A DNA stretch of 64,000 nucleotides from positions 1,240,001 through 1,304,000 of the forward strand of contig NZ_QPHM01000001.1 in NCBI RefSeq assembly GCF_003336245.1, written 5' to 3'. The number at the start of each line of letters is the position of its first letter. The stretch's first letter is position 1. Shown here one piece after another: positions 1 through 64,000 of the stretch. A program made the position numbers and the translations under genes. The DNA is from Haloplanus salinus (lineage in GTDB: Archaea; Halobacteriota; Halobacteria; Halobacteriales; Haloferacaceae). The notes under the pieces are model-generated. The model had not been told where the DNA came from. It made no database searches and saw only the letters and a list, made by a program, of their open reading frames with translations.

Positions 1-259
1 CGAACAGGGGGCCGAGCGCGTGGTTGACGTAGTAGTACGCCCCGCCGGATTTGGGCATCGCGGTCCCGAGTTCGCTGGCCGAGAAGGCTGTCAGGAGCGC
101 AATGGCGCCGCCGAGGACGAACGCGACGACGGCGAAGGAGCCGGCCTGGCTGATCGCCGTCCGGGGTAGCACGAAGATGCCCGCGCCGATCATCGTCCCG
201 ACGCCGATGGTGAGGGCGGCCAGCGGGCCGAGGTCCTTGGCGAGTTCCTCGCCGCTCAC
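1..259 (-). CDS. Amino acid permease, APC superfamily (N-terminal part)
   Basis: The gene runs off the left edge; about 86 N-terminal residues are visible, read from a GTG at 257-259. The reading shows GPLAALTIGVGTMIGAGIFV followed by a second hydrophobic stretch, then SGGAYYYVNHALGPLF. This is the TM1 glycine-rich substrate/Na-binding loop and the SGGxYxYV motif of APC-type amino acid/polyamine transporters. The start overlaps the stop of the upstream UspA gene, so the two are translationally coupled. Haloarchaea often pair APC permeases with UspA proteins, which suggests nucleotide-linked control of transport (inference). Family assignment is firm; the substrate cannot be told. Confidence 0.85.
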   Translation of the reverse strand, partial: MSGEELAKDLGPLAALTIGVGTMIGAGIFVLPRTAISQAGSFAVVAFVLGGAIALLTAFSASELGTAMPKSGGAYYYVNHALGPLF

Positions 260-711
260 TGGTCGCCCTCCGGATCGGGCAACACGACCACCGGCCGGTC
301 GCTCTCCTCGATCAGCCTGTCGCGCACGTCGCCGGTCAGGAGGTCGAGCAGCCACGAGCCGCCCCGAGGGTGGAAGACGATGGCGCTCGCGTCGGCGTCG
401 GCCGCCGCCGCGAGGATGGCGTCGACCACGTCCGTCCCGTACCGGATGTCGGTCTCCACGTCGAGGCCGTGGTCGGCCGCACGGTCGCGGACGGCGGCGA
501 ACGCCTCCTCGGCCGCCGCCTCCCGCTGTTCGACCGACGCCTTGTCGGGAGCACCCCCCGCCTTCTCGATGACGTGGACGACGACCGGGCGACCACCCGC
601 GGCGGCGATGCGCGGGAACGCGGTGCGACAGGTTTCGACGGCGTCGTCCTCGCTCGCGACCGGTACGAGCGGCCGCGACAGGAGTCCGGGCGAGCCAGCC
701 GGCTCACTCAC
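256..711 (-). CDS. UspA-family universal stress protein
   Basis: A 151-residue protein with the alternating beta/alpha pattern of the UspA fold: RPLVPVASEDDAVETC at the start, VVVHVIEK for strand 2 and ASAIVFHPRGG before the C-terminal strand VVVLP. The usual nucleotide-binding glycine motif (G-x2-G-x9-G-S/T) is present only in altered form around GGSWLLDLLTGDV, so ATP binding is uncertain. Start is GTG at 709-711. It overlaps the downstream permease start by a few bases and is probably co-transcribed with it as a cytoplasmic partner. Confidence 0.8.
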   Translation of the reverse strand: MSEPAGSPGLLSRPLVPVASEDDAVETCRTAFPRIAAAGGRPVVVHVIEKAGGAPDKASVEQREAAAEEAFAAVRDRAADHGLDVETDIRYGTDVVDAILAAAADADASAIVFHPRGGSWLLDLLTGDVRDRLIEESDRPVVVLPDPEGDQ

Positions 712-803
712 GGCCGCACCCTCCGTTCGGTCCGGGAGGCGACTCGCACAGTACGTTCATGACCCAACATCGCGTCCCGAACCATCATCACACTTCCCCT
801 TCC

Positions 804-1214
804 TCATATCTGCGTTACCCACGCCCGGTAGTCGTCGTCGAGGCCGAACGTGACTTGGAGGGCGCGGTCAGCGAACTGCCCCAGCCGGTTCGCGTCCGAC
901 CGGGCGGTGATCCGGACGTTCGCCCCTTCGGCCTCCTCGGGCCGTTCGATCCGCTCGATGCGGCACTCGGGGAACTCGTCGAGAAGCCCTTTCAGCCGGT
1001 CGAGTTCCGCGTCGGTGCAGTCGAGGTTGAACGTCTTCTCGGCGAACTGAATCCAGGGGACGGGCGCGGGCTCGTCGTCGTCGCTCGCGCCCGGCACGTC
1101 CGCCGGATCGACCTCGATGGTGCAGAACTGACTCCCGCGATTCCGGTGGGCGAGGACCGACTCGGCGAACAGTTTGCGGCGCTCCGCGGCGTCGGCCGCA
1201 TCGAAACGTGTCAT
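804..1214 (-). CDS. Hypothetical haloarchaeal protein
   Basis: A 136-residue acidic soluble protein starting MTRFDAADAAERRKLF and ending DDDYRAWVTQI. The frame stays open upstream, but the ATG at 1212-1214 is the natural start because upstream codons read as low-complexity antisense. No signal peptide or membrane segment. Features: charged N-terminal helix, QFCTIEVDPADVPG strand, then a PWIQFAEKTFNLDC segment and a C-terminal alpha/beta region. I do not recognise the family and assign no function. Confidence 0.6.
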   Translation of the reverse strand: MTRFDAADAAERRKLFAESVLAHRNRGSQFCTIEVDPADVPGASDDDEPAPVPWIQFAEKTFNLDCTDAELDRLKGLLDEFPECRIERIERPEEAEGANVRITARSDANRLGQFADRALQVTFGLDDDYRAWVTQI

Positions 1215-1305
1215 AGGGGTGCTTCGACGCCCAGCGGGAAAAAGTCGCGCGAGTTCGCGACGCCGTCGCATCACTGGCCGTTTGCCCCTCAGGGCCCCCG
1301 GTCGC

Positions 1306-1539
1306 ATGCCAGCCGCACTGTTCGTCGTCAGCGAGGACGGGTACTGTAGTGGGGTCTGTGATGACTTACAAACGCCACTATGGGGAGAGGAGTGTATCGA
1401 GTCGCTGACCACGCTCGACTCGGCGGGCGTCGACGTGACCGGCTTCCCGAACGCCTGAGAGGAGGGAATCGTCGACGACCGGGGCCTGATGCCCGACGGC
1501 CGGAAGCTACCGTACTGGGTCGAGACACCCGACGCGTAG
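1306..1539 (+). pseudogene. Decayed DJ-1/PfpI family (class I amidotransferase-like) gene
   Basis: The reading MPAALFVVSEDGY then WGEECIESLTTL is the N-terminus of haloarchaeal DJ-1/PfpI-type proteins, and VTGFPN then EEGIVDD..LMPDGRKLPYWVE is their C-terminal signature, in the same frame. Three lesions are visible: a 36-bp insertion between the Tyr and Trp codons (bounded by a small inverted repeat, 1347-1380); loss of the whole middle including the catalytic Cys region, with the join at a shared VDVT/DVTG-like sequence; and a TGA at 1456-1458 where a Trp codon is expected. The family comparison is from memory, not a search. Confidence 0.75.
1347..1380. repeat. 34-bp inverted-repeat insertion inside the PfpI pseudogene
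   Basis: The segment starts TAGTGG and ends CCACTA, with the matches continuing imperfectly inward. It is flanked on both sides by TG (1345-1346 and 1381-1382). Removing it plus one TG restores GYWGEECIE in frame, so it is an acquired insertion. It may be a minimal miniature element or excision scar; I cannot name the parent element. Confidence 0.5.
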
Positions 1540-1584
1540 ACGGTATCCGAACGCCTTTTGCCGTCGCGGCCTTCGCTCGGGTAG

Positions 1585-3366
1585 ATGAACACGCTGCTGT
1601 GGGTGCTCGTCGGCGTCCTCGTCTACTCCCTCGTGGCGAAGGCCCTCCAGATTCGTGGCTATCTCCCCAGCGCGGTGCGATTACAGGGACCGATCGCGAC
1701 GATCCACACCCGTCGCGGGCGCGCACTCCTCACCCGTCTCGCGCGGCCCAAGCGCCTCTGGCGCGCGTACAGCAACGTCGGCGTCGGCGTCGCCCTGGTC
1801 ATCATGGCCGGAATGTTCGCCCTCCTGCTGGTCCAGGCGCTGACCATCCTCCGGAACCCGCCGGCGCCGTCGGCGGTCAACCAACCCCAGAACTTTCTCG
1901 TCGTCCCCGGCGTCAACGACTTCCTCCCGCTGGCCGTCGCGCCCGAAATCGTCTTCGGCCTGCTCGTCGGCCTCGTCGTCCACGAGGGCGGCCACGGGCT
2001 ACTCTGTCGCGTCGAGGACATCGACATCGAGTCCATGGGCGTCGTCCTCCTGGCGTTCATTCCGATCGGGGCGTTCGTCGAACCCGACGAGGAGAGCCAG
2101 GGAAGCGCCAACCGCGGCGCCCGTACTCGGATGTTCGCGGCGGGCGTGACCAACAACTTCGTCCTCACGGCCGTCGCCTTCGCGCTCCTGTTCGGGCCGG
2201 TCATCGCCGCCGTCGGCGTCGCCCCCGGCGTCGCCGTCGACGGGGCGTACGAAGGCTCGCCCGCGTCCGTCGAGGGCATCGATCACGGCGACCGCATCAC
2301 GGCCGTCGCGGGCGCCAACGTCACGACCGAACGCGACCTGAACGACGCCCTCCTCGCCGCGGAGGAACGGACCGTCGCCGTCGAAATCGACGGGGAACGG
2401 ACGGTTCGGGTCGAACGCTCGCTCACGGTGGTCGGGAGCGTCGGCGGGAACCCCGCGAACCTGACCGTCGAGGACGACCCGATCGAGGTGACGGCGGTCA
2501 ACGGCACGCCCGTCCACACGCGCGGCGAGTTCCGGGCGGCGGTGGCCGACGGGACGTTCGCCCGGATCGAGACGACGGCCGGCGAGCGCACGATTCCGGT
2601 GGGGGCGTACATCACGGGAGTCGCCCCCGACGGGCCGCTCGCCAACGCCAGCGCGCCGACCAACGCGACGATGATCGTCACGGGCATCGACGGCCAACGG
2701 GTCACGTCCTCCGCCGACCTGGCGCGGGTGCTCGACGGCTACCAGGAGGGTGATCGGGTCACCGTCCGCGCCTACGTCGACGGCGAGTTCGAAACCTACG
2801 ACGTGCGCCTCGGCGAGAACCCGCGGGACGGCAACGGCTTCGTCGGCGTCGACATCTTCCCCGGCACGAGCGGCCTCCTGGTCACCGACTTCGGCGTGCG
2901 ATCCTACCCCGCCGGCGCCTATCTCGAACTGCTCGGCGGATCGGGCGGCGAGGGGAGCGCGACTTTCTCCGGCCTGACCGATTCGGCGTTCGCGCTGGTC
3001 TACGTCGCGCTCGTCCTCCCGCTCGCGTCCATCGTCCTCGGCATTCCGAACTTCCCCGGGTTCACACCCGCCGTGACGAACTTCTACGTCGTGCAGGGAC
3101 CGCTCGCCCCCCTCGGCGACGGCGTGTTCATCCTCGCGAACACGCTCTTCTGGGCGGCGTGGGTCAACCTCCAGCTAGGCCTGTTCAACTGCATCCCCGG
3201 TTACCCCCTCGACGGCGGGCGCATCCTGCGGATGGGCGCCGAGGCGGTGGTCTCCCGGCTCCCCGTCTCCGACTCCCCGCGGGTGGTGCGGACCATCACC
3301 ACCAGCATCGGGCTGACGATGCTCGCGTCGCTGGTCCTGATGATCTTCGGGCCACAACTGCTGTAA
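1585..3366 (+). CDS. Site-2-protease-like membrane metallopeptidase (M50) with PDZ domains
   Basis: A 593-residue polytopic membrane protein. An N-terminal TM segment is followed by more TM helices, the zinc motif HEGGH at about residues 133-137, two PDZ-like modules (about 210-290 and 330-430, with GSPASVEGIDHGDRI and GPLANAS..GIDGQRV), further TM helices, and the second metal-site motif LDGGR near residue 541. This is the intramembrane protease layout of the RseP/S2P family, which cleaves membrane-anchored regulators. Start ATG at 1585. It stands alone; the substrate is unknown. Confidence 0.9.
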   Translation: MNTLLWVLVGVLVYSLVAKALQIRGYLPSAVRLQGPIATIHTRRGRALLTRLARPKRLWRAYSNVGVGVALVIMAGMFALLLVQALTILRNPPAPSAVNQPQNFLVVPGVNDFLPLAVAPEIVFGLLVGLVVHEGGHGLLCRVEDIDIESMGVVLLAFIPIGAFVEPDEESQGSANRGARTRMFAAGVTNNFVLTAVAFALLFGPVIAAVGVAPGVAVDGAYEGSPASVEGIDHGDRITAVAGANVTTERDLNDALLAAEERTVAVEIDGERTVRVERSLTVVGSVGGNPANLTVEDDPIEVTAVNGTPVHTRGEFRAAVADGTFARIETTAGERTIPVGAYITGVAPDGPLANASAPTNATMIVTGIDGQRVTSSADLARVLDGYQEGDRVTVRAYVDGEFETYDVRLGENPRDGNGFVGVDIFPGTSGLLVTDFGVRSYPAGAYLELLGGSGGEGSATFSGLTDSAFALVYVALVLPLASIVLGIPNFPGFTPAVTNFYVVQGPLAPLGDGVFILANTLFWAAWVNLQLGLFNCIPGYPLDGGRILRMGAEAVVSRLPVSDSPRVVRTITTSIGLTMLASLVLMIFGPQLL

Positions 3367-3375
3367 CCCGACCGT

Positions 3376-3510
3376 TCACGCGCCGGGCGAGTCGACGCGC
3401 TTCACCGTCGGCCCGTCGCCGCCGTACGGCGCCCGCGCTCGGGCGAACAGGAGCATAGCCGCGAGGGGGAGCGCGGCTCGGGCGACGGTGTCGACGCCGG
3501 ACAGTGGCAC
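3376..3510 (-). CDS. Small hypothetical membrane protein
   Basis: A possible 44-residue product from a GTG at 3508-3510 with one hydrophobic stretch (ARAALPLAAMLLFARAR) and a polar tail. It sits in the short gap between two convincing plus-strand genes and is convergent with the peptidase. Support is only reading-frame quality and a plausible TM segment. Confidence 0.3.
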   Translation of the reverse strand: MPLSGVDTVARAALPLAAMLLFARARAPYGGDGPTVKRVDSPGA

Positions 3511-3599
3511 GGAATGACGGGGTCCGCGGCGCTGCATGGACCGGTCGTGTGTATCGACGACACGCAACTCCCATACCCCCCCAGTCCCAACGAACGGCT

Positions 3600-5060
3600 A
3601 TGCGCGAACCACCCCAGACGGACGAAGGCTGGTACGCACTGCACGACTTCCGTCGGATCGACTGGGCGGCGTGGCGTGACGCCCCCGAGCGCGAGCGGGA
3701 GTCGGCCATCGAGGAGGGCGTCGAGTATCTCGACGCCCACGAGGCCGTCGAAGACGCCGCCGACGGCGCCTCGGCCGTCTTCGCTACGGTCGGCCACAAG
3801 GCGGATCTGCTGATCGTCCACCTGCGGCCCACCCTCGACGCGCTGTCGACGGCCGAACGGCGCTTCGACCGCACGGCGCTCGGCAGCTTCACCGAGCAGT
3901 CCACCTCCTACGTCTCCGTCACGGAGGTGAGCGGCTACGTCTCGGACGCCTACTTCGCAGACGACGAGGAGGAGACCGACGAGGGACTCAAGCGGTATAT
4001 AGAGGGGAAACTCGAACCGTCGATTCCCGACGACGGGTACGCCTGTTTCTACCCGATGAGCCGGACCCTCGGCGGCGAGGACAGCTGGTACGACCTGCCG
4101 TACGAGCGCCGTCAGGAGATGATGGAAGAACACGGGCGACACGGCCGCGAGTTCGGCGGTCGGGTCAAACAGATCGTCTGCTCCTCCGTCGGTCTCGACG
4201 ACTGGGAGTGGGGCGTGACGCTCTTCGCCGACGAGCCGACGGATCTGAAAGACATCGTCTACGAACTCCGGTACGACGAGGCGAGCGCCCGCTACAGCGA
4301 GTTCGGGCCGTTCTACGTCGGCCGGCGGTTCCCGCCGAGCGACCTCCGCGCCTTCCTAGCGGGCGATCCGGTGCCGACGGACGACGCCGACGCCCACACC
4401 CACGCCGATGCCGACGAGGGTGACGACGCCCCCGTCCACTCGGCGGACGCTGACGCGGCCGAGGGCGACGACGAGGACGACGACATCCGCGGCGAACTCG
4501 AGGACTTGGACATCTACGCCGGCAAGCCCCACGGCGAGGACGTGTACGCGACGGTGCTCTACTCCGAGGCCGGGGCTGACGGGCTCTTCGAGGAGGTGGA
4601 CGGCCTGCGGTCGAACTTCGACCACTACGACACGCACGTCAAGACGGCGGTGTACGACGCCCTGGAGCGGGACCGGCGGGCGGTCGTGAGCATCTGGGAC
4701 ACCGCGAGCGCGGCGGACACCGCCGCCGGCTTCCTCGCCGAACTCCCCGGCATCGTCAGTCGGGCTGGCGAGGAGTCCGGCTTCGGAACCATGGGGATGT
4801 TCTACACCGTCAAACCCGAGCACCGCGAGGACTTCGTCGAGAAGTTCGAGACGGTCGGCGGCCTCCTCGGCGAGATGGACGGTCACGGCGAGACGGATCT
4901 GATGATCAACCTCGAAGACGAGAACGACATGTTCATCGCCAGCCAATGGCGCTCGAAGGAGGACGCGATGGCCTTCTTCCGCTCGGACGAGTTCTCGGAC
5001 ACCGTCTCGTGGGGGCGTGACGTGCTTGCCGACCGGCCGCGACACGTCTTCCTCGCCTGA
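3600..5060 (+). CDS. pitA: PitA-like fusion of chlorite dismutase-family and ABM domains
   Basis: A 486-residue protein. Residues 1 to about 255 match the Cld/HemQ (coproheme-binding) family, including EGWYALHDFRRIDW and the EFGPFYVGRRF segment at the end of the domain. A His/Asp-rich linker (DADAHTHADADEGDD and onward) leads to a C-terminal domain from about 300 resembling antibiotic-biosynthesis monooxygenases, with MGMFYTVKPEHREDF near its end. This architecture is the haloarchaeal PitA protein. Start ATG at 3600; upstream in-frame codons look non-coding. Role by family: haem-related, cytoplasmic; the reaction is not settled. Confidence 0.85.
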   Translation: MREPPQTDEGWYALHDFRRIDWAAWRDAPERERESAIEEGVEYLDAHEAVEDAADGASAVFATVGHKADLLIVHLRPTLDALSTAERRFDRTALGSFTEQSTSYVSVTEVSGYVSDAYFADDEEETDEGLKRYIEGKLEPSIPDDGYACFYPMSRTLGGEDSWYDLPYERRQEMMEEHGRHGREFGGRVKQIVCSSVGLDDWEWGVTLFADEPTDLKDIVYELRYDEASARYSEFGPFYVGRRFPPSDLRAFLAGDPVPTDDADAHTHADADEGDDAPVHSADADAAEGDDEDDDIRGELEDLDIYAGKPHGEDVYATVLYSEAGADGLFEEVDGLRSNFDHYDTHVKTAVYDALERDRRAVVSIWDTASAADTAAGFLAELPGIVSRAGEESGFGTMGMFYTVKPEHREDFVEKFETVGGLLGEMDGHGETDLMINLEDENDMFIASQWRSKEDAMAFFRSDEFSDTVSWGRDVLADRPRHVFLA

Positions 5061-5115
5061 TCGCGGACGGCGCACACCCGAACCCCTTTTATTACCCGTT
5101 GCTTAGCGGGGCTAC

Positions 5116-6015
5116 ATGACGAAGCGCCACGTCTCGCTCCCTACGGAAGCCGAGGACGGCGTCGGGGAGTTCATCGAGCACGTCGACGGGCGGCTCGCCT
5201 CCGACGAGGACACGTGTCGGGTAGTACAGGACGTGCTGGTCGACCTGTTCGGGGACCGCGAGGCGTACGAGCGTTGGCAGGACGGCGGCGACGTGTCGCC
5301 CGCCGAGCGCGTTCGCCTGCAGGGATACGATCCCTGTAACGCCACGCTGGAGAGCGAGTACTACGCCGAAAAGGACGAGGCGCGCTTCGAGGAGTCGAAG
5401 TATCTCCAGTGGCTCTGGCGACAGTTCGACGCCACGCCCATGGCCGACAACGTCGAGTTCGCGCTCCGCTTCCGGCGGATGCTCGCCGACCACCTCTTCG
5501 CCGACTGTGGCGACGGGTGCCGCTTTTTCAAAGGCATCACCTTCACCTACGGGTACAACATCGCCATCGGCGACAACGTCGTCGTCCACGACGACGTCCA
5601 CCTCGACGACAGAGGGCGGCTGACCGTCGGCGATCGCGTCTCCATCTCCGACGGCGTCCACGTCTACAGCCACGACCACGACATCGTCGACCAGACCGAC
5701 GTCCGCAACTACCACACCATCGTCGAGGACGACGCCCGCGTCACGTACGACTCGATGGTCAGTGCGGGGACGCGCGTCGGGGCGAACGCCGTCGTCGGCG
5801 CCCGTGCCGTCGTGCAGGGCGACGTGCCGGCCCACCACATCGCGGTGGGGATGCCGGCAAAGAGCGTCCGGGTCAAGCCCGGCTGGGAGTCGGTGGCCGA
5901 ACCGCTCGACGCCGGCGGCGAGAACCGGACGGAGTCCCGCCGGATCGACTACGACCTCCCCGATGGGCTCGACGTCTTCGACGAGTTCGGGCGGGATCGC
6001 ACCCCCCCGGAGTAG
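5116..6015 (+). CDS. Left-handed beta-helix (hexapeptide-repeat) acyltransferase
   Basis: A 299-residue protein. An alpha-helical N-terminal part (to about 115) precedes hexapeptide-repeat coils: GYNIAIGDNVVVHDDVHLDD, RLTVGDRVSISDGVHVYSHD, GTRVGANAVVGARAVVQGDV, then the typical exit VPAHHIAVGMPAK. The SHDHDI loop carries the histidine expected at the active site of maltose/nodulation-type O-acetyltransferases. Acceptor unknown. Start ATG 5116, preceded by an AT-rich TATA-like stretch around 5087. The C-terminal tail is acidic. Confidence 0.85.
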   Translation: MTKRHVSLPTEAEDGVGEFIEHVDGRLASDEDTCRVVQDVLVDLFGDREAYERWQDGGDVSPAERVRLQGYDPCNATLESEYYAEKDEARFEESKYLQWLWRQFDATPMADNVEFALRFRRMLADHLFADCGDGCRFFKGITFTYGYNIAIGDNVVVHDDVHLDDRGRLTVGDRVSISDGVHVYSHDHDIVDQTDVRNYHTIVEDDARVTYDSMVSAGTRVGANAVVGARAVVQGDVPAHHIAVGMPAKSVRVKPGWESVAEPLDAGGENRTESRRIDYDLPDGLDVFDEFGRDRTPPE

Positions 6016-6045
6016 GCTTTTGACGCTCCGACCCGACCCCCCGGC

Positions 6046-6171
6046 ATGGACCGACGACACCACCTCGCGACCCTCGGCGCCGCCACGACGCTCGGCGGGC
6101 GTACCGGGCGGGCGGGAGCCACGGCTGGCCCTCTGCGGGCCGCCGGGAACGACGCACGGGAACCCGTATGA
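6046..6171 (+). CDS. Small ORF with twin-arginine-like leader
   Basis: A 41-residue frame beginning MDRRHHLATLGAATTLGG, which looks like a truncated twin-arginine signal peptide, then an Ala/Gly-rich tail. Its TGA overlaps the ATG of the following gene (ATGA). It may be a leader peptide, the remnant of a secreted protein, or chance. Low confidence. Confidence 0.3.
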   Translation: MDRRHHLATLGAATTLGGRTGRAGATAGPLRAAGNDAREPV

Positions 6172-6875
6172 GCCGGGCCGTCGCCATCAACGTCGGCGCC
6201 AACACCACCCTCCCCGGCTTCCGCGGCCCCGTCACCCCCGACGGCCGGTTCGCGTACGTCCCCATTCCCGAACGGGAGCCGACGGCCGAACCGGTGCCCA
6301 CCTACGACGACCTCTCGGTCCCACTCGGCGTGGACGTGAGCGACGTGGCCGGCCGGCGCGTCCACCTCGACCCGGAGTTCGCCGGCGTCTACGGGTCGAC
6401 GGCCTACACCTACGGCGACGAACACGGGGTGAAGGCGGGGCCGCTCTCGACGCTCGATCCGGGTGACTCCCTCTTTTTTTACGCGACGCTCTCGCTACGG
6501 GGTGACCCCGCCGAGGCGCCCGCCTTCCCGCCGGAGTGGGCCGCCTACCTGATCGGCGAGTTTCGGGTCGAACGCGCTATCACGGGCGAGACGTACCGCG
6601 AACTCGGCGACGGCGAGCGGACACGGTTCGCGAGTAACGCTCACGTGAAGCGCACGAACTTCGACGCGAAAGTGCTCGTGGCCGGCACCGAGGACTCCCG
6701 ACTGCTGGACCGGGCGGTACCGTTGAGCGCACCCGAGGCCGGGGCGACGGCCGGGACACTCGTCACCGACCTGTCGAACGACTCGGGGAAGGGGCCGTGG
6801 TGGCGACGGGTGCTTCGGTACGACGCGGGCGCGACGGCACGACTGCGGGCCGTCGTCGACGAGCGTCAGCCTTAG
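6168..6875 (+). CDS. Hypothetical protein resembling nucleotide-modification-associated domain 3
   Basis: A 235-residue soluble protein beginning MSRAVAINVGANTTLPGFRG. The N-terminal GxNxxxPGFRGPV segment, the LDPEFAGVYGSTAYTYGD middle part and the AYLIGEF / FASNAHVKR blocks are reminiscent of the Nmad3 family, found near DNA-modification genes and proposed to sense or process modified nucleotides. This is recognition from memory and could be wrong. Start overlaps the stop of the small upstream ORF. No TM segment. No modification enzymes lie next to it here. Confidence 0.55.
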   Translation: MSRAVAINVGANTTLPGFRGPVTPDGRFAYVPIPEREPTAEPVPTYDDLSVPLGVDVSDVAGRRVHLDPEFAGVYGSTAYTYGDEHGVKAGPLSTLDPGDSLFFYATLSLRGDPAEAPAFPPEWAAYLIGEFRVERAITGETYRELGDGERTRFASNAHVKRTNFDAKVLVAGTEDSRLLDRAVPLSAPEAGATAGTLVTDLSNDSGKGPWWRRVLRYDAGATARLRAVVDERQP

Positions 6876-6964
6876 CCGGGCGGAGGGAGGCCACATCCTC
6901 CGGGAGTCCCGAGGGCGAACGGCGTGACCGAGGGGGACGCCGGATCGGAAACGGCCGCAAGGGG

Positions 6965-6986
6965 TGTGCCGTCCGGGAACTGAACC
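6965..6986 (-). repeat. Fragment copy of the tRNA-Gly 3' end
   Basis: These 22 bases match the 3' end of the intact tRNA-Gly at 7069-7090 with two C/T differences and lie in the same orientation, about 100 bp downstream of it. Duplicated tRNA 3' ends are typical footprints of integrase-mediated insertion. The roughly 100 bp between the copies hold no gene, so if this was an att site the element is gone. Confidence 0.6.
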
Positions 6987-7068
6987 ACGGTCGTTCCGCT
7001 CGCGTTCGCTCGCTCCACTCCCTGAGTCGATTCTCGAGACGACTTCGCCTCACCCCGTTCGGCAGAAA

Positions 7069-7139
7069 TGCGCCGTCCGGGAATTGAACCCGGGCTAGTG
7101 GCTTGGGAAGCCACTGTCCTACCACTGGACCAACGGCGC
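7069..7139 (-). tRNA. tRNA-Gly (anticodon CCC)
   Basis: A 71-nt cloverleaf on the minus strand: acceptor GCGCCGT pairs with ACGGCGC; D arm GTCC/GGAC; anticodon stem GTGGC/GCCAC with loop TTCCCAA (anticodon CCC); T arm CCGGG..CCGG with TTCAATT loop. Discriminator A; CCA is not encoded. A TATA-like box lies about 30 nt upstream. Confidence 0.95.
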
Positions 7140-7167
7140 AGTTGAAGACCGATATTGCCAGTCCGTA

Positions 7168-7176
7168 CTATAAAGA
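7168..7176 (-). promoter_or_regulatory. TATA-like box of tRNA-Gly
   Basis: Read on the minus strand the sequence is TCTTTATAG, centred about 32 nt before the tRNA 5' end, the expected distance for an archaeal TBP/TFB promoter. Confidence 0.5.
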
Positions 7177-7527
7177 ACGTGGCGTGCGTACTTAAAACCC
7201 GGTGAGATCGTGTGGAAGCAACCGCGGACGACGCGGGACTGGGGTCGAATTACCACCTCGCTATCCTCCGATTCCGAACTGGCTGTTCCGTCGTCAGCGT
7301 GACTGGGGACCGATCCGACACCCGATAGTTGGCTCCGTCGAAACTCTCGGTAGCGGACGGATTTACTGTCGGGGGCGATGCGTCCGTAGCGTGACGGGGG
7401 TCGGGTAGTCGGCGTTGGAGCCGTACGTGTCGTGAGGCGGTTGCGCCTTCGATCCCCTCGGATCGCACCGATGGCGACCGTATTCGGCGCGGGCTGATGC
7501 ACTGACGAGGAAATTCGCCGGAGACGT
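7177..7527. other. Intergenic region without a recognisable gene
   Basis: About 350 bp between the tRNA-Gly promoter and the 3' end of the PQQ lipoprotein gene. Open frames exist on both strands, but their translations are Arg/Ser-rich and show no family signature; one would run straight through the tRNA. I see no repeat or RNA gene. Confidence 0.5.
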
Positions 7528-8733
7528 TCAGTCGATCGTATATGCCGTGGCAGTATCCCCACCGAGCAGTAGTATTCCGTCCGCGACGGCGATGTCGTCG
7601 CCGTTGACGGGTTTCGTCGACCGATGCACCAGCGATCCGGTTTCCCGATCGTAGGCAGTCAGTCCAATGTCCGTATCGCCGACCCAGACGTGTGAACCGG
7701 TCGTCTCCATCGCAGCTACGGCGTTCGTGATGCTGGCCTCCCACCGTATCTCACCGGACTGGCGCTCGAACGCGTACACGTTCCCCTCTCCCGTTCCGAC
7801 GACGACTAACGAGTTGTCGATGACGGGGGTCGTGTATACACGACCGAGGTCGGCGTTCGACCAAGAGACACCGTTATTCCCGACCGGATGCGCGTCGAGC
7901 GTGTCTATCCACGCGGTAAACAGCGTGTTCCCGTGTATCTGGGCCAGCGATTCGAGTCTGTACGTACCGGCGTACCAGTCGTGGGTCTCGATCGCTTCCC
8001 CGGTGTCGCCGGCAAGTGTCTGTACGATCTCTTGCAGTCCGACATAGACCTCACCGTCGTAACTGTCGACGTATCTGATGTACGAGGGTGGAAACACCGT
8101 CTCGTCCGCTTGCCACCTCGTCCCTCCCGTTTCGATGTCGACGCCGTAGACGAGCGGATCCCGCTCGTCCCCTTCCCCGTAGTCCGAGACAGCCAGAACC
8201 GCGGTGTCGTCCACCATCGTCGCACCGGCGGCCAGGTTGTGCGTTCCGTCCGATGGAGCGGCGGCTACCCACATCCGTTCGCCATCATACCGCCGATACG
8301 CGTGGAAGTGAGCGCCCTCGTCTTCGTGTTCCTCGTCCGGAGTAACCCCGAACACGACGTAACTGTCGTCGGCTGCGAACGCGTCGGCACCGAGATTCCC
8401 ATCCACGCCGTCACGTGTCGTCTCGGCCGACCACCTCACGCCGTCGTCGTGGGAAGCCTCGGCGGCATAGTTGTAGTCGTTGTAGTAGAACGTCCCCTCC
8501 CTCGTCCAGATGTTGTCGACACCATTCTCGTCGGTCCACGTCTCGGTCAGCGTTGTCTCGTTCGCCCCGCCGTTCGTCGAAGTTCCGTCCGACGGAGTCT
8601 CACTCGGAGTCGACGATTCTCGAGGTGCCGCCGATTCCCGCGGCGTCGACTCCCCGTCACTTTGCAGTCGGAGACAGCCCGTCGTCCCGGTGAGTCCAGC
8701 AGCCATCAGAGCGAGAGCGCCCCGTCGTCGCAT
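7528..8733 (-). CDS. PQQ-type beta-propeller lipoprotein
   Basis: A 401-residue exported protein. The N-terminus MRRRGALALMAAGLTGTTGC has an Arg-rich start, hydrophobic core and TGC lipobox, followed by a Ser/Thr/Glu-rich linker. The rest is repeating WSAETTRDG, VYGVDIETGGTRWQA, VYAFERQSGEIRWEA and TAYDRETGSLVHR blocks, the blades of a PQQ/outer-membrane-assembly-B-like propeller. Expected to be tethered to the outer face of the membrane. Function unknown; no catalytic residues stand out. A TATA box lies 24-30 nt upstream, so the mRNA is probably leaderless. Confidence 0.85.
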   Translation of the reverse strand: MRRRGALALMAAGLTGTTGCLRLQSDGESTPRESAAPRESSTPSETPSDGTSTNGGANETTLTETWTDENGVDNIWTREGTFYYNDYNYAAEASHDDGVRWSAETTRDGVDGNLGADAFAADDSYVVFGVTPDEEHEDEGAHFHAYRRYDGERMWVAAAPSDGTHNLAAGATMVDDTAVLAVSDYGEGDERDPLVYGVDIETGGTRWQADETVFPPSYIRYVDSYDGEVYVGLQEIVQTLAGDTGEAIETHDWYAGTYRLESLAQIHGNTLFTAWIDTLDAHPVGNNGVSWSNADLGRVYTTPVIDNSLVVVGTGEGNVYAFERQSGEIRWEASITNAVAAMETTGSHVWVGDTDIGLTAYDRETGSLVHRSTKPVNGDDIAVADGILLLGGDTATAYTID

Positions 8734-8756
8734 ATGATTTCATCTGAAGACTGATA

Positions 8757-8763
8757 GATATAC
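8757..8763 (-). promoter_or_regulatory. TATA box of the PQQ lipoprotein gene
   Basis: AGATATA (minus strand TATATCT) lies 24-30 nt upstream of the ATG at 8733, fitting leaderless transcription. Confidence 0.5.
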
Positions 8764-9302
8764 CTTCGCCCGGGGGGAACCGCCTCCCTGACGACGTCTC
8801 GAACGAACGACTTCGAGTAGCCCGCCCCTTCGTCCGGATTCTCGCCTCCGTGGGGTAGCCACCGGATCAGGTCGCAGCGGTGTGACTCGCAGTCACCCCG
8901 TCGCATCCCATTCGGCCGCTCTCGCGTCGGTTCGGGCAGTCGTCGAACGCCTCGCACCTCCTCGGGTCGATCGTCCGATGCGCCCGACTCCCACATCGTG
9001 TTACTTCCTGACACGTGTATCAGCTACGTTGTAGTTTGGGGCTGACGGTCACCCCTCCGATGCCGGTCGGTTGGCTCACGCGACCGTCTCCGGACGAGGG
9101 GGCGCCGGCAGGCTGTACGTTCGGGCCGGTGGTAGTCGCCTCCGAGCCACTGACGGTAGCGAAGTGGGTTTCGTCGGTCGGTTGTCGGACCGATCAAAAC
9201 CGCAAGACTGGGGCAGGATCGAACGACCCGTCCGGATCCTCGATCCAGCGGGATGGCTCGGGAAGCCGCCGTCCGACGGCGACTGCGAGCGTCGCCCCGA
9301 GC
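8764..9302. other. Non-coding or decayed stretch
   Basis: About 540 bp between the lipoprotein promoter and the gene remnant at 9303. Several frames stay open by GC composition only. Translations such as PVGWLTRPSPDEGAP show no recognised motif. I see no intact gene or RNA. Confidence 0.45.
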
Positions 9303-9494
9303 GCAGGGCAGTCCTACGCGCTGTACCTGACCGACGGGAGGGGCGCCGGCGGCAGCGACCCGTGCCGCGCCGACGCAGTCGACCTCTACGGCTCGGGCGT
9401 CCGGGTGACCCAGGCCGACGGCCGGGGCACCTTCCCCTACGAGCGCGTCCGCCAACTCCGGGAGGGAAGCGAGGTGACGCCCGACGTGGAGTGA
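9303..9494 (+). pseudogene. Probable remnant of a small haloarchaeal protein gene
   Basis: The reading YALYLTDGRGAGG then AVDLYGSGVRVT and FPYERVRQLREGSE has clear protein-like character: short beta strands and an FPYERV block seen in small haloarchaeal proteins, from memory. There is no ATG, GTG or TTG at the expected position, so the start is lost or the gene has lost its 5' end. Function unknown. Confidence 0.35.
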
Positions 9495-9597
9495 CGAACT
9501 GTCGAGTCGATCGGTTTGCAGACGCTTGTGTGAACGCACGTTCACCGCACCCTGTGGACGGGAGAGTATTTCAAACTGGCAACCGTAACCACGGTCG

Positions 9598-10455
9598 ATG
9601 AGCAACGAATCCCTCATTCTGGAAGAGTCGGCCCCGCTCGACCTCCGCCTCTCGGAGGCGGAACTGGCTGCGACGCGGGAACACGTCACTGCGTTCGTCG
9701 AGTCCGTCGTCGACGACGCCGGCGCCGAGGGGGCGGTGCTCGGCCTCTCGGGCGGCATCGACAGCACGCTGACGGCCCACCTCGCGGTCGAAGCGCTAGG
9801 GGCGGACCGCGTCCACGGCCTCGTGATGCCGAGCGGCGTGAATACGGCTGGCAACATGAGCGACGCCGAACGCGTGGCTCGTGACCTCGGTATCGGGTAC
9901 GACGTCGTCGACATCGACCCCATCTTCGACGCCTTCGTCGAGGCGTTCCCCGAGGAGGACACCGGCGACCGGATCGACACCGACCCGCTCCGAACCGCGG
10001 CGGGGAACGTCCGAGTCCGGATTCGGGCGGTCCTCAACTACTTCGTCGCCAACGCGGAGAATCGGGTCGTCCTCGGGACGGGTAACCGGAGCGAGGCGCT
10101 CACCGGCTACTACACGAAGTACGGCGATCAGGCGGTCGACTGCAACCCCATCGGCAACCTCTACAAACAGCAGGTGCGACAACTGGCCGCACACGTCGGC
10201 GTCGACGACGACCTAGTGACGAAGACGCCGTCGGCGGAGATGTGGACCGGACAGACCGACGAGACGGAGATGGGGCTGAGCTACGACACGCTCGACGCGA
10301 TTCTCGCGCTCCACGTCGACGGCCCGCTCTCGAAGTCGGCGACGGTCCGACAGCTCGACGTGACGACGGAACAGGTCGACCGCGTCGTCGACCTGTTCGA
10401 ACGGAGCGCGCACAAGCGTGCGATGCCGCCAGCACCCGATCCGCTGTACCGATAA
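9598..10455 (+). CDS. nadE: NH3-dependent NAD+ synthetase
   Basis: A 285-residue cytoplasmic enzyme that amidates deamido-NAD to NAD with ATP and ammonia. The ATP-pyrophosphatase motif LGLSGGIDSTL is at about 45-55, followed by GLVMPSGVN, the GTGNRSEALTGYYTKYGD loop (about 160-180) and TPSAEMWTGQTDE, all standard NadE segments. No glutaminase domain, as usual for the short form. Start ATG 9598. Monocistronic; the next gene begins about 80 bp downstream. Confidence 0.95.
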   Translation: MSNESLILEESAPLDLRLSEAELAATREHVTAFVESVVDDAGAEGAVLGLSGGIDSTLTAHLAVEALGADRVHGLVMPSGVNTAGNMSDAERVARDLGIGYDVVDIDPIFDAFVEAFPEEDTGDRIDTDPLRTAAGNVRVRIRAVLNYFVANAENRVVLGTGNRSEALTGYYTKYGDQAVDCNPIGNLYKQQVRQLAAHVGVDDDLVTKTPSAEMWTGQTDETEMGLSYDTLDAILALHVDGPLSKSATVRQLDVTTEQVDRVVDLFERSAHKRAMPPAPDPLYR

Positions 10456-10534
10456 CCGGCAGCGCGGGCCCCGACCCGCCGCGCTGGATGCCGTTTCCAA
10501 AGGCCTTTGCCCCTCCCACCGCTACCGGTGGGTA

Positions 10535-11197
10535 ATGGACAACGCCGTACGGGCTCGGCGTGCCGCCCGCGACGCGCTCGCCGACATCGAACCCGAACGG
10601 CTCCGCGAGGTGCTTCGCGGTCGGCTCGCGGAGGCCTCGATGACGCCAAGCGTCCTGACGTTGGTGAGCGCCACGACGCTCGATACGGCTGCCGACACCG
10701 GCCCCCTCGCCGAGCGCGCCGCCGGCGTTCAGCTCATCTACGAGGGCCTCCGCCTCACGCGAACCCTCGCCCACGACGAACCCTGGGTCGAGGGCGAGGG
10801 CGAGAGCGCTCGACGAGCCGACCTCGACATCCTCGCCGCCGACGTGCTCGTCTCCCGTGGCTTCTATCTTCTCGCACGGACGGAGACGGCCGACCGGGCC
10901 GTCGAGGTGGTACGGGCGTTCGGCCGGGATCAGACCCGGCGCCGCGGCGCCGGCGCCGGCGTCGATGTGGCGGCCCTCGACCGCAACCTCGAAGCGGACG
11001 TGTTCGCCCTCGCCGTCGCCGCCGGCACGACCGCCGTCGGCGTCGATCCGGGCGAGGACCTCCTCGACTACGCGGCCGGCCTCGCCCGCGAGTACGAGGA
11101 TGACCTCCCGCCGCCCGAAACCGCGCTCCCCGAAACGGCGGCCGACCGTATCCTCGCGCTCGCCAGCGGCGACGCCCCCTCCGCCGCCGACCCGTAA
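10535..11197 (+). CDS. Hypothetical haloarchaeal protein (DUF7114-like)
   Basis: A 220-residue all-helical protein beginning MDNAVRARRAARDALADIEP. Helical blocks such as LAERAAGVQLIYEGLRLTRTL and LDILAADVLVSRGFYLLARTE recall the polyprenyl-synthetase-like helical fold, but DDxxD catalytic motifs are absent. Haloarchaeal homologues are, as I recall, annotated DUF7114. Start ATG 10535 is preceded by a short AT-richer leader. Function unknown. Confidence 0.65.
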   Translation: MDNAVRARRAARDALADIEPERLREVLRGRLAEASMTPSVLTLVSATTLDTAADTGPLAERAAGVQLIYEGLRLTRTLAHDEPWVEGEGESARRADLDILAADVLVSRGFYLLARTETADRAVEVVRAFGRDQTRRRGAGAGVDVAALDRNLEADVFALAVAAGTTAVGVDPGEDLLDYAAGLAREYEDDLPPPETALPETAADRILALASGDAPSAADP

Positions 11198-11240
11198 ATC
11201 GAAACGCCTAAAGACGACTCCGGCCAACCGGTGTACGCGT

Positions 11241-11312
11241 GCCTGGGTAGCTTAGCGGTAAAGCGCGTCCTTGGTAAGGACGAGAGCCCGGGTTCAAATC
11301 CCGGCCTAGGCT
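11241..11312 (+). tRNA. tRNA-Thr (anticodon GGT), integration target
   Basis: A 72-nt cloverleaf: acceptor GCCTGGG/CCTAGGC; D arm GCTT..AAGC; anticodon stem CGTCC/GGACG with loop TTGGTAA (anticodon GGT); T arm CCGGG-TTCAAAT-CCCGG; discriminator T. A TATA-like CCTAAAG sits near 11,207-11,213. The 3' half is the left copy of the element's 44-bp direct repeat, so insertion left the tRNA intact. Confidence 0.97.
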
Positions 11313-11313
11313 T
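11270..11313 (+). repeat. Left attachment site (44-bp direct repeat in tRNA-Thr)
   Basis: The tRNA 3' half from the anticodon loop to one base past the discriminator is repeated exactly at 48,104-48,147. The integrase gene begins about 190 bp inside. This is the typical attL for a tRNA-targeting tyrosine recombinase. Confidence 0.95.
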
Positions 11314-11371
11314 CCTTCCTCTTGATTTCGCCGGTTAGAGGTCTTCTCCGTGTTCCAGCTATGGCCCGAAC

Positions 11372-11390
11372 TCAAGGACGAGACCCCGGT
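11372..11390 (+). repeat. Left inner att-like repeat (possible integrase arm site)
   Basis: TCAAGGACGAGACCCCGGT differs by one base from the copy at 47,929-47,947 near the other end, and both resemble part of the tRNA core. It lies about 60 bp inside attL. Integrase arm-type or accessory binding is an inference. Confidence 0.5.
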
Positions 11391-11503
11391 GTCAAAACAG
11401 GCACCCCGACGGCGTACAGCGATTACAGTAAATTGAATGGCTCTTTACATAATCCATTTAAAACTTTGCTACGAAGTGATCTAGATCTAGATAGAGGGAT
11501 ACG

Positions 11504-12637
11504 ATGACATCGACGGTTGACGACGACAACAAGGTACAGGGCATCATTCTTTTAACAGGTGAGGCCTCGAAATTGCTGAACCCGCGAGAGGAGATCGCGT
11601 ACAAGGAGCATCGCCGCGAATTAGCGGAGTGGATGCTTAACTTGGGTAAAGACCCGAGTAAAGCTGAGGGATACAGCTACAGTACTGCGAAGAACCGGAT
11701 GAACAAGTTGGACCTATTCTATCGCTGGGTCTGGAATGAGGAGCAACGATTTATCCAGGACCTGGGAATCGAGCACGCGGAGGCCTGGATGCGTGATTTA
11801 GCGAAGCGGGATTTGAAGGAGTCGACGAAGTGCCATTATCAGAAGTCGGTACAGACGTTGTTCAAGTGGAAACGTGAGGCCCGGAATAAGGATGTGGTGT
11901 GGGAGCCGAGTATTGAGTACAGCGACCCGTCTACTACTTACCAGCCTCGGGAGTATTTGACCCAGAGCGATCGGAAGAAGATGCGTGAGGCCGCCATGTC
12001 TTATGGGAGCGTCCCACATTACAACTCCTTGAGTCCAGAGGAACGGACTCGGTGGAAGAAGCACTTGGCCCAGAGACTTCAGAAGCCGATGGAGGAAGTG
12101 AATAAACAGGATTTCTTGGAGGCGAATTCGTTCAAGTATACCTCGATGATCTTTGTCGCGTTGGACGCAGGGTTCAGGCCTGTAGAGGTCAAGCGAGCGA
12201 ATATTCAGTGGTTCGACCCGGATAACGGAGTGCTTCGAATCCCGGAAGAAGAATCGAGTAAGTCCCGTGAGAACTGGATTGTCGCACTGAAACCGGAGAC
12301 CGTCTCAATCCTGAAGAAGTGGCAACAAGAACGCGAGACCATCTCCAAGTACGATGGCCGGGACGCATTGTGGCTCACACAGAAAGGCAACCGGTACAAC
12401 AAGGATAGCTTCCGGCGCTCAGTGTTTCACAAAATCGCTGAGGAGGCAGGCCTCGACTTAGAGAACCGGGACCTCACACCTTACAGCATACGGCACAGTA
12501 CAGCGACATATATTGCGAAGGAGGCGGACTTAGCGACTGCTGCGAAACAGTGCCGTCACAAATCCAAACAGACCACCCAGAAGTACGCCCACAGTTCGGT
12601 CGATAGGCAAAGCGACGCCATCAACAAAATAGACTAA
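11504..12637 (+). CDS. int: Tyrosine recombinase (integrase) next to attL
   Basis: A 377-residue site-specific recombinase. An N-terminal SAM-like core-binding domain (about 20-130, with KNRMNKLDLFYRWVW) precedes the catalytic domain. Visible catalytic landmarks are Arg in ALDAGFRPVEV (about 225), the HxxR-like box YSIRHSTATYIA (about 325-336), then CRHKSKQTTQKYAH with the final His and the Tyr nucleophile near 360. Its position right inside attL makes it the element's own integrase, acting on the 44-bp repeat. Start ATG 11504. The preceding 190 bp hold an att-like repeat and an AT-rich TTTAAAAC segment. Confidence 0.9.
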   Translation: MTSTVDDDNKVQGIILLTGEASKLLNPREEIAYKEHRRELAEWMLNLGKDPSKAEGYSYSTAKNRMNKLDLFYRWVWNEEQRFIQDLGIEHAEAWMRDLAKRDLKESTKCHYQKSVQTLFKWKREARNKDVVWEPSIEYSDPSTTYQPREYLTQSDRKKMREAAMSYGSVPHYNSLSPEERTRWKKHLAQRLQKPMEEVNKQDFLEANSFKYTSMIFVALDAGFRPVEVKRANIQWFDPDNGVLRIPEEESSKSRENWIVALKPETVSILKKWQQERETISKYDGRDALWLTQKGNRYNKDSFRRSVFHKIAEEAGLDLENRDLTPYSIRHSTATYIAKEADLATAAKQCRHKSKQTTQKYAHSSVDRQSDAINKID

Positions 12638-12693
12638 GAGGCCTCCCCCTTCCCTCTCTCCCTAATCCACAGTACAACAGTTAGTCGCTACCC

Positions 12694-12816
12694 GTTTCAG
12701 ACCTGACTCACACCTGGCGTTGAGGGCTGCGTATTCCGTTCTGACCTGTTTCAAGGCCTTTGTTCAGGCCTGACGATGTGGTTCTGGCCTGATTTCGTGG
12801 CTGTTTTTCAGACCTG
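12694..12816. repeat. Iteron-like cluster of TTCWGRCCTG repeats
   Basis: Five copies of TTC(A/T)G(A/G)CCTG occur near 12,696, 12,739, 12,763, 12,782 and 12,807, with degenerate copies (CACACCTGG, TCAAGGCCTTTG) between. The spacing is irregular and all copies share one orientation. The array sits in a non-coding gap followed by an AT-rich tract. It may be a replication, partition or regulator-binding array; this is inferred from the pattern only. Confidence 0.5.
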
Positions 12817-12852
12817 GTTTCATACAGATCAAATTAGTTACATCCGTCAAAA

Positions 12853-12894
12853 TGTAAGATACTTTTTTAAATATTGTAGACAATGTGTAAGATA
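12853..12894 (+). promoter_or_regulatory. AT-rich promoter region with two TGTAAGATA repeats
   Basis: Two direct copies of TGTAAGATA (12,853-12,861 and 12,886-12,894) flank a TTTTTTAAATAT tract, which could be a TATA element for the gene at 12,907. The second repeat runs into its ribosome binding site AAGGTGA. Confidence 0.4.
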
Positions 12895-12906
12895 AGGTGA
12901 TTGGTT

Positions 12907-13197
12907 TTGTCGGAAAACAAAGACAACAAACAACTGGAAAAACTCCAAACCCTGTACAAACACGCCCGTACCAGGCCTTGCGGCCACACCGTAGAATACC
13001 GGGGCTACACATTAGAAAAAGTCGACTGGAACCATCCAGACCACGACGAATACAACATCAGGAACCAGACAGACACAATAGTCGAGAGCTACACAATCAA
13101 AGCCTTTGACTCTGCCAAAGAACTGAAACAACGACTTGACCAGCTAATCAATCAAAAACCTGCAACACTCAACGAAGCAATCCAAGGGCGTCAATAG
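12907..13197 (+). CDS. Hypothetical protein MSENKDNKQLEK..
   Basis: A 96-residue charged protein with HTVEYRGYTLEKVDW and a C-terminal helix AFDSAKELKQRLDQLINQ. The start was set at the TTG at 12,907 because it lies exactly 6 nt after a strong AAGGTGA ribosome binding site; a TTG at 12,901 is too close. The stop overlaps by one base the GTG of the RadC-like gene, so the two form an operon. Not recognised. Confidence 0.6.
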   Translation: MSENKDNKQLEKLQTLYKHARTRPCGHTVEYRGYTLEKVDWNHPDHDEYNIRNQTDTIVESYTIKAFDSAKELKQRLDQLINQKPATLNEAIQGRQ

Positions 13198-13631
13198 TGA
13201 AAAAAGAGCTTGGGAACCTCACCGTCAAAGTCGAGATACAAGACGAAGAAACTCATACCATCCAGACTCTTCATGACGTAAAACGCCGGTACGAATATCT
13301 GAAATACAAACAGAAAGAACACCTGTATGCCGTATTCCTCAACAACTCAAACCGCTTTATCGCAGACAAACTGATCGGATTAGGAACCCGCGACTCGGTG
13401 GGGTTCGACCTCCAAGACCTAATCAGAACAGCCGCAATCACCAACGCCGGTGCAGTCATCCTCGTACACAATCACCCATCAGGAAAACCAGGAGCCACAC
13501 AAAAAGACATAGAAACTACAAAAGATGCCAACAAAATACTGGAGAAAATAGACGTCGAACTACTCGATCACGTCATCATCGCAAAAGACAGCGACCACAG
13601 CATGAGACAATCAAACGATGACCCATTCTAA
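13197..13631 (+). CDS. radC: RadC-like JAB/MPN-domain protein
   Basis: A 144-residue protein. The JAMM zinc-metalloenzyme motif is clear: HNHPSGKPGATQKDIETTKD at about 90-110, i.e. HxHP..(x)..D, preceded by an upstream glutamate-containing region. RadC-family proteins are common on plasmids and phages; the old DNA repair role is not supported and the activity is unknown. The N-terminal helix-hairpin part of bacterial RadC is missing. GTG start overlaps the previous stop. Confidence 0.8.
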   Translation: MKKELGNLTVKVEIQDEETHTIQTLHDVKRRYEYLKYKQKEHLYAVFLNNSNRFIADKLIGLGTRDSVGFDLQDLIRTAAITNAGAVILVHNHPSGKPGATQKDIETTKDANKILEKIDVELLDHVIIAKDSDHSMRQSNDDPF

Positions 13632-13726
13632 AACAAGGCCTCCCCCCCTGCCTCTTTCTATCTCTAGATCCGGAGATCCAATCCTCTAATAAAAATCAAT
13701 TCATCAACAGTATTAACAGAAACAGG

Positions 13727-13957
13727 ATGGACGCACAGAAACTACTCAAAGAATACGGACTATCCCGAGACACCGCCGCCAAATACATAGACGCAATCAC
13801 ACGACAGAACCAGACACAGACCGCAGAAGAACTCAATGTCTCGCGCGATACAGTTACCCGATACAAGAACGCCTTCAACCAGATGAACGCGCAACAACGC
13901 CTACTACTAATCTCTTCTCTAACCCAAGAAAAACTCCTTGACCAAGCCACAGAGTGA
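13727..13957 (+). CDS. Small helix-turn-helix DNA-binding protein
   Basis: A 76-residue protein. The segment QTAEELNVSRDTVTRYKNAF (about 30-50) is a textbook helix-turn-helix, preceded by a similar YGLSRDTAAKYIDAI, so the protein may hold two related HTH units. A likely regulator of the element. Its stop (TGA) is part of the ribosome binding site of the next gene in the same frame. Confidence 0.75.
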   Translation: MDAQKLLKEYGLSRDTAAKYIDAITRQNQTQTAEELNVSRDTVTRYKNAFNQMNAQQRLLLISSLTQEKLLDQATE

Positions 13958-13963
13958 TTCCCT

Positions 13964-14197
13964 ATCGCGCAGGCCTACCAGAAAGGAGACCGAGTCAAAC
14001 TCATACTCGACAAACAAACAGGCCCCGACACCTATCTCCACGGCAGAAAAGGCCGGATAATAGAGATTGGCTTCGACGACGCCGGATCACTAACAGGAGA
14101 CAGCGAAGACAACTTCATGTACAGGGTAGAACTCGACAATGGCGAAATACCTGATATCCACTTCCGAAGACACGATCTCAAGAGAATTGAGAGTTGA
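13964..14197 (+). CDS. Small SH3-barrel-like protein, probable ATC start
   Basis: A 77-residue product beginning (M)AQAYQKGDRVKLIL and containing GRKGRIIEIGFDDAGSL, MYRVELDNGEIPDIHF and RRHDLKRIE, a compact all-beta pattern like small SH3/KOW-type proteins. No ATG, GTG or TTG exists between the in-frame TGA at 13,955 and the first recognisable residues. An ATC at 13,964 lies 6 nt after GTGA, the same spacing seen at other odd starts in this element. Alternatives are readthrough of the preceding TGA or a frameshift. Function unknown. Confidence 0.55.
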   Translation: MAQAYQKGDRVKLILDKQTGPDTYLHGRKGRIIEIGFDDAGSLTGDSEDNFMYRVELDNGEIPDIHFRRHDLKRIES

Positions 14198-14248
14198 AGT
14201 CTGAGGGACTAATACTAATGAGAGTTGGATGTTATAACTCGTGTAAGG

Positions 14249-14506
14249 ATGTCCCGTCGTCACTCCTCTGATCTAGATCTGTATCTGATTTCTGAAGAGG
14301 TAGAGGACTCTCCAGCGGTTGAATCTGTGGAAATGCGCGACGGCGGATTAGTCGTCGAAACAGCGAACCAGGTTTTCTACGTCTTTGACTCCGGTGGGCC
14401 TCACGAACAGATAGAGCAGATACCGGAGGCCGCTGATCAAGTATTTGTAACTGTTCAAAACGGCTTCCTGGAATTCCAAGGAGAGATATCCTGCTCTACG
14501 AGCTGA
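14249..14506 (+). CDS. Hypothetical protein MSRRHSSDLDLYL..
   Basis: An 85-residue acidic protein with alternating strands (GLVVETANQVFYVFD, ADQVFVTVQNGFLEFQG). ATG 14,249 is preceded by GTAAGG. It has no membrane segment. I do not recognise it. Confidence 0.55.
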   Translation: MSRRHSSDLDLYLISEEVEDSPAVESVEMRDGGLVVETANQVFYVFDSGGPHEQIEQIPEAADQVFVTVQNGFLEFQGEISCSTS

Positions 14507-14628
14507 GGGATGATCAGAACTACAGCGAACTTCTCAAACAGGTCTTGAACAGCGAGGCTGCCTGTAGCCATTTGGAGAGTGAAGATATTTCGAAGCTACA
14601 AGATCAAACTTGCCAAATTATTGGTTAG
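14488..14628 (+). CDS. Very small ORF overlapping the previous gene, possible ATC start
   Basis: The frame reads LLYELRDDQNYSELLKQVL and continues to a TAG at 14,628 (about 46 residues), with helical amphipathic character. It has no ATG/GTG/TTG near the beginning; an AAGGAG motif lies a few bases before an ATC at 14,488. It may be a coupled small protein or a decayed C-terminus. Confidence 0.35.
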   Translation: MLLYELRDDQNYSELLKQVLNSEAACSHLESEDISKLQDQTCQIIG

Positions 14629-14711
14629 AAAGTGAAAAAACTGGCCTAATACTGTTTGAGTGACAGCCATAATGAAATCTTATATAAATGTTAATTTTTC
14701 AAGAGAATATT

Positions 14712-15062
14712 ATGGCTAATGAACCCGGACCTAACGAGGTTTATTGTAGCAGTTGTGGAGAAGTTATTAAGAAAGAAGCGGAGGTCTGCCCTGAATGTGG
14801 GGTTAAAAATAAAGTAAATGAAAGCTCCTCTACGTCCGATGCCAGAAAGTATGAACTTGAAAAGATAGTTAACAAAGACAAAACGAATGTACTTTTGTTG
14901 AGTATATTTGTCACACCTCTAGGATATTATTGGATCGGGAAGACTGGTCTAGCCCTTCTGAACTTCTTTACTTTCAACTATTTCCTTCTAGGTCCTATAG
15001 TAGTCCCACTCCACACTAACAAGATCATGAAGGACGCAAAGAAAGAACTTGAGAATATGTAG
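14712..15062 (+). CDS. Zinc-ribbon membrane protein (TM2-like)
   Basis: A 116-residue protein. An N-terminal zinc ribbon (YCSSCGEVIKKEAEVCPECG) is followed by a linker and two hydrophobic segments (NVLLLSIFVTPLGYYWIG and LALLNFFTFNYFLLGPIVV), the layout of zinc-ribbon/TM2-type proteins. ATG 14,712 is chosen over an upstream in-frame ATG. The next gene shares almost the same zinc ribbon, so the two are partial duplicates. The region is the most AT-rich part of the element and nearly free of AGGCCT. Confidence 0.7.
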   Translation: MANEPGPNEVYCSSCGEVIKKEAEVCPECGVKNKVNESSSTSDARKYELEKIVNKDKTNVLLLSIFVTPLGYYWIGKTGLALLNFFTFNYFLLGPIVVPLHTNKIMKDAKKELENM

Positions 15063-15079
15063 TAGAGGAGACTGATAGA

Positions 15080-15925
15080 GTGACTGACGACGATTTGGCA
15101 CCAGATGAAGTATACTGTACTTCTTGTGGAGAACCCATAAAGAAGGAAGCCGAAATTTGTCCGGAATGTGGAGTAAAGAATAAGGCAGGGACATCAAGTT
15201 CAAGTACAAATTTTGAAAGTTCAGGTATTGTTGGAAGTGATGGAGGGAGGATAATAAGCTGGGTTGCCGGAGTTTTCTTTCTAATAGGCGGTCTGGGTAT
15301 GTTGGTTAATAATCTTATACCAGGTTTTCTGTCGATGTTGATGGGGGCTTTCTTAGTTCCTCCAATCAGGAGTCGTTTTGAAGAAGAGATAGATTACACC
15401 TTCCCTAGATGGGCGGTCGTAGGGATTGTTTTCTTTGGCATGTTTGTTGCAGGCTCAGTTATGCCTCAAGGTGCCGGTAATGCAAATTTCTCTCTGTCTG
15501 GTGGGGACGGGCAAAATGCCAATAGCCCTTTTAATCAACAGTCTGACGGTACTATGCCATCTGGAGATCCTACGGAACCAGTAAATAAATATTATACTTC
15601 TATCCTAGGAACTCTTCCTAATTACGAGAGAGCTGCTAGACAAGCTCAGCAGGATGTAGATACGAACTCAGCGGAATTCAATGAGTTCAAGACTTATTGG
15701 GAAAACCAGAGAAGTATGAATAGACGATCAGGAATAACAGCTGAATTAGGATATACAGAGTTAGTGAATAAAAATGAGACGCGCGCGAATGTAACGGCAG
15801 CAATTAATCTGTACTCCGATGGATACAATTACGAAACCAAAGAGCTATCAATAATTCTAGAAGCCTCAAACGGTGAATGGCTAGTAAAAAAGGCACCGAA
15901 TCCATATCCGACAGAGGGGTCATAG
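15080..15925 (+). CDS. Zinc-ribbon membrane protein with extracellular domain
   Basis: A 281-residue protein with the same ribbon as its neighbour (YCTSCGEPIKKEAEICPECG), then two TM segments (VFFLIGGLGMLVNNLIPGFL and AVVGIVFFGMFVAGSV). A low-complexity Asn/Ser/Gly linker leads to a C-terminal domain ending GEWLVKKAPNPYP, which resembles NTF2-like/DUF4878-type folds. The topology places the last domain outside the cell. GTG start at 15,080, preceded by GAGGAG. Function unknown. Confidence 0.65.
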   Translation: MTDDDLAPDEVYCTSCGEPIKKEAEICPECGVKNKAGTSSSSTNFESSGIVGSDGGRIISWVAGVFFLIGGLGMLVNNLIPGFLSMLMGAFLVPPIRSRFEEEIDYTFPRWAVVGIVFFGMFVAGSVMPQGAGNANFSLSGGDGQNANSPFNQQSDGTMPSGDPTEPVNKYYTSILGTLPNYERAARQAQQDVDTNSAEFNEFKTYWENQRSMNRRSGITAELGYTELVNKNETRANVTAAINLYSDGYNYETKELSIILEASNGEWLVKKAPNPYPTEGS

Positions 15926-16094
15926 TGAGATGATCACAAAAATGTTGGAGCTTTTTTGAGAAGTGTTAGGTTAATATCTGAGTACTATTCTGAATGAGAG
16001 ACTTAAGTTCGGTACAGATTGAGAATATCAATCAACGGCTAATCCAGATCAGGAAGAAGGTGCGGAAGACCGGGATCAAAGACTGTAAAACTCC

Positions 16095-16520
16095 TTATCC
16101 TTCTTCCAATTTCTTCATTATCTGCCGCCGAAAAGCCTCCATGGATCGTTCTAACTGATCTACCGTCTCTTCCAGTTCCCGAAACTTTTTGACGAGTTCG
16201 CCGTGGCTCAAGTCTCCGTACGCCTCTGTTCTGTTCATCTCTTCGTTTTTGAGATATCGATGACCTTTCTCTGTCAACTTGGCTTTCTTCGGATGCTGGA
16301 ACACCCGTTTCTGTCCGTCGACGATTCTCTCTACCATTGTATCTGGTTTCTCTACGGTGATGAGGCCTAATTCCTCCAACTTCTCGAAGCAGTAGGAGAC
16401 GTGGTGGTTTTCGAGCGTGGTTTCTGCGGTGATCTTCTGGACGTCTTCTCGGCCTTCTTCGATGTGTTGGAGGACGATGTGGTCCTTGTCCCGTATCTTC
16501 TCGAATTCTTCCTCACTCAT
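16095..16520 (-). CDS. Winged-helix DNA-binding protein with coiled coil
   Basis: A 141-residue protein and the last gene of the secretion operon. Its ATG overlaps the VirD4-like stop (ATGA). The N-terminal part (ITAETTLENHHVSYCFEKL and EELGLITVEKPD) is a winged helix. The C-terminal part (GELVKKFRELEETVDQLERS) is a coiled coil suited to dimerisation. It is a candidate autoregulator binding the palindrome at 23,454; this is inference from operon membership. Confidence 0.7.
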   Translation of the reverse strand: MSEEEFEKIRDKDHIVLQHIEEGREDVQKITAETTLENHHVSYCFEKLEELGLITVEKPDTMVERIVDGQKRVFQHPKKAKLTEKGHRYLKNEEMNRTEAYGDLSHGELVKKFRELEETVDQLERSMEAFRRQIMKKLEEG

Positions 16521-18436
16521 TCTCCTTCGAGGAGGACACATTGCTGTTCGAGTTCTGTGCAGAATCCGTCTTCTTCTCGGTGTAGGCAGAAGGCCTCTAA
16601 GTCGTCACGACTGTTTGCATCGAGTTCGGGGCATTCTGGTTCGACTGCTTCGTCGTGGACTTTTAGATTGTCTCCCTGGATTTCGATTACTCGGTACTCG
16701 GCGTCTTCTAGATCCTCAAATTCAGTGAAGGCCTCGCCGTCTTCGTCTTTGTAGTAGCTGTATCCTCCGTTTTTGTCGTTGTATTCGTTGCCTCTCCGGT
16801 TTTTCGGGTCTTCGACGATGTTCTGTAGTTTGGCGGCTTTCCCCTGCTGGACGACGTAGAACACTTCCTTGTCCTGTTTTACTGCCCGTTTCAGGTTGCG
16901 TAGGACTTTTACAGGCCTTGAGAGTGTGCTGTGTTCTGCTTCCAGGTGTGCAATGTCGCCGTCCGGCAAGTGTACATGCCCATCTGGTTTGTCGTCGCCT
17001 GTATCCTGGTACAGTAGGTTGACCTGGAAGCCGCGTTCCTCTAGTTGTTTCTTTGCTTGTGCGAGGAGTTCTTGATGTTTGTCGCCGCCAGCGTTGTTCC
17101 CCTGTCCCAGGCTCTGTGAGGCCTTGACCTGAGACGTTCCCTGGGATACGGCGACCGTTCCCTGTTTCTTGAGGTTGTCGACGTTGCTGTGGTCGGCTTC
17201 CCAGGGCGGATAGGTGTCGAATAGGGTAGCGGAGTTGTGGCTTTTTTCGCTGGGTTTCTGGACTGCTGCTCGGTATTTTCCTAAGGCTTTGAGTTGGGTT
17301 TTCGAGAGGTCTTGGAACATTCCGGCGATCCGGGTTTCGTCTTCGCTGCCACTGGGGTTGAATGTGATTTTGGTGCGGCAGTTGTTGGTGACTGCTCTTC
17401 GCATATCCGTCGCTAACTGGTGGAGGTACTGTGAGGCGAGCCAGAGGCCTAGTCGGTATTCTCGTGCCTCTGCGAGGATCTTGGTGAAGTTGCTTCCTTC
17501 GCCGCCGAAGTTCTGGAGTTCGTCGACGTAGAGGAAAAACGGTGTTCGTTCTTCGGTGGGTTGGGTGACCCGGCTTTGTGCTGCTGCCCAGATCTTTGTG
17601 ATGACTATAGAGCCGACGAGCTGGGAGACGGTTTCTCCGACCTCTCCTTTCTGGATGTCGACGAGAAGGATTTTCCCGTTGTCGACGGCTTTTCGGAAGT
17701 CGACCCCAGACTCTTCGGGGCCGATCACTCTCCGGATGGTCGGATTCATTACGAAGTCGTTCAGCCGTCTTTGTAGGGGTTCCATCTCATAGCTTGTCAT
17801 GTCCTCTTTGACTCGGACCAGTTGTTCTCGGATGATCTCGTCCTCGGTCTGGTCGATGAGTTCTGTCAGACTGTCTTGGTTGACGACGCAGCGGAAGACG
17901 TCCAGTAGTGAACGACCGGCGTTTTGCTTGATGTTGAGGTCGAGGTGTGCCCGGAGCAGGGTTTCGAGGACTCGTCCGAACTGGTCGCCCCAGTTCTCGC
18001 TTTGGCGTTTGAAGAGGTCAATTAGGTCGGAGACGATGATCTCCTTCTGGTTTTCCTTCTGGGCCTCGGACATCTCCTCGGAGACGTGCGGTTCCAAGAC
18101 GTTGATCGGCGTTACTGGATCGTGCGCTGGATTGATGTAGACGACGTCGTCTTCTCGGTCTTCTGGAAGTTTGGCGAGGAATTCGTCTATGAGGCCTCCC
18201 TTGGGATTCACGATAGCGATGCCGTGGTCCTTCTCCGCGTCTTGTAATGCCACGTGCGTCAGCAGTTGGCTCTTTCCGTAGCCGGTCGGACCGATGTTCA
18301 GGACGTGGGTCAGCCTCTTTTCATCGCTGAGGCCTACGTTTTCCTCCACGCCGAGGTCGCTTTCGCGGCTGCCGAGGTATGTCGTGGTCAGGTTCTCTGT
18401 ACTCTGGATCAGGTTTTGGACTTCTTCGGAGTTCAT
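16517..18436 (-). CDS. virD4: VirD4/TraG-like coupling ATPase
   Basis: A 639-residue ATPase. Walker A GPTGYGKSQ lies near residues 48-56, Walker B FFLYVDELQNF near 297-307, then LWLASQYLHQL and TRIAGMF, as in TraG/TraD/VirD4 proteins. The C-terminal 200 residues form an extra domain unlike bacterial VirD4 and the usual N-terminal TM helices are missing, so membrane anchoring may come from partners. Role: bringing DNA or protein substrate to the secretion channel. Start overlaps the previous stop (ATGA); it is translationally coupled inside the operon. Confidence 0.85.
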   Translation of the reverse strand: MNSEEVQNLIQSTENLTTTYLGSRESDLGVEENVGLSDEKRLTHVLNIGPTGYGKSQLLTHVALQDAEKDHGIAIVNPKGGLIDEFLAKLPEDREDDVVYINPAHDPVTPINVLEPHVSEEMSEAQKENQKEIIVSDLIDLFKRQSENWGDQFGRVLETLLRAHLDLNIKQNAGRSLLDVFRCVVNQDSLTELIDQTEDEIIREQLVRVKEDMTSYEMEPLQRRLNDFVMNPTIRRVIGPEESGVDFRKAVDNGKILLVDIQKGEVGETVSQLVGSIVITKIWAAAQSRVTQPTEERTPFFLYVDELQNFGGEGSNFTKILAEAREYRLGLWLASQYLHQLATDMRRAVTNNCRTKITFNPSGSEDETRIAGMFQDLSKTQLKALGKYRAAVQKPSEKSHNSATLFDTYPPWEADHSNVDNLKKQGTVAVSQGTSQVKASQSLGQGNNAGGDKHQELLAQAKKQLEERGFQVNLLYQDTGDDKPDGHVHLPDGDIAHLEAEHSTLSRPVKVLRNLKRAVKQDKEVFYVVQQGKAAKLQNIVEDPKNRRGNEYNDKNGGYSYYKDEDGEAFTEFEDLEDAEYRVIEIQGDNLKVHDEAVEPECPELDANSRDDLEAFCLHREEDGFCTELEQQCVLLEGE

Positions 18437-19410
18437 GGTTCTGCGAACTGGATGTTCTCGCGGTTGTTGTTGGGAAGTGATACGAATGCGGCGAGTTCGT
18501 CAAGTGAGGCCTGGAACTTTCGGCCCCAACCGGCGTAGTTCCTGTCGGCTACTGCTTGGAGGAAATTGAAGATCCTCTGCTCGCGTAGGGCCTCGACGGT
18601 GACGGTGTCGAGGTATTGGCCTGTCTCCGGGTTCTCGTAGGTGTTATAGCTGCCTGCGAGTTCCTTCACACGGCTTTTGGTGTATTCTTCAGCGCCGAGG
18701 ACGGCGAACCTTATCGTGGTGTGGAACCGGCTGTTTCCGGCTTTGGCTTCGATGCTGTCGGCCTGTCGTTTCTCTCTTTTCGTGGGTGATCTAGATCCCC
18801 AGAGCTGTTCTTTCTCCTTCTTCAGGTACCGGATTTGTTGGTAGGCCTGTTTTTTCCATAGCCATCGGTTGACCCGTTCTCCTACTACTGGCTTGAACAG
18901 GACTTGTACGACGAAGCTGGTGTTTTGCATGGCGTGGCGGTGGAAGGTAGAGACCAGTGAGTTTACCGGTGGATCGTCGAATTCCTGCCTGAATGGGTAC
19001 CAGTCTCTTCTACCTGCGGTGAGGAACCCGCCACCGGCTGTTGATTCCTCTGTTACGGGTAGGCCTTCGACGCCGTCTCCGAACTCGATACTTGGAACCT
19101 GGTTCGATAGCTGGGTGCGAATCTTTCTCTCAAGTCTTTTCGTCGGTACTGAGAACTGGAACTGTAGCTTCTGGGGTGTGTGGCGTCTGATCTCGAAGGC
19201 GATGGTCGGTGAGGCGTTCCGAAGTTTCAGCCACTTTGTCTGGAGCTCTCGAATACCGGCGGCGAAGTCTTTCAGTGTTGCTGGTATTTTTTCGTTTTTT
19301 GGAGGCCTGACTTCGACGTTGTACCAGTTTTGTCTGCTGTAGCTAAGTCTCTCAGCTTGTTCTTCTTCGAGTGTGGTGTGGTCGTGGTAGAGTCGGTTTC
19401 TCAGGGTCAT
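18433..19410 (-). CDS. Conjugation-operon protein of unknown function
   Basis: A 325-residue protein located between the VirB4-like and VirD4-like ATPases. Segments such as FEIRRHTPQKLQFQFSVPTK, VLFKPVVGERVNRWLWKKQA and IRFAVLGAEEYTKSRVKELA look like an alpha/beta platform rather than an enzyme. VirB4-type N-terminal platforms have similar patterns, so it may be a detached platform domain. No TM segment. The stop overlaps the downstream start. Haloarchaeal secretion loci carry similar genes (from memory). Confidence 0.6.
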   Translation of the reverse strand: MTLRNRLYHDHTTLEEEQAERLSYSRQNWYNVEVRPPKNEKIPATLKDFAAGIRELQTKWLKLRNASPTIAFEIRRHTPQKLQFQFSVPTKRLERKIRTQLSNQVPSIEFGDGVEGLPVTEESTAGGGFLTAGRRDWYPFRQEFDDPPVNSLVSTFHRHAMQNTSFVVQVLFKPVVGERVNRWLWKKQAYQQIRYLKKEKEQLWGSRSPTKREKRQADSIEAKAGNSRFHTTIRFAVLGAEEYTKSRVKELAGSYNTYENPETGQYLDTVTVEALREQRIFNFLQAVADRNYAGWGRKFQASLDELAAFVSLPNNNRENIQFAEP

Positions 19411-19417
19411 AGAGTGT

Positions 19418-21913
19418 TCAGGCCCCTTTGACAGCGTTGTAAGTGTCTATCAGGCTGAAGCCGATTCCGGCGAGGATGAACGGTAAAATGAATGTCAGTA
19501 GTTCAATTGATATTTCGCCGAATCCGAAGAGGTGTCCGACCTGATTTGCGATGTAGTCGGAGACGACAATTAGCCCTGATACGGGTATGAGAATGCTTCC
19601 GAATACTTTGCTTACATATAACAGGTCTTTAATCGATTGAGGTACAGTGATATTGACTTCCGGGATCTTGTTACTCCAGGTGCTGTCTTTTTTCTGGGTA
19701 TTGTATCGTGAACGGTTCTTGCTGTTATTTGAGAGTGAGGGCCAGGAGAAACTGGGGACAGAGGGCCGTTCTATCTGAGAAAAGGCCTGGGTGATGGAGG
19801 CCTTGATTTTCTCGAATAGTCCGGCTTCTTCAGTTGTGTTGCTGGAGTTGTAGTCGATATCAAAGCTGTTTGAAGTACTGGAGTTGTCGTCGGGAATTTC
19901 TCTGTTTTCGATGATCGAGGCTTCTACATCTGAGGCTTCTACCTTGATTTTGGATTCGAACTGGTTGCTGACGGAGAGGATTGCCTGGCTGTAATCCGTA
20001 GAGTCTTGGTCTCCTTTTGCGAGGTTGTACAGAGAGGTTTCTGCGACTGTGGAGAGTTGGAAGGCTTTGCTTGGTTGGTTGTCGGCCTTCTCGTGTGCGA
20101 ACAGGATTTTACATGGCACGTTTTTGAGGATGTCTTTTCCGTCTTCGGTTCGGTAGAAGTCGCTGATTGTCTGCGTGATGAGGTGGACTGCTGTGTTTGA
20201 GGAGCGTGCTTCCCGCACCAGGGTAGAGAGGATTGATGCTCCTTTCTCCTTCTTGAGGAGGCGGTGGGCTTCGTCTATGACGACGATGGTTTTACCGGTG
20301 TTTTCTTGTGCACCTTGGTATGCCTCTTCGACCGCTTCGACCAGAGTTTCTTCATCTTTGTTGACCGAGCCGTCGAATTCGTACCGTTGAACGGTGGCGT
20401 ATTCCTCTAAGAAGTTCTCTAGTTCGCCGTATTCCGGCTTGGGATCGACTATGTTGATGTGGAGGTCGTCGTAGATGAGAGCAGACCTGAGTAGGAGCAG
20501 TTTTGAGTGGAAGCTCTTGCCTGAGCCAGTGACGCCGGCGAGAACTGAGTGCCCGGCGTTCCATTTGAACCGATCCAGTACGACAGGTGCCTCTGTGGAT
20601 TCATCGACGCCGAAGAGAACACCGTTCTCGTCGATATTTGAGGCCTGGGTGAACGGGAAACCAGATGCAGCGCTTCCTGCAGGCATCAACTGATGCTCAC
20701 TGAGTTTGTCTTTGAGGCCTGGCGTCGTGGACTGGTAGGCCTGATCAGTGCGCAGCGTGGTATCCTGGTATTTGATGCCGAGGGTTTTCAGCCGGTTCTC
20801 TACCTTTCTTAGGGTGTCTTCACAGGCTTCTTTGTTTTCTCCGTAGGCTGTGATGTAGCAGCCGTACTCGACGGGGTTGTCGTCTTGATCGGCAAGCAGG
20901 TTCTGGAACCAGTCGAGGTCGTCTAGCAGTCGTTCCAGTTTTCTACTGCTGCCGTATCCTTTCCGGATCAGGGACTGATTCTCGGCCTCAGCCTTATTCT
21001 CCAGTTTCTGTAGTTTAGAGACTGTATCTGCCGAGGCCTTTGGGTAGAGTGTTTGAGTGATGTCGAGGAGGCCTTCGACTTGGAAGATTTGTGATATCCA
21101 GCTGAAGTCTACGTCTCGCGGGTGATCGGAGATGTACAGCGTTTTGCTGTATTCTCTTTCCTCTGAATCGCGGTGTTTGATGTGGCCGGCCCGGATTTCG
21201 GGAGTATCCTTGATTTCCCTGCTGTCTAACTCGGTTAATCTGTAGGCGGTGAGGCCTCCAGAGGTGAGGTGTTCCAGGATTTCTCCAACACGGTTTGACA
21301 GTTCGTTTCTGTCGCCGTTTTCGACCTTGACTTCTATGTAGTGCCGAGTCTTGCTGTTCCCGTCTTGCACCAGGCCTTCGCAGTGGCCGCGGTAGTCGTC
21401 TTGTAGTTTGTCGCCGTCTTCGAGGTTTTCGAAGTATTGGGCGAAGCTGAACGGGTCCTGAGTACTGTAGACTGTGATGGGGTGGTCGACAGATTGCAGG
21501 AGTTCCTGGTACAGTTTGTGGAGCGCGGCTTTCTCGTTGCCCGACTTCAGCTCCATGTTGACCGGATCGACCTCGATCAACGCGGATACTGAGTCACCTG
21601 CCGTCAGGAGGTCTTCCTCGATCTCCGGGGTTTCAACGCCGTTTCTGTTATTTAGCTTCCAGCGAAGGCCTTGGTACATGTTCTGGTCGAGGCTTCGACC
21701 GTAGGGCTTCCAGAGTGCCCAGGTTGCTCCGAGTCCTGCCGCAACTCCAGCGCCAGCGAATGCGGCGAGAGACGGATTCGAGGCCTGATACAGATACGCG
21801 AAGGCTGACGCGGAGGGGATTCCGAGCCGTGCCAGGTCTTTGGTGTCGAGCTTACCGAGCAGTTTCAGCGAGACCTGGTCGAGGTCCGTCGGCATTCGAA
21901 CCTTTTCACTCAT
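19418..21913 (-). CDS. virB4: VirB4/TraC-like secretion ATPase with membrane ends
   Basis: An 831-residue protein. Two hydrophobic segments near residues 33-75 look like a fused VirB3-like unit. A platform domain follows, then Walker A GVTGSGKSFHS near 460 and Walker B KTIVVIDEAHRLL near 541-553, and the QTISDFY segment. Two further TM helices lie at the C-terminus (about 755-825), unusual for VirB4. Role: energising the type IV channel. ATG overlaps the stop of the VirB6-like gene. Confidence 0.87.
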   Translation of the reverse strand: MSEKVRMPTDLDQVSLKLLGKLDTKDLARLGIPSASAFAYLYQASNPSLAAFAGAGVAAGLGATWALWKPYGRSLDQNMYQGLRWKLNNRNGVETPEIEEDLLTAGDSVSALIEVDPVNMELKSGNEKAALHKLYQELLQSVDHPITVYSTQDPFSFAQYFENLEDGDKLQDDYRGHCEGLVQDGNSKTRHYIEVKVENGDRNELSNRVGEILEHLTSGGLTAYRLTELDSREIKDTPEIRAGHIKHRDSEEREYSKTLYISDHPRDVDFSWISQIFQVEGLLDITQTLYPKASADTVSKLQKLENKAEAENQSLIRKGYGSSRKLERLLDDLDWFQNLLADQDDNPVEYGCYITAYGENKEACEDTLRKVENRLKTLGIKYQDTTLRTDQAYQSTTPGLKDKLSEHQLMPAGSAASGFPFTQASNIDENGVLFGVDESTEAPVVLDRFKWNAGHSVLAGVTGSGKSFHSKLLLLRSALIYDDLHINIVDPKPEYGELENFLEEYATVQRYEFDGSVNKDEETLVEAVEEAYQGAQENTGKTIVVIDEAHRLLKKEKGASILSTLVREARSSNTAVHLITQTISDFYRTEDGKDILKNVPCKILFAHEKADNQPSKAFQLSTVAETSLYNLAKGDQDSTDYSQAILSVSNQFESKIKVEASDVEASIIENREIPDDNSSTSNSFDIDYNSSNTTEEAGLFEKIKASITQAFSQIERPSVPSFSWPSLSNNSKNRSRYNTQKKDSTWSNKIPEVNITVPQSIKDLLYVSKVFGSILIPVSGLIVVSDYIANQVGHLFGFGEISIELLTFILPFILAGIGFSLIDTYNAVKGA

Positions 21914-23061
21914 TGATTTTCACCCCAGTTACCCCGGTAGCTGCTGTCTGAGGTTTGTTGCCGCTTCTTCCTGCGATATGATTTCAGACGGCGGGCCTCA
22001 TCCTGTGAGAGATCGAAGTCCGTTTGCTGACCTGTTTTCCCTCTGTTGTACCTGTAGGCCTGTTTAGCCCGGTTTTTGATTCCACGGCTGACGACGTAGG
22101 CCTGTCCGACTGCTGCTTGTGAGGCTCCGTATAGCTGGTACGGGACGAGGATCAGCAGTGAGAAGGCTCCGACGCCGAGTATCCAGTTGGAGATACTGCC
22201 GGGAATGTTTCCTCCGTTTCCTTGGATCATGGCGAAGGAAAACTTCAGTACGAGCATGTCCAAGGGTGCCATTGCGAGTGCGGTCCACCAGCCGGCGATG
22301 AACGTGTCTGCGTACCGCTTCGCCTTTGGGACTGCCCAGGTCAACGCCAGCAAGGGGGAGATCGCTGCGACGAACATGATGTAGACGTTGCGGATGATGA
22401 ACATCACAACCACCACGAGAAGGACGGCAGACTCCACCACCCAGGCGATAACAAGTGCTGTGGAGAGACCTGCTAACTGCTCCATACTCATGTAGAGCTG
22501 GCTGGGTGCGAAGGCCTGAACCAGGACGTTACTCAACTCGACTGCGTACTGAAGCAGGGGCAGCGAGACCGTGGAGAAGATTAGTGCTGCGAGTATCCGG
22601 GGGATTATCATCCGGACTTGGCCGTAGGAGACACCGAAGAGCGGTCCGGTGATATACAGTAGGCCTGTTGCGGTGAATGTGAGGCCTGAGAGAAAGTAAG
22701 TCACTAGGAGGACTTGGCTGTGCACTTCCTCGACTGCTGGGTTCGGGTGGACGTCCGGCGTATGCATTAGAAGCATAGAGAGAAAACGGATTAGTTGCTG
22801 TGCGACTGTTTGGAACGGTTTAAATAGGACAGCTATCAGCAGTTCTTCGATGGTCTTGTCCCAGTTATCGGTGAAATACTGGAAGTCATCGATCAACTGG
22901 TTGATCGCCTCGATAACACCGCTGAGGTCGACTATCGGGCCTTCATCATCGTCTTCTTCTCCGGGTGTGGTCGTGGGTTCCCCTGCCTGTGCAGCAACAG
23001 ATCCCGTTAGAAGGCCTGCCAGGGCGATTACGAGGAGTACGAGGGTTATTTTACTGTTCAT
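21910..23061 (-). CDS. virB6: VirB6/TrbL-like polytopic channel protein
   Basis: A 383-residue membrane protein. A signal peptide (LVLLVIALAGLLTGSVAAQA) is followed by an acidic linker, about six TM helices between 85 and 320 and a basic cytoplasmic tail. The central ALTWAVPKAKRYADTFIAGWW loop resembles the conserved TrbL/VirB6 loop. Its place between pilin-like and VirB4-like genes supports the assignment. It starts 5 bp after the VirB2-like stop. Confidence 0.75.
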   Translation of the reverse strand: MNSKITLVLLVIALAGLLTGSVAAQAGEPTTTPGEEDDDEGPIVDLSGVIEAINQLIDDFQYFTDNWDKTIEELLIAVLFKPFQTVAQQLIRFLSMLLMHTPDVHPNPAVEEVHSQVLLVTYFLSGLTFTATGLLYITGPLFGVSYGQVRMIIPRILAALIFSTVSLPLLQYAVELSNVLVQAFAPSQLYMSMEQLAGLSTALVIAWVVESAVLLVVVVMFIIRNVYIMFVAAISPLLALTWAVPKAKRYADTFIAGWWTALAMAPLDMLVLKFSFAMIQGNGGNIPGSISNWILGVGAFSLLILVPYQLYGASQAAVGQAYVVSRGIKNRAKQAYRYNRGKTGQQTDFDLSQDEARRLKSYRRKKRQQTSDSSYRGNWGENQ

Positions 23062-23066
23062 TGTCT

Positions 23067-23441
23067 TTAGCTACAGAAGCTGGGCCCGAGCTGGCTGATC
23101 AGGAACGCGACAACCATGTTTGCGGAAGCGAGGATGACGACGCCCAGAATCGTGTTCTTCGCCAGTTGCTTTCCACGCCGGACCCAGTCCTCTCCGAACG
23201 GTCCAGCGATCATCAATCCTGCAACGGAGAAACCGACGACTCCGAGCGACACGCCGGCGACAAACGCCAGCGTCTCCAGCGTGCTCAGCAGGTCGAACAA
23301 GGGTTGCAGCGAACTCGGAACTGTACAGTTCTCTGTCGCTGACTGCGCTGCCGCAGGATTAGTTAACAGTGCCAATGCCACTACTGCCGGGAAGGCCTTA
23401 CTCAGTCCGTGTTTCAGGCCTTGGTGCAGGTTGGAAGCCAT
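23067..23441 (-). CDS. virB2: VirB2/TrbC-like pilin subunit
   Basis: A 124-residue protein. A signal peptide (AFPAVVALALLTNPAAAQS) is followed by a short Cys-containing segment and two TM helices (FVAGVSLGVVGFSVAGLMIAG and ILGVVILASANMVVAFLI) split by a basic loop. This is the VirB2/TrbC layout. Two Cys, one near 39 and one at the C-terminus, could form a disulphide. First gene of the minus-strand conjugation operon, behind a palindromic operator. Confidence 0.75.
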   Translation of the reverse strand: MASNLHQGLKHGLSKAFPAVVALALLTNPAAAQSATENCTVPSSLQPLFDLLSTLETLAFVAGVSLGVVGFSVAGLMIAGPFGEDWVRRGKQLAKNTILGVVILASANMVVAFLISQLGPSFCS

Positions 23442-23453
23442 GCAACCGTGTTT

Positions 23454-23478
23454 TACCTCGGTACCAAGGTATATGTAT
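23454..23478 (-). promoter_or_regulatory. Promoter and palindromic operator of the conjugation operon
   Basis: An 18-bp imperfect palindrome, TACCTCGGTACCAAGGTA (23,454-23,471, centre GGTACC), lies directly upstream of the VirB2-like start. The minus strand then has a TATA-like CATATACC overlapping its outer edge (23,469-23,476). A repressor there would block initiation; the operon's own winged-helix protein is one candidate. Confidence 0.55.
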
Positions 23479-23574
23479 CATTTTTCTGATATAAGAACTA
23501 GTGTTCGTTGTTAGAATTGGTTCTGAGTACAGAACCTTTTTCCAGTATTGGCCTGAAGGCGTTTGTATCTGAGA

Positions 23575-24009
23575 ATGCAGGAGAGAACCGCCAATAGGGG
23601 AGATGAAGGCCAATGGAAGATATTTAAGCCTGTTCGGGTTGATTCAAAAAATCGAATTGGTGTAGTGGAAGCGTTGGAAAGTCTTGTCTATGAACACCGT
23701 TTTGACGGGAATTGCGTCTATTGGAGCTTCGATAAGGAACAGGAGATTATGGTTGTCTCAAATGGAGAGTTAGGAAGCAGTCGTTTTGAGAACTACGGGA
23801 GATCCGCTTACTACGCTCATAATGGGAAGATCGTTCCGCCGTCAAAACTTCGGGAATTGGTCGACGGCGAGATTAGTACGGGCAAGGAGGCCTACTACCT
23901 CGCTGATTCAGGTATGCAGGAAAGCGAGACTTGCTCAGCCTTTGTTTTAACTATGGAACAAGTTTCCAGAGAGATTGATTCTATCAAACCGGTTCGAATC
24001 AGCGCCTAG
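23575..24009 (+). CDS. Hypothetical protein MQERTANRGDEG..
   Basis: A 144-residue soluble protein, divergent from the conjugation operon, with VDSKNRIGVVEALESLVYEH, GNCVYWSFDKEQEIMVVSNG and a C-terminal TMEQVSREIDSIKPVRI. No motif is recognised. ATG 23,575 chosen. It is convergent with the next gene and their ends overlap by 4 bp. Confidence 0.55.
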   Translation: MQERTANRGDEGQWKIFKPVRVDSKNRIGVVEALESLVYEHRFDGNCVYWSFDKEQEIMVVSNGELGSSRFENYGRSAYYAHNGKIVPPSKLRELVDGEISTGKEAYYLADSGMQESETCSAFVLTMEQVSREIDSIKPVRISA

Positions 24010-24584
24010 ATTTGTATACTCTCTTTTAGCTTATCGATGTGGTATTGACCACTTTCTAAGTTCTGGAAGTAATTAGTTACTCGTCGAACTGTTGTCAGGG
24101 TCGACTGAATACCAGTCTCACGCTGTTCGCGTGTAGCTGGGTAACTGTCAGTTGATCGTAAGCCTTTGTCTGAAGATATTCTTAATTTAAAGGACATAGG
24201 TTCTGGCTCAGGCATCACTACAAGGAAGGTATCTGAAAAAATCTCTCTGACGTCTTTGTAATCTCCTTTAGAAAATACATTTTCGAATAATGGCGATCTG
24301 AAGTCCAGATCTGCTTGGTAGTACATTGATTCGCCACTCCAGTCTTCATCTCGATTTAGAAATGTGATGGAGGCCTGAACATCTCCATCAGTATCGGTGA
24401 GATAGAAAATGATATTGCCTTCTCCTGGGTTTCGATGGCTCAAAAGCTCTTTAGTAAAACAGTTATGATGTGGCTCGATCTCCCGCATCTCCTCAAACAT
24501 CTCTAAAACACTTAGAAAATCGGCTGAGGGCAGGCCGTTACCACCCGTGGAACCACTGCTAGAAGATGTGGTGTCTTTATCCAT
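24006..24584 (-). CDS. Hypothetical protein with Ser/Gly-rich N-terminus
   Basis: A 192-residue protein. A Ser/Gly/Thr-rich N-terminus precedes a folded part with NIIFYLTDTDGDVQASITFL, SMYYQADLDFRSPLFENVF and FLVVMPEPEPMSFKLRIS. A C-terminal helix follows (TLTTVRRVTNYFQNL). No TM or catalytic motif recognised. The 200 bp upstream (24,585-24,785) hold no gene apart from the ribosome binding site of the next. Confidence 0.55.
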   Translation of the reverse strand: MDKDTTSSSSGSTGGNGLPSADFLSVLEMFEEMREIEPHHNCFTKELLSHRNPGEGNIIFYLTDTDGDVQASITFLNRDEDWSGESMYYQADLDFRSPLFENVFSKGDYKDVREIFSDTFLVVMPEPEPMSFKLRISSDKGLRSTDSYPATREQRETGIQSTLTTVRRVTNYFQNLESGQYHIDKLKESIQI

Positions 24585-24785
24585 TTCTTACCTATCTCTG
24601 AAAGGCTTCTCCCATGTAAGCGCTTGGACAAGGCCGATGCGGGTTCAAACTGGCCTAAGCTCTTCCACAAGCTGTTTAGAACAGTTGTTGGAGAGACAAT
24701 ATTTCTTTCTCTCATTCGAAACAAGGCCTCTCAATCGGTACTTCCCCTTTCTCTATCTTAGTAGTGGGTAGAAAGGTGACCCACG

Positions 24786-25772
24786 ATTCAAGGTGAACAG
24801 TATGTTTTCGACGGCTTAGACGAACTTTACGAAACCGCAGAAGTACTTCCCGAGGTCGACCGGCACGACGTCTACGCTCATCAGGAGGAGTTAGACGAGT
24901 GGGAGCAGGTCCCGTACCGAGATAGTTTGTGGACAGATGATGGACGGACGACCGGTGTTGTCTCCAGTAACCAGGACTTCTACAACGTTATTCAGTACGG
25001 CGATATCTTGGAGACGGTCGGTGACGCGGTCGACCGCCACGGTATCGAACCTTCAGGCAGAGTCTCGATCTCGCCCACCGCACACAAGATGAGTGCGAAC
25101 ATTGATTTCGATCAAGAGGTCTACGCCAATGAGGACGATCCAATCGAGCTGGGCTTGCAGGTGCAGAGCGGCCATTCAGGTTTCCACGGCCTGAAATACG
25201 ATATCGGAGCAGAACGCCAGGTATGCAGCAACGGGATGACGGCCTTTATCTCCGAACTCAGCTTCGACCAGACACACGGAGAACCATTCCAGCCAGGCCT
25301 TGCATACAACGCAGTAGACGCAGTCGCGGAGTCACCAGCGGAGATTGAGCACAGATTAGCACAAGCCCAGAACCGCGAGCTAATGAACCAGGACGAGGCC
25401 CTCTTGGTGTTGATGGAGTCAGGGATCGACCGTCACCTGAAAAACCCGGTTCCCGACCTTCTCAATTCCCTGTACGATGAGGTAGAAGATCCTGAAGCAC
25501 CTACGCTGTGGGAGACTTACAACGCGGCCACACGCGCACTCACACATTACACAAACGATGTTCCGGACTACGAACTCGCGGAGGGCTTCGAACAAGCCGC
25601 ACAGCTCCTAGAGAACGGAGCGAACGAGATACCGGAACCAGAGAGACTCGGCAGACAAGCAGTGGACAATAGATCCCGTCAGTTGATCGAACGAGGAGAC
25701 ACAGAACCTTACTGGCCGGAGGAAGAGCAAACCCTGAGAGAACTCATGGAACAACACGAGATCCAGGCCTAA
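24786..25772 (+). CDS. DUF932-like protein, probable ATT start
   Basis: A 328-residue protein beginning (M)QGEQYVFDGLDELYETAEVL. The middle part DIGAERQVCSNGMTAFISEL and ALTHYTNDVPDYELAEGFEQ match haloarchaeal plasmid proteins of the DUF932/DUF945 type, as I recall. Homologous-looking sequence (DVYAHQEELDEWEQVPYRDS) lies upstream of the first TTG at 24,927. The frame is closed by a TGA inside the ribosome binding site (AAAGGTGA), and ATT at 24,786 sits 6 nt after it. So ATT initiation is the simplest reading. Function unknown. Confidence 0.7.
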   Translation: MQGEQYVFDGLDELYETAEVLPEVDRHDVYAHQEELDEWEQVPYRDSLWTDDGRTTGVVSSNQDFYNVIQYGDILETVGDAVDRHGIEPSGRVSISPTAHKMSANIDFDQEVYANEDDPIELGLQVQSGHSGFHGLKYDIGAERQVCSNGMTAFISELSFDQTHGEPFQPGLAYNAVDAVAESPAEIEHRLAQAQNRELMNQDEALLVLMESGIDRHLKNPVPDLLNSLYDEVEDPEAPTLWETYNAATRALTHYTNDVPDYELAEGFEQAAQLLENGANEIPEPERLGRQAVDNRSRQLIERGDTEPYWPEEEQTLRELMEQHEIQA

Positions 25773-25786
25773 AGGGTGATTCACTG

Positions 25787-26116
25787 ATTACAGACTATGA
25801 CGAGGAGGAACCGCTCGCATCCTGGGAAGGAGCCTTCCTGCCAGACTGGGAGTGGGAGGCATACGAGAAAGAAGACGACGGCCTGTACTTTGGCCGGGTC
25901 AAATCCCCGAACACGTACGGAAACTGGGAATATGGCTACTTCAGCCAGGAACAATTGGAGAAGGCCGGAGCCTACAGAACTGATCTAGATCCGGACAGTG
26001 AGGAACCATTGTTCCCGGATGGCGGCAGAGTCAAGGATATTGTCGGGGTGTATGAAACCGAGTTAGAGGCCTTGCTTGTGCCCGAAGAAGGTGATCTACA
26101 ATACCAGGAGAAGTAG
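25787..26116 (+). CDS. Small acidic hypothetical protein, probable ATT start
   Basis: A 109-residue product beginning (M)TDYDEEEPLASWEGAFLPDW, with DDGLYFGRVKSPNTYGNWEY and YFSQEQLEKAGAYRTD. There is no ATG/GTG/TTG at the start; ATT at 25,787 follows AGGGTGA by 7 nt. The reading frame has coding character through to a TAG at 26,116. It overlaps the next gene by 16 bp. Not recognised. Confidence 0.55.
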   Translation: MTDYDEEEPLASWEGAFLPDWEWEAYEKEDDGLYFGRVKSPNTYGNWEYGYFSQEQLEKAGAYRTDLDPDSEEPLFPDGGRVKDIVGVYETELEALLVPEEGDLQYQEK

Positions 26117-26559
26117 ACGAATTACTGGAAGAATACGCTGAAGAGAAACAATACGTGGAAGAGGAGAAGCCGTACTGGATGAACCTCACCGGAGGTACCT
26201 CTTTCTCCGGGGAACTCCGGTTCGAGCTGGAGAATTACTTTCCCGAAGCACACTACAAGCAAGCTATCGATCAGGCCTTCAAAGAGAAAGCCGAGGATGA
26301 GATTCTGCCGGATGGAGGAAGCAGGACACAGTATTACTGGAGCGGGGAAGACGGAGTCGTGTACCACACTGAGGCCGGAGATGAACTGGTTGATCCGTTC
26401 TTCGATACGATAGAGGAAGCAGAACAGTTTCTTCAAAATCAGGCTGAGCAACACGGTCAGGAGAGGTATCAGGGAATGGTTCTCAGACGAGCGGGAAATA
26501 TGAAGATGAAGGAAGCGACCGACGTACTGACCGAACAAGCCGGTCTAACGGATTGGTGA
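26101..26559 (+). CDS. Hypothetical protein, probable ATA start
   Basis: A 152-residue protein beginning (M)PGEVDELLEEYAEEKQYVEE, with ELRFELENYFPEAHYKQAID and DPFFDTIEEAEQFLQNQAEQ. A GTG at 26,155 is possible but would discard a clearly helical acidic N-terminus. ATA at 26,101 lies 6 nt after AAGGTGA. No motif recognised. The downstream ORF follows within 5 bp, so this is one operon. Confidence 0.55.
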   Translation: MPGEVDELLEEYAEEKQYVEEEKPYWMNLTGGTSFSGELRFELENYFPEAHYKQAIDQAFKEKAEDEILPDGGSRTQYYWSGEDGVVYHTEAGDELVDPFFDTIEEAEQFLQNQAEQHGQERYQGMVLRRAGNMKMKEATDVLTEQAGLTDW

Positions 26560-26563
26560 TGTG

Positions 26564-26722
26564 ATGATTAGTTACTTGATGAAGAGGCTCAGTCATTCTT
26601 CAAAAGGTAAAACCTGGGTCAAGATTCTGAAAGTATCCCTGGCTAGAGATAGAACTACGTTAGCCGTGGTTTCCGGGATGCTTGCAGAGTATGAACGATG
26701 TGCGGGAGGTGACCTGTTATAG
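26564..26722 (+). CDS. Small hypothetical protein (52 residues)
   Basis: The reading MISYLMKRLSHSSKGKTWVK then ILKVSLARDRTTLAVVSGML is a basic helical protein. ATG at 26,564 directly follows the previous stop and its GGTGA. Its TAG overlaps the putative ATA start of the next gene (ATAG), analogous to ATGA coupling. Confidence 0.5.
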   Translation: MISYLMKRLSHSSKGKTWVKILKVSLARDRTTLAVVSGMLAEYERCAGGDLL

Positions 26723-28221
26723 AACAGGATGTCTTCGGTGTTGATGTTGAGGGATGGGTTGAGCAGAACCGGAGTCGTGACCTGTATGAGCTGGTGCGTG
26801 AGCCAATTCAGAATGCGTTGGATACAGGGTCTGATCTTGATGTCCAGGTTGATTACGGTGACCGAAGCGTTGTCGTCGAGGATTATGACCCTGAAGGTGT
26901 AGAAGATCTTTCCCGGTTCTACGACCTGTTTTCAGGCAGCAAACAGCATGATCCTGAGAAGCGCGGTCGTTTCGGCCGTGGTGTGAAGGAGTTTATCGGT
27001 GCGACCGATGAAACCGTGATCTCGTCGACGGGAGGAGGTCTTAGATTCAGCTTTGACACTGTATACGATGAGGTCCTGGATGAGTATCAGGTCGAGTCTT
27101 CACGTGAGATGTTACCCGGTGTGGAGAGGGAGCGCGGTACCATGGTCTACGGTTCGAACTCGGACTGGACACAACAGGATCTGGAGCAGGTTGAGGATTT
27201 TATCAGCGATCTCTGGATGCCTCGTGACCGCGAACTGGTTTTGGAGACTTTCAGGCCTTACAGTGAGAAGGTGATGACGGGTGAGGAGCCGGACGCTACT
27301 TTGGAGAATCAGTACTTGCCGACGATTGTTTTTGATGAAGGCGTGCAGAAGGAGAAGCACCGTAGTACACCGGTTGAGGTGAACAAGACCGAGCCAGGAG
27401 AGGGCGGTATCTATGAGATGGGTATTCCGGTTACGCGTGGTGAGGAGTTCCCGTTCCTGTTTAATGTGCATCAGAAGACTCCGGTTACTGAGCGGCGTAA
27501 CGAGTTGGATAACAGTTACAGAAGTGATTTGATGCGGTCCTTGCTTGATAACCGTCTTGACCTCCTAGACGACGAAGAACTAGAGGAAGAGTACGTCACC
27601 CAGTATATCTCCCAGTTCAGTCATAAGACCAGTGAGGACACCCAGCAAGAGTATATTTCTCGCAGGTTCGGTAACGACCCTGATAACCTTCTGGTGTACA
27701 GTGATTCAACGCCGAATATGGCGGTTACGTGGGCCGTTCAACGTCAACTGCCGATGGAGAAGTTGAACGAGTACAGCCGTAATATCAGCGGGATACTCGA
27801 CAACCAGTGTCCATCGGTTCAGGAATGGTTCAACGAGCAAAACAGTGAGAGAGCAATCGACCCGGTCGAAACACCGGGAGAAGCTCAAGAAGATCTGATA
27901 CAGTACTTTGAAGAGGAGATCTTAGGCCGTTCCAGCGCCGACGACGTCGACTTCGAGTTAGCCTACATCAGTGAGGACTCTGAGGAAGGCCAGACACACG
28001 CAACGTACAGCCCGGTCGATGAGACAATTTATTTGAATGCGTTAGCGGATGACTGGAGTTCTCCGACTCCAAGCAGGATCGGCACCGCATTACACGAGAT
28101 CGGACACCACGAGACAGACCCGAATAGGGACGGGCATGGGCCCCGCTGGTACCACGCCGTCGAAGAACTCAGCGGCGAAGTAATCCAAAACCTAGAACAA
28201 GAACTCGAAGACCTCGAATAA
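26719..28221 (+). CDS. GHKL ATPase fused to a SprT-like HExGH metallopeptidase, probable ATA start
   Basis: A 500-residue protein. The N-terminal region has a GHKL (Hsp90/MutL/MORC-type) ATPase signature: N-box LVREPIQNALDTG (about 26-38), then FDLF-like loop, and RFGRGVKEFIGATDE (about 83-97). The C-terminus has a zinc-peptidase motif ALHEIGHHE (about 457-465) followed by DRDGHGPRWYHAVEE, like the third ligand region of SprT/Wss1-type enzymes. ATA at 26,719 lies 6 nt after GGAGGTGA; the first GTG (26,794) would cut the N-box helix. A defence or DNA-protein-crosslink role is speculative. Confidence 0.7.
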   Translation: MEQDVFGVDVEGWVEQNRSRDLYELVREPIQNALDTGSDLDVQVDYGDRSVVVEDYDPEGVEDLSRFYDLFSGSKQHDPEKRGRFGRGVKEFIGATDETVISSTGGGLRFSFDTVYDEVLDEYQVESSREMLPGVERERGTMVYGSNSDWTQQDLEQVEDFISDLWMPRDRELVLETFRPYSEKVMTGEEPDATLENQYLPTIVFDEGVQKEKHRSTPVEVNKTEPGEGGIYEMGIPVTRGEEFPFLFNVHQKTPVTERRNELDNSYRSDLMRSLLDNRLDLLDDEELEEEYVTQYISQFSHKTSEDTQQEYISRRFGNDPDNLLVYSDSTPNMAVTWAVQRQLPMEKLNEYSRNISGILDNQCPSVQEWFNEQNSERAIDPVETPGEAQEDLIQYFEEEILGRSSADDVDFELAYISEDSEEGQTHATYSPVDETIYLNALADDWSSPTPSRIGTALHEIGHHETDPNRDGHGPRWYHAVEELSGEVIQNLEQELEDLE

Positions 28222-28243
28222 AAGGGCCTCAGGTGATGAATCA

Positions 28244-28627
28244 GTAGAAGGCCTCAAAGATGAGTTCGATAGGTCGCTGGGAGAGGAGGTCCGAGATCAA
28301 ATCCTGAGGGAATACGAGCTGGATGAAAGAGACCACGTCCTCGAACAAGAGTACACTTCGGATATTTCACATCAGGACGGAGACGTCCCTTACCGGATGC
28401 AGATCAGCTACGAGGACGGAGGCCCCAGCTACTTCGTCAACGATTATTTCCCGCATTTTCACTACCAGGCCTCGGCAGTCCTAGCAGACGAAGAATACGA
28501 CCTACTGATTGAATACTGGGGAACCAGAGACACCGATCTGGGAGACCTAGAAACCGAATCACAGGCCTTCGAAAAGCTGAGGGAGGATGGAGCTGCCAAC
28601 AATATCTCTGAGCTTGGTTTGGATTAG
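28244..28627 (+). CDS. Hypothetical protein, start unclear (possibly GTA)
   Basis: The frame reads EGLKDEFDRSLGEEVRDQIL onward, then YRMQISYEDGGPSYFVNDYF and EYDLLIEYWGTRDTDLGDLE, to a TAG at 28,627. An ATG at 28,397 is available but would remove the helical N-terminal 50 residues. A GTA at 28,244 lies 7 nt after AGGTGA. It is the last gene of the cluster. Not recognised. Confidence 0.5.
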   Translation, partial: VEGLKDEFDRSLGEEVRDQILREYELDERDHVLEQEYTSDISHQDGDVPYRMQISYEDGGPSYFVNDYFPHFHYQASAVLADEEYDLLIEYWGTRDTDLGDLETESQAFEKLREDGAANNISELGLD

Positions 28628-28723
28628 ATGGCGGTATCTAGAGAATAGTAGTTAGATAACACTCCGATATACAAGGCCTGAAGACAGAGGAAAGTCTAAC
28701 AGTCAGGTAATGACCGGTACACT

Positions 28724-29263
28724 ATGTATGTAGTAAGTACGATGGGAAGTGGTGATCTCGGTCGAGAGCTTGATTTAGACGCTGTTATCAAGTCGCTGGA
28801 AAACGAGTTTGATATTGAATCAAACCGGCATAGCGGCTCTATGGTTACTATTCGCTTAGAATCTGAGGGACCCGCTCTTACCCTCTACCGGACAGGAACA
28901 TACCAGATCCGGGGAACGGACAGTAGAAAGACGCTGTTCGAAGCTAATGAAGATCTTCTAGATGCTCTTCGCTCAGTTGGTGTGGAATTTTCTGAACCAG
29001 ATTTTGAACAAAATAACGCAGTCTTCCTTGAGGATTTTGAGACCAATATTCAATTAGAGACACTCTCATTACATCTCGGTTTGGAGGATGTAGAGTATGA
29101 GCCGGAACAGTTCCCTGGTGTCATCTACAGGCCACCGGAAATTGGCACCGTTAATCTGATTTTTTCCAGCGGCAAGACGATCATCAGCGGGACAGTAGAA
29201 AACGAGGTCGCTGAACAATCTTCGGAACACCTGCGAAAACAGCTTTCCACCCTTCCCACCTAA
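28724..29263 (+). CDS. tbp: Divergent TATA-binding protein, copy 1
   Basis: A 179-residue protein with two TBP repeats. The second repeat holds the family signature YEPEQFPGVIYRPPEIG and VNLIFSSGKTIISG, with the DNA-intercalating Phe positions kept. The first repeat is degenerate: HSGSMVTIRL and ALTLYRTGTYQIRG, where both expected Phe are missing (the second is Tyr). Expected role: basal transcription factor binding TATA boxes with TFB; the asymmetry may change promoter choice. It stands just upstream of hsdM. ATG 28,724; AT-rich sequence precedes it. Confidence 0.88.
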   Translation: MYVVSTMGSGDLGRELDLDAVIKSLENEFDIESNRHSGSMVTIRLESEGPALTLYRTGTYQIRGTDSRKTLFEANEDLLDALRSVGVEFSEPDFEQNNAVFLEDFETNIQLETLSLHLGLEDVEYEPEQFPGVIYRPPEIGTVNLIFSSGKTIISGTVENEVAEQSSEHLRKQLSTLPT

Positions 29264-29334
29264 ACACTATAATTTGGTTTCGAAGCTATCTACCCAACAC
29301 AAGCATTAACAGTGTTTCCTTAGCACTACTACAC

Positions 29335-30912
29335 ATGGCGATAGCGGGAGACTCTAACGGCGAACTTGAAAAGAAACTCTGGGAAACTGCTGAAAAACTA
29401 CGAGGACCAGTTGACCCCTCCGAATACAAAGACTTCGCACTAGGCCTGCTATTCTTGAAGAGTATGTCTGACTCTTTCGCGGCCCGAAGAAAAGAACTTG
29501 AGGAGAAAACGCGAGACGAAGACTCCCGATACTATACTGAAGACGAGAAAGAACGCGAATACATTCTAACGGACAAGGATGAGTACAAGAGCGAAAACGT
29601 ATTCTACCTCCCTGAAGATACCCGCTGGCAGTACTTCGTCGACAACGCTACTGACCCTCAAATCGGTAAGAAAATCGATGATGCGATGCGAGCCATCGAA
29701 GAGGAAAACCCGCGATTAAAAGGAATACTTCCGAAAGGATATTCGCGCTCTTCTCTCTCCGACAACTCTTCTGACGCACTTGAAGGCCTGATCAACCTCT
29801 TCGCTGACTTGGAGATGGAAGCAGGTAACGGAGACGGCGACGAGGACATCTTCGGCCGGATCTACGAATACTTTATCAAGCAGTTCGCGATGGAAGGCGG
29901 CCAGAAAGGAGGAGAATTCTACACACCAAAGAGCGTAGTCGAGCTCATGGTAGAAGTGCTGGAACCGTACGAAGGCCGGATATTCGACCCCTTCAGCGGC
30001 TCCGGAGGAATGTTCGTACAGAGCCAGAAATTCATCGAAAGCCACGGCGGCGACACCGACAAAATCTCGATCTACGGCCAGGAGATCAAGGAAAGCACCC
30101 TCCAGATCTCCAAAATGAACCTCTACCTCCGAGGCCTAGACGGCAACATCAAACAAGGAGACAGCATTCTCAACGACCAGCACAAAGGCCTAGAAGCGGA
30201 CTACGTCATCACAAATCCTCCTTTCAATATGAGCGAATGGGGGAAAGACTCAATCGCAGATGACGATCCCCGATTCAAATATGGGATGCCTCCGTCCAAC
30301 AACGCCAACTATGCGTTCATTCAGCATATGATCAGCCACCTGGACGATGATGGGATGGCTGCGACAGTTATGGCGAACGGGGCAATGTCCGTGCAAAGCA
30401 CCGGTGGAGACATTCGTAAGTCAATTATTGAGGATGATTTGCTGGATGCGGTGATTGCCTTACCTAAGGAACTATTCTTCACTACCAGTATACCGGCCTG
30501 TATCTATATCCTAACCAAAGGCAAGAAGTCTGATCAATACAGAGATCGTTCCGGCGAGACATTGTTCGTTGATGCTAGGGAAGAATACGAAAGCATCGGT
30601 CAAACTCAGAATATATTGGAAGAAGAACACATCAACAAAATTGTTGAGAAAGTCAGAGCATACCGAGGAGAAGGGGTAGACGAATATAAGGATGAGACCG
30701 GATTCTGTAAGGTAGCCGAGATTGAAGATATCGCAGACAATCGTCATATAATTACGCCCGGAAGATACGTCGGTATAAAAGAACAAGAAGGCGACGACGA
30801 GCCATTTGAAGTTAAAATGGAGCGTTTATCTGCTGATCTTAGAGAGAATTTCCAGAAATCAAACGAGCTACAAGATCAAATTGAAAAGAATTTGGAGGTG
30901 CTAGGATTTTGA
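29335..30912 (+). CDS. hsdM: Type I restriction-modification, adenine methyltransferase subunit
   Basis: A 525-residue N6-adenine DNA methyltransferase. N-terminal helical HsdM domain (KKLWETAEKLRGPVDPSEYK onward); SAM motif DPFSGSGGMF near 218; catalytic NPPF near 293; FGRIYEYFIKQFA and KGGEFYTPKSVVELM are standard HsdM landmarks. It works with HsdS to methylate a bipartite site and with HsdR to cut unmodified DNA. ATG 29,335. The stop overlaps the TTG start of hsdS. The gene is intact. Confidence 0.95.
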   Translation: MAIAGDSNGELEKKLWETAEKLRGPVDPSEYKDFALGLLFLKSMSDSFAARRKELEEKTRDEDSRYYTEDEKEREYILTDKDEYKSENVFYLPEDTRWQYFVDNATDPQIGKKIDDAMRAIEEENPRLKGILPKGYSRSSLSDNSSDALEGLINLFADLEMEAGNGDGDEDIFGRIYEYFIKQFAMEGGQKGGEFYTPKSVVELMVEVLEPYEGRIFDPFSGSGGMFVQSQKFIESHGGDTDKISIYGQEIKESTLQISKMNLYLRGLDGNIKQGDSILNDQHKGLEADYVITNPPFNMSEWGKDSIADDDPRFKYGMPPSNNANYAFIQHMISHLDDDGMAATVMANGAMSVQSTGGDIRKSIIEDDLLDAVIALPKELFFTTSIPACIYILTKGKKSDQYRDRSGETLFVDAREEYESIGQTQNILEEEHINKIVEKVRAYRGEGVDEYKDETGFCKVAEIEDIADNRHIITPGRYVGIKEQEGDDEPFEVKMERLSADLRENFQKSNELQDQIEKNLEVLGF

Positions 30913-32216
30913 CCAAAGAGCAATATGAGCTAGAGGACTCCAAGATCGATCAGAATCCTGAGAATGACCCGAGTGTTGATTGGGAAATGAAAGAATTGGA
31001 AGATGTGGCGGATCTCAACCCGGGTTCGATAAATGACGAGGGGTTCAATTTTGAGGAAATTCAATATCTCGACATATCATCAACTGGAAAAGGTTTCATA
31101 GAGGAGTTGTCAGATTACAGTATAGAAGAGGCACCTAGTCGAGCGAAGAGAACTGTCAAAACAGGAGACACTGTGCTCTCAAGAGTTCGTCCAATAAGAG
31201 AGCAATTTACTCTTGTACAGGATCCTCCGATGAATCTTGTAGTCTCAACAGGGTTCGCTGTTTTACGAGCAAAAGAGGGAATTGATGAAAAATATCTCTA
31301 CTATGCCGCGACTACTCCAGAGATGATTATGTGGATGGATAACCACACGTCCGGAAGTGCTTATCCAGCCGTCAATCTAAGCACATTAAAACACGCTGAA
31401 ATTCCTGTTCCTTCTGTTACTACACAAAAAAAGATAGGAGAGATTCTACATAAGATTGATCTAAAAATAGAGGTAAATAAACAGATTAATGATATTTTGG
31501 AGGAGATGGTTCAAGTCCTATTCAAGGCTTGGTTTGTTGATTTTGAATCTTATGAAGATTTCAAACAGTCCGGGCTAGGTGAAATTCCAGAAGGTTTTGA
31601 AGTGTGTCAGATAGGAGATGTTTGTAGTACAAGAGGTGGAGGGACTCCAAGCACAGATATTGATGACTACTGGGGCGGCGATAATTTGTGGCTGACTCCT
31701 AAGGAAGTCACATCTCTTAACTCAAAAATCGCGTTTGACACTGAAAGAAAAGTGAGTGATGAGGGTCTGAATAATAGTTCTACGGCAATTATGCCAGAAA
31801 AGTCAGTACTTCTTACAAGTAGAGCTACTGTTGGAGAAGTAGTTGTTAACCGGGAACCAATGGGCACTAACCAGGGATTCATTTGTATTCAGCCAAATGA
31901 TAGGGTAGAACCGTATTATCTTGCTTGTCTTGTTGAAAATAAGCGGCCTGAAATAGAGAATCGAGCTAGTGGCAGCACATATGATGAAATAAGCCAGACT
32001 TCTTTTAATGGAATCCAAGTTGCGATTCCTCCGAAAGAAGATATTGAAGAATTCGAAGACAAAGTAGAGGAGATCTATGAGGATATATACACTAGGGAGC
32101 TTGAAAACCGTCGTTTGGAAGAATTACGCGATACTCTGCTTCCGAAGCTGATGTCGGGTGAGATCAGGGTTAATGATATAGAGTTGGATGAGTTAGAGGT
32201 TGATAGTGAGGTTTGA
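30909..32216 (+). CDS. hsdS: Type I restriction-modification, specificity subunit
   Basis: A 435-residue protein with two target-recognition domains (about 20-170 and 225-400), each starting with a typical segment (DWEMKELEDVADLNPGS; CQIGDVCSTRGGGTPST). Each is followed by a conserved helical spacer (IGEILHKIDLKIEVNKQIND; ENRRLEELRDTLLPKLMSGE). It fixes the DNA sequence recognised. TTG start at 30,909 overlaps the hsdM stop and follows GGAGGTG. This stretch is AT-richer and lacks AGGCCT for about 2.4 kb, suggesting more recent exchange of the recognition gene. Confidence 0.93.
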   Translation: MTKEQYELEDSKIDQNPENDPSVDWEMKELEDVADLNPGSINDEGFNFEEIQYLDISSTGKGFIEELSDYSIEEAPSRAKRTVKTGDTVLSRVRPIREQFTLVQDPPMNLVVSTGFAVLRAKEGIDEKYLYYAATTPEMIMWMDNHTSGSAYPAVNLSTLKHAEIPVPSVTTQKKIGEILHKIDLKIEVNKQINDILEEMVQVLFKAWFVDFESYEDFKQSGLGEIPEGFEVCQIGDVCSTRGGGTPSTDIDDYWGGDNLWLTPKEVTSLNSKIAFDTERKVSDEGLNNSSTAIMPEKSVLLTSRATVGEVVVNREPMGTNQGFICIQPNDRVEPYYLACLVENKRPEIENRASGSTYDEISQTSFNGIQVAIPPKEDIEEFEDKVEEIYEDIYTRELENRRLEELRDTLLPKLMSGEIRVNDIELDELEVDSEV

Positions 32217-32222
32217 TCTGTT

Positions 32223-35213
32223 ATGTCTATGAATGAGATGGAGTTGTCGGAGAGGCCGGCCCTACAGGCTTTTCAGGACATTGGGTATTCTTACAAGCAT
32301 GGTTCTGAGCTTGGGCCGAACAGTGAGGATCCGGAGCGTGAGTCTCTTTCTGATGTGGTTTTGCGTGGCCGTCTAGAGCAGAAGCTACGTGAATTTAATC
32401 CGTCGATGCCGGATGAAGCGATTGAGGATGCGATTTCTCAGCTACTAGGATACAACTCTACTCGTCTGCTGAAGAATAACAAGAATTTCCATGAGAGCTT
32501 GGTTAACGGTATCCAAGTAGAGTATGAGGTGAACGGTGAGCCTCGCGGTGATTTTGTTGATGTGTTTAATTTTGATGAGCCGAGGCAGAATGATTTCTTA
32601 GTTGTTAATCAGTTCCGGGTTCAGATAGGTGATGGGCCTGAGAGAAGGCCTGATGTGGTTGTGTTTGTGAATGGTCTTCCGATTGGGGTTTTGGAGATGA
32701 AGGATCCTACGAATCCTCAGGCCTCTATGGGCAATGCGTATAAGCAGGTTACAGATCGGTATGTAAACGATATTACTGAATTATTCCATTATAATGAGTT
32801 GATCGGGATTTTGGATATGAACAATGCCCGTCTTGGTTGTCTTTCTGCGGGTTGGGAGTGGTTCTCTCCTTGGCGGTATATTGATGAGGAGAAGGATGCG
32901 ACGGGGGAGTTACCGCCGTCTGAAGTCTTGATTAGAGGAGCTTTCGATAAGGAACGGGTCTTGGATTTAATCAAGAACTTTGTTGTCTACTCTGATTCGG
33001 ACGGTAAATTGAGTAAGAAGTTGGCGGCGTATCATCAGTTTTACGCGGTGAATAGCGCGGTCAACAGCAGTAAGGAGGTTGTCCCAGACCCTGATCAGAG
33101 CCGTATCGGGCTTGTCTGGCATACTCAGGGTTCGGGCAAGTCTTTGTCTATGGTGTTCTATGCGAAGAAGATCAAGCAAGAGAGTTCGATGAAGAATCCG
33201 ACTCTTGTTTTCCTCACTGATCGTAATGATCTTGATGATCAGTTATATACTGAGTTTAGGAAGCACGGATTGGATGCTGAGTGGGCGGATAGCGATAACA
33301 GGGTTGAGCTCCGCGACCGGTTGGACCGGGAAGCTGGAGGGATTGTTTTTGCCACGATTCAGAAGTTCCAGACTACGGATGATGAGGTACAGTATCCGGA
33401 GGTCAACGACCGGGATAACGTGATTGTGGTTGCTGATGAGGCCCATAGAACCCAGTACAGTACTTTAGCGGAGAATGTCAGGGATGGTTTGCCGAATGCC
33501 TCGCATCTTGGGTTTACTGCTACTCCGATTCAGAAGGAAGATCGGTCGACGATCAATACCTTTGGTGGATACGTCAGCCAGTATACGATCAAAGAGTCTG
33601 AAAAGGATGGGTCTACGGTCCCGATTTACTACGAGAGCCGGTTAGCGAAGCTTCAGGTAAATGATCCTGAGATCGAGGATCGGTTTAATGAGTTGATGGA
33701 GTCGAAGTCGGATGATCTGAAGCAGGAGATGAAGCGGAAGTGGACTCAGCTTCGGCGTGTCATCGAGAACAGTGAGGAGCGGACGGAGATGATAGCAGAT
33801 GACATTGTAGAACATTTCAACGACAGGGAGATTGAGGGTAAGGGAATGGTGGTTGCGATCAGCCGCCAGGCAGCAGTAAATCTGAGCCGGAAGATTAGAG
33901 ATAATCCTGATGCGCCGGAAACCCGAGTAGTGATTTCAGGGCAGGAAGACTTCATAGAAGATCCCATCTCAAACGAGAAACTGAAGAGGAGGTTCAAAGA
34001 TCCGGATGACTCCTTCGATATTGCGGTTGTCTGTGATAAGTGGCTGACCGGTTTTGATGCCCCGCATCTGCACACGCTTTACGTCGATAAGCCGATGAAG
34101 AATCATAATCTGCTTCAGGCGATCGGTAGGGTCAACCGGGTATACAAGGATAAGCCGGGAGGCCTTGTTGTCGATTATATTGGTATAAGCGAGCGTCTGA
34201 AGGAGGCCTTAGATAAGTATACTTCTGAGATCCGGGAAGATGCTATGCTGGATATTGAGGAGGCTGTGAAGGTGATGAGAGAGAAGCATCAGGAGGTCGC
34301 TAACTTCTTTTCTGAGGTTGATTACAGTAATTGGCCTCAGTTGGGGCAAATGGAGCGCCAACGCTTGTTATATAAGGCACAGAATGAGGTCTTGATTACT
34401 GAGAAGCGGGAGCAGGACTTCAGAGAGTCTATGAAGGGTTTGAAGAAGGCTCATTCGTTGGTGTCTCCGAATAGCGCTGCTAGTGAAATCCGGGCTGATC
34501 TGGCTTTCTTTGAGGCGGTCCTTGGTGCGATCAATAGTATCGATAATTCAGGTAATCCAGATGAGGTAGAGGAGTTGGATTCTGCGATGAAAGAGTTAGT
34601 CGCAGAGGGTGTTGGTATTGAAGATCTGGTCGAGGTAACTGGTTTCGATAAGTGGGAGAAAGAAAAGCCGGTGTTGAGCGATGAGTTCTTACAGGATGTA
34701 GAGGAAGTTGAGTTTGAGAATTTACAGGTGAAGATGCTTCGGCAATTGCTGGAGAATGAAATATCGACTCGGAAGAAGGGTAATCTTGCGAAGTATGAGT
34801 CATTTGAAGAGGAATTAGAAGAGACCATTGACCAGTATAATGAAGGGTTCTTATCGACTCAACAGGTTATCGATGAGCTTCGTGACTATGCTGATGAGAT
34901 TCAGGAGTCGGATGATCGGCAGGATGAACTCGGATTGAGTGATGAGGAGTTAGCGTTCTTTGATGCGATTTCTTCGAATACGGATACTGAGATTGAGGAG
35001 GAGAAGTTGAAGAGTATTGCTCAGGAGCTGAAGCAGAATCTTAAGGATAGGGTCGAATTAGACTGGACTAATCGTGATAAGATCCGTGCGGAGATTAAGA
35101 CTGAGGTTAAGGCTGTTCTACGAAATAACGGTCTCAGCTTGTATAAGCATGAGGACCTGGTCGAGCCGATCGTGGCTCAGGCAGAAGCTTTCTATGGTGG
35201 AGCTGCGGCTTGA
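32223..35213 (+). CDS. hsdR: Type I restriction-modification, endonuclease/translocase subunit
   Basis: A 996-residue motor-nuclease. An N-terminal RecB-like nuclease region includes PDVVVFVNGLPIGVLEMKD (D..ExK type) near 140-160. Walker A HTQGSGKSLSMVFY is near 300, DEAH in VVADEAHRTQYS near 404, then GFTATP, VVAISRQAAVNLS and the motif VI-like QAIGRVNRVY. A C-terminal helical HsdM-binding part follows. ATG 32,223 is 6 bp after the hsdS stop. The complete operon looks functional. Confidence 0.95.
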   Translation: MSMNEMELSERPALQAFQDIGYSYKHGSELGPNSEDPERESLSDVVLRGRLEQKLREFNPSMPDEAIEDAISQLLGYNSTRLLKNNKNFHESLVNGIQVEYEVNGEPRGDFVDVFNFDEPRQNDFLVVNQFRVQIGDGPERRPDVVVFVNGLPIGVLEMKDPTNPQASMGNAYKQVTDRYVNDITELFHYNELIGILDMNNARLGCLSAGWEWFSPWRYIDEEKDATGELPPSEVLIRGAFDKERVLDLIKNFVVYSDSDGKLSKKLAAYHQFYAVNSAVNSSKEVVPDPDQSRIGLVWHTQGSGKSLSMVFYAKKIKQESSMKNPTLVFLTDRNDLDDQLYTEFRKHGLDAEWADSDNRVELRDRLDREAGGIVFATIQKFQTTDDEVQYPEVNDRDNVIVVADEAHRTQYSTLAENVRDGLPNASHLGFTATPIQKEDRSTINTFGGYVSQYTIKESEKDGSTVPIYYESRLAKLQVNDPEIEDRFNELMESKSDDLKQEMKRKWTQLRRVIENSEERTEMIADDIVEHFNDREIEGKGMVVAISRQAAVNLSRKIRDNPDAPETRVVISGQEDFIEDPISNEKLKRRFKDPDDSFDIAVVCDKWLTGFDAPHLHTLYVDKPMKNHNLLQAIGRVNRVYKDKPGGLVVDYIGISERLKEALDKYTSEIREDAMLDIEEAVKVMREKHQEVANFFSEVDYSNWPQLGQMERQRLLYKAQNEVLITEKREQDFRESMKGLKKAHSLVSPNSAASEIRADLAFFEAVLGAINSIDNSGNPDEVEELDSAMKELVAEGVGIEDLVEVTGFDKWEKEKPVLSDEFLQDVEEVEFENLQVKMLRQLLENEISTRKKGNLAKYESFEEELEETIDQYNEGFLSTQQVIDELRDYADEIQESDDRQDELGLSDEELAFFDAISSNTDTEIEEEKLKSIAQELKQNLKDRVELDWTNRDKIRAEIKTEVKAVLRNNGLSLYKHEDLVEPIVAQAEAFYGGAAA

Positions 35214-35221
35214 CCTATTAG

Positions 35222-35767
35222 ATGGTGGAAATTGTGAATGCTGTTGGATCGGGTTCTTTTGATAGAGAGTTTGATCTTGCTGTTGTTGCTGAGGATCTTG
35301 GTTCTGTTGCTGATTTTGATGAAGAGAAGTACCCAGGAGTGTATGTCCGGCTTTCTGAAGATTCGCCGTTGGCAACGATTTACAGAACTGGCAAATTCAT
35401 TGTTACAGGTGCGGATTCTATCGATGGATTGTATGATGTGAAAGAGGACTTAGTGGATATTCTAACAGAGCCCGGTATTATTCTCGAAGGAGATCTACAG
35501 TGGTTCCAGGTTCAGAACTTGGTCTGTACTACAGTTTTGGACGCTAATCTGAATTTGAATGCGTTAGCGATTGGGCTGGGTTTAGAACAGACTGAGTATG
35601 AGCCGGAGCAGTTCCCCGGTTTGATTTATCGGAATCCGGGTTTTGAGTGTGTGGCCCTGATTTTTTCGACGGGTAAAGCTGTGATCACTGGTAGTAATGA
35701 CTTGGAGGAGGCGGAGGCTGTAGTTTCTTTTCTGGAGGAGGAGTTATCGAGGCTTCAACTGAATTGA
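35222..35767 (+). CDS. tbp: Divergent TATA-binding protein, copy 2
   Basis: A 181-residue TBP paralogue. Second repeat: YEPEQFPGLIYRNPGFE and ALIFSTGKAVITG (Phe retained). First repeat: KYPGVYVRLSEDS and ATIYRTGKFIVTG, with Tyr at the two Phe positions. It follows hsdR by 8 bp, so it appears to be part of the restriction operon. Together with copy 1 it brackets hsdMSR. It probably recruits polymerase to a subset of element promoters (inference). Confidence 0.88.
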   Translation: MVEIVNAVGSGSFDREFDLAVVAEDLGSVADFDEEKYPGVYVRLSEDSPLATIYRTGKFIVTGADSIDGLYDVKEDLVDILTEPGIILEGDLQWFQVQNLVCTTVLDANLNLNALAIGLGLEQTEYEPEQFPGLIYRNPGFECVALIFSTGKAVITGSNDLEEAEAVVSFLEEELSRLQLN

Positions 35768-35779
35768 GGCCTTGGAGCT

Positions 35780-37810
35780 GTGTTTTACCCCTACGTGCGG
35801 AATTTGTGTTCCGTGAGTCGAGAGGGTAGGAATCTAATTGATTTTGCGGAGAGGAACGATTTGTTGAGTGATGAAGAGGTCCGGAACCTGGTTTTAGCCG
35901 CTGGGTTATCCGGTAGTGACCGTGTTCAGAGTTCGATTAGAAAAGCAGTATTGGGTAAGGCTGTTGAGACTTTGGAGTACCCTTTTGATTCAGGATCTTC
36001 TTTCGGACAGGTTGTGCTGGGTGAGACGTTCCAAGGTCAGGCCTTCAGACTCATAGAGCAGGATTTGCCGAAGCATCTTCTCGCGGTAGGCCAGTCAGGT
36101 TCCGGGAAGACGACGCTCTTCTACAGGTTGATGAGTGAGGTCGACGAGCCGTTCTGGGCCTTTGATTTGAAGCAGGATTATCGCCATTTAGCAGGTGAAA
36201 CTGATTTGTTGGTGTTGTCGTGGCAGGAGTTCCGTTTTAATCCGTTGAGGCCTCCGGATGGTGTTTCACCGAGACGTTGGGCGCAGGTGTTCAGCGAGAT
36301 ATTCAGTCATGCCACTGCTTTGCTTAGTGGTTCGAAGAATTACTTGTTGAAGAAGATTGTCGAACTCTACAAGCTTTATGGCCTGTTTGACGATGTCTCT
36401 GGCCCGTTTCCGAGTCTTCACGAGCTTCAGCGTTTGATCGAGGAGGATACGATGAATTTTGTGCGGAAGGCTTCTGATTACCGTGAAACCGTTCTCAACA
36501 GGCTTGAAGCGATGAATCTTACTTCTGGTACGGTTTTTGACTGTAGTCGAGGTTACGGGGTTGAAGAGCTTCTTCAGAGGGATGTGGTGTTCGAGTTTGA
36601 CGGTCTTTCCAGGGATGTTCAGAACTTTTTGATGGAGGTCTTGTTCGCCTTTGTCTATGAGTACCGGTTGGCTCAAAACCACCGCGACCAGGGCTTGAAT
36701 CACTTGTTCTTCCTGGACGAAGGGAAGAGAGTGTTCTCTGTGTATAAGGAGCGGCAGGAGGCCTCTGGTATCCCAGAAGTAGACGAACTCACGGCGAAGA
36801 TGAGGGAGTTTGGTGAAGGCCTTGTAGTCGCGGATCAGGAAGCTTCGAAGTTGACGGATTCGATCAAGGCTAATACGTACACGAAGGTCTTGTTGTCTAC
36901 GGCAGGTCGGAAGCAGTTTGAGGCGATGACCGAGGCGATGAATTTGTCTCAGAGGCAGGCGGAGTTTGCTTCAGAGCTTGATATCGGTGAGGCCGTGGTT
37001 CAGGTCGGCAACCGTGTAGGCCCAGTCCCTGTCGATCTCAAGAACTATGAGCTGGAGAAGCAGGTTTCGGATGAACGGCTTCGGAAACAGCAGTTGAAAA
37101 AATGGGACCGGCTTTCACATGAACCAAGGGAAACAACACAGAGATTCAGAGACACTCTAGCACCAGGAAGGTCAGAAGAAGTAGAGGAACCTGAGATTGT
37201 AGAAGACCCTAAAGACGTTGTAGAGCTCTCAGGCGAGGCCGACCGCTTACTCAAAGACATAGTCGAGAACCCGTTCAAGGCCTTGACCAAGCGTTACAAC
37301 AGGTTTTCCAGTCGGTACAAGGGAAACAAGGCGAAGAACGAACTCGTCGAATACGGAGTCGTAATCGAACGCCAGGTCAAAGCCCAGGACGGGAAGAGGA
37401 AGCTGCTACAACTTACGGACAGAGGCCGCGACTACGTCGAAAGCAGTCTAGATCTCGAAGCGAAACACAGGGGGCGAGGAGGAATCATACACAGGTACTG
37501 GCAACACCGAATCAAAGAAGCGTTAGAAGATGAAGGTCTCAATGCCTACCTGGAAACATTCGATGCCGATGTCTACGTCAACCTTTATGACCGCGAACTC
37601 GTGGTCGAAGTAGCGATGGGAGACAACCCAAGAGAAATAGAACACATCCAGAAGCACCTCGACAAAGACTTCATTATCTGGGTTGCCGCCCGAAGCCAAG
37701 AGATCCTGGAAGGATTGAAGCAGAGGATGCAGGAGAAAGGCCTTCAGACTGATCGCGTGGATTTTAGGACGGTTCGGGAGTTCAACGACTTAGAAGAGGT
37801 CCCTGATTAG
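35780..37810 (+). CDS. HerA/VirB4-like ATPase with nuclease-like C-terminus
   Basis: A 676-residue protein. Walker A AVGQSGSGKTTLFYRL is near 103-118 and Walker B-like LFFLDEGKRVFSV near 310-322, then VVADQEASKL and LLSTAGRKQFE, as in HerA/FtsK-type pumps. After about 540 comes a region with HRGRGGIIHRYWQHRIKEAL, DADVYVNLYDRELVVEVAMG, resembling a PD-(D/E)xK nuclease fold, but the final Lys is replaced (ExA). GTG start 35,780 lies 12 bp after tbp copy 2. It may process or move DNA with the restriction module. Confidence 0.7.
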   Translation: MFYPYVRNLCSVSREGRNLIDFAERNDLLSDEEVRNLVLAAGLSGSDRVQSSIRKAVLGKAVETLEYPFDSGSSFGQVVLGETFQGQAFRLIEQDLPKHLLAVGQSGSGKTTLFYRLMSEVDEPFWAFDLKQDYRHLAGETDLLVLSWQEFRFNPLRPPDGVSPRRWAQVFSEIFSHATALLSGSKNYLLKKIVELYKLYGLFDDVSGPFPSLHELQRLIEEDTMNFVRKASDYRETVLNRLEAMNLTSGTVFDCSRGYGVEELLQRDVVFEFDGLSRDVQNFLMEVLFAFVYEYRLAQNHRDQGLNHLFFLDEGKRVFSVYKERQEASGIPEVDELTAKMREFGEGLVVADQEASKLTDSIKANTYTKVLLSTAGRKQFEAMTEAMNLSQRQAEFASELDIGEAVVQVGNRVGPVPVDLKNYELEKQVSDERLRKQQLKKWDRLSHEPRETTQRFRDTLAPGRSEEVEEPEIVEDPKDVVELSGEADRLLKDIVENPFKALTKRYNRFSSRYKGNKAKNELVEYGVVIERQVKAQDGKRKLLQLTDRGRDYVESSLDLEAKHRGRGGIIHRYWQHRIKEALEDEGLNAYLETFDADVYVNLYDRELVVEVAMGDNPREIEHIQKHLDKDFIIWVAARSQEILEGLKQRMQEKGLQTDRVDFRTVREFNDLEEVPD

Positions 37811-37852
37811 GTTGTTCGGGTGTTTCGAGAGGTTGGAATATAATACTATAAT

Positions 37853-38551
37853 TTAGTTTTCTTCTTCTGTGTATATTTCTAATTGTGAGCTATCGTATCC
37901 GTACTTGTTAAGAACTTGCTCGATTATTCGATTCACGTCGTTGGCGGAAAAGTTGGTTTCTACGAATAGGTCGGTTTCTGGGATTCTTTTTGGGGCTACG
38001 AGAGCAGATTCGTCTCCTTTTTCGACAAAGTAATCTCTTTTTCTTCCACTGATTTCAGTTATTTTCTTTTGATCTTCCACGTCCTGGAGTATGCGAGAGG
38101 TTGCTGTTTGAAGAGTTTCAGTCCAGTTGGTCACATCGTGTGTATCTCCGAGTATCTTGATTACTGCCGGTGTGGTACCGGTATAGTCGTCTTTTGAGCT
38201 CTGGCTTGGAGTCTCATCTGTTTCCCCCAGTTCTTCTTTAGTTGTGTTTCTCAGTACTTTATTTACAGTGTCTGCGAACTCTTGATAGCCGCTCTGTAAG
38301 AATACGAATTTTTCGCTCTGTCTATCGTAAGAGTAGTTCTCTGCTATCTCATGAACACCATTTTCAGTAGTTGAGAGATTTTTCTCAGGATTGGGTCTCC
38401 ACATATCTAGTAACTCGATGTTTCTGTTGCCTCTACTGTACTGGCTCAATGTGTTATCTATGTTAGTTGATTTGCCGATTTTGACATCCATAATCTTGAG
38501 GCCTGAATACTCCATATTAGAGATTCTGATAGCGTAGACGATGTCGGTCAT
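37853..38551 (-). CDS. GIY-YIG/T5orf172-like protein (tentative)
   Basis: A 232-residue protein whose N-terminus DIVYAIRISNMEYSGLKIMD then VKIGKSTNIDNTLSQYSRG resembles the strand-helix start of T5orf172/MUG113-type GIY-YIG nuclease domains, including the KIGKSTN element. The C-terminal part (from about 120) is a second domain of unknown type. It is convergent with the HerA-like gene. ATG at 38,549-38,551. Catalytic residues are not certain. Confidence 0.5.
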   Translation of the reverse strand: MTDIVYAIRISNMEYSGLKIMDVKIGKSTNIDNTLSQYSRGNRNIELLDMWRPNPEKNLSTTENGVHEIAENYSYDRQSEKFVFLQSGYQEFADTVNKVLRNTTKEELGETDETPSQSSKDDYTGTTPAVIKILGDTHDVTNWTETLQTATSRILQDVEDQKKITEISGRKRDYFVEKGDESALVAPKRIPETDLFVETNFSANDVNRIIEQVLNKYGYDSSQLEIYTEEEN

Positions 38552-39029
38552 AGAACCATTTTGTTACGGTATTCTCTTTACCTTTATCGAAATCCTGTGC
38601 TTTAGATGACTGTCTCAGTTCTTGTACAATTCAGCTAATCGGCTGCGAAGCAGTAACTAAGCTAACGGTGAGAGTCATGAAGCGGCATTTTATTATCTGA
38701 AACCAGGTATGACAAATTAATTATATAAATGCCGACCACCAATTTTCGCTTGAAAACCCAAACGAAGCGAGGAGAGCAGAGGAAAGAGACATAAACGGAT
38801 AATGAGATGGTCCACCCGGCCCGTGTTACGGGAGTAAATTGGTCAAGAACCAAAATGAGGCCTTCAACGGCCAAGAGAAACAGAATGAAGTTCAAAAGAA
38901 ATAGGAATTGGACTAAGGGTAAAGTACTCTAATCGACCAAGGTACCCGTGTTTCGTTAGGCCATTATAGTCATGCGAAGCTGGGCCTTCCTCCGTTCTCC
39001 TTCAACTTTCAACCAGGAAGAACCACTTT
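38552..39029. other. Gap without a clear gene
   Basis: About 480 bp between a minus-strand gene and the second recombinase. It contains an AT-rich tract (38,717-38,730), two short basic in-frame ORFs separated by a TAA (38,729-38,794 and 38,807-38,932) and a GGTACC near 38,941. No RNA family is recognised. Confidence 0.45.
38807..38932 (+). CDS. Possible small basic protein
   Basis: The frame reads MVHPARVTGVNWSRTKMRPS and then a run of Lys/Arg/Asn (KRNRMKFKRNRNWTKGK), 41 residues, very unlike the acidic norm here. Another basic ORF in the same frame ends 12 bp before its start. It may instead be part of a structured RNA. Weak support. Confidence 0.25.
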   Translation: MVHPARVTGVNWSRTKMRPSTAKRNRMKFKRNRNWTKGKVL

Positions 39030-40268
39030 ATGAGCTCTACACACTACATAGATGTACAAAATTCGCTTGAAAACCTAGAAGAACAAGTCGATGAGGAGAA
39101 CTACCAGACGATCCTTTCCTTCATCAACGAGGTCGCTGCGGAAGGAATAGGTGAAAGCCAGCAGCAACGTCAGATCTACTCCCTGAAGCTGGTTATCAAC
39201 AAGTTCTCACCGCCCGGCTTCAAGCTCGAAGGCGCATCAGAAGCAGAACTGAAGAACGTCGTCGCACAGATCAACCGAAGCGACTACGCAGATTCGACCA
39301 AGGCCAAGATGAGGGCCTCACTCAAGAAGTTCTACAAAATTCAGAACGGCGGAGACGAGCACCCAGAGAAAGTCAGTTTCTTCAAAGTCCACAACTCGCG
39401 GAAAGGGAACACCGTCTCAAGAGACGACCTCTTCACCAAAGACGAACTCAAAGACCTGATGAAGCAGTTCGGAAACACCAGAGACCGGGCCTTCACCCTG
39501 ACCCTGTATGAGACCGCTGCAAGGCCTGGAGAACTATTGAACTGTAACATCGGAGACTTCACAGTCAACGGGAAAGGCGACTTCATCTACCTGGAAGGCC
39601 TGAAAGGGACTCCTGACCGGACCAACCAACTGGTTCGAGCAGGTAGGACACTACGTGAGTGGATCGCTCACCATCCTTTAGGCGGTGAAATGGGCGATAT
39701 TGAGGATTCCTCAGCGCCTCTTTTTGTGAAGAAGGAGCAGCATCAGTGCCGGAAATGCGGTGAGAAGAAGGGAGATCACGACGGCGGATGCAGCTATGAA
39801 CCTGACCCCAGAGACGAGATGAGTTATCAGTCCTATGTTCGCAGGTTCAAAGAGGCCTGTGAGAGAGCGGAGATCCCCGAGAACAAGCGGAGGCCGTACA
39901 ATTTGCGGCATACCCGTTTGACTGAGGTTGCAACGTTCATGGGTTATGAGCAGTTGAACAAGTTCGCCGGCTGGGTTCCCGGTTCTGACCGGGCTAAGAT
40001 CTACGTCCACCTGAACAACGACGACGTCAACCAAGCGATCAGGGACGAATACAACGTTGAAGCAGAAGAAGATGAGGAAGAACAGATGAAGAAATGCGCT
40101 TTCTGTGGGACGGAGAATCAGCCTCAGCACACCGAATGCAGAAGCTGCGGTAGACCTCTCAGCCTCGAACGAGACAAGTCGAAGGAAGAAAAGCAGGAGG
40201 TCCTAGAGCGTTTGAACGAACTGGAGGAAAACGGCGTCTTAGAGAAGCTGGAGGAGTTGGAGGGGTGA
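39030..40268 (+). CDS. Second tyrosine recombinase with zinc-ribbon inserts
   Basis: A 412-residue XerC/D-like recombinase. N-terminal SAM-like domain (about 20-115), catalytic Arg in YETAARPGELLN (about 165-176), RPYNLRHTRLTEVA (HxxR-type box, about 288-301), and GWVPGSDRAKIYVH with the Tyr nucleophile near 325. A CRKCGEKKGDHDGGC zinc finger is inserted before the R-box, and a CAFCGTENQPQHTECRSCG ribbon and coiled coil end the protein. Such zinc-ribbon recombinases are common in haloarchaeal plasmids. It may resolve dimers or invert DNA. Confidence 0.88.
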   Translation: MSSTHYIDVQNSLENLEEQVDEENYQTILSFINEVAAEGIGESQQQRQIYSLKLVINKFSPPGFKLEGASEAELKNVVAQINRSDYADSTKAKMRASLKKFYKIQNGGDEHPEKVSFFKVHNSRKGNTVSRDDLFTKDELKDLMKQFGNTRDRAFTLTLYETAARPGELLNCNIGDFTVNGKGDFIYLEGLKGTPDRTNQLVRAGRTLREWIAHHPLGGEMGDIEDSSAPLFVKKEQHQCRKCGEKKGDHDGGCSYEPDPRDEMSYQSYVRRFKEACERAEIPENKRRPYNLRHTRLTEVATFMGYEQLNKFAGWVPGSDRAKIYVHLNNDDVNQAIRDEYNVEAEEDEEEQMKKCAFCGTENQPQHTECRSCGRPLSLERDKSKEEKQEVLERLNELEENGVLEKLEELEG

Positions 40269-40286
40269 GGGCGTATTTTTCCCTCA

Positions 40287-40317
40287 CTTATTTAAATCTT
40301 GGTCAGTAATATTGACC
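40287..40317 (+). promoter_or_regulatory. Promoter and operator of the MNT/HEPN pair
   Basis: A TATA element (CTTATTTAAATC, about 40,287-40,298) is followed by the inverted repeat GGTCA-7nt-TGACC (40,301-40,317), just before the ATG at 40,327. The arrangement suggests an autorepressed, nearly leaderless toxin-antitoxin operon. Confidence 0.55.
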
Positions 40318-40326
40318 GTGGACAGT

Positions 40327-40986
40327 ATGGTTGACCAAGATGGGCCTGGGGTCCTACTGCCAATACCGCTTGGAAAGGACAAAGTATTCCGAAACCAGGC
40401 AACAGACGACATCCTAGAACTACTCTACCGAAACCCCCATGAAGAGTTCGGAGTACGCCAACTCAGAGAGATAACAGGGCACGGCGCTCAAACCGTAGAT
40501 ACCGCCCTTACACTACTCGAACAACTCGACCTGATCCAAACCCGCAGAGAAGGAAACAAGAAACTCACATCCATAAACCGTGACCGCGTCCAGAAACCCG
40601 ATGACCCCATCCTTGAAATAAAACAGGAAGCATTCCGAAACCCAGTCAAGGCCTTCTCCGACAGGGTAAAAAAAGATCAAGGAGATAATCTCGTCGGTAT
40701 CCTGCTTTTCGGAAGTGTTGCCCGGGGAGAAGCAGACCGTGCCAGCGACATCGACATCCAAGTAATCGTAGAGGATGACTTGTTACAGTCTCGGAGAGAG
40801 ATACAGGACATAAGACAGGAAATGGAGGAATCTAAGTTCGGCGGTGAAAGATACGAGTTTCAGGTACTGGTTGAATCAGTTGAAACCGCTGAACAGTACG
40901 GGGACAAACTCCAAGAAATCTTTTCAGAGGCAGTCACGATTTACTCCACTGACCAACTTAAGGAACTCCGGCAGGTGATTCTGTAA
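40327..40986 (+). CDS. mntA: MNT-type nucleotidyltransferase with winged helix (antitoxin)
   Basis: A 219-residue protein. An N-terminal winged helix (GVRQLREITGHGAQTVDTAL) is followed by a minimal nucleotidyltransferase with GSVARGEADRASDIDIQVIV, the GSx10DxD catalytic motif. By analogy with MntA/HepT it would AMPylate the partner toxin and repress the operon. ATG 40,327 is chosen because the TATA box sits 29-40 nt upstream. Stop overlaps the partner ATG. Confidence 0.8.
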   Translation: MVDQDGPGVLLPIPLGKDKVFRNQATDDILELLYRNPHEEFGVRQLREITGHGAQTVDTALTLLEQLDLIQTRREGNKKLTSINRDRVQKPDDPILEIKQEAFRNPVKAFSDRVKKDQGDNLVGILLFGSVARGEADRASDIDIQVIVEDDLLQSRREIQDIRQEMEESKFGGERYEFQVLVESVETAEQYGDKLQEIFSEAVTIYSTDQLKELRQVIL

Positions 40987-41480
40987 TGGATAACAGCTCT
41001 ATTGAGGACAGTTTAGATGACGTCTTACAAGAGTTCCGTACCGGTTCCGGCCAACCTGAAACCGGCTTAGAGGTAAATGACACCGCACTTCTTCAACTCC
41101 GGAAATCCTGCCGAATGCTGGCAGCTGTAAAATCACTCCAAGAACAAAACGGCTACTACACCGTGATAATCGAGGCCTCCTTTGCATCAATCGAACGCAG
41201 CATACAGTTCTACCTTCAAGAGAAAAGCTACATCAAGGAAGACGAGTTCGTCGATCACAGAAAAGTCTACGAACTCGGGGAAAACGCAGCATTATACGGC
41301 GCTGACTTCAAGGAGAAGCTGATCCGTCTATGGGAGAACAACCGTTCACGTACCTACTACCGAGAAGGAATAGGGACAGAGAAGAGCGCGGCTTTATTGG
41401 TTGAACTCGCAGAGCAGATTCACAGCCATATCCTCCAACTAGCAGGAGAAAAGCACGAATGCATCTGCGACACCGCTTAA
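40986..41480 (+). CDS. HEPN-domain protein (toxin partner)
   Basis: A 164-residue helical protein, coupled to mntA by a one-base overlap. The segment YYTVIIEASFASIERSIQFY and the later NRSRTYYREGIGT region fit the HEPN fold; the usual R-x4-H RNase motif appears as R-x-R-x-YYR without a His. So catalytic activity is uncertain, or Tyr replaces His as a target for AMPylation. Ends with a Cys-containing tail (HECICDTA). Confidence 0.7.
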   Translation: MDNSSIEDSLDDVLQEFRTGSGQPETGLEVNDTALLQLRKSCRMLAAVKSLQEQNGYYTVIIEASFASIERSIQFYLQEKSYIKEDEFVDHRKVYELGENAALYGADFKEKLIRLWENNRSRTYYREGIGTEKSAALLVELAEQIHSHILQLAGEKHECICDTA

Positions 41481-41579
41481 AAAAAGAAACGTGGATACTC
41501 ACGTGAATATCTAAACATCCCCCCCATAAGAAACACTTCCTGGAAAAACTGGTAAATCCTAATCCAGATAATCAAAGTT

Positions 41580-41729
41580 ATGACGAGTTTATTCGAGCAG
41601 ATATCGGAGGCTGAAGATCTTCTGGAAGAGATCGATTCCTGGAGTGAGGAGGAGATCGAGGAGTTACCGTTGTTCTATAGGGATAAGGCAAGAGAATACC
41701 AGGGTCTTCTGCAACGCGGCGAGGAGTAG
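41580..41729 (+). CDS. Small acidic hypothetical protein (49 residues)
   Basis: The reading MTSLFEQISEAEDLLEEIDS then WSEEEIEELPLFYRDKAREY is a strongly helical acidic peptide. ATG at 41,580 follows an AT-rich leader. The gap before it holds a short inverted repeat (ACGTG/CACGT near 41,490-41,506), which could end the toxin transcript. Confidence 0.5.
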   Translation: MTSLFEQISEAEDLLEEIDSWSEEEIEELPLFYRDKAREYQGLLQRGEE

Positions 41730-41762
41730 CTGTGTTCCACCCTCTATGAGTAAAACTCGTTT

Positions 41763-42209
41763 ATGGATTACTTCGACTACTCAAAAGACCTGTTAGAATC
41801 TGGTGATGCCTTGGACTTCGATATCGAGAGCTTCCTCAAAGAGTCTCAGGAGTTGGAGCAGCAGCGGTTAGAAGAGGAGCTTGAGAGAATCAAACATCAG
41901 TTAGAACAACGGAAAGAGATCTACAACGAAGCCACGCAGGATTTAGAGTCGAAACTGGAATGGTATGTTGACCGACTCCAGGGTATGAACCAGAGAAGGT
42001 TCTCCAGCGACAAAGAGAAAGAAGAGCAATTGAAAACGAAGATCGGGGACCTCTATTCAGAGCTACGTCAGGAACGACGTAGTGCGTGGCGTGACAAACA
42101 GGAACTGGAGAAAGAGAAAAGAGATCTGCTTAGGGAGCTGGAGGAAATCGAGGCGCAGGATTTGGTTGGGAGCCTTCTGAGCGAGGGAGGTACACCATCC
42201 AATTTTTAA
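41763..42209 (+). CDS. Coiled-coil protein
   Basis: A 148-residue protein, mostly one long coiled coil (ESQELEQQRLEEELERIKHQ onward to KQELEKEKRDLLRELEEIEA). No other domain. Possibly a structural or scaffold protein. Start ATG 41,763. Confidence 0.6.
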   Translation: MDYFDYSKDLLESGDALDFDIESFLKESQELEQQRLEEELERIKHQLEQRKEIYNEATQDLESKLEWYVDRLQGMNQRRFSSDKEKEEQLKTKIGDLYSELRQERRSAWRDKQELEKEKRDLLRELEEIEAQDLVGSLLSEGGTPSNF

Positions 42210-42244
42210 TATTTACTGTGGAGTAACAAAAATAGGTTTTAATT

Positions 42245-42436
42245 ATGGAAAATGAAGATCCTTACAGCGATGATACAGTCTTTTTCAGGTATGATAGAGA
42301 AGAGGGAATGACCTTCGATACTTTCAATTATGCGCCTCTCCGCCACCAACAGGGAAGAATCAACGACCTGTTAGATGACATGGGGATCGACCCTATCGAT
42401 GAGCTAGACACGGAAGAAGAATACCAGTTAGAATAA
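42245..42436 (+). CDS. Small acidic hypothetical protein (63 residues)
   Basis: The reading MENEDPYSDDTVFFRYDREE then LRHQQGRINDLLDDMGIDPI is acidic and soluble. Preceded by an AT-rich promoter-like stretch (near 42,208-42,240). Convergent with the Orc1-like gene, 8 bp apart. Not recognised. Confidence 0.5.
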   Translation: MENEDPYSDDTVFFRYDREEGMTFDTFNYAPLRHQQGRINDLLDDMGIDPIDELDTEEEYQLE

Positions 42437-42444
42437 GAATAGAT

Positions 42445-43479
42445 TCAACAAAGCTCCACTTCCCGAGTCTTTCCTTTCTCTCCCCCATAGTAGTAGTCTG
42501 CTTGGACGATATCCAGCAGCTCTAGATTTTTGATGTAGTCGCTAACTCTTCGGTTACTCAAGGCCTCTTGCTCTGTTGATCGGCAGAGATCCTGATACAT
42601 CTCGTAGATCTCTCCAGCTCGAACAGAATTCTCTCCCTCTTCGCTCGCTTCAAAGACCGCTTCGTATACCCGGTAGTGATGTTCGGTAAAGTCGTCCAAG
42701 AGATAGTTCACGTATTCCTGGTATGCGGAGGCCTCCACTTCTCTAATCAGTTCTTCGGTAATCGTGTTATCTGCATTCTTCGCAGCGTACCGTAACCAGG
42801 TCAAGCCTCTATCCACGTTCGACGTACTGGATGCGATGTAGGTCAAGGCCTCTCTCTGAAGAGATCTCGACGCAAGCGCATTCTTTGCGCGTTCAGCGAG
42901 TATCTGGTAGAGTTCTCCCCCGGTGTAAGGCTCAAATCCTATTCTGCGTGGCTGTAGGCTGCTGTATGTTCGTTCCTCGATCAGGGACTCCAGTTTCTCG
43001 GTGTTTGAGGAGATCGTGATTACCGAGATGTTGTCGCTGTTTTCGAGGCGAGAGAGGAAGTACAGCAGATCATCTCCGTCATTCAGGAGTAGGAAGTCGA
43101 TTTCGTCGAGGATGACAACTGTCTTCATCACCTCGGCTTGTTCACCGACTCTGCGTTGTAGCTCCGAAGTATGATGACCATCGTTGACGTCTTGAGAGAA
43201 GGCCTTGCAGATCTGTTTCAACGCCTTGTACTGGGTATCGTACCTGTGACAGGGCACGTAGGCCTTTGAAACTCGTTTAGGGAGGTCGTTGAAGACTGAA
43301 TTGACGGCCTGGGTCTTACCTGTCCCGCGAGGTCCGTGGACGTGAAGGTTAGGCAGTGGAGCTTCTTCACCGCCTGCGAAAGAGGCCTTCAACGAGGAAG
43401 CTTCGTTTTCTCGGTCTTGGAATTCGTCGGGTACGTAGTTCAGTTGCAGTGGAGCCGGGTCTTCAAGTACGTTAGTCAT
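42445..43479 (-). CDS. Orc1/Cdc6-family AAA+ initiator with winged helix
   Basis: A 344-residue protein. Walker A HGPRGTGKTQAV near 47-58, Walker B VVILDEIDFLLL near 120-131, sensor-1 ITISSNTEKL, and a C-terminal winged-helix region (AGEIYEMYQDLCRSTEQEAL and RRVSDYIKNLELLDIV). This is the standard archaeal replication initiator layout. It is divergent from a second such gene, with a 190-bp gap as the candidate origin. ATG at 43,477-43,479. Confidence 0.88.
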   Translation of the reverse strand: MTNVLEDPAPLQLNYVPDEFQDRENEASSLKASFAGGEEAPLPNLHVHGPRGTGKTQAVNSVFNDLPKRVSKAYVPCHRYDTQYKALKQICKAFSQDVNDGHHTSELQRRVGEQAEVMKTVVILDEIDFLLLNDGDDLLYFLSRLENSDNISVITISSNTEKLESLIEERTYSSLQPRRIGFEPYTGGELYQILAERAKNALASRSLQREALTYIASSTSNVDRGLTWLRYAAKNADNTITEELIREVEASAYQEYVNYLLDDFTEHHYRVYEAVFEASEEGENSVRAGEIYEMYQDLCRSTEQEALSNRRVSDYIKNLELLDIVQADYYYGGEKGKTREVELC

Positions 43480-43671
43480 AGAGTCTTCTGGGCAAAGGAG
43501 AGTTACACCGGTTTATCGACGGCAGGTTTCAATTGACCCCTATATGTTAAACAGGCCTCCGTGTAGTTTCCGCGAATTCCGGTAGTACAGGCCATGTGAA
43601 ACGGAGTCCCGGTCTCTCTTTTTGAAGCTTGATCACGCATCAAGTTACTACAGGAGAGGGGGGATTCTACA
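43480..43671. other. Candidate replication origin between divergent orc1/cdc6-like genes
   Basis: A 192-bp gap between divergent initiator genes, where haloarchaeal origins usually lie. It has GTTTC/GAAAC motifs in both orientations (GGTTTCAATTG, TAGTTTCCGCG, GTGAAACGGAG) and one AGGCCT, but no extended AT-rich tract. I could not align a clear origin-recognition box. Confidence 0.4.
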
Positions 43672-44472
43672 GTGTTCAACAAATCAAAGAAACGCGGAGG
43701 AGTACTCCGTTCAGAAGCGTACCTGACACCGGATCACGTACCGGATGAACCAGTAGGCCGAGACCGCGAGATCGAGAGAATAGCGGAGGCAGTAAGGCCT
43801 CTTACGAAGAGAAGGAAGCCTGAGAACCTACTGGTCTACGGCCCAGCCGGCGTTGGGAAAACCACCTGCGTAAAACACGTCTTCCAACGGATGGAGGAAC
43901 AAACCACGGCGAAGGCTGTCTACATCAACGCCTGGCAATACAACACCAGGCCCTCACTCCTTACAGAACTCTTGATCCAACTCGGATATCCTGCACCGAG
44001 GAAAGGCAAACCTGTAGACGAACTGCTGTCCAAAATCCGTGAATGGCTGGACAAGAACCGCGGAGTCGCAGTAGCCATCGACGAATTCGACCAGCTACAG
44101 GAGAAGACAGAGGTCGTCTACGACCTTCAAATAGTGAACGAAGAAGCAGACAGTTCTCTCGGCGTTGTCATGGTCTCAAACCAGCCACCGGAAAGAGTAC
44201 AGCTAGATCCACGAAGCCAATCACGTTTGAACTGTCAAACACTCCGGTTCAACTCCTACAACGCACCACAACTACAGAAGATACTAGAGAAACGAGTCGA
44301 ACAGGCATTCCGACCAGGAACAGTCTCTGATGAGGTCATCGAAGAAATCGCTGAGCAAGTAGCAGACAAAGATGGAGACTGCCGAAAAGCCCTCAGCATA
44401 CTACTTAGGGCAGGCAGAAAAGCGGACCAACAAGGAAGCAATAAGATCGCTATGGAAGATTTAGAAATGTAA
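43672..44472 (+). CDS. Short Orc1/Cdc6-like AAA+ protein lacking the winged helix
   Basis: A 266-residue AAA+ protein: PVGRDREIERIAEAV box, Walker A YGPAGVGKTTCVKH near 59-72, Walker B VAVAIDEFDQLQ near 132-143, sensor-1 VMVSNQP, sensor-2 region DGDCRKALSILLRAG. The C-terminal DNA-binding winged helix of normal Cdc6 is absent, so it is about two-thirds of the usual length. It may load helicase together with, or regulate, the divergent full-length initiator. GTG start 43,672. Confidence 0.85.
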   Translation: MFNKSKKRGGVLRSEAYLTPDHVPDEPVGRDREIERIAEAVRPLTKRRKPENLLVYGPAGVGKTTCVKHVFQRMEEQTTAKAVYINAWQYNTRPSLLTELLIQLGYPAPRKGKPVDELLSKIREWLDKNRGVAVAIDEFDQLQEKTEVVYDLQIVNEEADSSLGVVMVSNQPPERVQLDPRSQSRLNCQTLRFNSYNAPQLQKILEKRVEQAFRPGTVSDEVIEEIAEQVADKDGDCRKALSILLRAGRKADQQGSNKIAMEDLEM

Positions 44473-44508
44473 ATTAAATTTAAAAAGAAGACTCAAGAAT
44501 ACTGATTC

Positions 44509-45708
44509 ATGATATTAGATTCTGTATCTGGAGACCTCAAAAAAGGACAGTCAGCGATTGAATACTTGATGACGTATGGCTGGATGCTTCTAGTGGTTGC
44601 GATTGTTGGCGGCGCAGTTTTTAGCTTGGTTCAGAGTCAGGGTATTGAGGCTTCTAGTGGTTTTACTGGTGGTGATGTTGCAGTGGAGAATTTTGGTTTG
44701 TCTCAGGAAGGAAAGCTGGATATGCTTTTGAGGAATACCGCTGCTGATCCTCTGGAAGTTAAAGAGGTTACATTGAGTCAGGGTGGAGAAGAGTTCACTA
44801 CTGGTATCGATGAGGAGATTGATGTCGGTGATTCCAGTCCTGTTTCGAGCCTGGGCGCGGTTGAAAGTAGTGAGTCTAACAGTATAGATGTAGAGATAGT
44901 TTACGACGCTGGCGGTCTAGAGAATTTGACTGTTGAAGGCACAGTCTCCGGTAATTTGGATGTGACGATGAGCGGTGAGACTGAGACCAGTAATTGGGCC
45001 TTTGTCGATGTTTCAGAAGCCAGCTCTGATGTTGTTGATACTTCAGGTATGAGTGATTTTTACATCATGCAGTATGAGGCTTCTACGGCTAGTAATGAGT
45101 ATCACGGTGAGATAAGTAATAACTTGGATCATTCCCCGGTTTCTGTTAAGGGTAATGAGCCTTGGACAGATATCAATCAGAATGAGGCACGGACTGTCTG
45201 TCAAGATGCGGGTTATAGTCTACCGACAAACAAGCAGTGGCAGGCCTCGACTATGGCAGAGATAGGTAATAGTGGTTCTCAGCCCGGCGGTAACAACGAC
45301 AATGAAGGAGATCAAGGCGATGGGGAGGCAGCCAGTTTCGGTGATGCTGTTCTGACCGGAACCGGGCCTGAATCCTTCAGTAACGAACTCGGGATTTATG
45401 ATTTGAACGGTAACGTCTGGGAATGGACGAATACAACCGTTGACCAAGATGATCCTATTCACTTTGGTGGAACTAACGATAATGTAGATGCTTGGGATCC
45501 GAGCTATGCCGGTCCATCATCTCTAGCAAGTTCTGGTAACAGTGACTTTGGGAACGATTACTATTGGTCATCATCGAACGATAACCGCGCCGTTCTACGT
45601 GGCGGTTACTGGGACAATGGTGCCCAAGCCGGCGTGTTCTCCATGAACGTGTTCACCGCTCCGTCGCACTCGCGCGCGCGCATCGGGTTCCGGTGTTCTC
45701 TTTCCTGA
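44509..45708 (+). CDS. DGR target: pilin-type signal plus FGE/C-type-lectin variable protein
   Basis: A 399-residue surface protein. Residues about 10-45 are a class III signal (LKKGQSAIEYLMTYGWML onward), where a prepilin-type peptidase would cut after Gly and leave a hydrophobic assembly helix. A beta-rich stalk follows (50-170), then an FGE-sulfatase/C-type-lectin domain (YIMQYEAS, GYSLPTNKQW, GIYDLNGNVWEWTN). The last 40 residues, RGGYWDNGAQAGVFSMN to IGFRC, are the variable repeat. A TATA-like AAATTTAAAA lies 24 nt upstream. It is predicted to display a diversified ligand-binding tip on a filament or the cell surface. Confidence 0.9.
   Translation: MILDSVSGDLKKGQSAIEYLMTYGWMLLVVAIVGGAVFSLVQSQGIEASSGFTGGDVAVENFGLSQEGKLDMLLRNTAADPLEVKEVTLSQGGEEFTTGIDEEIDVGDSSPVSSLGAVESSESNSIDVEIVYDAGGLENLTVEGTVSGNLDVTMSGETETSNWAFVDVSEASSDVVDTSGMSDFYIMQYEASTASNEYHGEISNNLDHSPVSVKGNEPWTDINQNEARTVCQDAGYSLPTNKQWQASTMAEIGNSGSQPGGNNDNEGDQGDGEAASFGDAVLTGTGPESFSNELGIYDLNGNVWEWTNTTVDQDDPIHFGGTNDNVDAWDPSYAGPSSLASSGNSDFGNDYYWSSSNDNRAVLRGGYWDNGAQAGVFSMNVFTAPSHSRARIGFRCSLS
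45587..45696 (+). repeat. DGR variable repeat (VR)
   Basis: 110 bp at the 3' end of the target gene. It aligns without gaps to the template repeat at 46,542-46,651 with 12 differences, all at template adenines (6 to C, 4 to T... in total 5 C-type codon-1/2/3 changes and others to T or G), and none at the 85 non-adenine positions. Nine codons are affected, eight of them changing the residue (for example Asn to Tyr, Phe, Thr, His and Arg). The last 15 bases are identical and probably act as the homing-initiation sequence. Confidence 0.95.
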
Positions 45709-45808
45709 TTGCTGGAGGCTGGTTTGCTATGAGATTTAACTGTTTTCCGGCTGTGAGAGAAGTTAATTTGGCAAAACTTTCGATCTTGGGAGCTGAGGCC
45801 GATCTTTG

Positions 45809-46180
45809 ATGGCGGAGATGGATTTTACCGGTTTGCAGGCGTATGAGGAAGTGTCTCCAGCAGTAGTGAATGGTTTGAAACTGTTGAGGGATTTGGATGA
45901 TTATGATACTTACTGGGATTTTATTTTGAAAGGTCTGAGGCGGGACCTGGCTGAGTCTCTCCCGCTTCTAGCTGATGGGTATAACAGGTATCATTATGAT
46001 GATAAGGCGGAGGCATATAGGGAGGCAAGGAGCCGTTTGTCGAGAAGTCAGTCTTGTTTTTTGATTTTGAAGGATGTCGGTGTTTTGAACACTAATGATG
46101 TTTCTCCGATCTGTGAGGGTTTGGAGGGCGGTATTGGCCGTCTCAATGGTTTGATCAGTCGTATGGAGGATGATGGGTGA
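45809..46180 (+). CDS. avd: Avd-like accessory protein, copy 1
   Basis: A 123-residue helical protein (YEEVSPAVVNGLKLLRDLDD, YREARSRLSRSQSCFLILKD, ICEGLEGGIGRLNGLISRME). Size, helix pattern and position between target and template fit the accessory variability determinant family, a basic helical bundle that binds the reverse transcriptase and template RNA. It is more divergent than copy 2. ATG 45,809; the stop overlaps the start of copy 2. Confidence 0.65.
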   Translation: MAEMDFTGLQAYEEVSPAVVNGLKLLRDLDDYDTYWDFILKGLRRDLAESLPLLADGYNRYHYDDKAEAYREARSRLSRSQSCFLILKDVGVLNTNDVSPICEGLEGGIGRLNGLISRMEDDG

Positions 46181-46512
46181 TGCGTGATTTGAAGTTGTTT
46201 CAGAGGGGTTATGATTTCTACGAGTTTGTGTATCCGACGTTGAAGAATTTTCCGCAGAGTGAGCGTTTTGTAATGGTTCAGAAAATTCAGAAGGTGTACT
46301 TGGAGTTTCTGTCGGAGGTCATCTCTGCCCGCAAATCCAGCAATACTCTGCATCATTTGAGGAGGGCGGATCGGGAGTTGGAGAAGACGAAGATCTTCTT
46401 CCGTCTGTCCCGTGACCTTGGTTTTATCTCGGCTGGACAGCATGAGGATATCTCTGAGAAACTGGTGGAGATGGGTAAGATGCTCGGGGGTTGGATTGAC
46501 AGTGAAAAATGA
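46180..46512 (+). CDS. avd: Avd accessory protein, copy 2
   Basis: A 110-residue four-helix-bundle protein with clear Avd landmarks: FPQSERFVMVQKIQKVYLEF, LHHLRRADRELEKTKIFFRL and the C-terminal GKMLGGWIDSEK. In bacterial DGRs Avd forms a pentamer that binds the reverse transcriptase and nucleic acid. Starts at ATG 46,180 (or GTG 46,177) overlapping the previous stop. Ends 29 bp before the template repeat. Confidence 0.88.
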   Translation: MRDLKLFQRGYDFYEFVYPTLKNFPQSERFVMVQKIQKVYLEFLSEVISARKSSNTLHHLRRADRELEKTKIFFRLSRDLGFISAGQHEDISEKLVEMGKMLGGWIDSEK

Positions 46513-46541
46513 TATTAGGGCCGGTACCTTGCTCGGGACCT

Positions 46542-46651
46542 GCGCCGTTCAACGTGGCGGTAACTGGGACAATGGTGCACAAGCCGGCGTGTTCTCCATG
46601 AACGTGAACAACGCTCCGTCGAACTCGAACACGAACATCGGGTTCCGGTGT
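46542..46651 (+). repeat. DGR template repeat (TR)
   Basis: 110 bp between the second avd gene and the reverse transcriptase. It carries 25 adenines, 12 of which are changed in the VR. It contains six in-frame AAC codons at the positions that vary most, the hallmark of DGR templates since AAC can give many residues by A substitution. GC-rich compared with the surrounding cassette. Confidence 0.95.
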
Positions 46652-46831
46652 CCTCCTTCGAGGCAAGAGCTTAAGGGCCAAACAAGGCTCTTAGGACAAA
46701 GCCGAATGGAGGGAGAACTTCGGTATCGGCCTGCCCAACCGACGAAAAATGCGGAGGCAAAAATCTTTCAGAGTGGGTGACAGCCAGTAACGCTGTGTCG
46801 AAAGCTGAAGCCCGCCACATACAATTTTGAG
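46652..46831 (+). ncRNA. Putative DGR RNA spacer downstream of TR
   Basis: 180 bp between TR and the reverse transcriptase start with no coding frame of interest. In the Bordetella DGR the equivalent RNA segment is needed to prime cDNA synthesis. An inverted repeat AAGAGC/GCTCTT (46,665-46,670 and 46,687-46,692) lies just after the TR. Its role here is inferred from position. Confidence 0.5.
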
Positions 46832-47827
46832 ATGGTAAATAGTTATTCAGAATGCTTCGACCAGATTGCAGGTTTCCAGCCGCTTTACAAAGGTTATCGG
46901 GAAGCGAGGAAGGGTAAGCGGTACAGCGGAGAGGTCCTAGGTTTTTCAAAAAATCTGGAGGAGAATATCCACGAGCTTTCAGACAAGCTTCTAGTTGGGA
47001 GCTACAGGCCTAAAGGCTTCAAAGAGTTCAAACTGTATGATCCTAAGGAAAGAGAGATTTCCGCTCCTTATTTCCGTGATAGGGTTGTTCACCGCTCTCT
47101 TCACCAGTCTTTAGAGCCTTTTTTCGACAACAAGTTTATTGAGCATTCTTTTGCGTGTCGGAAGGGTAAAGGAACTCATGCCGGTGTGAGACAGGCCCAG
47201 TCATTTATGAGGAAGCAGGATTCCAGTTATTTCTTGAAGTGTGATGTGAAGTCGTATTTTGACAGTGTCGACCACAGGATTTTGCTGGAGATTTTGAGTA
47301 GGCAGATCAGGGATGAGAGAATCACGGATCTGGTTGAAGTTATTTTATCGGATCCGGGTGAGAGAGGGCTTCCGATCGGTACTTTGTACAGTCAGTTGTT
47401 CGCTAATGTATATCTCAACGAGTTCGATCACTTCGTGAAGCAAGGCCTCCAAGCTGAATATTATGTGCGGTACATGGATGATTTCGTGTTCTTCAGCGAT
47501 TCAAAGCAGAGGCTTCATGAGTTGAGGGAAGCCTCACAGGGATACCTGAAAAGCCGGTTAAATCTCAAACTACCTTACAGCAAGACCAGTTTGGAACCGG
47601 CGGGTAAAGGCCTGACATTCCTCGGCTACAGAATCTTCCCTGGACATAGAAAGCTGAGAAAGAGGAACAAGAAAAAATTCAAGCACCGTCTCAAAACGCA
47701 GAAACAGGCCTTGAGTAGAGATGAGATTGATTTTTCAGAGCTGAAGGCCTCGATTGATTCTTGGAAAGGCCACGCACAACATGCAGACACAGAAGAACTG
47801 AAGAAAAAATATATCGGAGAACTATAG
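46832..47827 (+). CDS. DGR-type reverse transcriptase
   Basis: A 331-residue reverse transcriptase. Landmarks in order: SYRPKGFKEFKLYDPKERE (RT1-2, about 55-75), DVKSYFDSVDH (RT3, catalytic Asp, about 138-148), LPIGTLYSQLFANVYL (RT4, about 180-195) with the IGxxxSQ form diagnostic of DGR enzymes rather than the QG..SP of group II introns, and YYVRYMDDFVFF with catalytic YMDD at about 214-217. A thumb region with LTFLGYRIFPG follows. It copies the TR RNA with adenine misincorporation. ATG 46,832. No maturase or endonuclease domain. Confidence 0.95.
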   Translation: MVNSYSECFDQIAGFQPLYKGYREARKGKRYSGEVLGFSKNLEENIHELSDKLLVGSYRPKGFKEFKLYDPKEREISAPYFRDRVVHRSLHQSLEPFFDNKFIEHSFACRKGKGTHAGVRQAQSFMRKQDSSYFLKCDVKSYFDSVDHRILLEILSRQIRDERITDLVEVILSDPGERGLPIGTLYSQLFANVYLNEFDHFVKQGLQAEYYVRYMDDFVFFSDSKQRLHELREASQGYLKSRLNLKLPYSKTSLEPAGKGLTFLGYRIFPGHRKLRKRNKKKFKHRLKTQKQALSRDEIDFSELKASIDSWKGHAQHADTEELKKKYIGEL

Positions 47828-47928
47828 GTAGAATCGAAGTTTCTGATCGCAAAATCAGCGAGATATTGGCCACTCCTTGCGAAAGGCTATAAAAATGCGG
47901 ATAGAGCGTTCAATCCACGAAGCATGCT

Positions 47929-47947
47929 TCAAGGACGAGAGCCCGGT
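47929..47947 (+). repeat. Right inner att-like repeat (possible integrase arm site)
   Basis: TCAAGGACGAGAGCCCGGT differs by one base from the copy at 11,372-11,390 and shares 16 bases with the tRNA core. It lies about 157 bp inside attR, in the same orientation. The surrounding 276 bp (47,828-48,103) hold no convincing gene. Confidence 0.5.
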
Positions 47948-48103
47948 ATTTTATGTCAGAAGCCGCGTTTTGCTACAAACACACGGAGACGGCCCAAACA
48001 CGGGAAATCAAGGGACGGCACCAAGATCAACACCTGAAAACCAAAGATGCCTAACGTGAAACCATCGACTTATCGGGTTTCAGGCCTCGAAGCACGCTAT
48101 TGT

Positions 48104-48147
48104 CTTGGTAAGGACGAGAGCCCGGGTTCAAATCCCGGCCTAGGCTT
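48104..48147 (+). repeat. Right attachment site (44-bp direct repeat)
   Basis: An exact copy of the tRNA-Thr 3' half at 11,270-11,313, without a 5' half. It marks the right end of the element; GC-rich chromosomal sequence follows at once. Confidence 0.95.
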
Positions 48148-48175
48148 GCGCCCGCGGCGCAGGCTGCCCTCGTTT

Positions 48176-48687
48176 CTACTGCCCGTCGTCGAGTAACTCG
48201 TTCACGCTCTCGACCGGCGCGTAGTACCCTCGGTGTTTGCGCCACCCATCGAACCACTCGTCAGCCGTTTTGCTGTCGATCTGCTCGCGTTCGATACCAA
48301 GCACGAGAGTCCAATCGATCCCGTGACGGGAAGGTCTCTGCGCTCGGCGACCCGGCGAGCAGCCAGGTCGTCCGTCGCCACCGCTCCGCCGTGGGCGAGT
48401 ACTCCCAGTATCGATTCCGCTTCGCCGATATCGAGGTGGTCGCGGATATCCGAATCGTCGGCTTCGGACGGGACCTCTCGAATCGGTAGCGACTCACCGA
48501 GCGCATCGACTGCTACGCCGAGATACTCGTATCCGGCACGCTCTCCGCGTTCGATCTCGTCGCGAACGGTAGGCACGACGACTGGCGGTTCGAGCACCGT
48601 CGTGAGAGATCCGAGTCCGTCCGTGCTGGCGAAGTTGCTGACGACGGTCGTGTCGAGAAACACCGGGCTCGGGGACCGTTCCGCCAT
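48176..48687 (-). pseudogene. PIN-domain toxin, frameshifted
   Basis: The N-terminal two-thirds read as a PIN RNase: VFLDTTVVSNFAS (first Asp), VPTVRDEIERGE, DIGEAESILGVLA and AVATDDLAARRVAE (last Asp pair). At about 48,305-48,320 the frame changes: after VTGSIGL the original frame becomes Ser/Arg-rich, while the adjacent frame continues convincingly (VLGIEREQIDSKTADEWFDG and on to a TAG at 48,176-48,178). A one-base deletion would explain this. It follows the UPF0175 antitoxin directly. A sequencing error cannot be excluded. Confidence 0.75.
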
Positions 48688-48912
48688 CTATTCGCCGAGA
48701 TTTCGTGCAGCGTCGAGTTCCGTTTTCAGTTGGTCGTTCGTTCGCGGCCCGTACAGTGATTCGAAGCCGGCATCCAGAAGTACTTCATCGAACTCCCAGC
48801 GGGTCATCCCCGCCGCTTCGGCGGCCTTCCCGAGGGAGACCTCACCGAGGACGTACTGGCCGACGGCGGTCGCCAACTCGTCGGTCGGTTTGGAACCGGT
48901 GGACGATGCCAT
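48688..48912 (-). CDS. UPF0175-family antitoxin
   Basis: A 74-residue protein starting MASSTGSKPTDELATAVGQY. Its VSLGKAAEAAGMTRWEFDEV helix-turn-helix-like block and LLDAGFESLYGP end are the UPF0175 signature. It is directly upstream of the PIN gene, the normal order of a VapBC-like pair. The ATG at 48,910-48,912 is used rather than the longer frame. Confidence 0.8.
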   Translation of the reverse strand: MASSTGSKPTDELATAVGQYVLGEVSLGKAAEAAGMTRWEFDEVLLDAGFESLYGPRTNDQLKTELDAARNLGE

Positions 48913-49349
48913 TACATCTCTATATCGGACCTCCCGACCTAAGAATGTACCCTCGGGAGCGTTTGAGCCGAGACTGGACTTCGAGCGGCCACGTCTCACC
49001 TGCTAAACAGCCGCGCGTAACCGCCGGAGCGGTGACGAGAGCCTCGGTGTTCCAAATCCCGGCATAAACTCTTTCTGCCGTACACGCCCTGTAGGTACAC
49101 GTTACTGATTCGTTTGTCTTGAACACAACGTGGTCGAAACGGCCTCGTTTCACTAAACAGGGCATCTCCCGCCGTATGGCGATTCCCTAAACTATCAGGA
49201 CACACAAGCTAACCCGCAGACTGAGACGGGGGAGCCCCGAAATTGACCGGGAGCGTATCCCCTCAGGGGCACACCCCATTTCGCTAATCCGCGCTCACAG
49301 AGGAACGAGTGAAGCGTCGCCCGGGACTGATAGAAAACCTCTCGATACG
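48913..49349. other. Intergenic stretch with no supported gene
   Basis: About 440 bp of lower coding quality between the antitoxin and the ribbon-helix-helix gene. Several short frames exist, but their translations look out of frame, with no domain signature. It may contain decayed sequence from earlier insertions near this tRNA-linked site. Confidence 0.45.
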
Positions 49350-49715
49350 GTGGTTCGTGAGGATTACGCGGCGGATGGAGTGCCGCCGAAACGGCCGCTG
49401 GTACGACCATCGTATTACGCTTGTACGTCCGGAGCGCCTACGAACGACGACGGCGGGGACGAGGTTGCCACGGTCGACTTCGAACTCACCGAGTCGTTCC
49501 GCGAACGGATAGACGAGACGTGGCAGGGACGCGGGTTCAACGGTCGGAGCGAGTTCATCCGGTACACCCTTCGGGACGCCGTCGAGTTCCCGGCGTTCGA
49601 CCGCGACGAACTCGTCGCCCTGCTCGAAGCCGAGGAGGACATCCGCGAGGGACGAACGACGAGCGCAGAGGGGCCCGCGAGCGGTTCGGTACGGGCAACG
49701 AGTGACGACGGGTAG
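49350..49715 (+). CDS. CopG/ribbon-helix-helix regulator, 5' end uncertain
   Basis: The core TVDFELTESFRERIDETWQG then FNGRSEFIRYTLRDAVEFPA is a ribbon-helix-helix DNA-binding protein, followed by FDRDELVALLEAEEDIREGR. The natural start should be right before ATVDF, but that codon is GTT. The listed GTG at 49,350 adds about 40 residues with no family resemblance. So the 5' end may have been altered and the gene may be silent. Confidence 0.6.
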   Translation: MVREDYAADGVPPKRPLVRPSYYACTSGAPTNDDGGDEVATVDFELTESFRERIDETWQGRGFNGRSEFIRYTLRDAVEFPAFDRDELVALLEAEEDIREGRTTSAEGPASGSVRATSDDG

Positions 49716-50460
49716 ACGTGGGAGCTTTCATCGAGTGTCGATTCGTGTAGAACGGTACCTACTCGTGTTTTGGCCGACTGCCGGCTACTACGTCTGTTCC
49801 GGTTCGGGGGAGCGGGGGGCCTCCGATCCACAACTGCGCGGTGTCGCATGGGGATCCTTGGACATCCTTGGATTGTTCATTCGTTTGTCTATCGTCCGAC
49901 GACGGGACTGAGTTCTTGCATGGCGTTCCGCACGACTCAGTGCGGGGAGTCATTCGGCTGAGCCAATCAACCCCCGCACGGTTCTGATGTGACGAATGGG
50001 GCGACGGTCACCCGAACACGTTTGTCGGCGGCTCGGTATCGAAACGGCGTCCTCGACGTGCACCTGCCCGTCGTCGAGGATGCCGTGACGTGAGGAGCCG
50101 GGATCGAAATCGAGCACTGAGACGGCCCACGGTGGGTCGTTACCGGCGGTGACAATCCACACGAGGTGCCGGAATCGTGTCGCATCGACACCCCAGCCCG
50201 GTACCCGGCCCCGAGAGCGTGTCGCCGAACCGGCGGCTAACGCGTCGCCGAAGGCGGCGCCGTGGGGGAACGGCGCCGAGCACCGAGGTGCCAGTGGGGT
50301 GTGCCGGGCGCGCGGGTGGGGAGGATGGGAACTGAAGCCGGTGGTGCGCGCCCAGCCATATCCTGACCGTGCCCGGTTATAAAGATGCGTCAGACAGGGG
50401 TATGCCGTCACGCGATATGCCTCGGGCAAGGCTCTTTGCTCGGCCCCGCCGACACTCCCC
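49716..50460. other. Poorly coding region, possible remnants
   Basis: About 745 bp without a convincing gene. On the minus strand at 50,000-50,150 a fragment reads HLVWIVTAGNDPPWAVSVLD, protein-like but isolated. A minus-strand TATA-like TTTATAACC lies near 50,376-50,384. An 8-bp perfect stem (GGGCGCGC/GCGCGCCC) is at 50,306-50,353. Possibly decayed genes or an RNA I cannot name. Confidence 0.45.
50306..50353. repeat. Strong GC hairpin
   Basis: GGGCGCGC (50,306-50,313) pairs perfectly with GCGCGCCC (50,346-50,353) around a 32-nt loop. A minus-strand TATA-like box sits about 25 bp beyond it. It could be the start of an RNA or a terminator-like fold. Confidence 0.35.
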
Positions 50461-50565
50461 ATGACTTGGGCCGACCTCTTCGCGCGCGCCGAGCGCTACG
50501 ACCGAACCGAGGCGGACGTGATCGACGCGCTCCGCCGGCACCGCGGTGACGATGCCGACGACTGA
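50461..50565 (+). CDS. Small conserved-looking haloarchaeal protein (34 residues)
   Basis: The reading MTWADLFARAERYDRTEADV then IDALRRHRGDDADD resembles small haloarchaeal proteins of the same opening motif (from memory). It is closely coupled to the next gene, whose start lies inside its end. Confidence 0.55.
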   Translation: MTWADLFARAERYDRTEADVIDALRRHRGDDADD

Positions 50566-51028
50566 ATCGTCGCCCGCTCGCGTGGCCGCCGCCGCCGACG
50601 TCCTCGCCGCGGACCTCCTCGTCGGCGGTCCCGCCCGGGCGGCGCTGGACCACGTCCGCGAGCACTCGTGGGTGACCCTCGTCGCCAGCGACCCCCTTCT
50701 CGACGACGCCGCGGCCGTGATCCGGTCGCTCGGCGACGCCGAGATGGCGCGGGGGTGGCGCGTCCGCGTCGTCGAGGAGTGCGAACTCGTCGCCCACCCC
50801 GACGACGACCACCCGGCGCTCGCCGCCGCATACCGCGGCGGCGCGATGCATCTCCTGACGCTCGACGACGCGCTCCTGTCGGCGTCGGCGGGTGCCGCCC
50901 TCCGGGGGCGCGTCGAGACCAGTCCGCGACATCCACGTGCGTTCGCGTCGCTGTTCGACGCCGAGAGCCTCTACCGTGAGGTGGTGGGCGGCGACTATCC
51001 GGGACCGGATCGGGATCCGCGAAGCTAG
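50552..51028 (+). CDS. Hypothetical haloarchaeal protein
   Basis: A 158-residue protein with PIN-like alternation: ADVLAADLLVGGPARAALDH, SWVTLVASDPLLDDAAAVIR, GGAMHLLTLDDALLSASAGA and a C-terminal FASLFDAESLYREVVGGDYP. The Asp residues after strands could form a PIN-like site, but I am not sure. ATG 50,552 is used; a GTG 6 bp upstream is also possible. The end overlaps the convergent XTP pyrophosphatase gene by 4 bp. Confidence 0.6.
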   Translation: MPTTESSPARVAAAADVLAADLLVGGPARAALDHVREHSWVTLVASDPLLDDAAAVIRSLGDAEMARGWRVRVVEECELVAHPDDDHPALAAAYRGGAMHLLTLDDALLSASAGAALRGRVETSPRHPRAFASLFDAESLYREVVGGDYPGPDRDPRS

Positions 51029-51654
51029 CGCCCCGCGTACCACTCGGTGAACTTCGCGAGCGCCCGGCCGCGATGGGAGACGGCGTTTTTTCCGGTCGAT
51101 CCCATCTCCGCGAACGTCGTCCCCTCGTGTTCGAAGATGGGATCGTAGCCGAAACCGCCGCTGCCCCGTGGCTCGACGATGCGGCCACGGACGACGCCCT
51201 CGAAGAGTTTGACGGGGAGATCGGTCGCGTCGTCGCCCTCGTCGGTCCCCACGGCGGCCGCCGCGGCGCGGTCCCCTCGATCGATTGGGTCGGGGCTGGC
51301 GTCGAAGGGGTCGCCGTCACAGTACGCGAGGACACAGCGGAAGGCGGCGCGGGCCGGGTCGTCCCCGCGCCGGGCGAGTTGGCCGACGCGTTCGACGCCG
51401 ACCGTCTCCTCGACGTACGCGGAGTAGGGACCGGGGAAGCCGTCGAGACGGTCGACGAACAGGCCAGCGTCGTCGACGAGGACGGGGGCGCCGGCGTGAC
51501 GGTAGGCCTCGCGGGCGCCGCGGGCGGCGATGGGTTCGAGCGTCGGCGCCTGGATCTCGGTGTAGTCGAAGTCGAGTTGCGTGACCGAGCCGTCGTCGAG
51601 ATACTCTTCGGCTTCGCGAACCTTCCCGGCGTTCGTCGTGACGTACCGGAGCAT
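51025..51654 (-). CDS. rdgB: XTP/dITP pyrophosphatase (HAM1/RdgB family)
   Basis: A 209-residue enzyme that hydrolyses non-canonical purine triphosphates to monophosphates. N-terminal [35 protein letters not shown] with catalytic Asp; C-terminal [20 protein letters not shown] and [10 protein letters not shown], all diagnostic. A short acidic insertion ([12 protein letters not shown]) is haloarchaeal. ATG at 51,652-51,654; the frame continues open upstream but without coding character. Confidence 0.95.
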
Positions 51655-51784
51655 GGCGGTCGTGGGGTCGGTCGGGGCAAAGAGGCGTCGGTCCGCCGTG
51701 ACGGCACGCGTGGGGGCGCCTCGGCGTCGGCAAACAGCAACTTTATCACCGGCAGGGAGCGAAAATCCTCCAAGATTACTCTCA

Positions 51785-53017
51785 ATGGCGACGGAAACAC
51801 ACCAGCAACCGGAGGTGAACATCGGCCTCGTCGGCCACGTCGATCACGGCAAGACGACGTTGGTCCAGGCCCTGAGCGGGTCGTGGACCGACCAGCACTC
51901 CGAGGAGATGAAACGCGGGATCTCCATCCGACTCGGGTACGCGGACGCGACGTTCCGAAAGTGCCCCGAGGTCGACGAACCGGAGGCGTTCACCGTCGAC
52001 GAGACCTGTCCCGACGGGGCGGAGAGCGAGGTGCTCCGGACGGTCTCTTTCGTCGACGCGCCCGGTCACGAGACGCTGATGGCGACGATGCTCTCGGGCG
52101 CGGCGCTCATGGACGGGGCGGTGCTGGTCGTGAGCGCGACCGAGGACGTCCCGCAGGCACAGACCGAGGAGCACCTGATGGCGCTCGACATCATCGGCGT
52201 CGAGAACATCGTCATCGCCCAGAACAAGATCGACCTCGTCGATCGGGAGCAGGCGGTCCACAACTACCAGCAGATCGAGGAGTTCGTCGAGGGCACCGTC
52301 GCCGAGGACGCACCGATCGTTCCGATCAGCGCCCAGCAGGAGGTGAACATGGATCTCCTCATCGGTGCCATCGAGGCGGAGATTCCGACCCCCGAGCGCG
52401 ACGAGAGCAACGCGGCCCGGATGTTCGCCGCCCGCAGCTTCGATATCAACCGTCCGGGGACGACCTGGGAGGACCTCAACGGCGGCGTCGTCGGCGGTAG
52501 CCTCGTCGACGGGACCCTCGAAGTCGGTGACGACCTCGAACTCCGGCCCGGCCGCGAAGTGGAGGAGGAGGGGCAGACGGAGTGGCGGCCGATCACGACC
52601 GAGGTGCGGTCGCTCCAAGCGGGCGGACGGTCGGTCGACGTGGCCCGTCCCGGCGGACTGCTCGGCGTCGGTACGGGCCTCGATCCGGCGCTGACGAAAG
52701 GGGACGCGATCGCGGGGCAGGTCGCCGGCGACCCCGGCACGCTCCCGCCGACCTACGAGTCCTTCGAGATGGGCGTGGAACTCCTCGACCGCGTCGTCGG
52801 CGAGGAGGGTGAGGAGATCGAGGAGATTTCCACGGGCGAGCCGCTGATGCTCACGGTCGGCACCGCGACGACGGTCGGCGCGGTGACGAGCGCCCGCTCC
52901 GGCGAGTGCGAAGTGTCGCTCAAACGCCCCGTCTGTGCGGAGGCGGGGGATCAGATCGCCATCAACCGCCGCGTCGGCGCGCGCTGGCGACTCATCGGTA
53001 TCGGCACCCTCAAGTGA
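51785..53017 (+). CDS. eif2g: Translation initiation factor aIF2 gamma subunit
   Basis: A 410-residue GTPase that delivers initiator Met-tRNA to the ribosome. G1 [13 protein letters not shown], switch I with [13 protein letters not shown], cysteines C60-ish and DETC of a partly kept zinc knuckle, G3 [10 protein letters not shown]4 AQNKIDLV, then the beta-barrel domains 2 and 3. ATG 51,785. The GTG start of the following PIN gene overlaps the stop. Its presence ties this region to core translation. Confidence 0.95.
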
Positions 53018-53400
53018 CAGGACCACCCGTCGCCATGGACACCAGCGCGCTCATGATGCCGGTCGAATGCGACGTGCGCGTGTTCGACGAACTCGACCGC
53101 CTGCTCGGCGACGTCGAGTTCGTCACGCCGGCCGCGGTGATCGCGGAACTCGATCGGTTGGCGACGGGAGCGAGCGAGGAGGCCACGGCCGCGAGCGTGG
53201 GGCGGGACCTCGCCGAGCGGTGTCGCGTAGTGGAGACCGACACGTCGTACGCCGACGACGCGCTCGTCGAACTCGCCGATCGCGGCGAGTGTGCGTACGT
53301 CGTGACGAACGACCGTCCCCTTCGCGACCGGCTGCTCGAACGCGGGGTTCGGGTGATCGGTTTAAGGGGTCGGAACACACTGGCAATAACACAACCTTAA
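53014..53400 (+). CDS. PIN-domain protein (Nob1/VapC9-like)
   Basis: A 128-residue PIN nuclease-fold protein. The first strand [19 protein letters not shown] carries the first Asp; [14 protein letters not shown] has the Glu; [20 protein letters not shown] has the final Asp. Starting at GTG 53,014 keeps the first strand; ATG 53,035 would cut it. This gene conventionally lies between aIF2-gamma and RNA polymerase subunits in haloarchaea; it is not part of an obvious toxin pair. Possibly rRNA processing. Confidence 0.8.
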
Positions 53401-53401
53401 C

Positions 53402-53974
53402 ATGTACAAACGGGTTCGACTCAAGGATACGGTCGAGGTGCCGCCACGGCACCTCGCCGACGTGACGCCCGAGCGGGTGAAGCGCCTGCTCCAAGACAAG
53501 CTCGAAGGACGGATGGACGAGGAGGTGGGGAGCGTCGTGAGCGTCACCGAAGTGCACGACATCGGTGACGGCGCGGTGTTGCCCAACCGTCCCGGCGTCT
53601 ACTACGAGGCCGACTTCGACGCCATCACCTTCGATCCACAGATGCAGGAAGTCGTCGACGGGACGGTCGTCGAAGTCGTGGAGTTCGGGGCCTTCATCGG
53701 GATCGGCCCCGTCGACGGTCTGCTCCACGTCTCACAGATCTCCGACGAGTACCTCGCCTACGACGGTGAGAACCAGCAGCTCGCCTCGACGGAGACGAAC
53801 CGGACCCTCGGCGTCGGCGACGAGATTCGGGTCCGCATCGTCACCAAAAGCGTCGACGAGCGCAACCCGCGCGACAGCAAGATTGGACTGACGGCGAAAC
53901 AGCCCGGGCTGGGGAAGCACGGCTGGCTCGAAGAAGAACGACAGAAACGCGAGGCCCAGATGGAGGGTAACTGA
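53402..53974 (+). CDS. rpo7: RNA polymerase subunit Rpo7 (E')
   Basis: A 190-residue subunit that forms the polymerase stalk with Rpo4. N-terminal tip domain (YKRVRLKDTVEVPPRHLADV), GDGAVLPNRPGVYYEADFDA, then an S1 domain (VVDGTVVEVVEFGAFIGIGP, DGLLHVSQISDEYLAYD). ATG 53,402. The stop overlaps the Spt4 start, so the two are coupled. Confidence 0.95.
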   Translation: MYKRVRLKDTVEVPPRHLADVTPERVKRLLQDKLEGRMDEEVGSVVSVTEVHDIGDGAVLPNRPGVYYEADFDAITFDPQMQEVVDGTVVEVVEFGAFIGIGPVDGLLHVSQISDEYLAYDGENQQLASTETNRTLGVGDEIRVRIVTKSVDERNPRDSKIGLTAKQPGLGKHGWLEEERQKREAQMEGN

Positions 53975-54171
53975 TGGCCGAGGACCGCCTCGCCTGTCGT
54001 GAGTGTCACTTCATCAACGATCCCGATACGCAGACCTGTTCGAACTGCGGATCGTCGAGTCTCACGGAGGACTGGGCGGGCTACGTCATCATCACCCATC
54101 CCGAACGGTCGGACGTCGCCGAGGAGATGAACGTCTCCGCGCCCGGCGGCTACGCACTCAAGGTCCGGTAA
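53974..54171 (+). CDS. spt4: Transcription elongation factor Spt4 (RpoE'')
   Basis: A 65-residue zinc protein: CRECHFI and CSNCGSSSL give the four-Cys zinc site, followed by DWAGYVIITHPERSDVAEEM. It binds Spt5 and supports processive transcription. The start overlaps the rpo7 stop; the next gene begins 2 bp after its stop. Confidence 0.95.
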   Translation: MAEDRLACRECHFINDPDTQTCSNCGSSSLTEDWAGYVIITHPERSDVAEEMNVSAPGGYALKVR

Positions 54172-54173
54172 CC

Positions 54174-54704
54174 GTGCTCGAACTCCCCGACGACCTGCGG
54201 GGAGCGTTCAAGGATCCGCTGGGTCCCGTGTTCACCGACGCCGAGACCCTGCTCGCGGCCGACGGCGCCGGCCGGCCGCTGATCGCCGTCGGCGACGTGG
54301 TTACCGCCCACCTCCGCGACGCCGGCCACCCGCCGGACGTGGCGGTGATCGACGGCAAGACCGAGCGCCAGTCCGTCGACGCGTCGATCGACTGCTCGCT
54401 CCCCACTCCGGATATCGAGGTGTCGAACCCCGCGGCCACCCTCTCGCGCCCCCTCCTCGACGCGCTCGTCGAGGCGCTCGGTCGCGGCGACCCGACGACG
54501 GTCGGCGTCGACGGCGAGGAGGACCTCGCGGCGCTTCCGGCCATCCTCGCGGCGCCGCTCGGCGGCTGCGTCGTCTACGGCCAACCCGGTGAGGGGATGG
54601 TACTCGTGCCCGTGACCGACGAAACGCGGGCGCTCGCCCGTGACCTCCTCGGGCGGATGGACGGCGACGCCGACGCCGCGGTCGCGTTGCTCGATGCCCC
54701 CTGA
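54174..54704 (+). CDS. GTP-dependent dephospho-CoA kinase (DUF359)
   Basis: A 176-residue protein. LPDDLRGAFKDPLGPVFTDA, PLIAVGDVVTAHLRDAGHPP, VAVIDGKTERQSVD and VGVDGEEDLAALPAILAAPL, VVYGQPGEGMVLVPV match the archaeal DUF359 family, shown to phosphorylate dephospho-CoA with GTP in the last step of CoA synthesis. GTG start 54,174 follows Spt4 directly. Standard haloarchaeal gene order. Confidence 0.9.
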   Translation: MLELPDDLRGAFKDPLGPVFTDAETLLAADGAGRPLIAVGDVVTAHLRDAGHPPDVAVIDGKTERQSVDASIDCSLPTPDIEVSNPAATLSRPLLDALVEALGRGDPTTVGVDGEEDLAALPAILAAPLGGCVVYGQPGEGMVLVPVTDETRALARDLLGRMDGDADAAVALLDAP

Positions 54705-54768
54705 ACCACCCGCTGCCCGCTTCGTAATCCTTTTGTCCGGTTCGAGACCACGTATGGGTAACTGAACG

Positions 54769-55095
54769 ATGGATATCGACATCATCGCCGAAGACGAGAA
54801 CCCCATGTTGCATCGGACGGACGTTCGATTCGAGATCACACACGACGAGGCGACGCCCTCTCGGCTCTCCGTTCGTGACAGTCTCGCGGCCAAACTGAAC
54901 AAGGATTCCGCCGAAGTCGTCGTCCACGAACTCGACACGAAGTTCGGGATGCGGAAGACGATCGGGTACGCCAAGGTGTACGAGAGCCCGGATCACGCCC
55001 GCGACGTCGAGCAGGATCACATGCTCGACCGGAACAAGATCAGCCCGGACGCCGAGGACGCCGAGGACGCCGACGCGGAAGCCGAAGAAGCGTAG
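54769..55095 (+). CDS. rps24e: Ribosomal protein eS24
   Basis: A 108-residue small-subunit protein: DIDIIAEDENPMLHRTDVRF, SRLSVRDSLAAKLNKDSAEV, TKFGMRKTIGYAKVYES, with an acidic haloarchaeal tail. ATG 54,769. In other haloarchaea I recall rps27ae following it; here the next gene starts after only 6 bp and S27ae is not between them. Confidence 0.95.
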   Translation: MDIDIIAEDENPMLHRTDVRFEITHDEATPSRLSVRDSLAAKLNKDSAEVVVHELDTKFGMRKTIGYAKVYESPDHARDVEQDHMLDRNKISPDAEDAEDADAEAEEA

Positions 55096-55101
55096 CGCCG
55101 G

Positions 55102-56703
55102 ATGCGCGTTCTCGGTATCGAGGGCACCGCGTGGGCAGCCAGCGCCGCCGTCTTCGAGTACGACCCCGACGACCCCGCGCCCCTCGACGCCAATCCACCG
55201 GCTATCGGAACCGACGCCTACCAGCCCGAGAGCGGCGGCATTCACCCGCGCGAGGCCGCCGAACACATGGGCGAGGCCATCCCCACGGTGATCGAATCGG
55301 TGCTCGACGCCGCGGACGGCCCGGTCAACGCCGTCGCCTTCTCCCGCGGACCGGGGCTCGGTCCCTGTCTCCGCATCGTCGGCACCGCCGCCCGCGCCCT
55401 CGCGGAAACGCTCGACGTGCCGCTCGTCGGCGTCAATCACATGATCGCCCACCTCGAAATCGGCCGGTACGGCGCCGGCTTCGACTCGCCCGTCTGTCTC
55501 AACGCCAGCGGCGCCAACGCCCACCTCTTGGGCTACCACGACGGGCGATATCGCGTCCTCGGCGAGACGATGGACACCGGCGTCGGCAACGCCATCGACA
55601 AGTTCACCCGCCACGTCGGCTGGACCCACCCCGGCGGCCCGAAAGTCGAGGAGGCGGCGAAATCGGGCGACTACGTCGACCTCCCCTACGTCGTCAAGGG
55701 GATGGATTTCTCCTTCTCGGGACTCATGAGCGCCGCCAAGGACGCCTACGACGAGGGGACGCCCGTCGAGGACGTCTGTTTCTCGCTTCAAGAGACGATA
55801 TTCGCCATGCTGACCGAGGTGAGCGAGCGCGCCCTCTCCTTGACCGGAGCGGACGAACTCGTCCTCGGCGGCGGCGTCGGACAGAACGCACGTCTGCGGG
55901 AGATGCTGGCGACCATGTGTGCGGACCGCGGCGCACGGTTTTACGCGCCCGACGCGCGCTACCTCCGCGACAACGCGGGCATGATCGCCGTCCTTGGCGC
56001 GAAGATGCTCGCGGCGGGCGATACGCTCGCCGTCGGCGAGTCGGCGGTCGACCCGAACTTTCGTCCGGACGAGGTGGCCGTGACGTGGCGGGCGGGCGAG
56101 ACGCCGGTGTCGTTCGTACCCGTGGAGACGGCCGAGCGGCAGGGCGCCGAAGCGGTCGTCACCGTCGGGAGCGAGCGCGTGACCAAGCGCCGGCTCCCGA
56201 AGGCGTACCGACATCCGGCCCTCGACGCCCGCCTTCGCCGCGAGCGGACGGTCGCCGAGGCGCGCCTCACGAGCGACGCGCGCCGGGCGGGCGTGCCGAC
56301 GCCCGTCGTCCGCGACGTGGACGTGGCCGAGGCGACGCTCACGTTCGACGCGGTTGGAAGGCGCGACCTCGCCGCCGCGCTCACGCCCGCCCACGCCCGG
56401 ACCGTCGGCGAACACCTCGCGCACCTGCATCGCGCGGGCATCGTCCACGGCGATCCGACCGTTCGGAACGTCCGGGTCGGGGAGCGGATCTATCTCGTCG
56501 ACTTCGGCCTCGGCTACCACAGCGGCCACGTCGAGGATCACGCGATGGACTGTCACGTCTTCGGCGGGAGCGTCCGCGGGACGGCCACCGAGGCGGACGC
56601 GACGGCGACGCTCTCGGCGTTCGAGGAGGGCTACGACGCCGTCGGCGACGACGCCGTCATCGGGCGGTTGCGGGAGATAGAGAGGCGAGGGCGGTACGCC
56701 TAG
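55102..56703 (+). CDS. kae1-bud32: Kae1-Bud32 fusion: tRNA threonylcarbamoyladenosine synthase and kinase
   Basis: A 533-residue KEOPS component that makes t6A in ANN-decoding tRNAs. Kae1 part: LGIEGTAWAASAAVFEY, metal-binding HMIAHLEIG near 113-121, GASGA-like NASGANAHLL, VLGGGVGQNARLREML. From about 345 the Bud32 kinase: KRRLPKAYRHPALD, IVHGDPTVRNVRV near 447 and LVDFGLGYHS near 466-475. The Kae1-Bud32 fusion is normal in many Euryarchaeota. ATG 55,102. Convergent with, and overlapping by 4 bp, the zinc-ribbon gene. Confidence 0.95.
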   Translation: MRVLGIEGTAWAASAAVFEYDPDDPAPLDANPPAIGTDAYQPESGGIHPREAAEHMGEAIPTVIESVLDAADGPVNAVAFSRGPGLGPCLRIVGTAARALAETLDVPLVGVNHMIAHLEIGRYGAGFDSPVCLNASGANAHLLGYHDGRYRVLGETMDTGVGNAIDKFTRHVGWTHPGGPKVEEAAKSGDYVDLPYVVKGMDFSFSGLMSAAKDAYDEGTPVEDVCFSLQETIFAMLTEVSERALSLTGADELVLGGGVGQNARLREMLATMCADRGARFYAPDARYLRDNAGMIAVLGAKMLAAGDTLAVGESAVDPNFRPDEVAVTWRAGETPVSFVPVETAERQGAEAVVTVGSERVTKRRLPKAYRHPALDARLRRERTVAEARLTSDARRAGVPTPVVRDVDVAEATLTFDAVGRRDLAAALTPAHARTVGEHLAHLHRAGIVHGDPTVRNVRVGERIYLVDFGLGYHSGHVEDHAMDCHVFGGSVRGTATEADATATLSAFEEGYDAVGDDAVIGRLREIERRGRYA

Positions 56704-56990
56704 CAGTCGGCGCGCGATCCGTCGTCGAACAGCGTCGTCCACGCCGACCAGTAGCGGTGCCAGGCGTCGACGTAGCGCCGGAGCAGCGGCGAGGGACGGT
56801 CGTCGAGCACGCGTCGCTCGTCGACGACGCTCCGGCAGTCGGGACAGCGGAGACGCCGACGGCCGCCGACGGTACGGACGGTCCAGTCGCCGTCGGCGGG
56901 GCTAGCGTGGCCACAGGTCTGGCAGAACAGGGTAGCTTTGCGTTCGCTCGCGTCGCCGGTCGACGGGGACGAAACGGGGGCGGAACTCAT
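56700..56990 (-). CDS. Small zinc-ribbon protein (DUF8106-like)
   Basis: A 96-residue protein with CQTCGHASPADGDW and CPDCRSVVDERRV, a classical two-CxxC zinc ribbon, followed by an Arg/Trp-rich tail. It resembles haloarchaeal ribbon proteins annotated DUF8106 (from memory). Start ATG at 56,988-56,990. Confidence 0.7.
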   Translation of the reverse strand: MSSAPVSSPSTGDASERKATLFCQTCGHASPADGDWTVRTVGGRRRLRCPDCRSVVDERRVLDDRPSPLLRRYVDAWHRYWSAWTTLFDDGSRADC

Positions 56991-57051
56991 TACCCCAAAT
57001 ACGTTCCCGATCGGCATAATTCTGGCGCTAGAGAGTCTAAATCGGACGATA

Positions 57052-58095
57052 ATGAACGATACGGGGTGGCGAGGTGAGACGGCGAGCCACCGAAGACCTA
57101 TGTGGGAACGCCTCCTGTTCGAGGCCGTGCGCGGACCGATGGACGTGGACGCAGCGGCGGCGGTCTGTAGCGACATCGTCGACCGAGTGAGCGAGGCCGT
57201 CGTCGCCGACCGAACCTTTCTCGAGACGGTGCTGGCCGGAATGTTGGCCCGCGGGCACGTCCTCGTCGAGGACGTACCCGGGACCGGCAAGACCCTGACC
57301 GCCATCGCCTTCGCGGACGCCTTGGGCCTGGCGTTCAACCGCATCCAGTTCACCCCCGACCTCCTCCCCAGCGACATCACGGGCACTCACATCTACGACG
57401 AACACGAGGGCGACTTTCGGTTTCAGCGCGGCCCCGTCTTCGCCAACGTCGTCCTCGCGGACGAAATCAACCGCGCGCCGCCGAAGACACAGTCCGCCCT
57501 GTTGGAGGCGATGGACGAGGGGCAGGTGAGCGCCGACGGCGAGACGTTTCCCCTCCCCGACCCCTTCTTCGTCGTCGCGACGCAGAACCCCGTCGAGCAG
57601 GAGGGAACGTTTCGGCTCCCCGAGGCCCAGCGCGACCGCTTCGTCGTCGAGGTGTCGGTGGGCTACCCCGATCGGGCGGGCGAACTCGAACTCCTCGAAC
57701 GCCGGAGCAACCGCACGACGACGAAACCACAGGTCGACAGCGCCGTCGACGCCGCGACGGTGCGGACCCTCCGTGCGGTGCCGGAGTCGGTGACCGTCGA
57801 GCCCGCGGTGCGGGCGTATCTCGTCGACCTGGCACGGGCGACCCGCGAGGACGACCGCGTCGCGGTGGGTGTCTCGCCCCGCGGCGTCCAGCGGTTCTAC
57901 GAAGCGACGCGCGCGCGAGCCGTCGTCGCCGGGCGATCCTACGTCGCGCCCGACGACGTGAAAGCCGTCGCGCCGGCGGTGCTGACCCACCGCCTCGTGT
58001 TGACCGACGAGGCGTCCATTCGTGGCGTCGATCCGGCGGCCGTCGTTTCGGCCGTTCTCGATACGGTCGAGGTGCCGGCCGTGACGGCCGACTAA
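57052..58095 (+). CDS. MoxR-family AAA+ ATPase
   Basis: A 347-residue chaperone-like ATPase. Walker A LVEDVPGTGKTLTAIAF near 76-92, Walker B VVLADEINRAPPKTQSALLE, ATQNPVEQEGTFRLPEAQRD, all classical MoxR. ATG 57,052 is used; ATGs at 57,100 or 57,139 are alternatives. MoxR proteins work with DUF58/von Willebrand and transglutaminase proteins, encoded convergently next door. Confidence 0.92.
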   Translation: MNDTGWRGETASHRRPMWERLLFEAVRGPMDVDAAAAVCSDIVDRVSEAVVADRTFLETVLAGMLARGHVLVEDVPGTGKTLTAIAFADALGLAFNRIQFTPDLLPSDITGTHIYDEHEGDFRFQRGPVFANVVLADEINRAPPKTQSALLEAMDEGQVSADGETFPLPDPFFVVATQNPVEQEGTFRLPEAQRDRFVVEVSVGYPDRAGELELLERRSNRTTTKPQVDSAVDAATVRTLRAVPESVTVEPAVRAYLVDLARATREDDRVAVGVSPRGVQRFYEATRARAVVAGRSYVAPDDVKAVAPAVLTHRLVLTDEASIRGVDPAAVVSAVLDTVEVPAVTAD

Positions 58096-59582
58096 GCCCG
58101 CACCACTCCGAGCAGGATCACCGCCGCGGCGACGGCGGCCACTGCCCCCACGAGCGCCCCGTCCGGAAGCGCAACCACGCCGACGAGGCCGAGCGACGCC
58201 CACGCCACGCCGACGCCGGCCGTCGCGGTGGCGACGCTCCCGACGGCGTGGACGGCTTCGAGGCCTCCGGCCGACGACCGGCCGAGATCCGCCCGCACTG
58301 CCCGTGCCTGGTCGCTCACGTCCCACGCGACGACCCCAAGACCCACGAGGGCGAACGTCGCGAGCGCCGGTGCCTCCCCGGCGCCCAGGACGACCGCACA
58401 CGTCGACAGGCCCGCGCCGGCCAGCGCGCCCCCACGGTCACGGGCCGGAACGAGGTCGATCCAGAGGGCGACGCGGAGCGCCATCAGCACGCCCAACAGC
58501 GCCACGAGGACGGAGACGGCGATGCCGAGGACGAGTCCCGCCGGCGAGAAGGCGGCCAACAGGTCGGCCGCGACGGGGCGTACTGCCGGTGGAAGTCCCT
58601 CGACGGCGGCCCGGGTCCGTCCGCCAGCGCCGACGGCGACAAGGACGACGAGGACGCCGCCGGCCGTCGCGGGGAGCAGGCGGCCGAGCGTCGCGGCCGT
58701 CGTCCCCGCCGCAGCCCGAAGGAAGCGAGCGGCGAGCGCGAGCACTGCGGCGACGAGGGTAACGGTGAACAGGAGGAGTCGTGGGCCGGTCGGGACGACG
58801 AGTGCCGCGACGCCGGCGACCGGGAGCGCCTCGCGGACGGCCGGAATCGCCGTCGGGAGGCTCGCACTCGCGGCGACCACGCCGTATTTCGTCAGCGCCC
58901 GGCAGTCGGCGTCGAGGCGGGTCACGACCCGCTCGGCCGCTTGGCGTCGCGCCCGCGGCAGCAGTTCCGTGATCGGAAGGGCGGACAGCGCCCACCGACA
59001 GGCGAGCGCCGCGGCGACGACGAGACCGAAGAAAGTCACCAGCGCCGTCGTCGGGCCGCCGGGCGACAGCACCGGGTCGAGGAGCGCGCCCGGTGCCAAG
59101 TCGGGGACGGAGATGGCGTCGATCCGGGCGGCGAGCAGTGCCACGAACGCCAGCCCGACGACCGTCACCGTCGCGGCCACGGACCGGAACGTCCGCCGGA
59201 CCGCCCCGCCGGCGAGCGTGCCAGCCGCGCCGAACGCCGCCACGCCGGCGCCGACCGCGAGGGCGACGGCGGGGAGGGCCGCCACGGGTCCGCCGCCGAG
59301 GGCGCCGCGCTCGGCGGCGACGAGGACGACGCCCGCGACGCCACCGACGGCGACGAACGGGGTCAGCGCCGCTCCCGCTGTCGCCGCAGCGGGACCGTCG
59401 TGGGTTCCCACGAGGGTCGTGACGCCGAGGGCGACGCCCGCCGCCGCGGTCAGGGCGACGCCCGCCGTCGCGCCGCTCGTCACGCTCGCGACGACCAAGC
59501 CGACGCCCGTGGCGAGGGCGACAGTGAGGCTCGCCGGGCGGGTGAGACGGGCGCCGACCGCCGCGGCCGTCGACTCGCTCAT
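58092..59582 (-). CDS. Polytopic membrane protein (DUF7519-like)
   Basis: A 496-residue Ala/Val-rich membrane protein with many TM helices (LTVALATGVGLVVASVTSG, ALVTFFGLVVAAALACRW, LLLFTVTLVAAVLALAARF, AVAAVAAAVILLGVV). It is the last gene of the transglutaminase/DUF58 operon and overlaps the previous stop by 4 bp. As I recall such proteins are annotated DUF7519 in haloarchaea. Function unknown. Confidence 0.7.
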   Translation of the reverse strand: MSESTAAAVGARLTRPASLTVALATGVGLVVASVTSGATAGVALTAAAGVALGVTTLVGTHDGPAAATAGAALTPFVAVGGVAGVVLVAAERGALGGGPVAALPAVALAVGAGVAAFGAAGTLAGGAVRRTFRSVAATVTVVGLAFVALLAARIDAISVPDLAPGALLDPVLSPGGPTTALVTFFGLVVAAALACRWALSALPITELLPRARRQAAERVVTRLDADCRALTKYGVVAASASLPTAIPAVREALPVAGVAALVVPTGPRLLLFTVTLVAAVLALAARFLRAAAGTTAATLGRLLPATAGGVLVVLVAVGAGGRTRAAVEGLPPAVRPVAADLLAAFSPAGLVLGIAVSVLVALLGVLMALRVALWIDLVPARDRGGALAGAGLSTCAVVLGAGEAPALATFALVGLGVVAWDVSDQARAVRADLGRSSAGGLEAVHAVGSVATATAGVGVAWASLGLVGVVALPDGALVGAVAAVAAAVILLGVVRA

Positions 59583-60883
59583 CGGCGCCCCCCGCTCCGG
59601 AGCGCCCGCGCCAACGCCACCGGTAGCTCCTCCTCCCGGTCCCAGTCCACGACGGCCGCGCCGACCCCCCGCATCCGGTCGAGTCGCCCCGCCCGCTCCA
59701 GCGCGAACACCCGGCCGCCCACGGAGTCCGACGTCACCGACGGTGAGAGGACGGTCGTCTCGTGGCCGTGGGCGCGAATCGACTCGACCGTCGACACCGC
59801 GGCGTCGTCGAGGGCGGGCGTACAGTGGATGACCTGCGCCGCCGCGGGGAGGCCGGCGAGCAGGCGGCGAAGGTCGGGGTCGACGCCACCGCCGTCGGCC
59901 CGAACCGCCGTCGCCGTCACCGACTCGCCGGTCCCGGTCGCGGCGGCGTTGCAGACGGCGGCCGCGTGGGTCGCGAAGGCGTCGGCGTCCGGTGGCACCC
60001 ACGCCGGTCGGCGGTCGGTGAGCGGGTCGGCCACCCCTAGCGCACCGACGCCGACGTGGTGGCCGTCGTCGCGGAGGACGCGCGTCGCGAGCGTGGCGGC
60101 GTACGCACACAGCGTTGCACCGGTCGGGAGCGACGCCGCGCCGGCGACGTGGGTCGGCTCCCGGGCGTCGATCAGCACCGCCACCCGCGCGGCGCGCTGT
60201 TCGCGGTACTCGACCGTGGATAGCTCGCCGGTCTTGGCGTATCGCCGCCAGTTGATCCGGTTGACCGGGTCGCCCGCGCGGTAGTCACGGGTGGCGTGGA
60301 ACTCGACGCCGACGCCGCCGGTGTCGGTCGCCAGCGAGCCGGAAAACGCCGTGGACTGCCGCCGAAGCGGTACGTCCGCGGCGTCGATACGGCACTCGAA
60401 CTCGTCGGCGCCCGCGGCCTCACGGGTCGTCTCGTCGACGACGGTGCCGGTCACGGTCGACGCGCGGAGCCGAACCGGGCGGAAGGCGTACCGTCCCCGG
60501 TTCGCGGTCAGCGTGTACGTCGCCGTCGCCGACTCGCCGGGGCGGAGCGCCGCGCCGACGCTCGACGCCCCCGCCCGGACCGACAGTTCCTCGGGCACGC
60601 CGTCGCGCACCCGGAGATCCGGGAGCGCCGACGCGCCGACGTTCGTGGCCGTCAGCGTCACCTCGACCGGCTGGCCCGGCAGCGGCGCCTCCGGGCGAAG
60701 CTCGCGTTCGATCCGCACCCGGTCGTCGAGGGGGTCGAGCGTCGACAACGCCCCGTGAACGACGAAGGCGAGGGGAACGACGCCCGCGAGCAGGAGCGTC
60801 GGCGTGCCCGACGCGACGCCGGCGGCGACGAGCAGAACGGCCGCCGCCGCCAACCCGCCGTACCGCCGGATGCGACGGGTCAC
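59579..60883 (-). CDS. DUF58 (von Willebrand-like) membrane-anchored protein
   Basis: A 434-residue protein. Two N-terminal TM segments, a beta-rich CARDB-like part (VEVTLTATNVGASALPDLRV), then the DUF58 motif DYRAGDPVNRINWRRYAKTG and VAVLIDAREPTHVAG. It works with MoxR in known families. GTG at 60,881-60,883 is the start; the overlap with neighbours on both sides shows a tight operon. Confidence 0.88.
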   Translation of the reverse strand: MTRRIRRYGGLAAAAVLLVAAGVASGTPTLLLAGVVPLAFVVHGALSTLDPLDDRVRIERELRPEAPLPGQPVEVTLTATNVGASALPDLRVRDGVPEELSVRAGASSVGAALRPGESATATYTLTANRGRYAFRPVRLRASTVTGTVVDETTREAAGADEFECRIDAADVPLRRQSTAFSGSLATDTGGVGVEFHATRDYRAGDPVNRINWRRYAKTGELSTVEYREQRAARVAVLIDAREPTHVAGAASLPTGATLCAYAATLATRVLRDDGHHVGVGALGVADPLTDRRPAWVPPDADAFATHAAAVCNAAATGTGESVTATAVRADGGGVDPDLRRLLAGLPAAAQVIHCTPALDDAAVSTVESIRAHGHETTVLSPSVTSDSVGGRVFALERAGRLDRMRGVGAAVVDWDREEELPVALARALRSGGRR

Positions 60884-61533
60884 GACGATCCCTCCAGCGC
60901 CGACCGGAGGGCGTGGAGGCGCCCCCGAGGTGACGACGGGGGCGGCTCGTACCCAGACAGCCGGTCGGCACACGCGCGTTCGACGGCAGCGAGCGTCCGG
61001 CGTACCCGGCGCTCGTAGGCTCGACCGGGGTAGAGCCACGCGTACAGCCGATGGTACCACGGGTAGTCCACGTCGGCGGTAGTCGAGAGGAAGGCCGCGG
61101 CGTACCGGTCGTCGGTCCACGCCCCCCGGTCGACGTACGCCTCGGCGTCCGCGGCCGCGACGCTCTCGACGAGGACCCCGCGGAGCCGCCGCCGGATCGG
61201 ATCGGCGGCCGCGTCGTCGGGACCGGCGCCCGCGACTGACCGGGCGTAGTGTGTCGAGAGGTCGTGCCCGACGACCGGCGCCGACCGTCCCGGCCCGTCG
61301 ACCGGCTGCTCCGACAGCGGCGCCGCGGCGTCTGGCCGTGTGAGCCACGAGTAGAGCAGACCGATCACCCCGGCGACTGCCCCCGCGAACGCCAACGCGA
61401 GGCCCGAATCGACGTCGAGACCGCCCCGGAGCGACGCCGGGAGCGTCGCCGGCGCGTACCCGTACCAGACCGCGAAGCCGACCGCGGCGAGGGCGAGGCC
61501 GACCGCACCACGGCGCCACCTGAAGCGGCTCAT
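60880..61533 (-). CDS. Membrane protein of the MoxR/DUF58 cluster (DUF7269-like)
   Basis: A 217-residue protein. Two N-terminal TM helices (AVGLALAAVGFAVWYGY and LALAFAGAVAGVIGLLYSWL) precede a soluble domain with LRGVLVESVAAADAEAYVDR and WYHRLYAWLYPGRAYERRVR. It is annotated DUF7269 in similar haloarchaeal clusters, as I recall. ATG at 61,531-61,533, overlapping both neighbours by 4 bp. Confidence 0.7.
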   Translation of the reverse strand: MSRFRWRRGAVGLALAAVGFAVWYGYAPATLPASLRGGLDVDSGLALAFAGAVAGVIGLLYSWLTRPDAAAPLSEQPVDGPGRSAPVVGHDLSTHYARSVAGAGPDDAAADPIRRRLRGVLVESVAAADAEAYVDRGAWTDDRYAAAFLSTTADVDYPWYHRLYAWLYPGRAYERRVRRTLAAVERACADRLSGYEPPPSSPRGRLHALRSALEGSS

Positions 61534-64000
61534 CCGCTCTCGCCCCCCAGCGTCTCCCGGACCGCCCGAAGCGCCGCCCGGGCGCGGTCGAGTCGGTCCG
61601 CGTCGGGGGCGAGCCGTCCGTACTCGGCGTCGCGGTACGCCTCGGTCAGCGCGTCGATCGGCTCCGCGGGCAGCCCGCGGTCGATCGCGTAGCGGGCGAT
61701 CTCGCCCGGCGTCCGGGTCGTCACCCGCGGCGGCGCGACGAGGGCGACGAACTCGCGCCAGAGGTCGCGGATCGTCGCCGTCGACGCCCCGTCGTCGTCC
61801 GCGACAGCACGGGCGGCCCGCAGGCCGCTTCGGGTCGAATCGCCCGACGACGACCCGCCACGCGCCAACAGGCCGACGAGCCACCGCCGGAACCACCCGA
61901 CGAACACGCGCGGATCGAGCGCCGAGAGCGCGGCGAGGCCGCGGGTCGCCAGCCGTTCGGGGAGCGCCGCGAGGCGGGACAGCTCACGGCGCAGCGCCCG
62001 ACCGACGGCGACGAGGCGGTCGGCGGCGCGGATACAGGCGGCCGTCGCCCACGCGACGAGTCGGGAGAGCCACGTCGCCGCCGCCCGTCCCGCGCTTCGG
62101 GGCGCGAGCCCACGCCGTCGGGCCGCGCGGCCGAGAACGGCGAGTACCCCCAAGGCGACGCCGCCGACGACGGCGGCGTTGCGGGCGAGCGGCAGGGTCG
62201 TCCGCGCGCTCGCCCCGTCGGGGGCACGGGCGACGACAGTCGTCGACCCCGCGACCGGTAGGGACACGTCGAGCGTGCCGTTCGCGGCCGTCGTGCCCGC
62301 CGTGGCGCCGCCGACCGTCACCCGCGCCCCCTCGACGGGCGTCCCGTTCCGCGTCGTCGTCACCGCTGCCGGCCCGCCGGGTAACGGGAGCAGCGGCGTC
62401 GACACCGAGAGGGTCACCGGCGGCGGTGCGGCGGGCGTCGGGGTGGTGTCCGCGGCGTAGACGCGGATCGTCGTCGTCGTGTCGACCGCCTCGCGACGGG
62501 CCGCGAGACGGTAGGTGCCGGGGGAGACGTCGGCGAGCGAGACGCCGAGTCGGCCGTCCGGCCCCGTCGTCCCGACGCGCTCGCCGTCGAGCGTCACCGT
62601 CGCCCCACGGACGGGCACGTCACGGATCGTCGCTCGGACGGTCGTTCCGCCGCCCGCGACGGGCGTCCCCTCGACGGAGAGCGTGACGTTCGTGTCGCTC
62701 CGGTAGGTCCGCGAGGAGCCGTTGGGCGCCGGGGCGGCGCGCTGGGGGCGGGTCGGCGACGCGGCGCGGTCGGCGTAGATCGATGCCCCGCCACGAGCCG
62801 GCAGTATCGGGCCGTCGGCCCACCGGTCGGCGGCCGTCTCGGTCGCCCCGTCGTCGTACTTCGTCGTCGCGTCCGGCGGCCGCGCGGTGACGGTGAGATT
62901 GGCAGTGTAGGGGAGCCGCGTCGTCACCGTGCCCTCGGCGTCCGTCCAGCCGACGCGTTCGCCGTCGAGTTCGACCGGCGCGCCGACGACCGGCGTCCCG
63001 TTTTTCGCGACGCTGATCGAGACGGGTGCGCCCGCAACCGCCGAGCGGTTGAGCGAGATGTCGTACGGCGGCTGTGGGTTCCGCACCGGGAGCCGCCCCG
63101 AGCCGGTCGGGTCGAAGCGCACCCAGCCGGTGCCGGGGAAGAACGCCTCGACCCACGCGTGCCCCCGGTCGCTGGTGACGAGATACTGGTTCTCGCCGAC
63201 CCGCTCGCCGGGCGCGTAGCCGACGACGTAGCGGGCCGGAATCCCCTGTGTCCGTAGCATGGCGACCATCGACGTGGCGTAGTACTGGCAGTAGCCCGAC
63301 TCCATCTCGAAGATGAACTGGTCGGCGACCGGCTCGCCAGCCTCGTGGCTGGCGTTCAGCGAGTACGGCTTCTGCCGGAGCCAGTCGCGGATCGTGACCG
63401 CCTCGTCGTACGGCGTTTCGTCGCCCGCGGTCAGGTCGTCGGTGAACGTGCCCACCCGGTCCGGCGTCGCCTCGGGGAGCTGTGTGTACCGCTCTTCGAT
63501 CCGATCGGGGTAGTCGGTGCCGGCGGCCCGAAGCGTCGACGGGTCCGAGGGCGGCGCCGAACTCCGGGCGAGGTAGTCCGTCCCCGCGGGGAGTCGGGTC
63601 GTCGCGCGGACGCCGCCGACCGTCGACGCCTCGACGCCCGCACTCGCGCTCGCGTTCGGCAGTTCGACGCCGCTCGGCTGCCAAGCGGTCGGGAGCGACG
63701 ACGAGGGTACTAGGAGGGTGACGCGGTAGTCCATCGCTCGTCCGTCGACGGTTCGGGCGTCGTTGGGGACGCCCTCGTCGATGGATCGCCAGCCCGGCGA
63801 ACTCGCCCACGACGAGCCGGTGTACGTGGCATAGGCCGTCTGTCGCCAGTAGGCGTTCTCCGGACCCTCGACGACGAACTGCGGGGTCTGGGGGAGTCTG
63901 CCCTCGAACCCCTGGGTGGACCCGATGCGCGTCCGTTCGGGGGGCTCCGAGAGCGGGACGCCGCTCGGTGAGCCGCCGGGAAGCTGACCGCCGGTAGCGC
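61530..64000 (-). CDS. Transglutaminase-like membrane protein with DUF4129 tail (partial)
   Basis: The gene enters from the right edge; 820 or so residues are visible. A stalk (YWRQTAYATYTGSSW) is followed by the transglutaminase core: SGYCQYYATSMVAMLRTQGI with catalytic Cys, RGHAWVEAFFPGTGWVRFDP with His and Asp. Repeated bacterial Ig-like segments (VPVRGATVTLDGERVGTTGP and similar), a TM helix and a cytoplasmic DUF4129-like C-terminus (RTPGEIARYAIDRGLPAEPI) follow. This is a TgpA/DUF3488-type protein of the MoxR cluster, probably at the cell surface. Confidence 0.88.
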   Translation of the reverse strand, partial: ATGGQLPGGSPSGVPLSEPPERTRIGSTQGFEGRLPQTPQFVVEGPENAYWRQTAYATYTGSSWASSPGWRSIDEGVPNDARTVDGRAMDYRVTLLVPSSSLPTAWQPSGVELPNASASAGVEASTVGGVRATTRLPAGTDYLARSSAPPSDPSTLRAAGTDYPDRIEERYTQLPEATPDRVGTFTDDLTAGDETPYDEAVTIRDWLRQKPYSLNASHEAGEPVADQFIFEMESGYCQYYATSMVAMLRTQGIPARYVVGYAPGERVGENQYLVTSDRGHAWVEAFFPGTGWVRFDPTGSGRLPVRNPQPPYDISLNRSAVAGAPVSISVAKNGTPVVGAPVELDGERVGWTDAEGTVTTRLPYTANLTVTARPPDATTKYDDGATETAADRWADGPILPARGGASIYADRAASPTRPQRAAPAPNGSSRTYRSDTNVTLSVEGTPVAGGGTTVRATIRDVPVRGATVTLDGERVGTTGPDGRLGVSLADVSPGTYRLAARREAVDTTTTIRVYAADTTPTPAAPPPVTLSVSTPLLPLPGGPAAVTTTRNGTPVEGARVTVGGATAGTTAANGTLDVSLPVAGSTTVVARAPDGASARTTLPLARNAAVVGGVALGVLAVLGRAARRRGLAPRSAGRAAATWLSRLVAWATAACIRAADRLVAVGRALRRELSRLAALPERLATRGLAALSALDPRVFVGWFRRWLVGLLARGGSSSGDSTRSGLRAARAVADDDGASTATIRDLWREFVALVAPPRVTTRTPGEIARYAIDRGLPAEPIDALTEAYRDAEYGRLAPDADRLDRARAALRAVRETLGGESG

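Follow-up and report, generated by a model that had tools for sequence, protein, structure and literature searches.

A complete diversity-generating retroelement of nanohaloarchaeal type in the cargo slot of a haloarchaeal integrative element

The cassette, its repeats and its products

Within the window, i.e. the whole 64-kb stretch of Haloplanus salinus DNA analyzed here, we found a cassette in which a target gene carrying a variable repeat (VR) is followed by two Avd-type genes, a template repeat (TR), a structured spacer and a reverse transcriptase (RT) gene. All four genes are intact. The features of the cassette are as follows (position, strand, identity):

44509-45708, +, target of the diversity-generating retroelement (DGR), pilin-like with a C-terminal FGE/C-type-lectin-type domain (Pfam FGE-sulfatase, 1e-15)
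44542-44622, +, class III signal and hydrophobic helix of the target (KKG/QSAIEYLMTYGWMLLVVAIVGGAVF), read from the sequence
45587-45696, +, VR
45697-45705, +, IMH-like VR-side end of the homology
45809-46180, +, Avd1, an Avd-like helical protein
46177-46512, +, Avd2, a canonical Avd (Pfam bAvd PF22296, 2e-24; PHROG Avd, 6.2e-24)
46542-46651, +, TR
46652-46815, +, structured spacer of the DGR RNA, 3' of the TR, with four helices
46832-47827, +, DGR RT

Alignment of the TR with the VR was ungapped and revealed differences at 12 of 110 positions, all 12 at adenines of the TR, which has 25 adenines; in their place the VR has T, C or G. Were 12 mismatches placed at random, they would all land on these adenines with a probability of about 1.5e-9. 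Nine codons of the VR are touched and eight residues altered, with six AAC codons among them. The initial annotation had arrived at the same counts of mismatches and codons, with the other 85 positions identical, and the computed alignment agreed, no non-adenine mismatch being detected within the 110-bp repeat. A search with the adenines left free returned a single VR and a single TR in the entire 3.55-Mb genome, and no further TR-like copy was present at a match of at least 60% within the window. The homology extends about 9 bp beyond the 3' end of the repeat, reading TCTCTTTCC on the VR side and CCTCCTTCG on the TR side (46652-46660). This stretch looks like an IMH/IMH* boundary, as differences of the same kind are seen at the two nanohaloarchaeal loci described below, M3_22 and G408, and are consistent across the three. 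Neither the window nor M3_22 showed a hairpin just 3' of the VR of the kind present in BPP-1.

The RT carries YMDD and IGTLYSQ motifs, read off the sequence, and matches both phrog_1423 (1.2e-124) and the structure of the BPP-1 DGR RT (8ub7; 2.9e-57), placing it in the DGR class; assignment to the group II intron type was rejected. The predicted model of Avd1 resembles S23/IVP and Avd bundles, with TM-scores of 0.61-0.65 on the query against 4dwl and weak Foldseek E-values. Given that comparison of the Avd1 and Avd2 profiles gave an unconvincing match, the Avd-like label of Avd1 rests on its fold and position, and Avd1 is likely a second Avd.

The FGE-sulfatase domain of the target spans residues 177-396 of 399 and the VR lies at its C-terminal end. 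The class III signal and the hydrophobic helix suggest that the N terminus is type IV pilin-like; no Pfam pilin family matched the target. The predicted structure of the target is poor except for a beta domain at residues 57-147, and the FGE domain was not modelled reliably. In the spacer, 7 of 28 base pairs are changed on both sides among the three loci, a covariation that, coming from three sequences, is supportive rather than conclusive of the helices. Rfam gave no match in the DGR RNA region except for a tRNA end. The cassette is a genuine, complete DGR, as the initial annotation had proposed from the RT and Avd genes alongside the repeats: the adenine-specific TR/VR pair, the DGR-class RT, Avd, the RNA, a gene whose 3' end, encoding a C-type-lectin-type domain, holds the VR, and what looks like an IMH/IMH* boundary are all in place.

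The integrative element and its cargo slot

The DGR lies in an integrative element of 36.9 kb, recognized by its 44-bp perfect direct repeats, low G+C, empty site in congeners and sister elements. Its main features are:

11270-48147, no strand, integrative element with the DGR
11270-11313, +, attL, the 3' part of tRNA-Thr(GGT), 44-bp repeat
11504-12637, +, tyrosine integrase of the element (Pfam Phage_integrase, 2.9e-21; 70% identical in G198)
16517-18436, -, VirD4/TraD-like coupling ATPase (Pfam TrwB_AAD_bind and TraG-D_C; 88-89% in G239 and G154)
19418-21913, -, VirB4/TraC-like ATPase (Pfam AAA_10, P-loop_TraG and CagE_TrbE_VirB; 61-69% in G154 and G239)
43672-44472, +, Cdc6/Orc-like gene (cdc6a), the last backbone gene before the cargo slot (Cdc6_lid, 4.4e-17; 75% in G275, at the same place)
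48104-48147, +, attR, 44-bp repeat

The integrase, the att repeats, an empty site and the VirB4- and VirD4-type ATPases that mark an ICE are all present, the empty site being the joined tRNA-Thr site of two congeners, G239 and G420. No relaxase was recognized by Pfam among the portion of the element genes scanned. The element also carries two Cdc6-like genes and a set of type I restriction-modification genes. Just inside each of its ends, a further partial copy of the att core was seen (47931-47946 and 11374-11396), possibly integrase arm sites or remains of an earlier integration. Two TBP-like genes (28724-29263, Pfam TBP 2.9e-27; and 35222-35767) lie on either side of the type I restriction-modification genes, and both resemble each other's relative in G334. 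At 40312-41480, a nucleotidyltransferase gene with a Pfam match and a small downstream partner with none look like a toxin-antitoxin pair of the MNT-HEPN type.

The backbone genes are mostly 60-89% identical to those of elements in other Halobacteria, which share the gene order and the tRNA-Thr site. The position of cdc6a at this end is shared by all six sister elements that were read. In G275, G293, G126 and G434, between 0.25 and 2.4 kb of variable cargo separates cdc6a from a tRNA-Thr att that matches 41-43 of the 44 bases of attR; G334 instead has a tRNA-Glu gene 2.4 kb past cdc6a, and in G112 an att beyond cdc6a was looked for and not found. The DGR of the window occupies the slot between cdc6a and attR. 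The four elements have backbone, gene order and tRNA-Thr att in common with that of the window, whereas their slot holds other genes or nothing. Beside the att, all four of these slots (L112, L115, L116 and L117) have a short stretch of similar sequence, such as ERLLARCFKGVRDNT.

A trace of the element was also seen outside Halobacteria. A nanohaloarchaeal contig (G405:C1; L082, 2405-3588) carries a remnant of the coupling ATPase gene, 77% identical, with an adjoining winged-helix gene, and this remnant sits among housekeeping genes, indicating that the element family has been in both haloarchaea and nanohaloarchaea.

Relatives, activity and origin of the cassette

No RT of the window type was detected in 390 other sampled genomes of Halobacteria beyond four partial matches of about 30% identity, and the DGR target, searched for alone, was found in none of them; at a threshold of 1e-20 the 169 other genomes of the family yielded no RT. 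In IMG/VR, scanned with the RT, VirB4, Avd1 and an RT alignment, no close relative turned up, the single RT recovered being a distant one (27%). The whole cassette was found in two of 28 nanohaloarchaeal genomes, G391 (M3_22; CP046106.1) and G408, with identities to the window of 91 and 86% for Avd1, 85 and 83% for Avd2, 77 and 71% for the RT and 53 and 50% for the target, respectively. The pilin-like N terminus of the target has relatives across the 28 genomes. The cassette of M3_22 adjoins prefoldin- and FtsY-like genes (neighbors identified by reading). A target-like gene with an FGE domain lies beside such genes, as in M3_22, in G418 (L045; G418:C7, 1495-2520), a genome in which a DGR RT match was searched for and none found. 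M3_22 has been placed in or near Ca. Nanohalovita, and nanohaloarchaea have been described as obligately associated with haloarchaea (PMC10266531). The initial annotation had put the DGR on a haloarchaeal element of conjugative type; this holds for the element, while the cassette itself proved to be of nanohaloarchaeal (DPANN) affinity. The ancestry of the locus is split, with a haloarchaeal backbone and a nanohaloarchaeal-type cassette.

Archaeal DGRs have been reported from the virus ANMV-1 and Nanoarchaeota (PMC4372165) and from DPANN and Asgard MAGs (PMC7495880), and in the text of a global DGR survey haloarchaea appear in a reference title only (PMC8144416). No report of a haloarchaeal or nanohaloarchaeal DGR was found in the literature searched, and an earlier listing elsewhere is possible. 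The impression of novelty that the locus had first given was borne out among the Halobacteria genomes and the literature searched.

We consider it highly probable that the locus is a complete DGR with a pilin-like target and a nanohaloarchaeal ancestry, which rides on a haloarchaeal VirB4/VirD4 integrative element as the cargo of the slot next to attR. Following the DGR model, the TR and the structured spacer would be transcribed, the RT together with one or both Avd-family proteins would copy the TR into cDNA while misreading adenines, and the cDNA, guided by the IMH, would replace the VR at the 3' end of the target gene. The product would be a type IV pilin-like protein displaying variable residues on its C-terminal C-type-lectin-type domain, most likely for adhesion at the cell surface or as the tip that effects recognition. 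Such a putative variable adhesive pilin may be assembled into a pilus and bind a ligand.

The two nanohaloarchaeal loci, inspected for the same DGR with other VRs, carry independently mutated ones: in M3_22 all 18 mismatches inside the repeat are at A, and in G408 16 of 17 are at TR adenines, which shows the same machinery at work elsewhere. G408 also has a second target (L081; G408:C1, 9169-10416) about 105 kb from its sole DGR RT and TR, in whose VR 19 of the 21 mismatches fall on adenines of the TR; the DGR of G408 seems to act on this target in trans. At every non-adenine site of the repeat where the TR of M3_22 differs, the VR of the window has the base of its own TR. Furthermore, the divergence of the RT between the window and M3_22 is mostly silent (pN 0.13, pS 0.76). 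The last two features, with the intact genes, support the earlier description of the DGR as active-looking; none of the observations dates its activity to the haloarchaeal host, in which it may be active at present. To another possibility we give a minor share, namely that the DGR is genuine but acquired its VR mutations before transfer and is now a silent or inactive passenger in this host. A single VR sequence is known, and other elements of the family manage without a DGR; against this reading stand the four intact genes, an RT in which changes are mostly silent and a VR that agrees with its TR, itself diverged, wherever the TR has a base other than adenine.

As to where the cassette came from, silent sites are nearly saturated against M3_22, so neither of the sampled nanohaloarchaeal genomes is a recent donor. 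In the RT tree, the RTs of the window and of the two nanohaloarchaea group with full support, with that of the window as sister to the other two and not nested among them. Because the tree puts the window RT beside and not inside the nanohaloarchaeal RTs, the direction of transfer is judged from where the target family occurs; on that basis, the cassette would have passed from a nanohaloarchaeon to the haloarchaeal element. The opposite course, by which a cassette native to the shared element family moved from elements into nanohaloarchaeal chromosomes, would suit this sister position, the presence of the cassette in so few nanohaloarchaea (2 of 28) and the entry of the element family into them. 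We regard it as improbable given that relatives of the pilin-type target are found across nanohaloarchaea and in none of the other Halobacteria searched, that the M3_22 cassette stands beside prefoldin- and FtsY-like genes, and that in G418, which gave no RT match, a target-like gene occupies the corresponding place.

Very improbable is a nanohaloarchaeal origin of the whole element with only recent arrival in haloarchaea. The G+C of the element (about 48%, versus 65-70% across most of the flanks), a lysine use that differs from that of the host and the coupling-gene remnant of G405:C1 would all fit such an origin. Against it, many Halobacteria have relatives of the backbone, 60-89% identical, that keep its gene order and sit at tRNA-Thr, and a search of the 28 nanohaloarchaeal genomes for VirB4 turned up no more than a weak partial match. 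Finally, since the cassette is of a type seen in nanohaloarchaea, and these grow together with haloarchaea, one may think of a chimeric assembly or of contaminating DNA from a nanohaloarchaeon in co-culture. This is scarcely credible and was rejected on junction evidence, as the cassette lies within a contig of 2.97 Mb, in an element with perfect att repeats and between cdc6a and attR, where sister elements hold other cargo.

Meaning and known systems

What sets this DGR apart is the class of its host, the vehicle that carries it, a pilin-like target and an ancestry of symbiont type. As a tentative suggestion that we hold to be possible rather than probable, nanohaloarchaea may use a DGR-varied pilin to recognize their haloarchaeal hosts, and a mobile element of host type may have captured it. 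The self-varying recognition tip would now serve the element or, on loan, its host, either to recognize mates during transfer or to deal with the symbiont, and the element family would pass between symbiont and host. The locus extends DGRs to Halobacteria, which are genetically tractable, so that activity of an archaeal DGR could be tested in culture. It further shows that a DPANN symbiont lineage has a complete diversity-generating system in common with a mobile element from the group of its hosts, and makes variable pilin tips candidate recognition factors in the symbiosis between nanohaloarchaea and haloarchaea.

The Legionella DGR reportedly lies on a horizontally acquired island and diversifies a variable surface lipoprotein; it shares with the DGR of the window a cellular surface target and residence on an acquired genomic element, differs in being bacterial and in its lipoprotein anchor, and is not known to link a symbiont group with its host group. 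The DGR of BPP-1 (mtd, avd, TR, brt) has the order target-avd-TR-RT, the RT and Avd families and the adenine-specific mutation seen in the window, but its target is a phage tail fiber, it has one Avd where the window has one gene more, and its RT is 34% identical to that of the window. The DGRs of the ANMV-1 virus and of Nanoarchaeota (PMC4372165) are archaeal as well, and the ANMV-1 RT is 38.5% identical to the window RT; unlike the DGR of the window, they serve viral tail fibers or orphan targets in other archaea and stand without an integrative element. The DGRs of the nanohaloarchaea M3_22 and G408 have the same gene order, two Avd-type genes, a homologous target, TR, RNA spacer and RT, but whereas they are chromosomal, and that of G408 has a second target in trans, the DGR of the window resides on a haloarchaeal integrative element.
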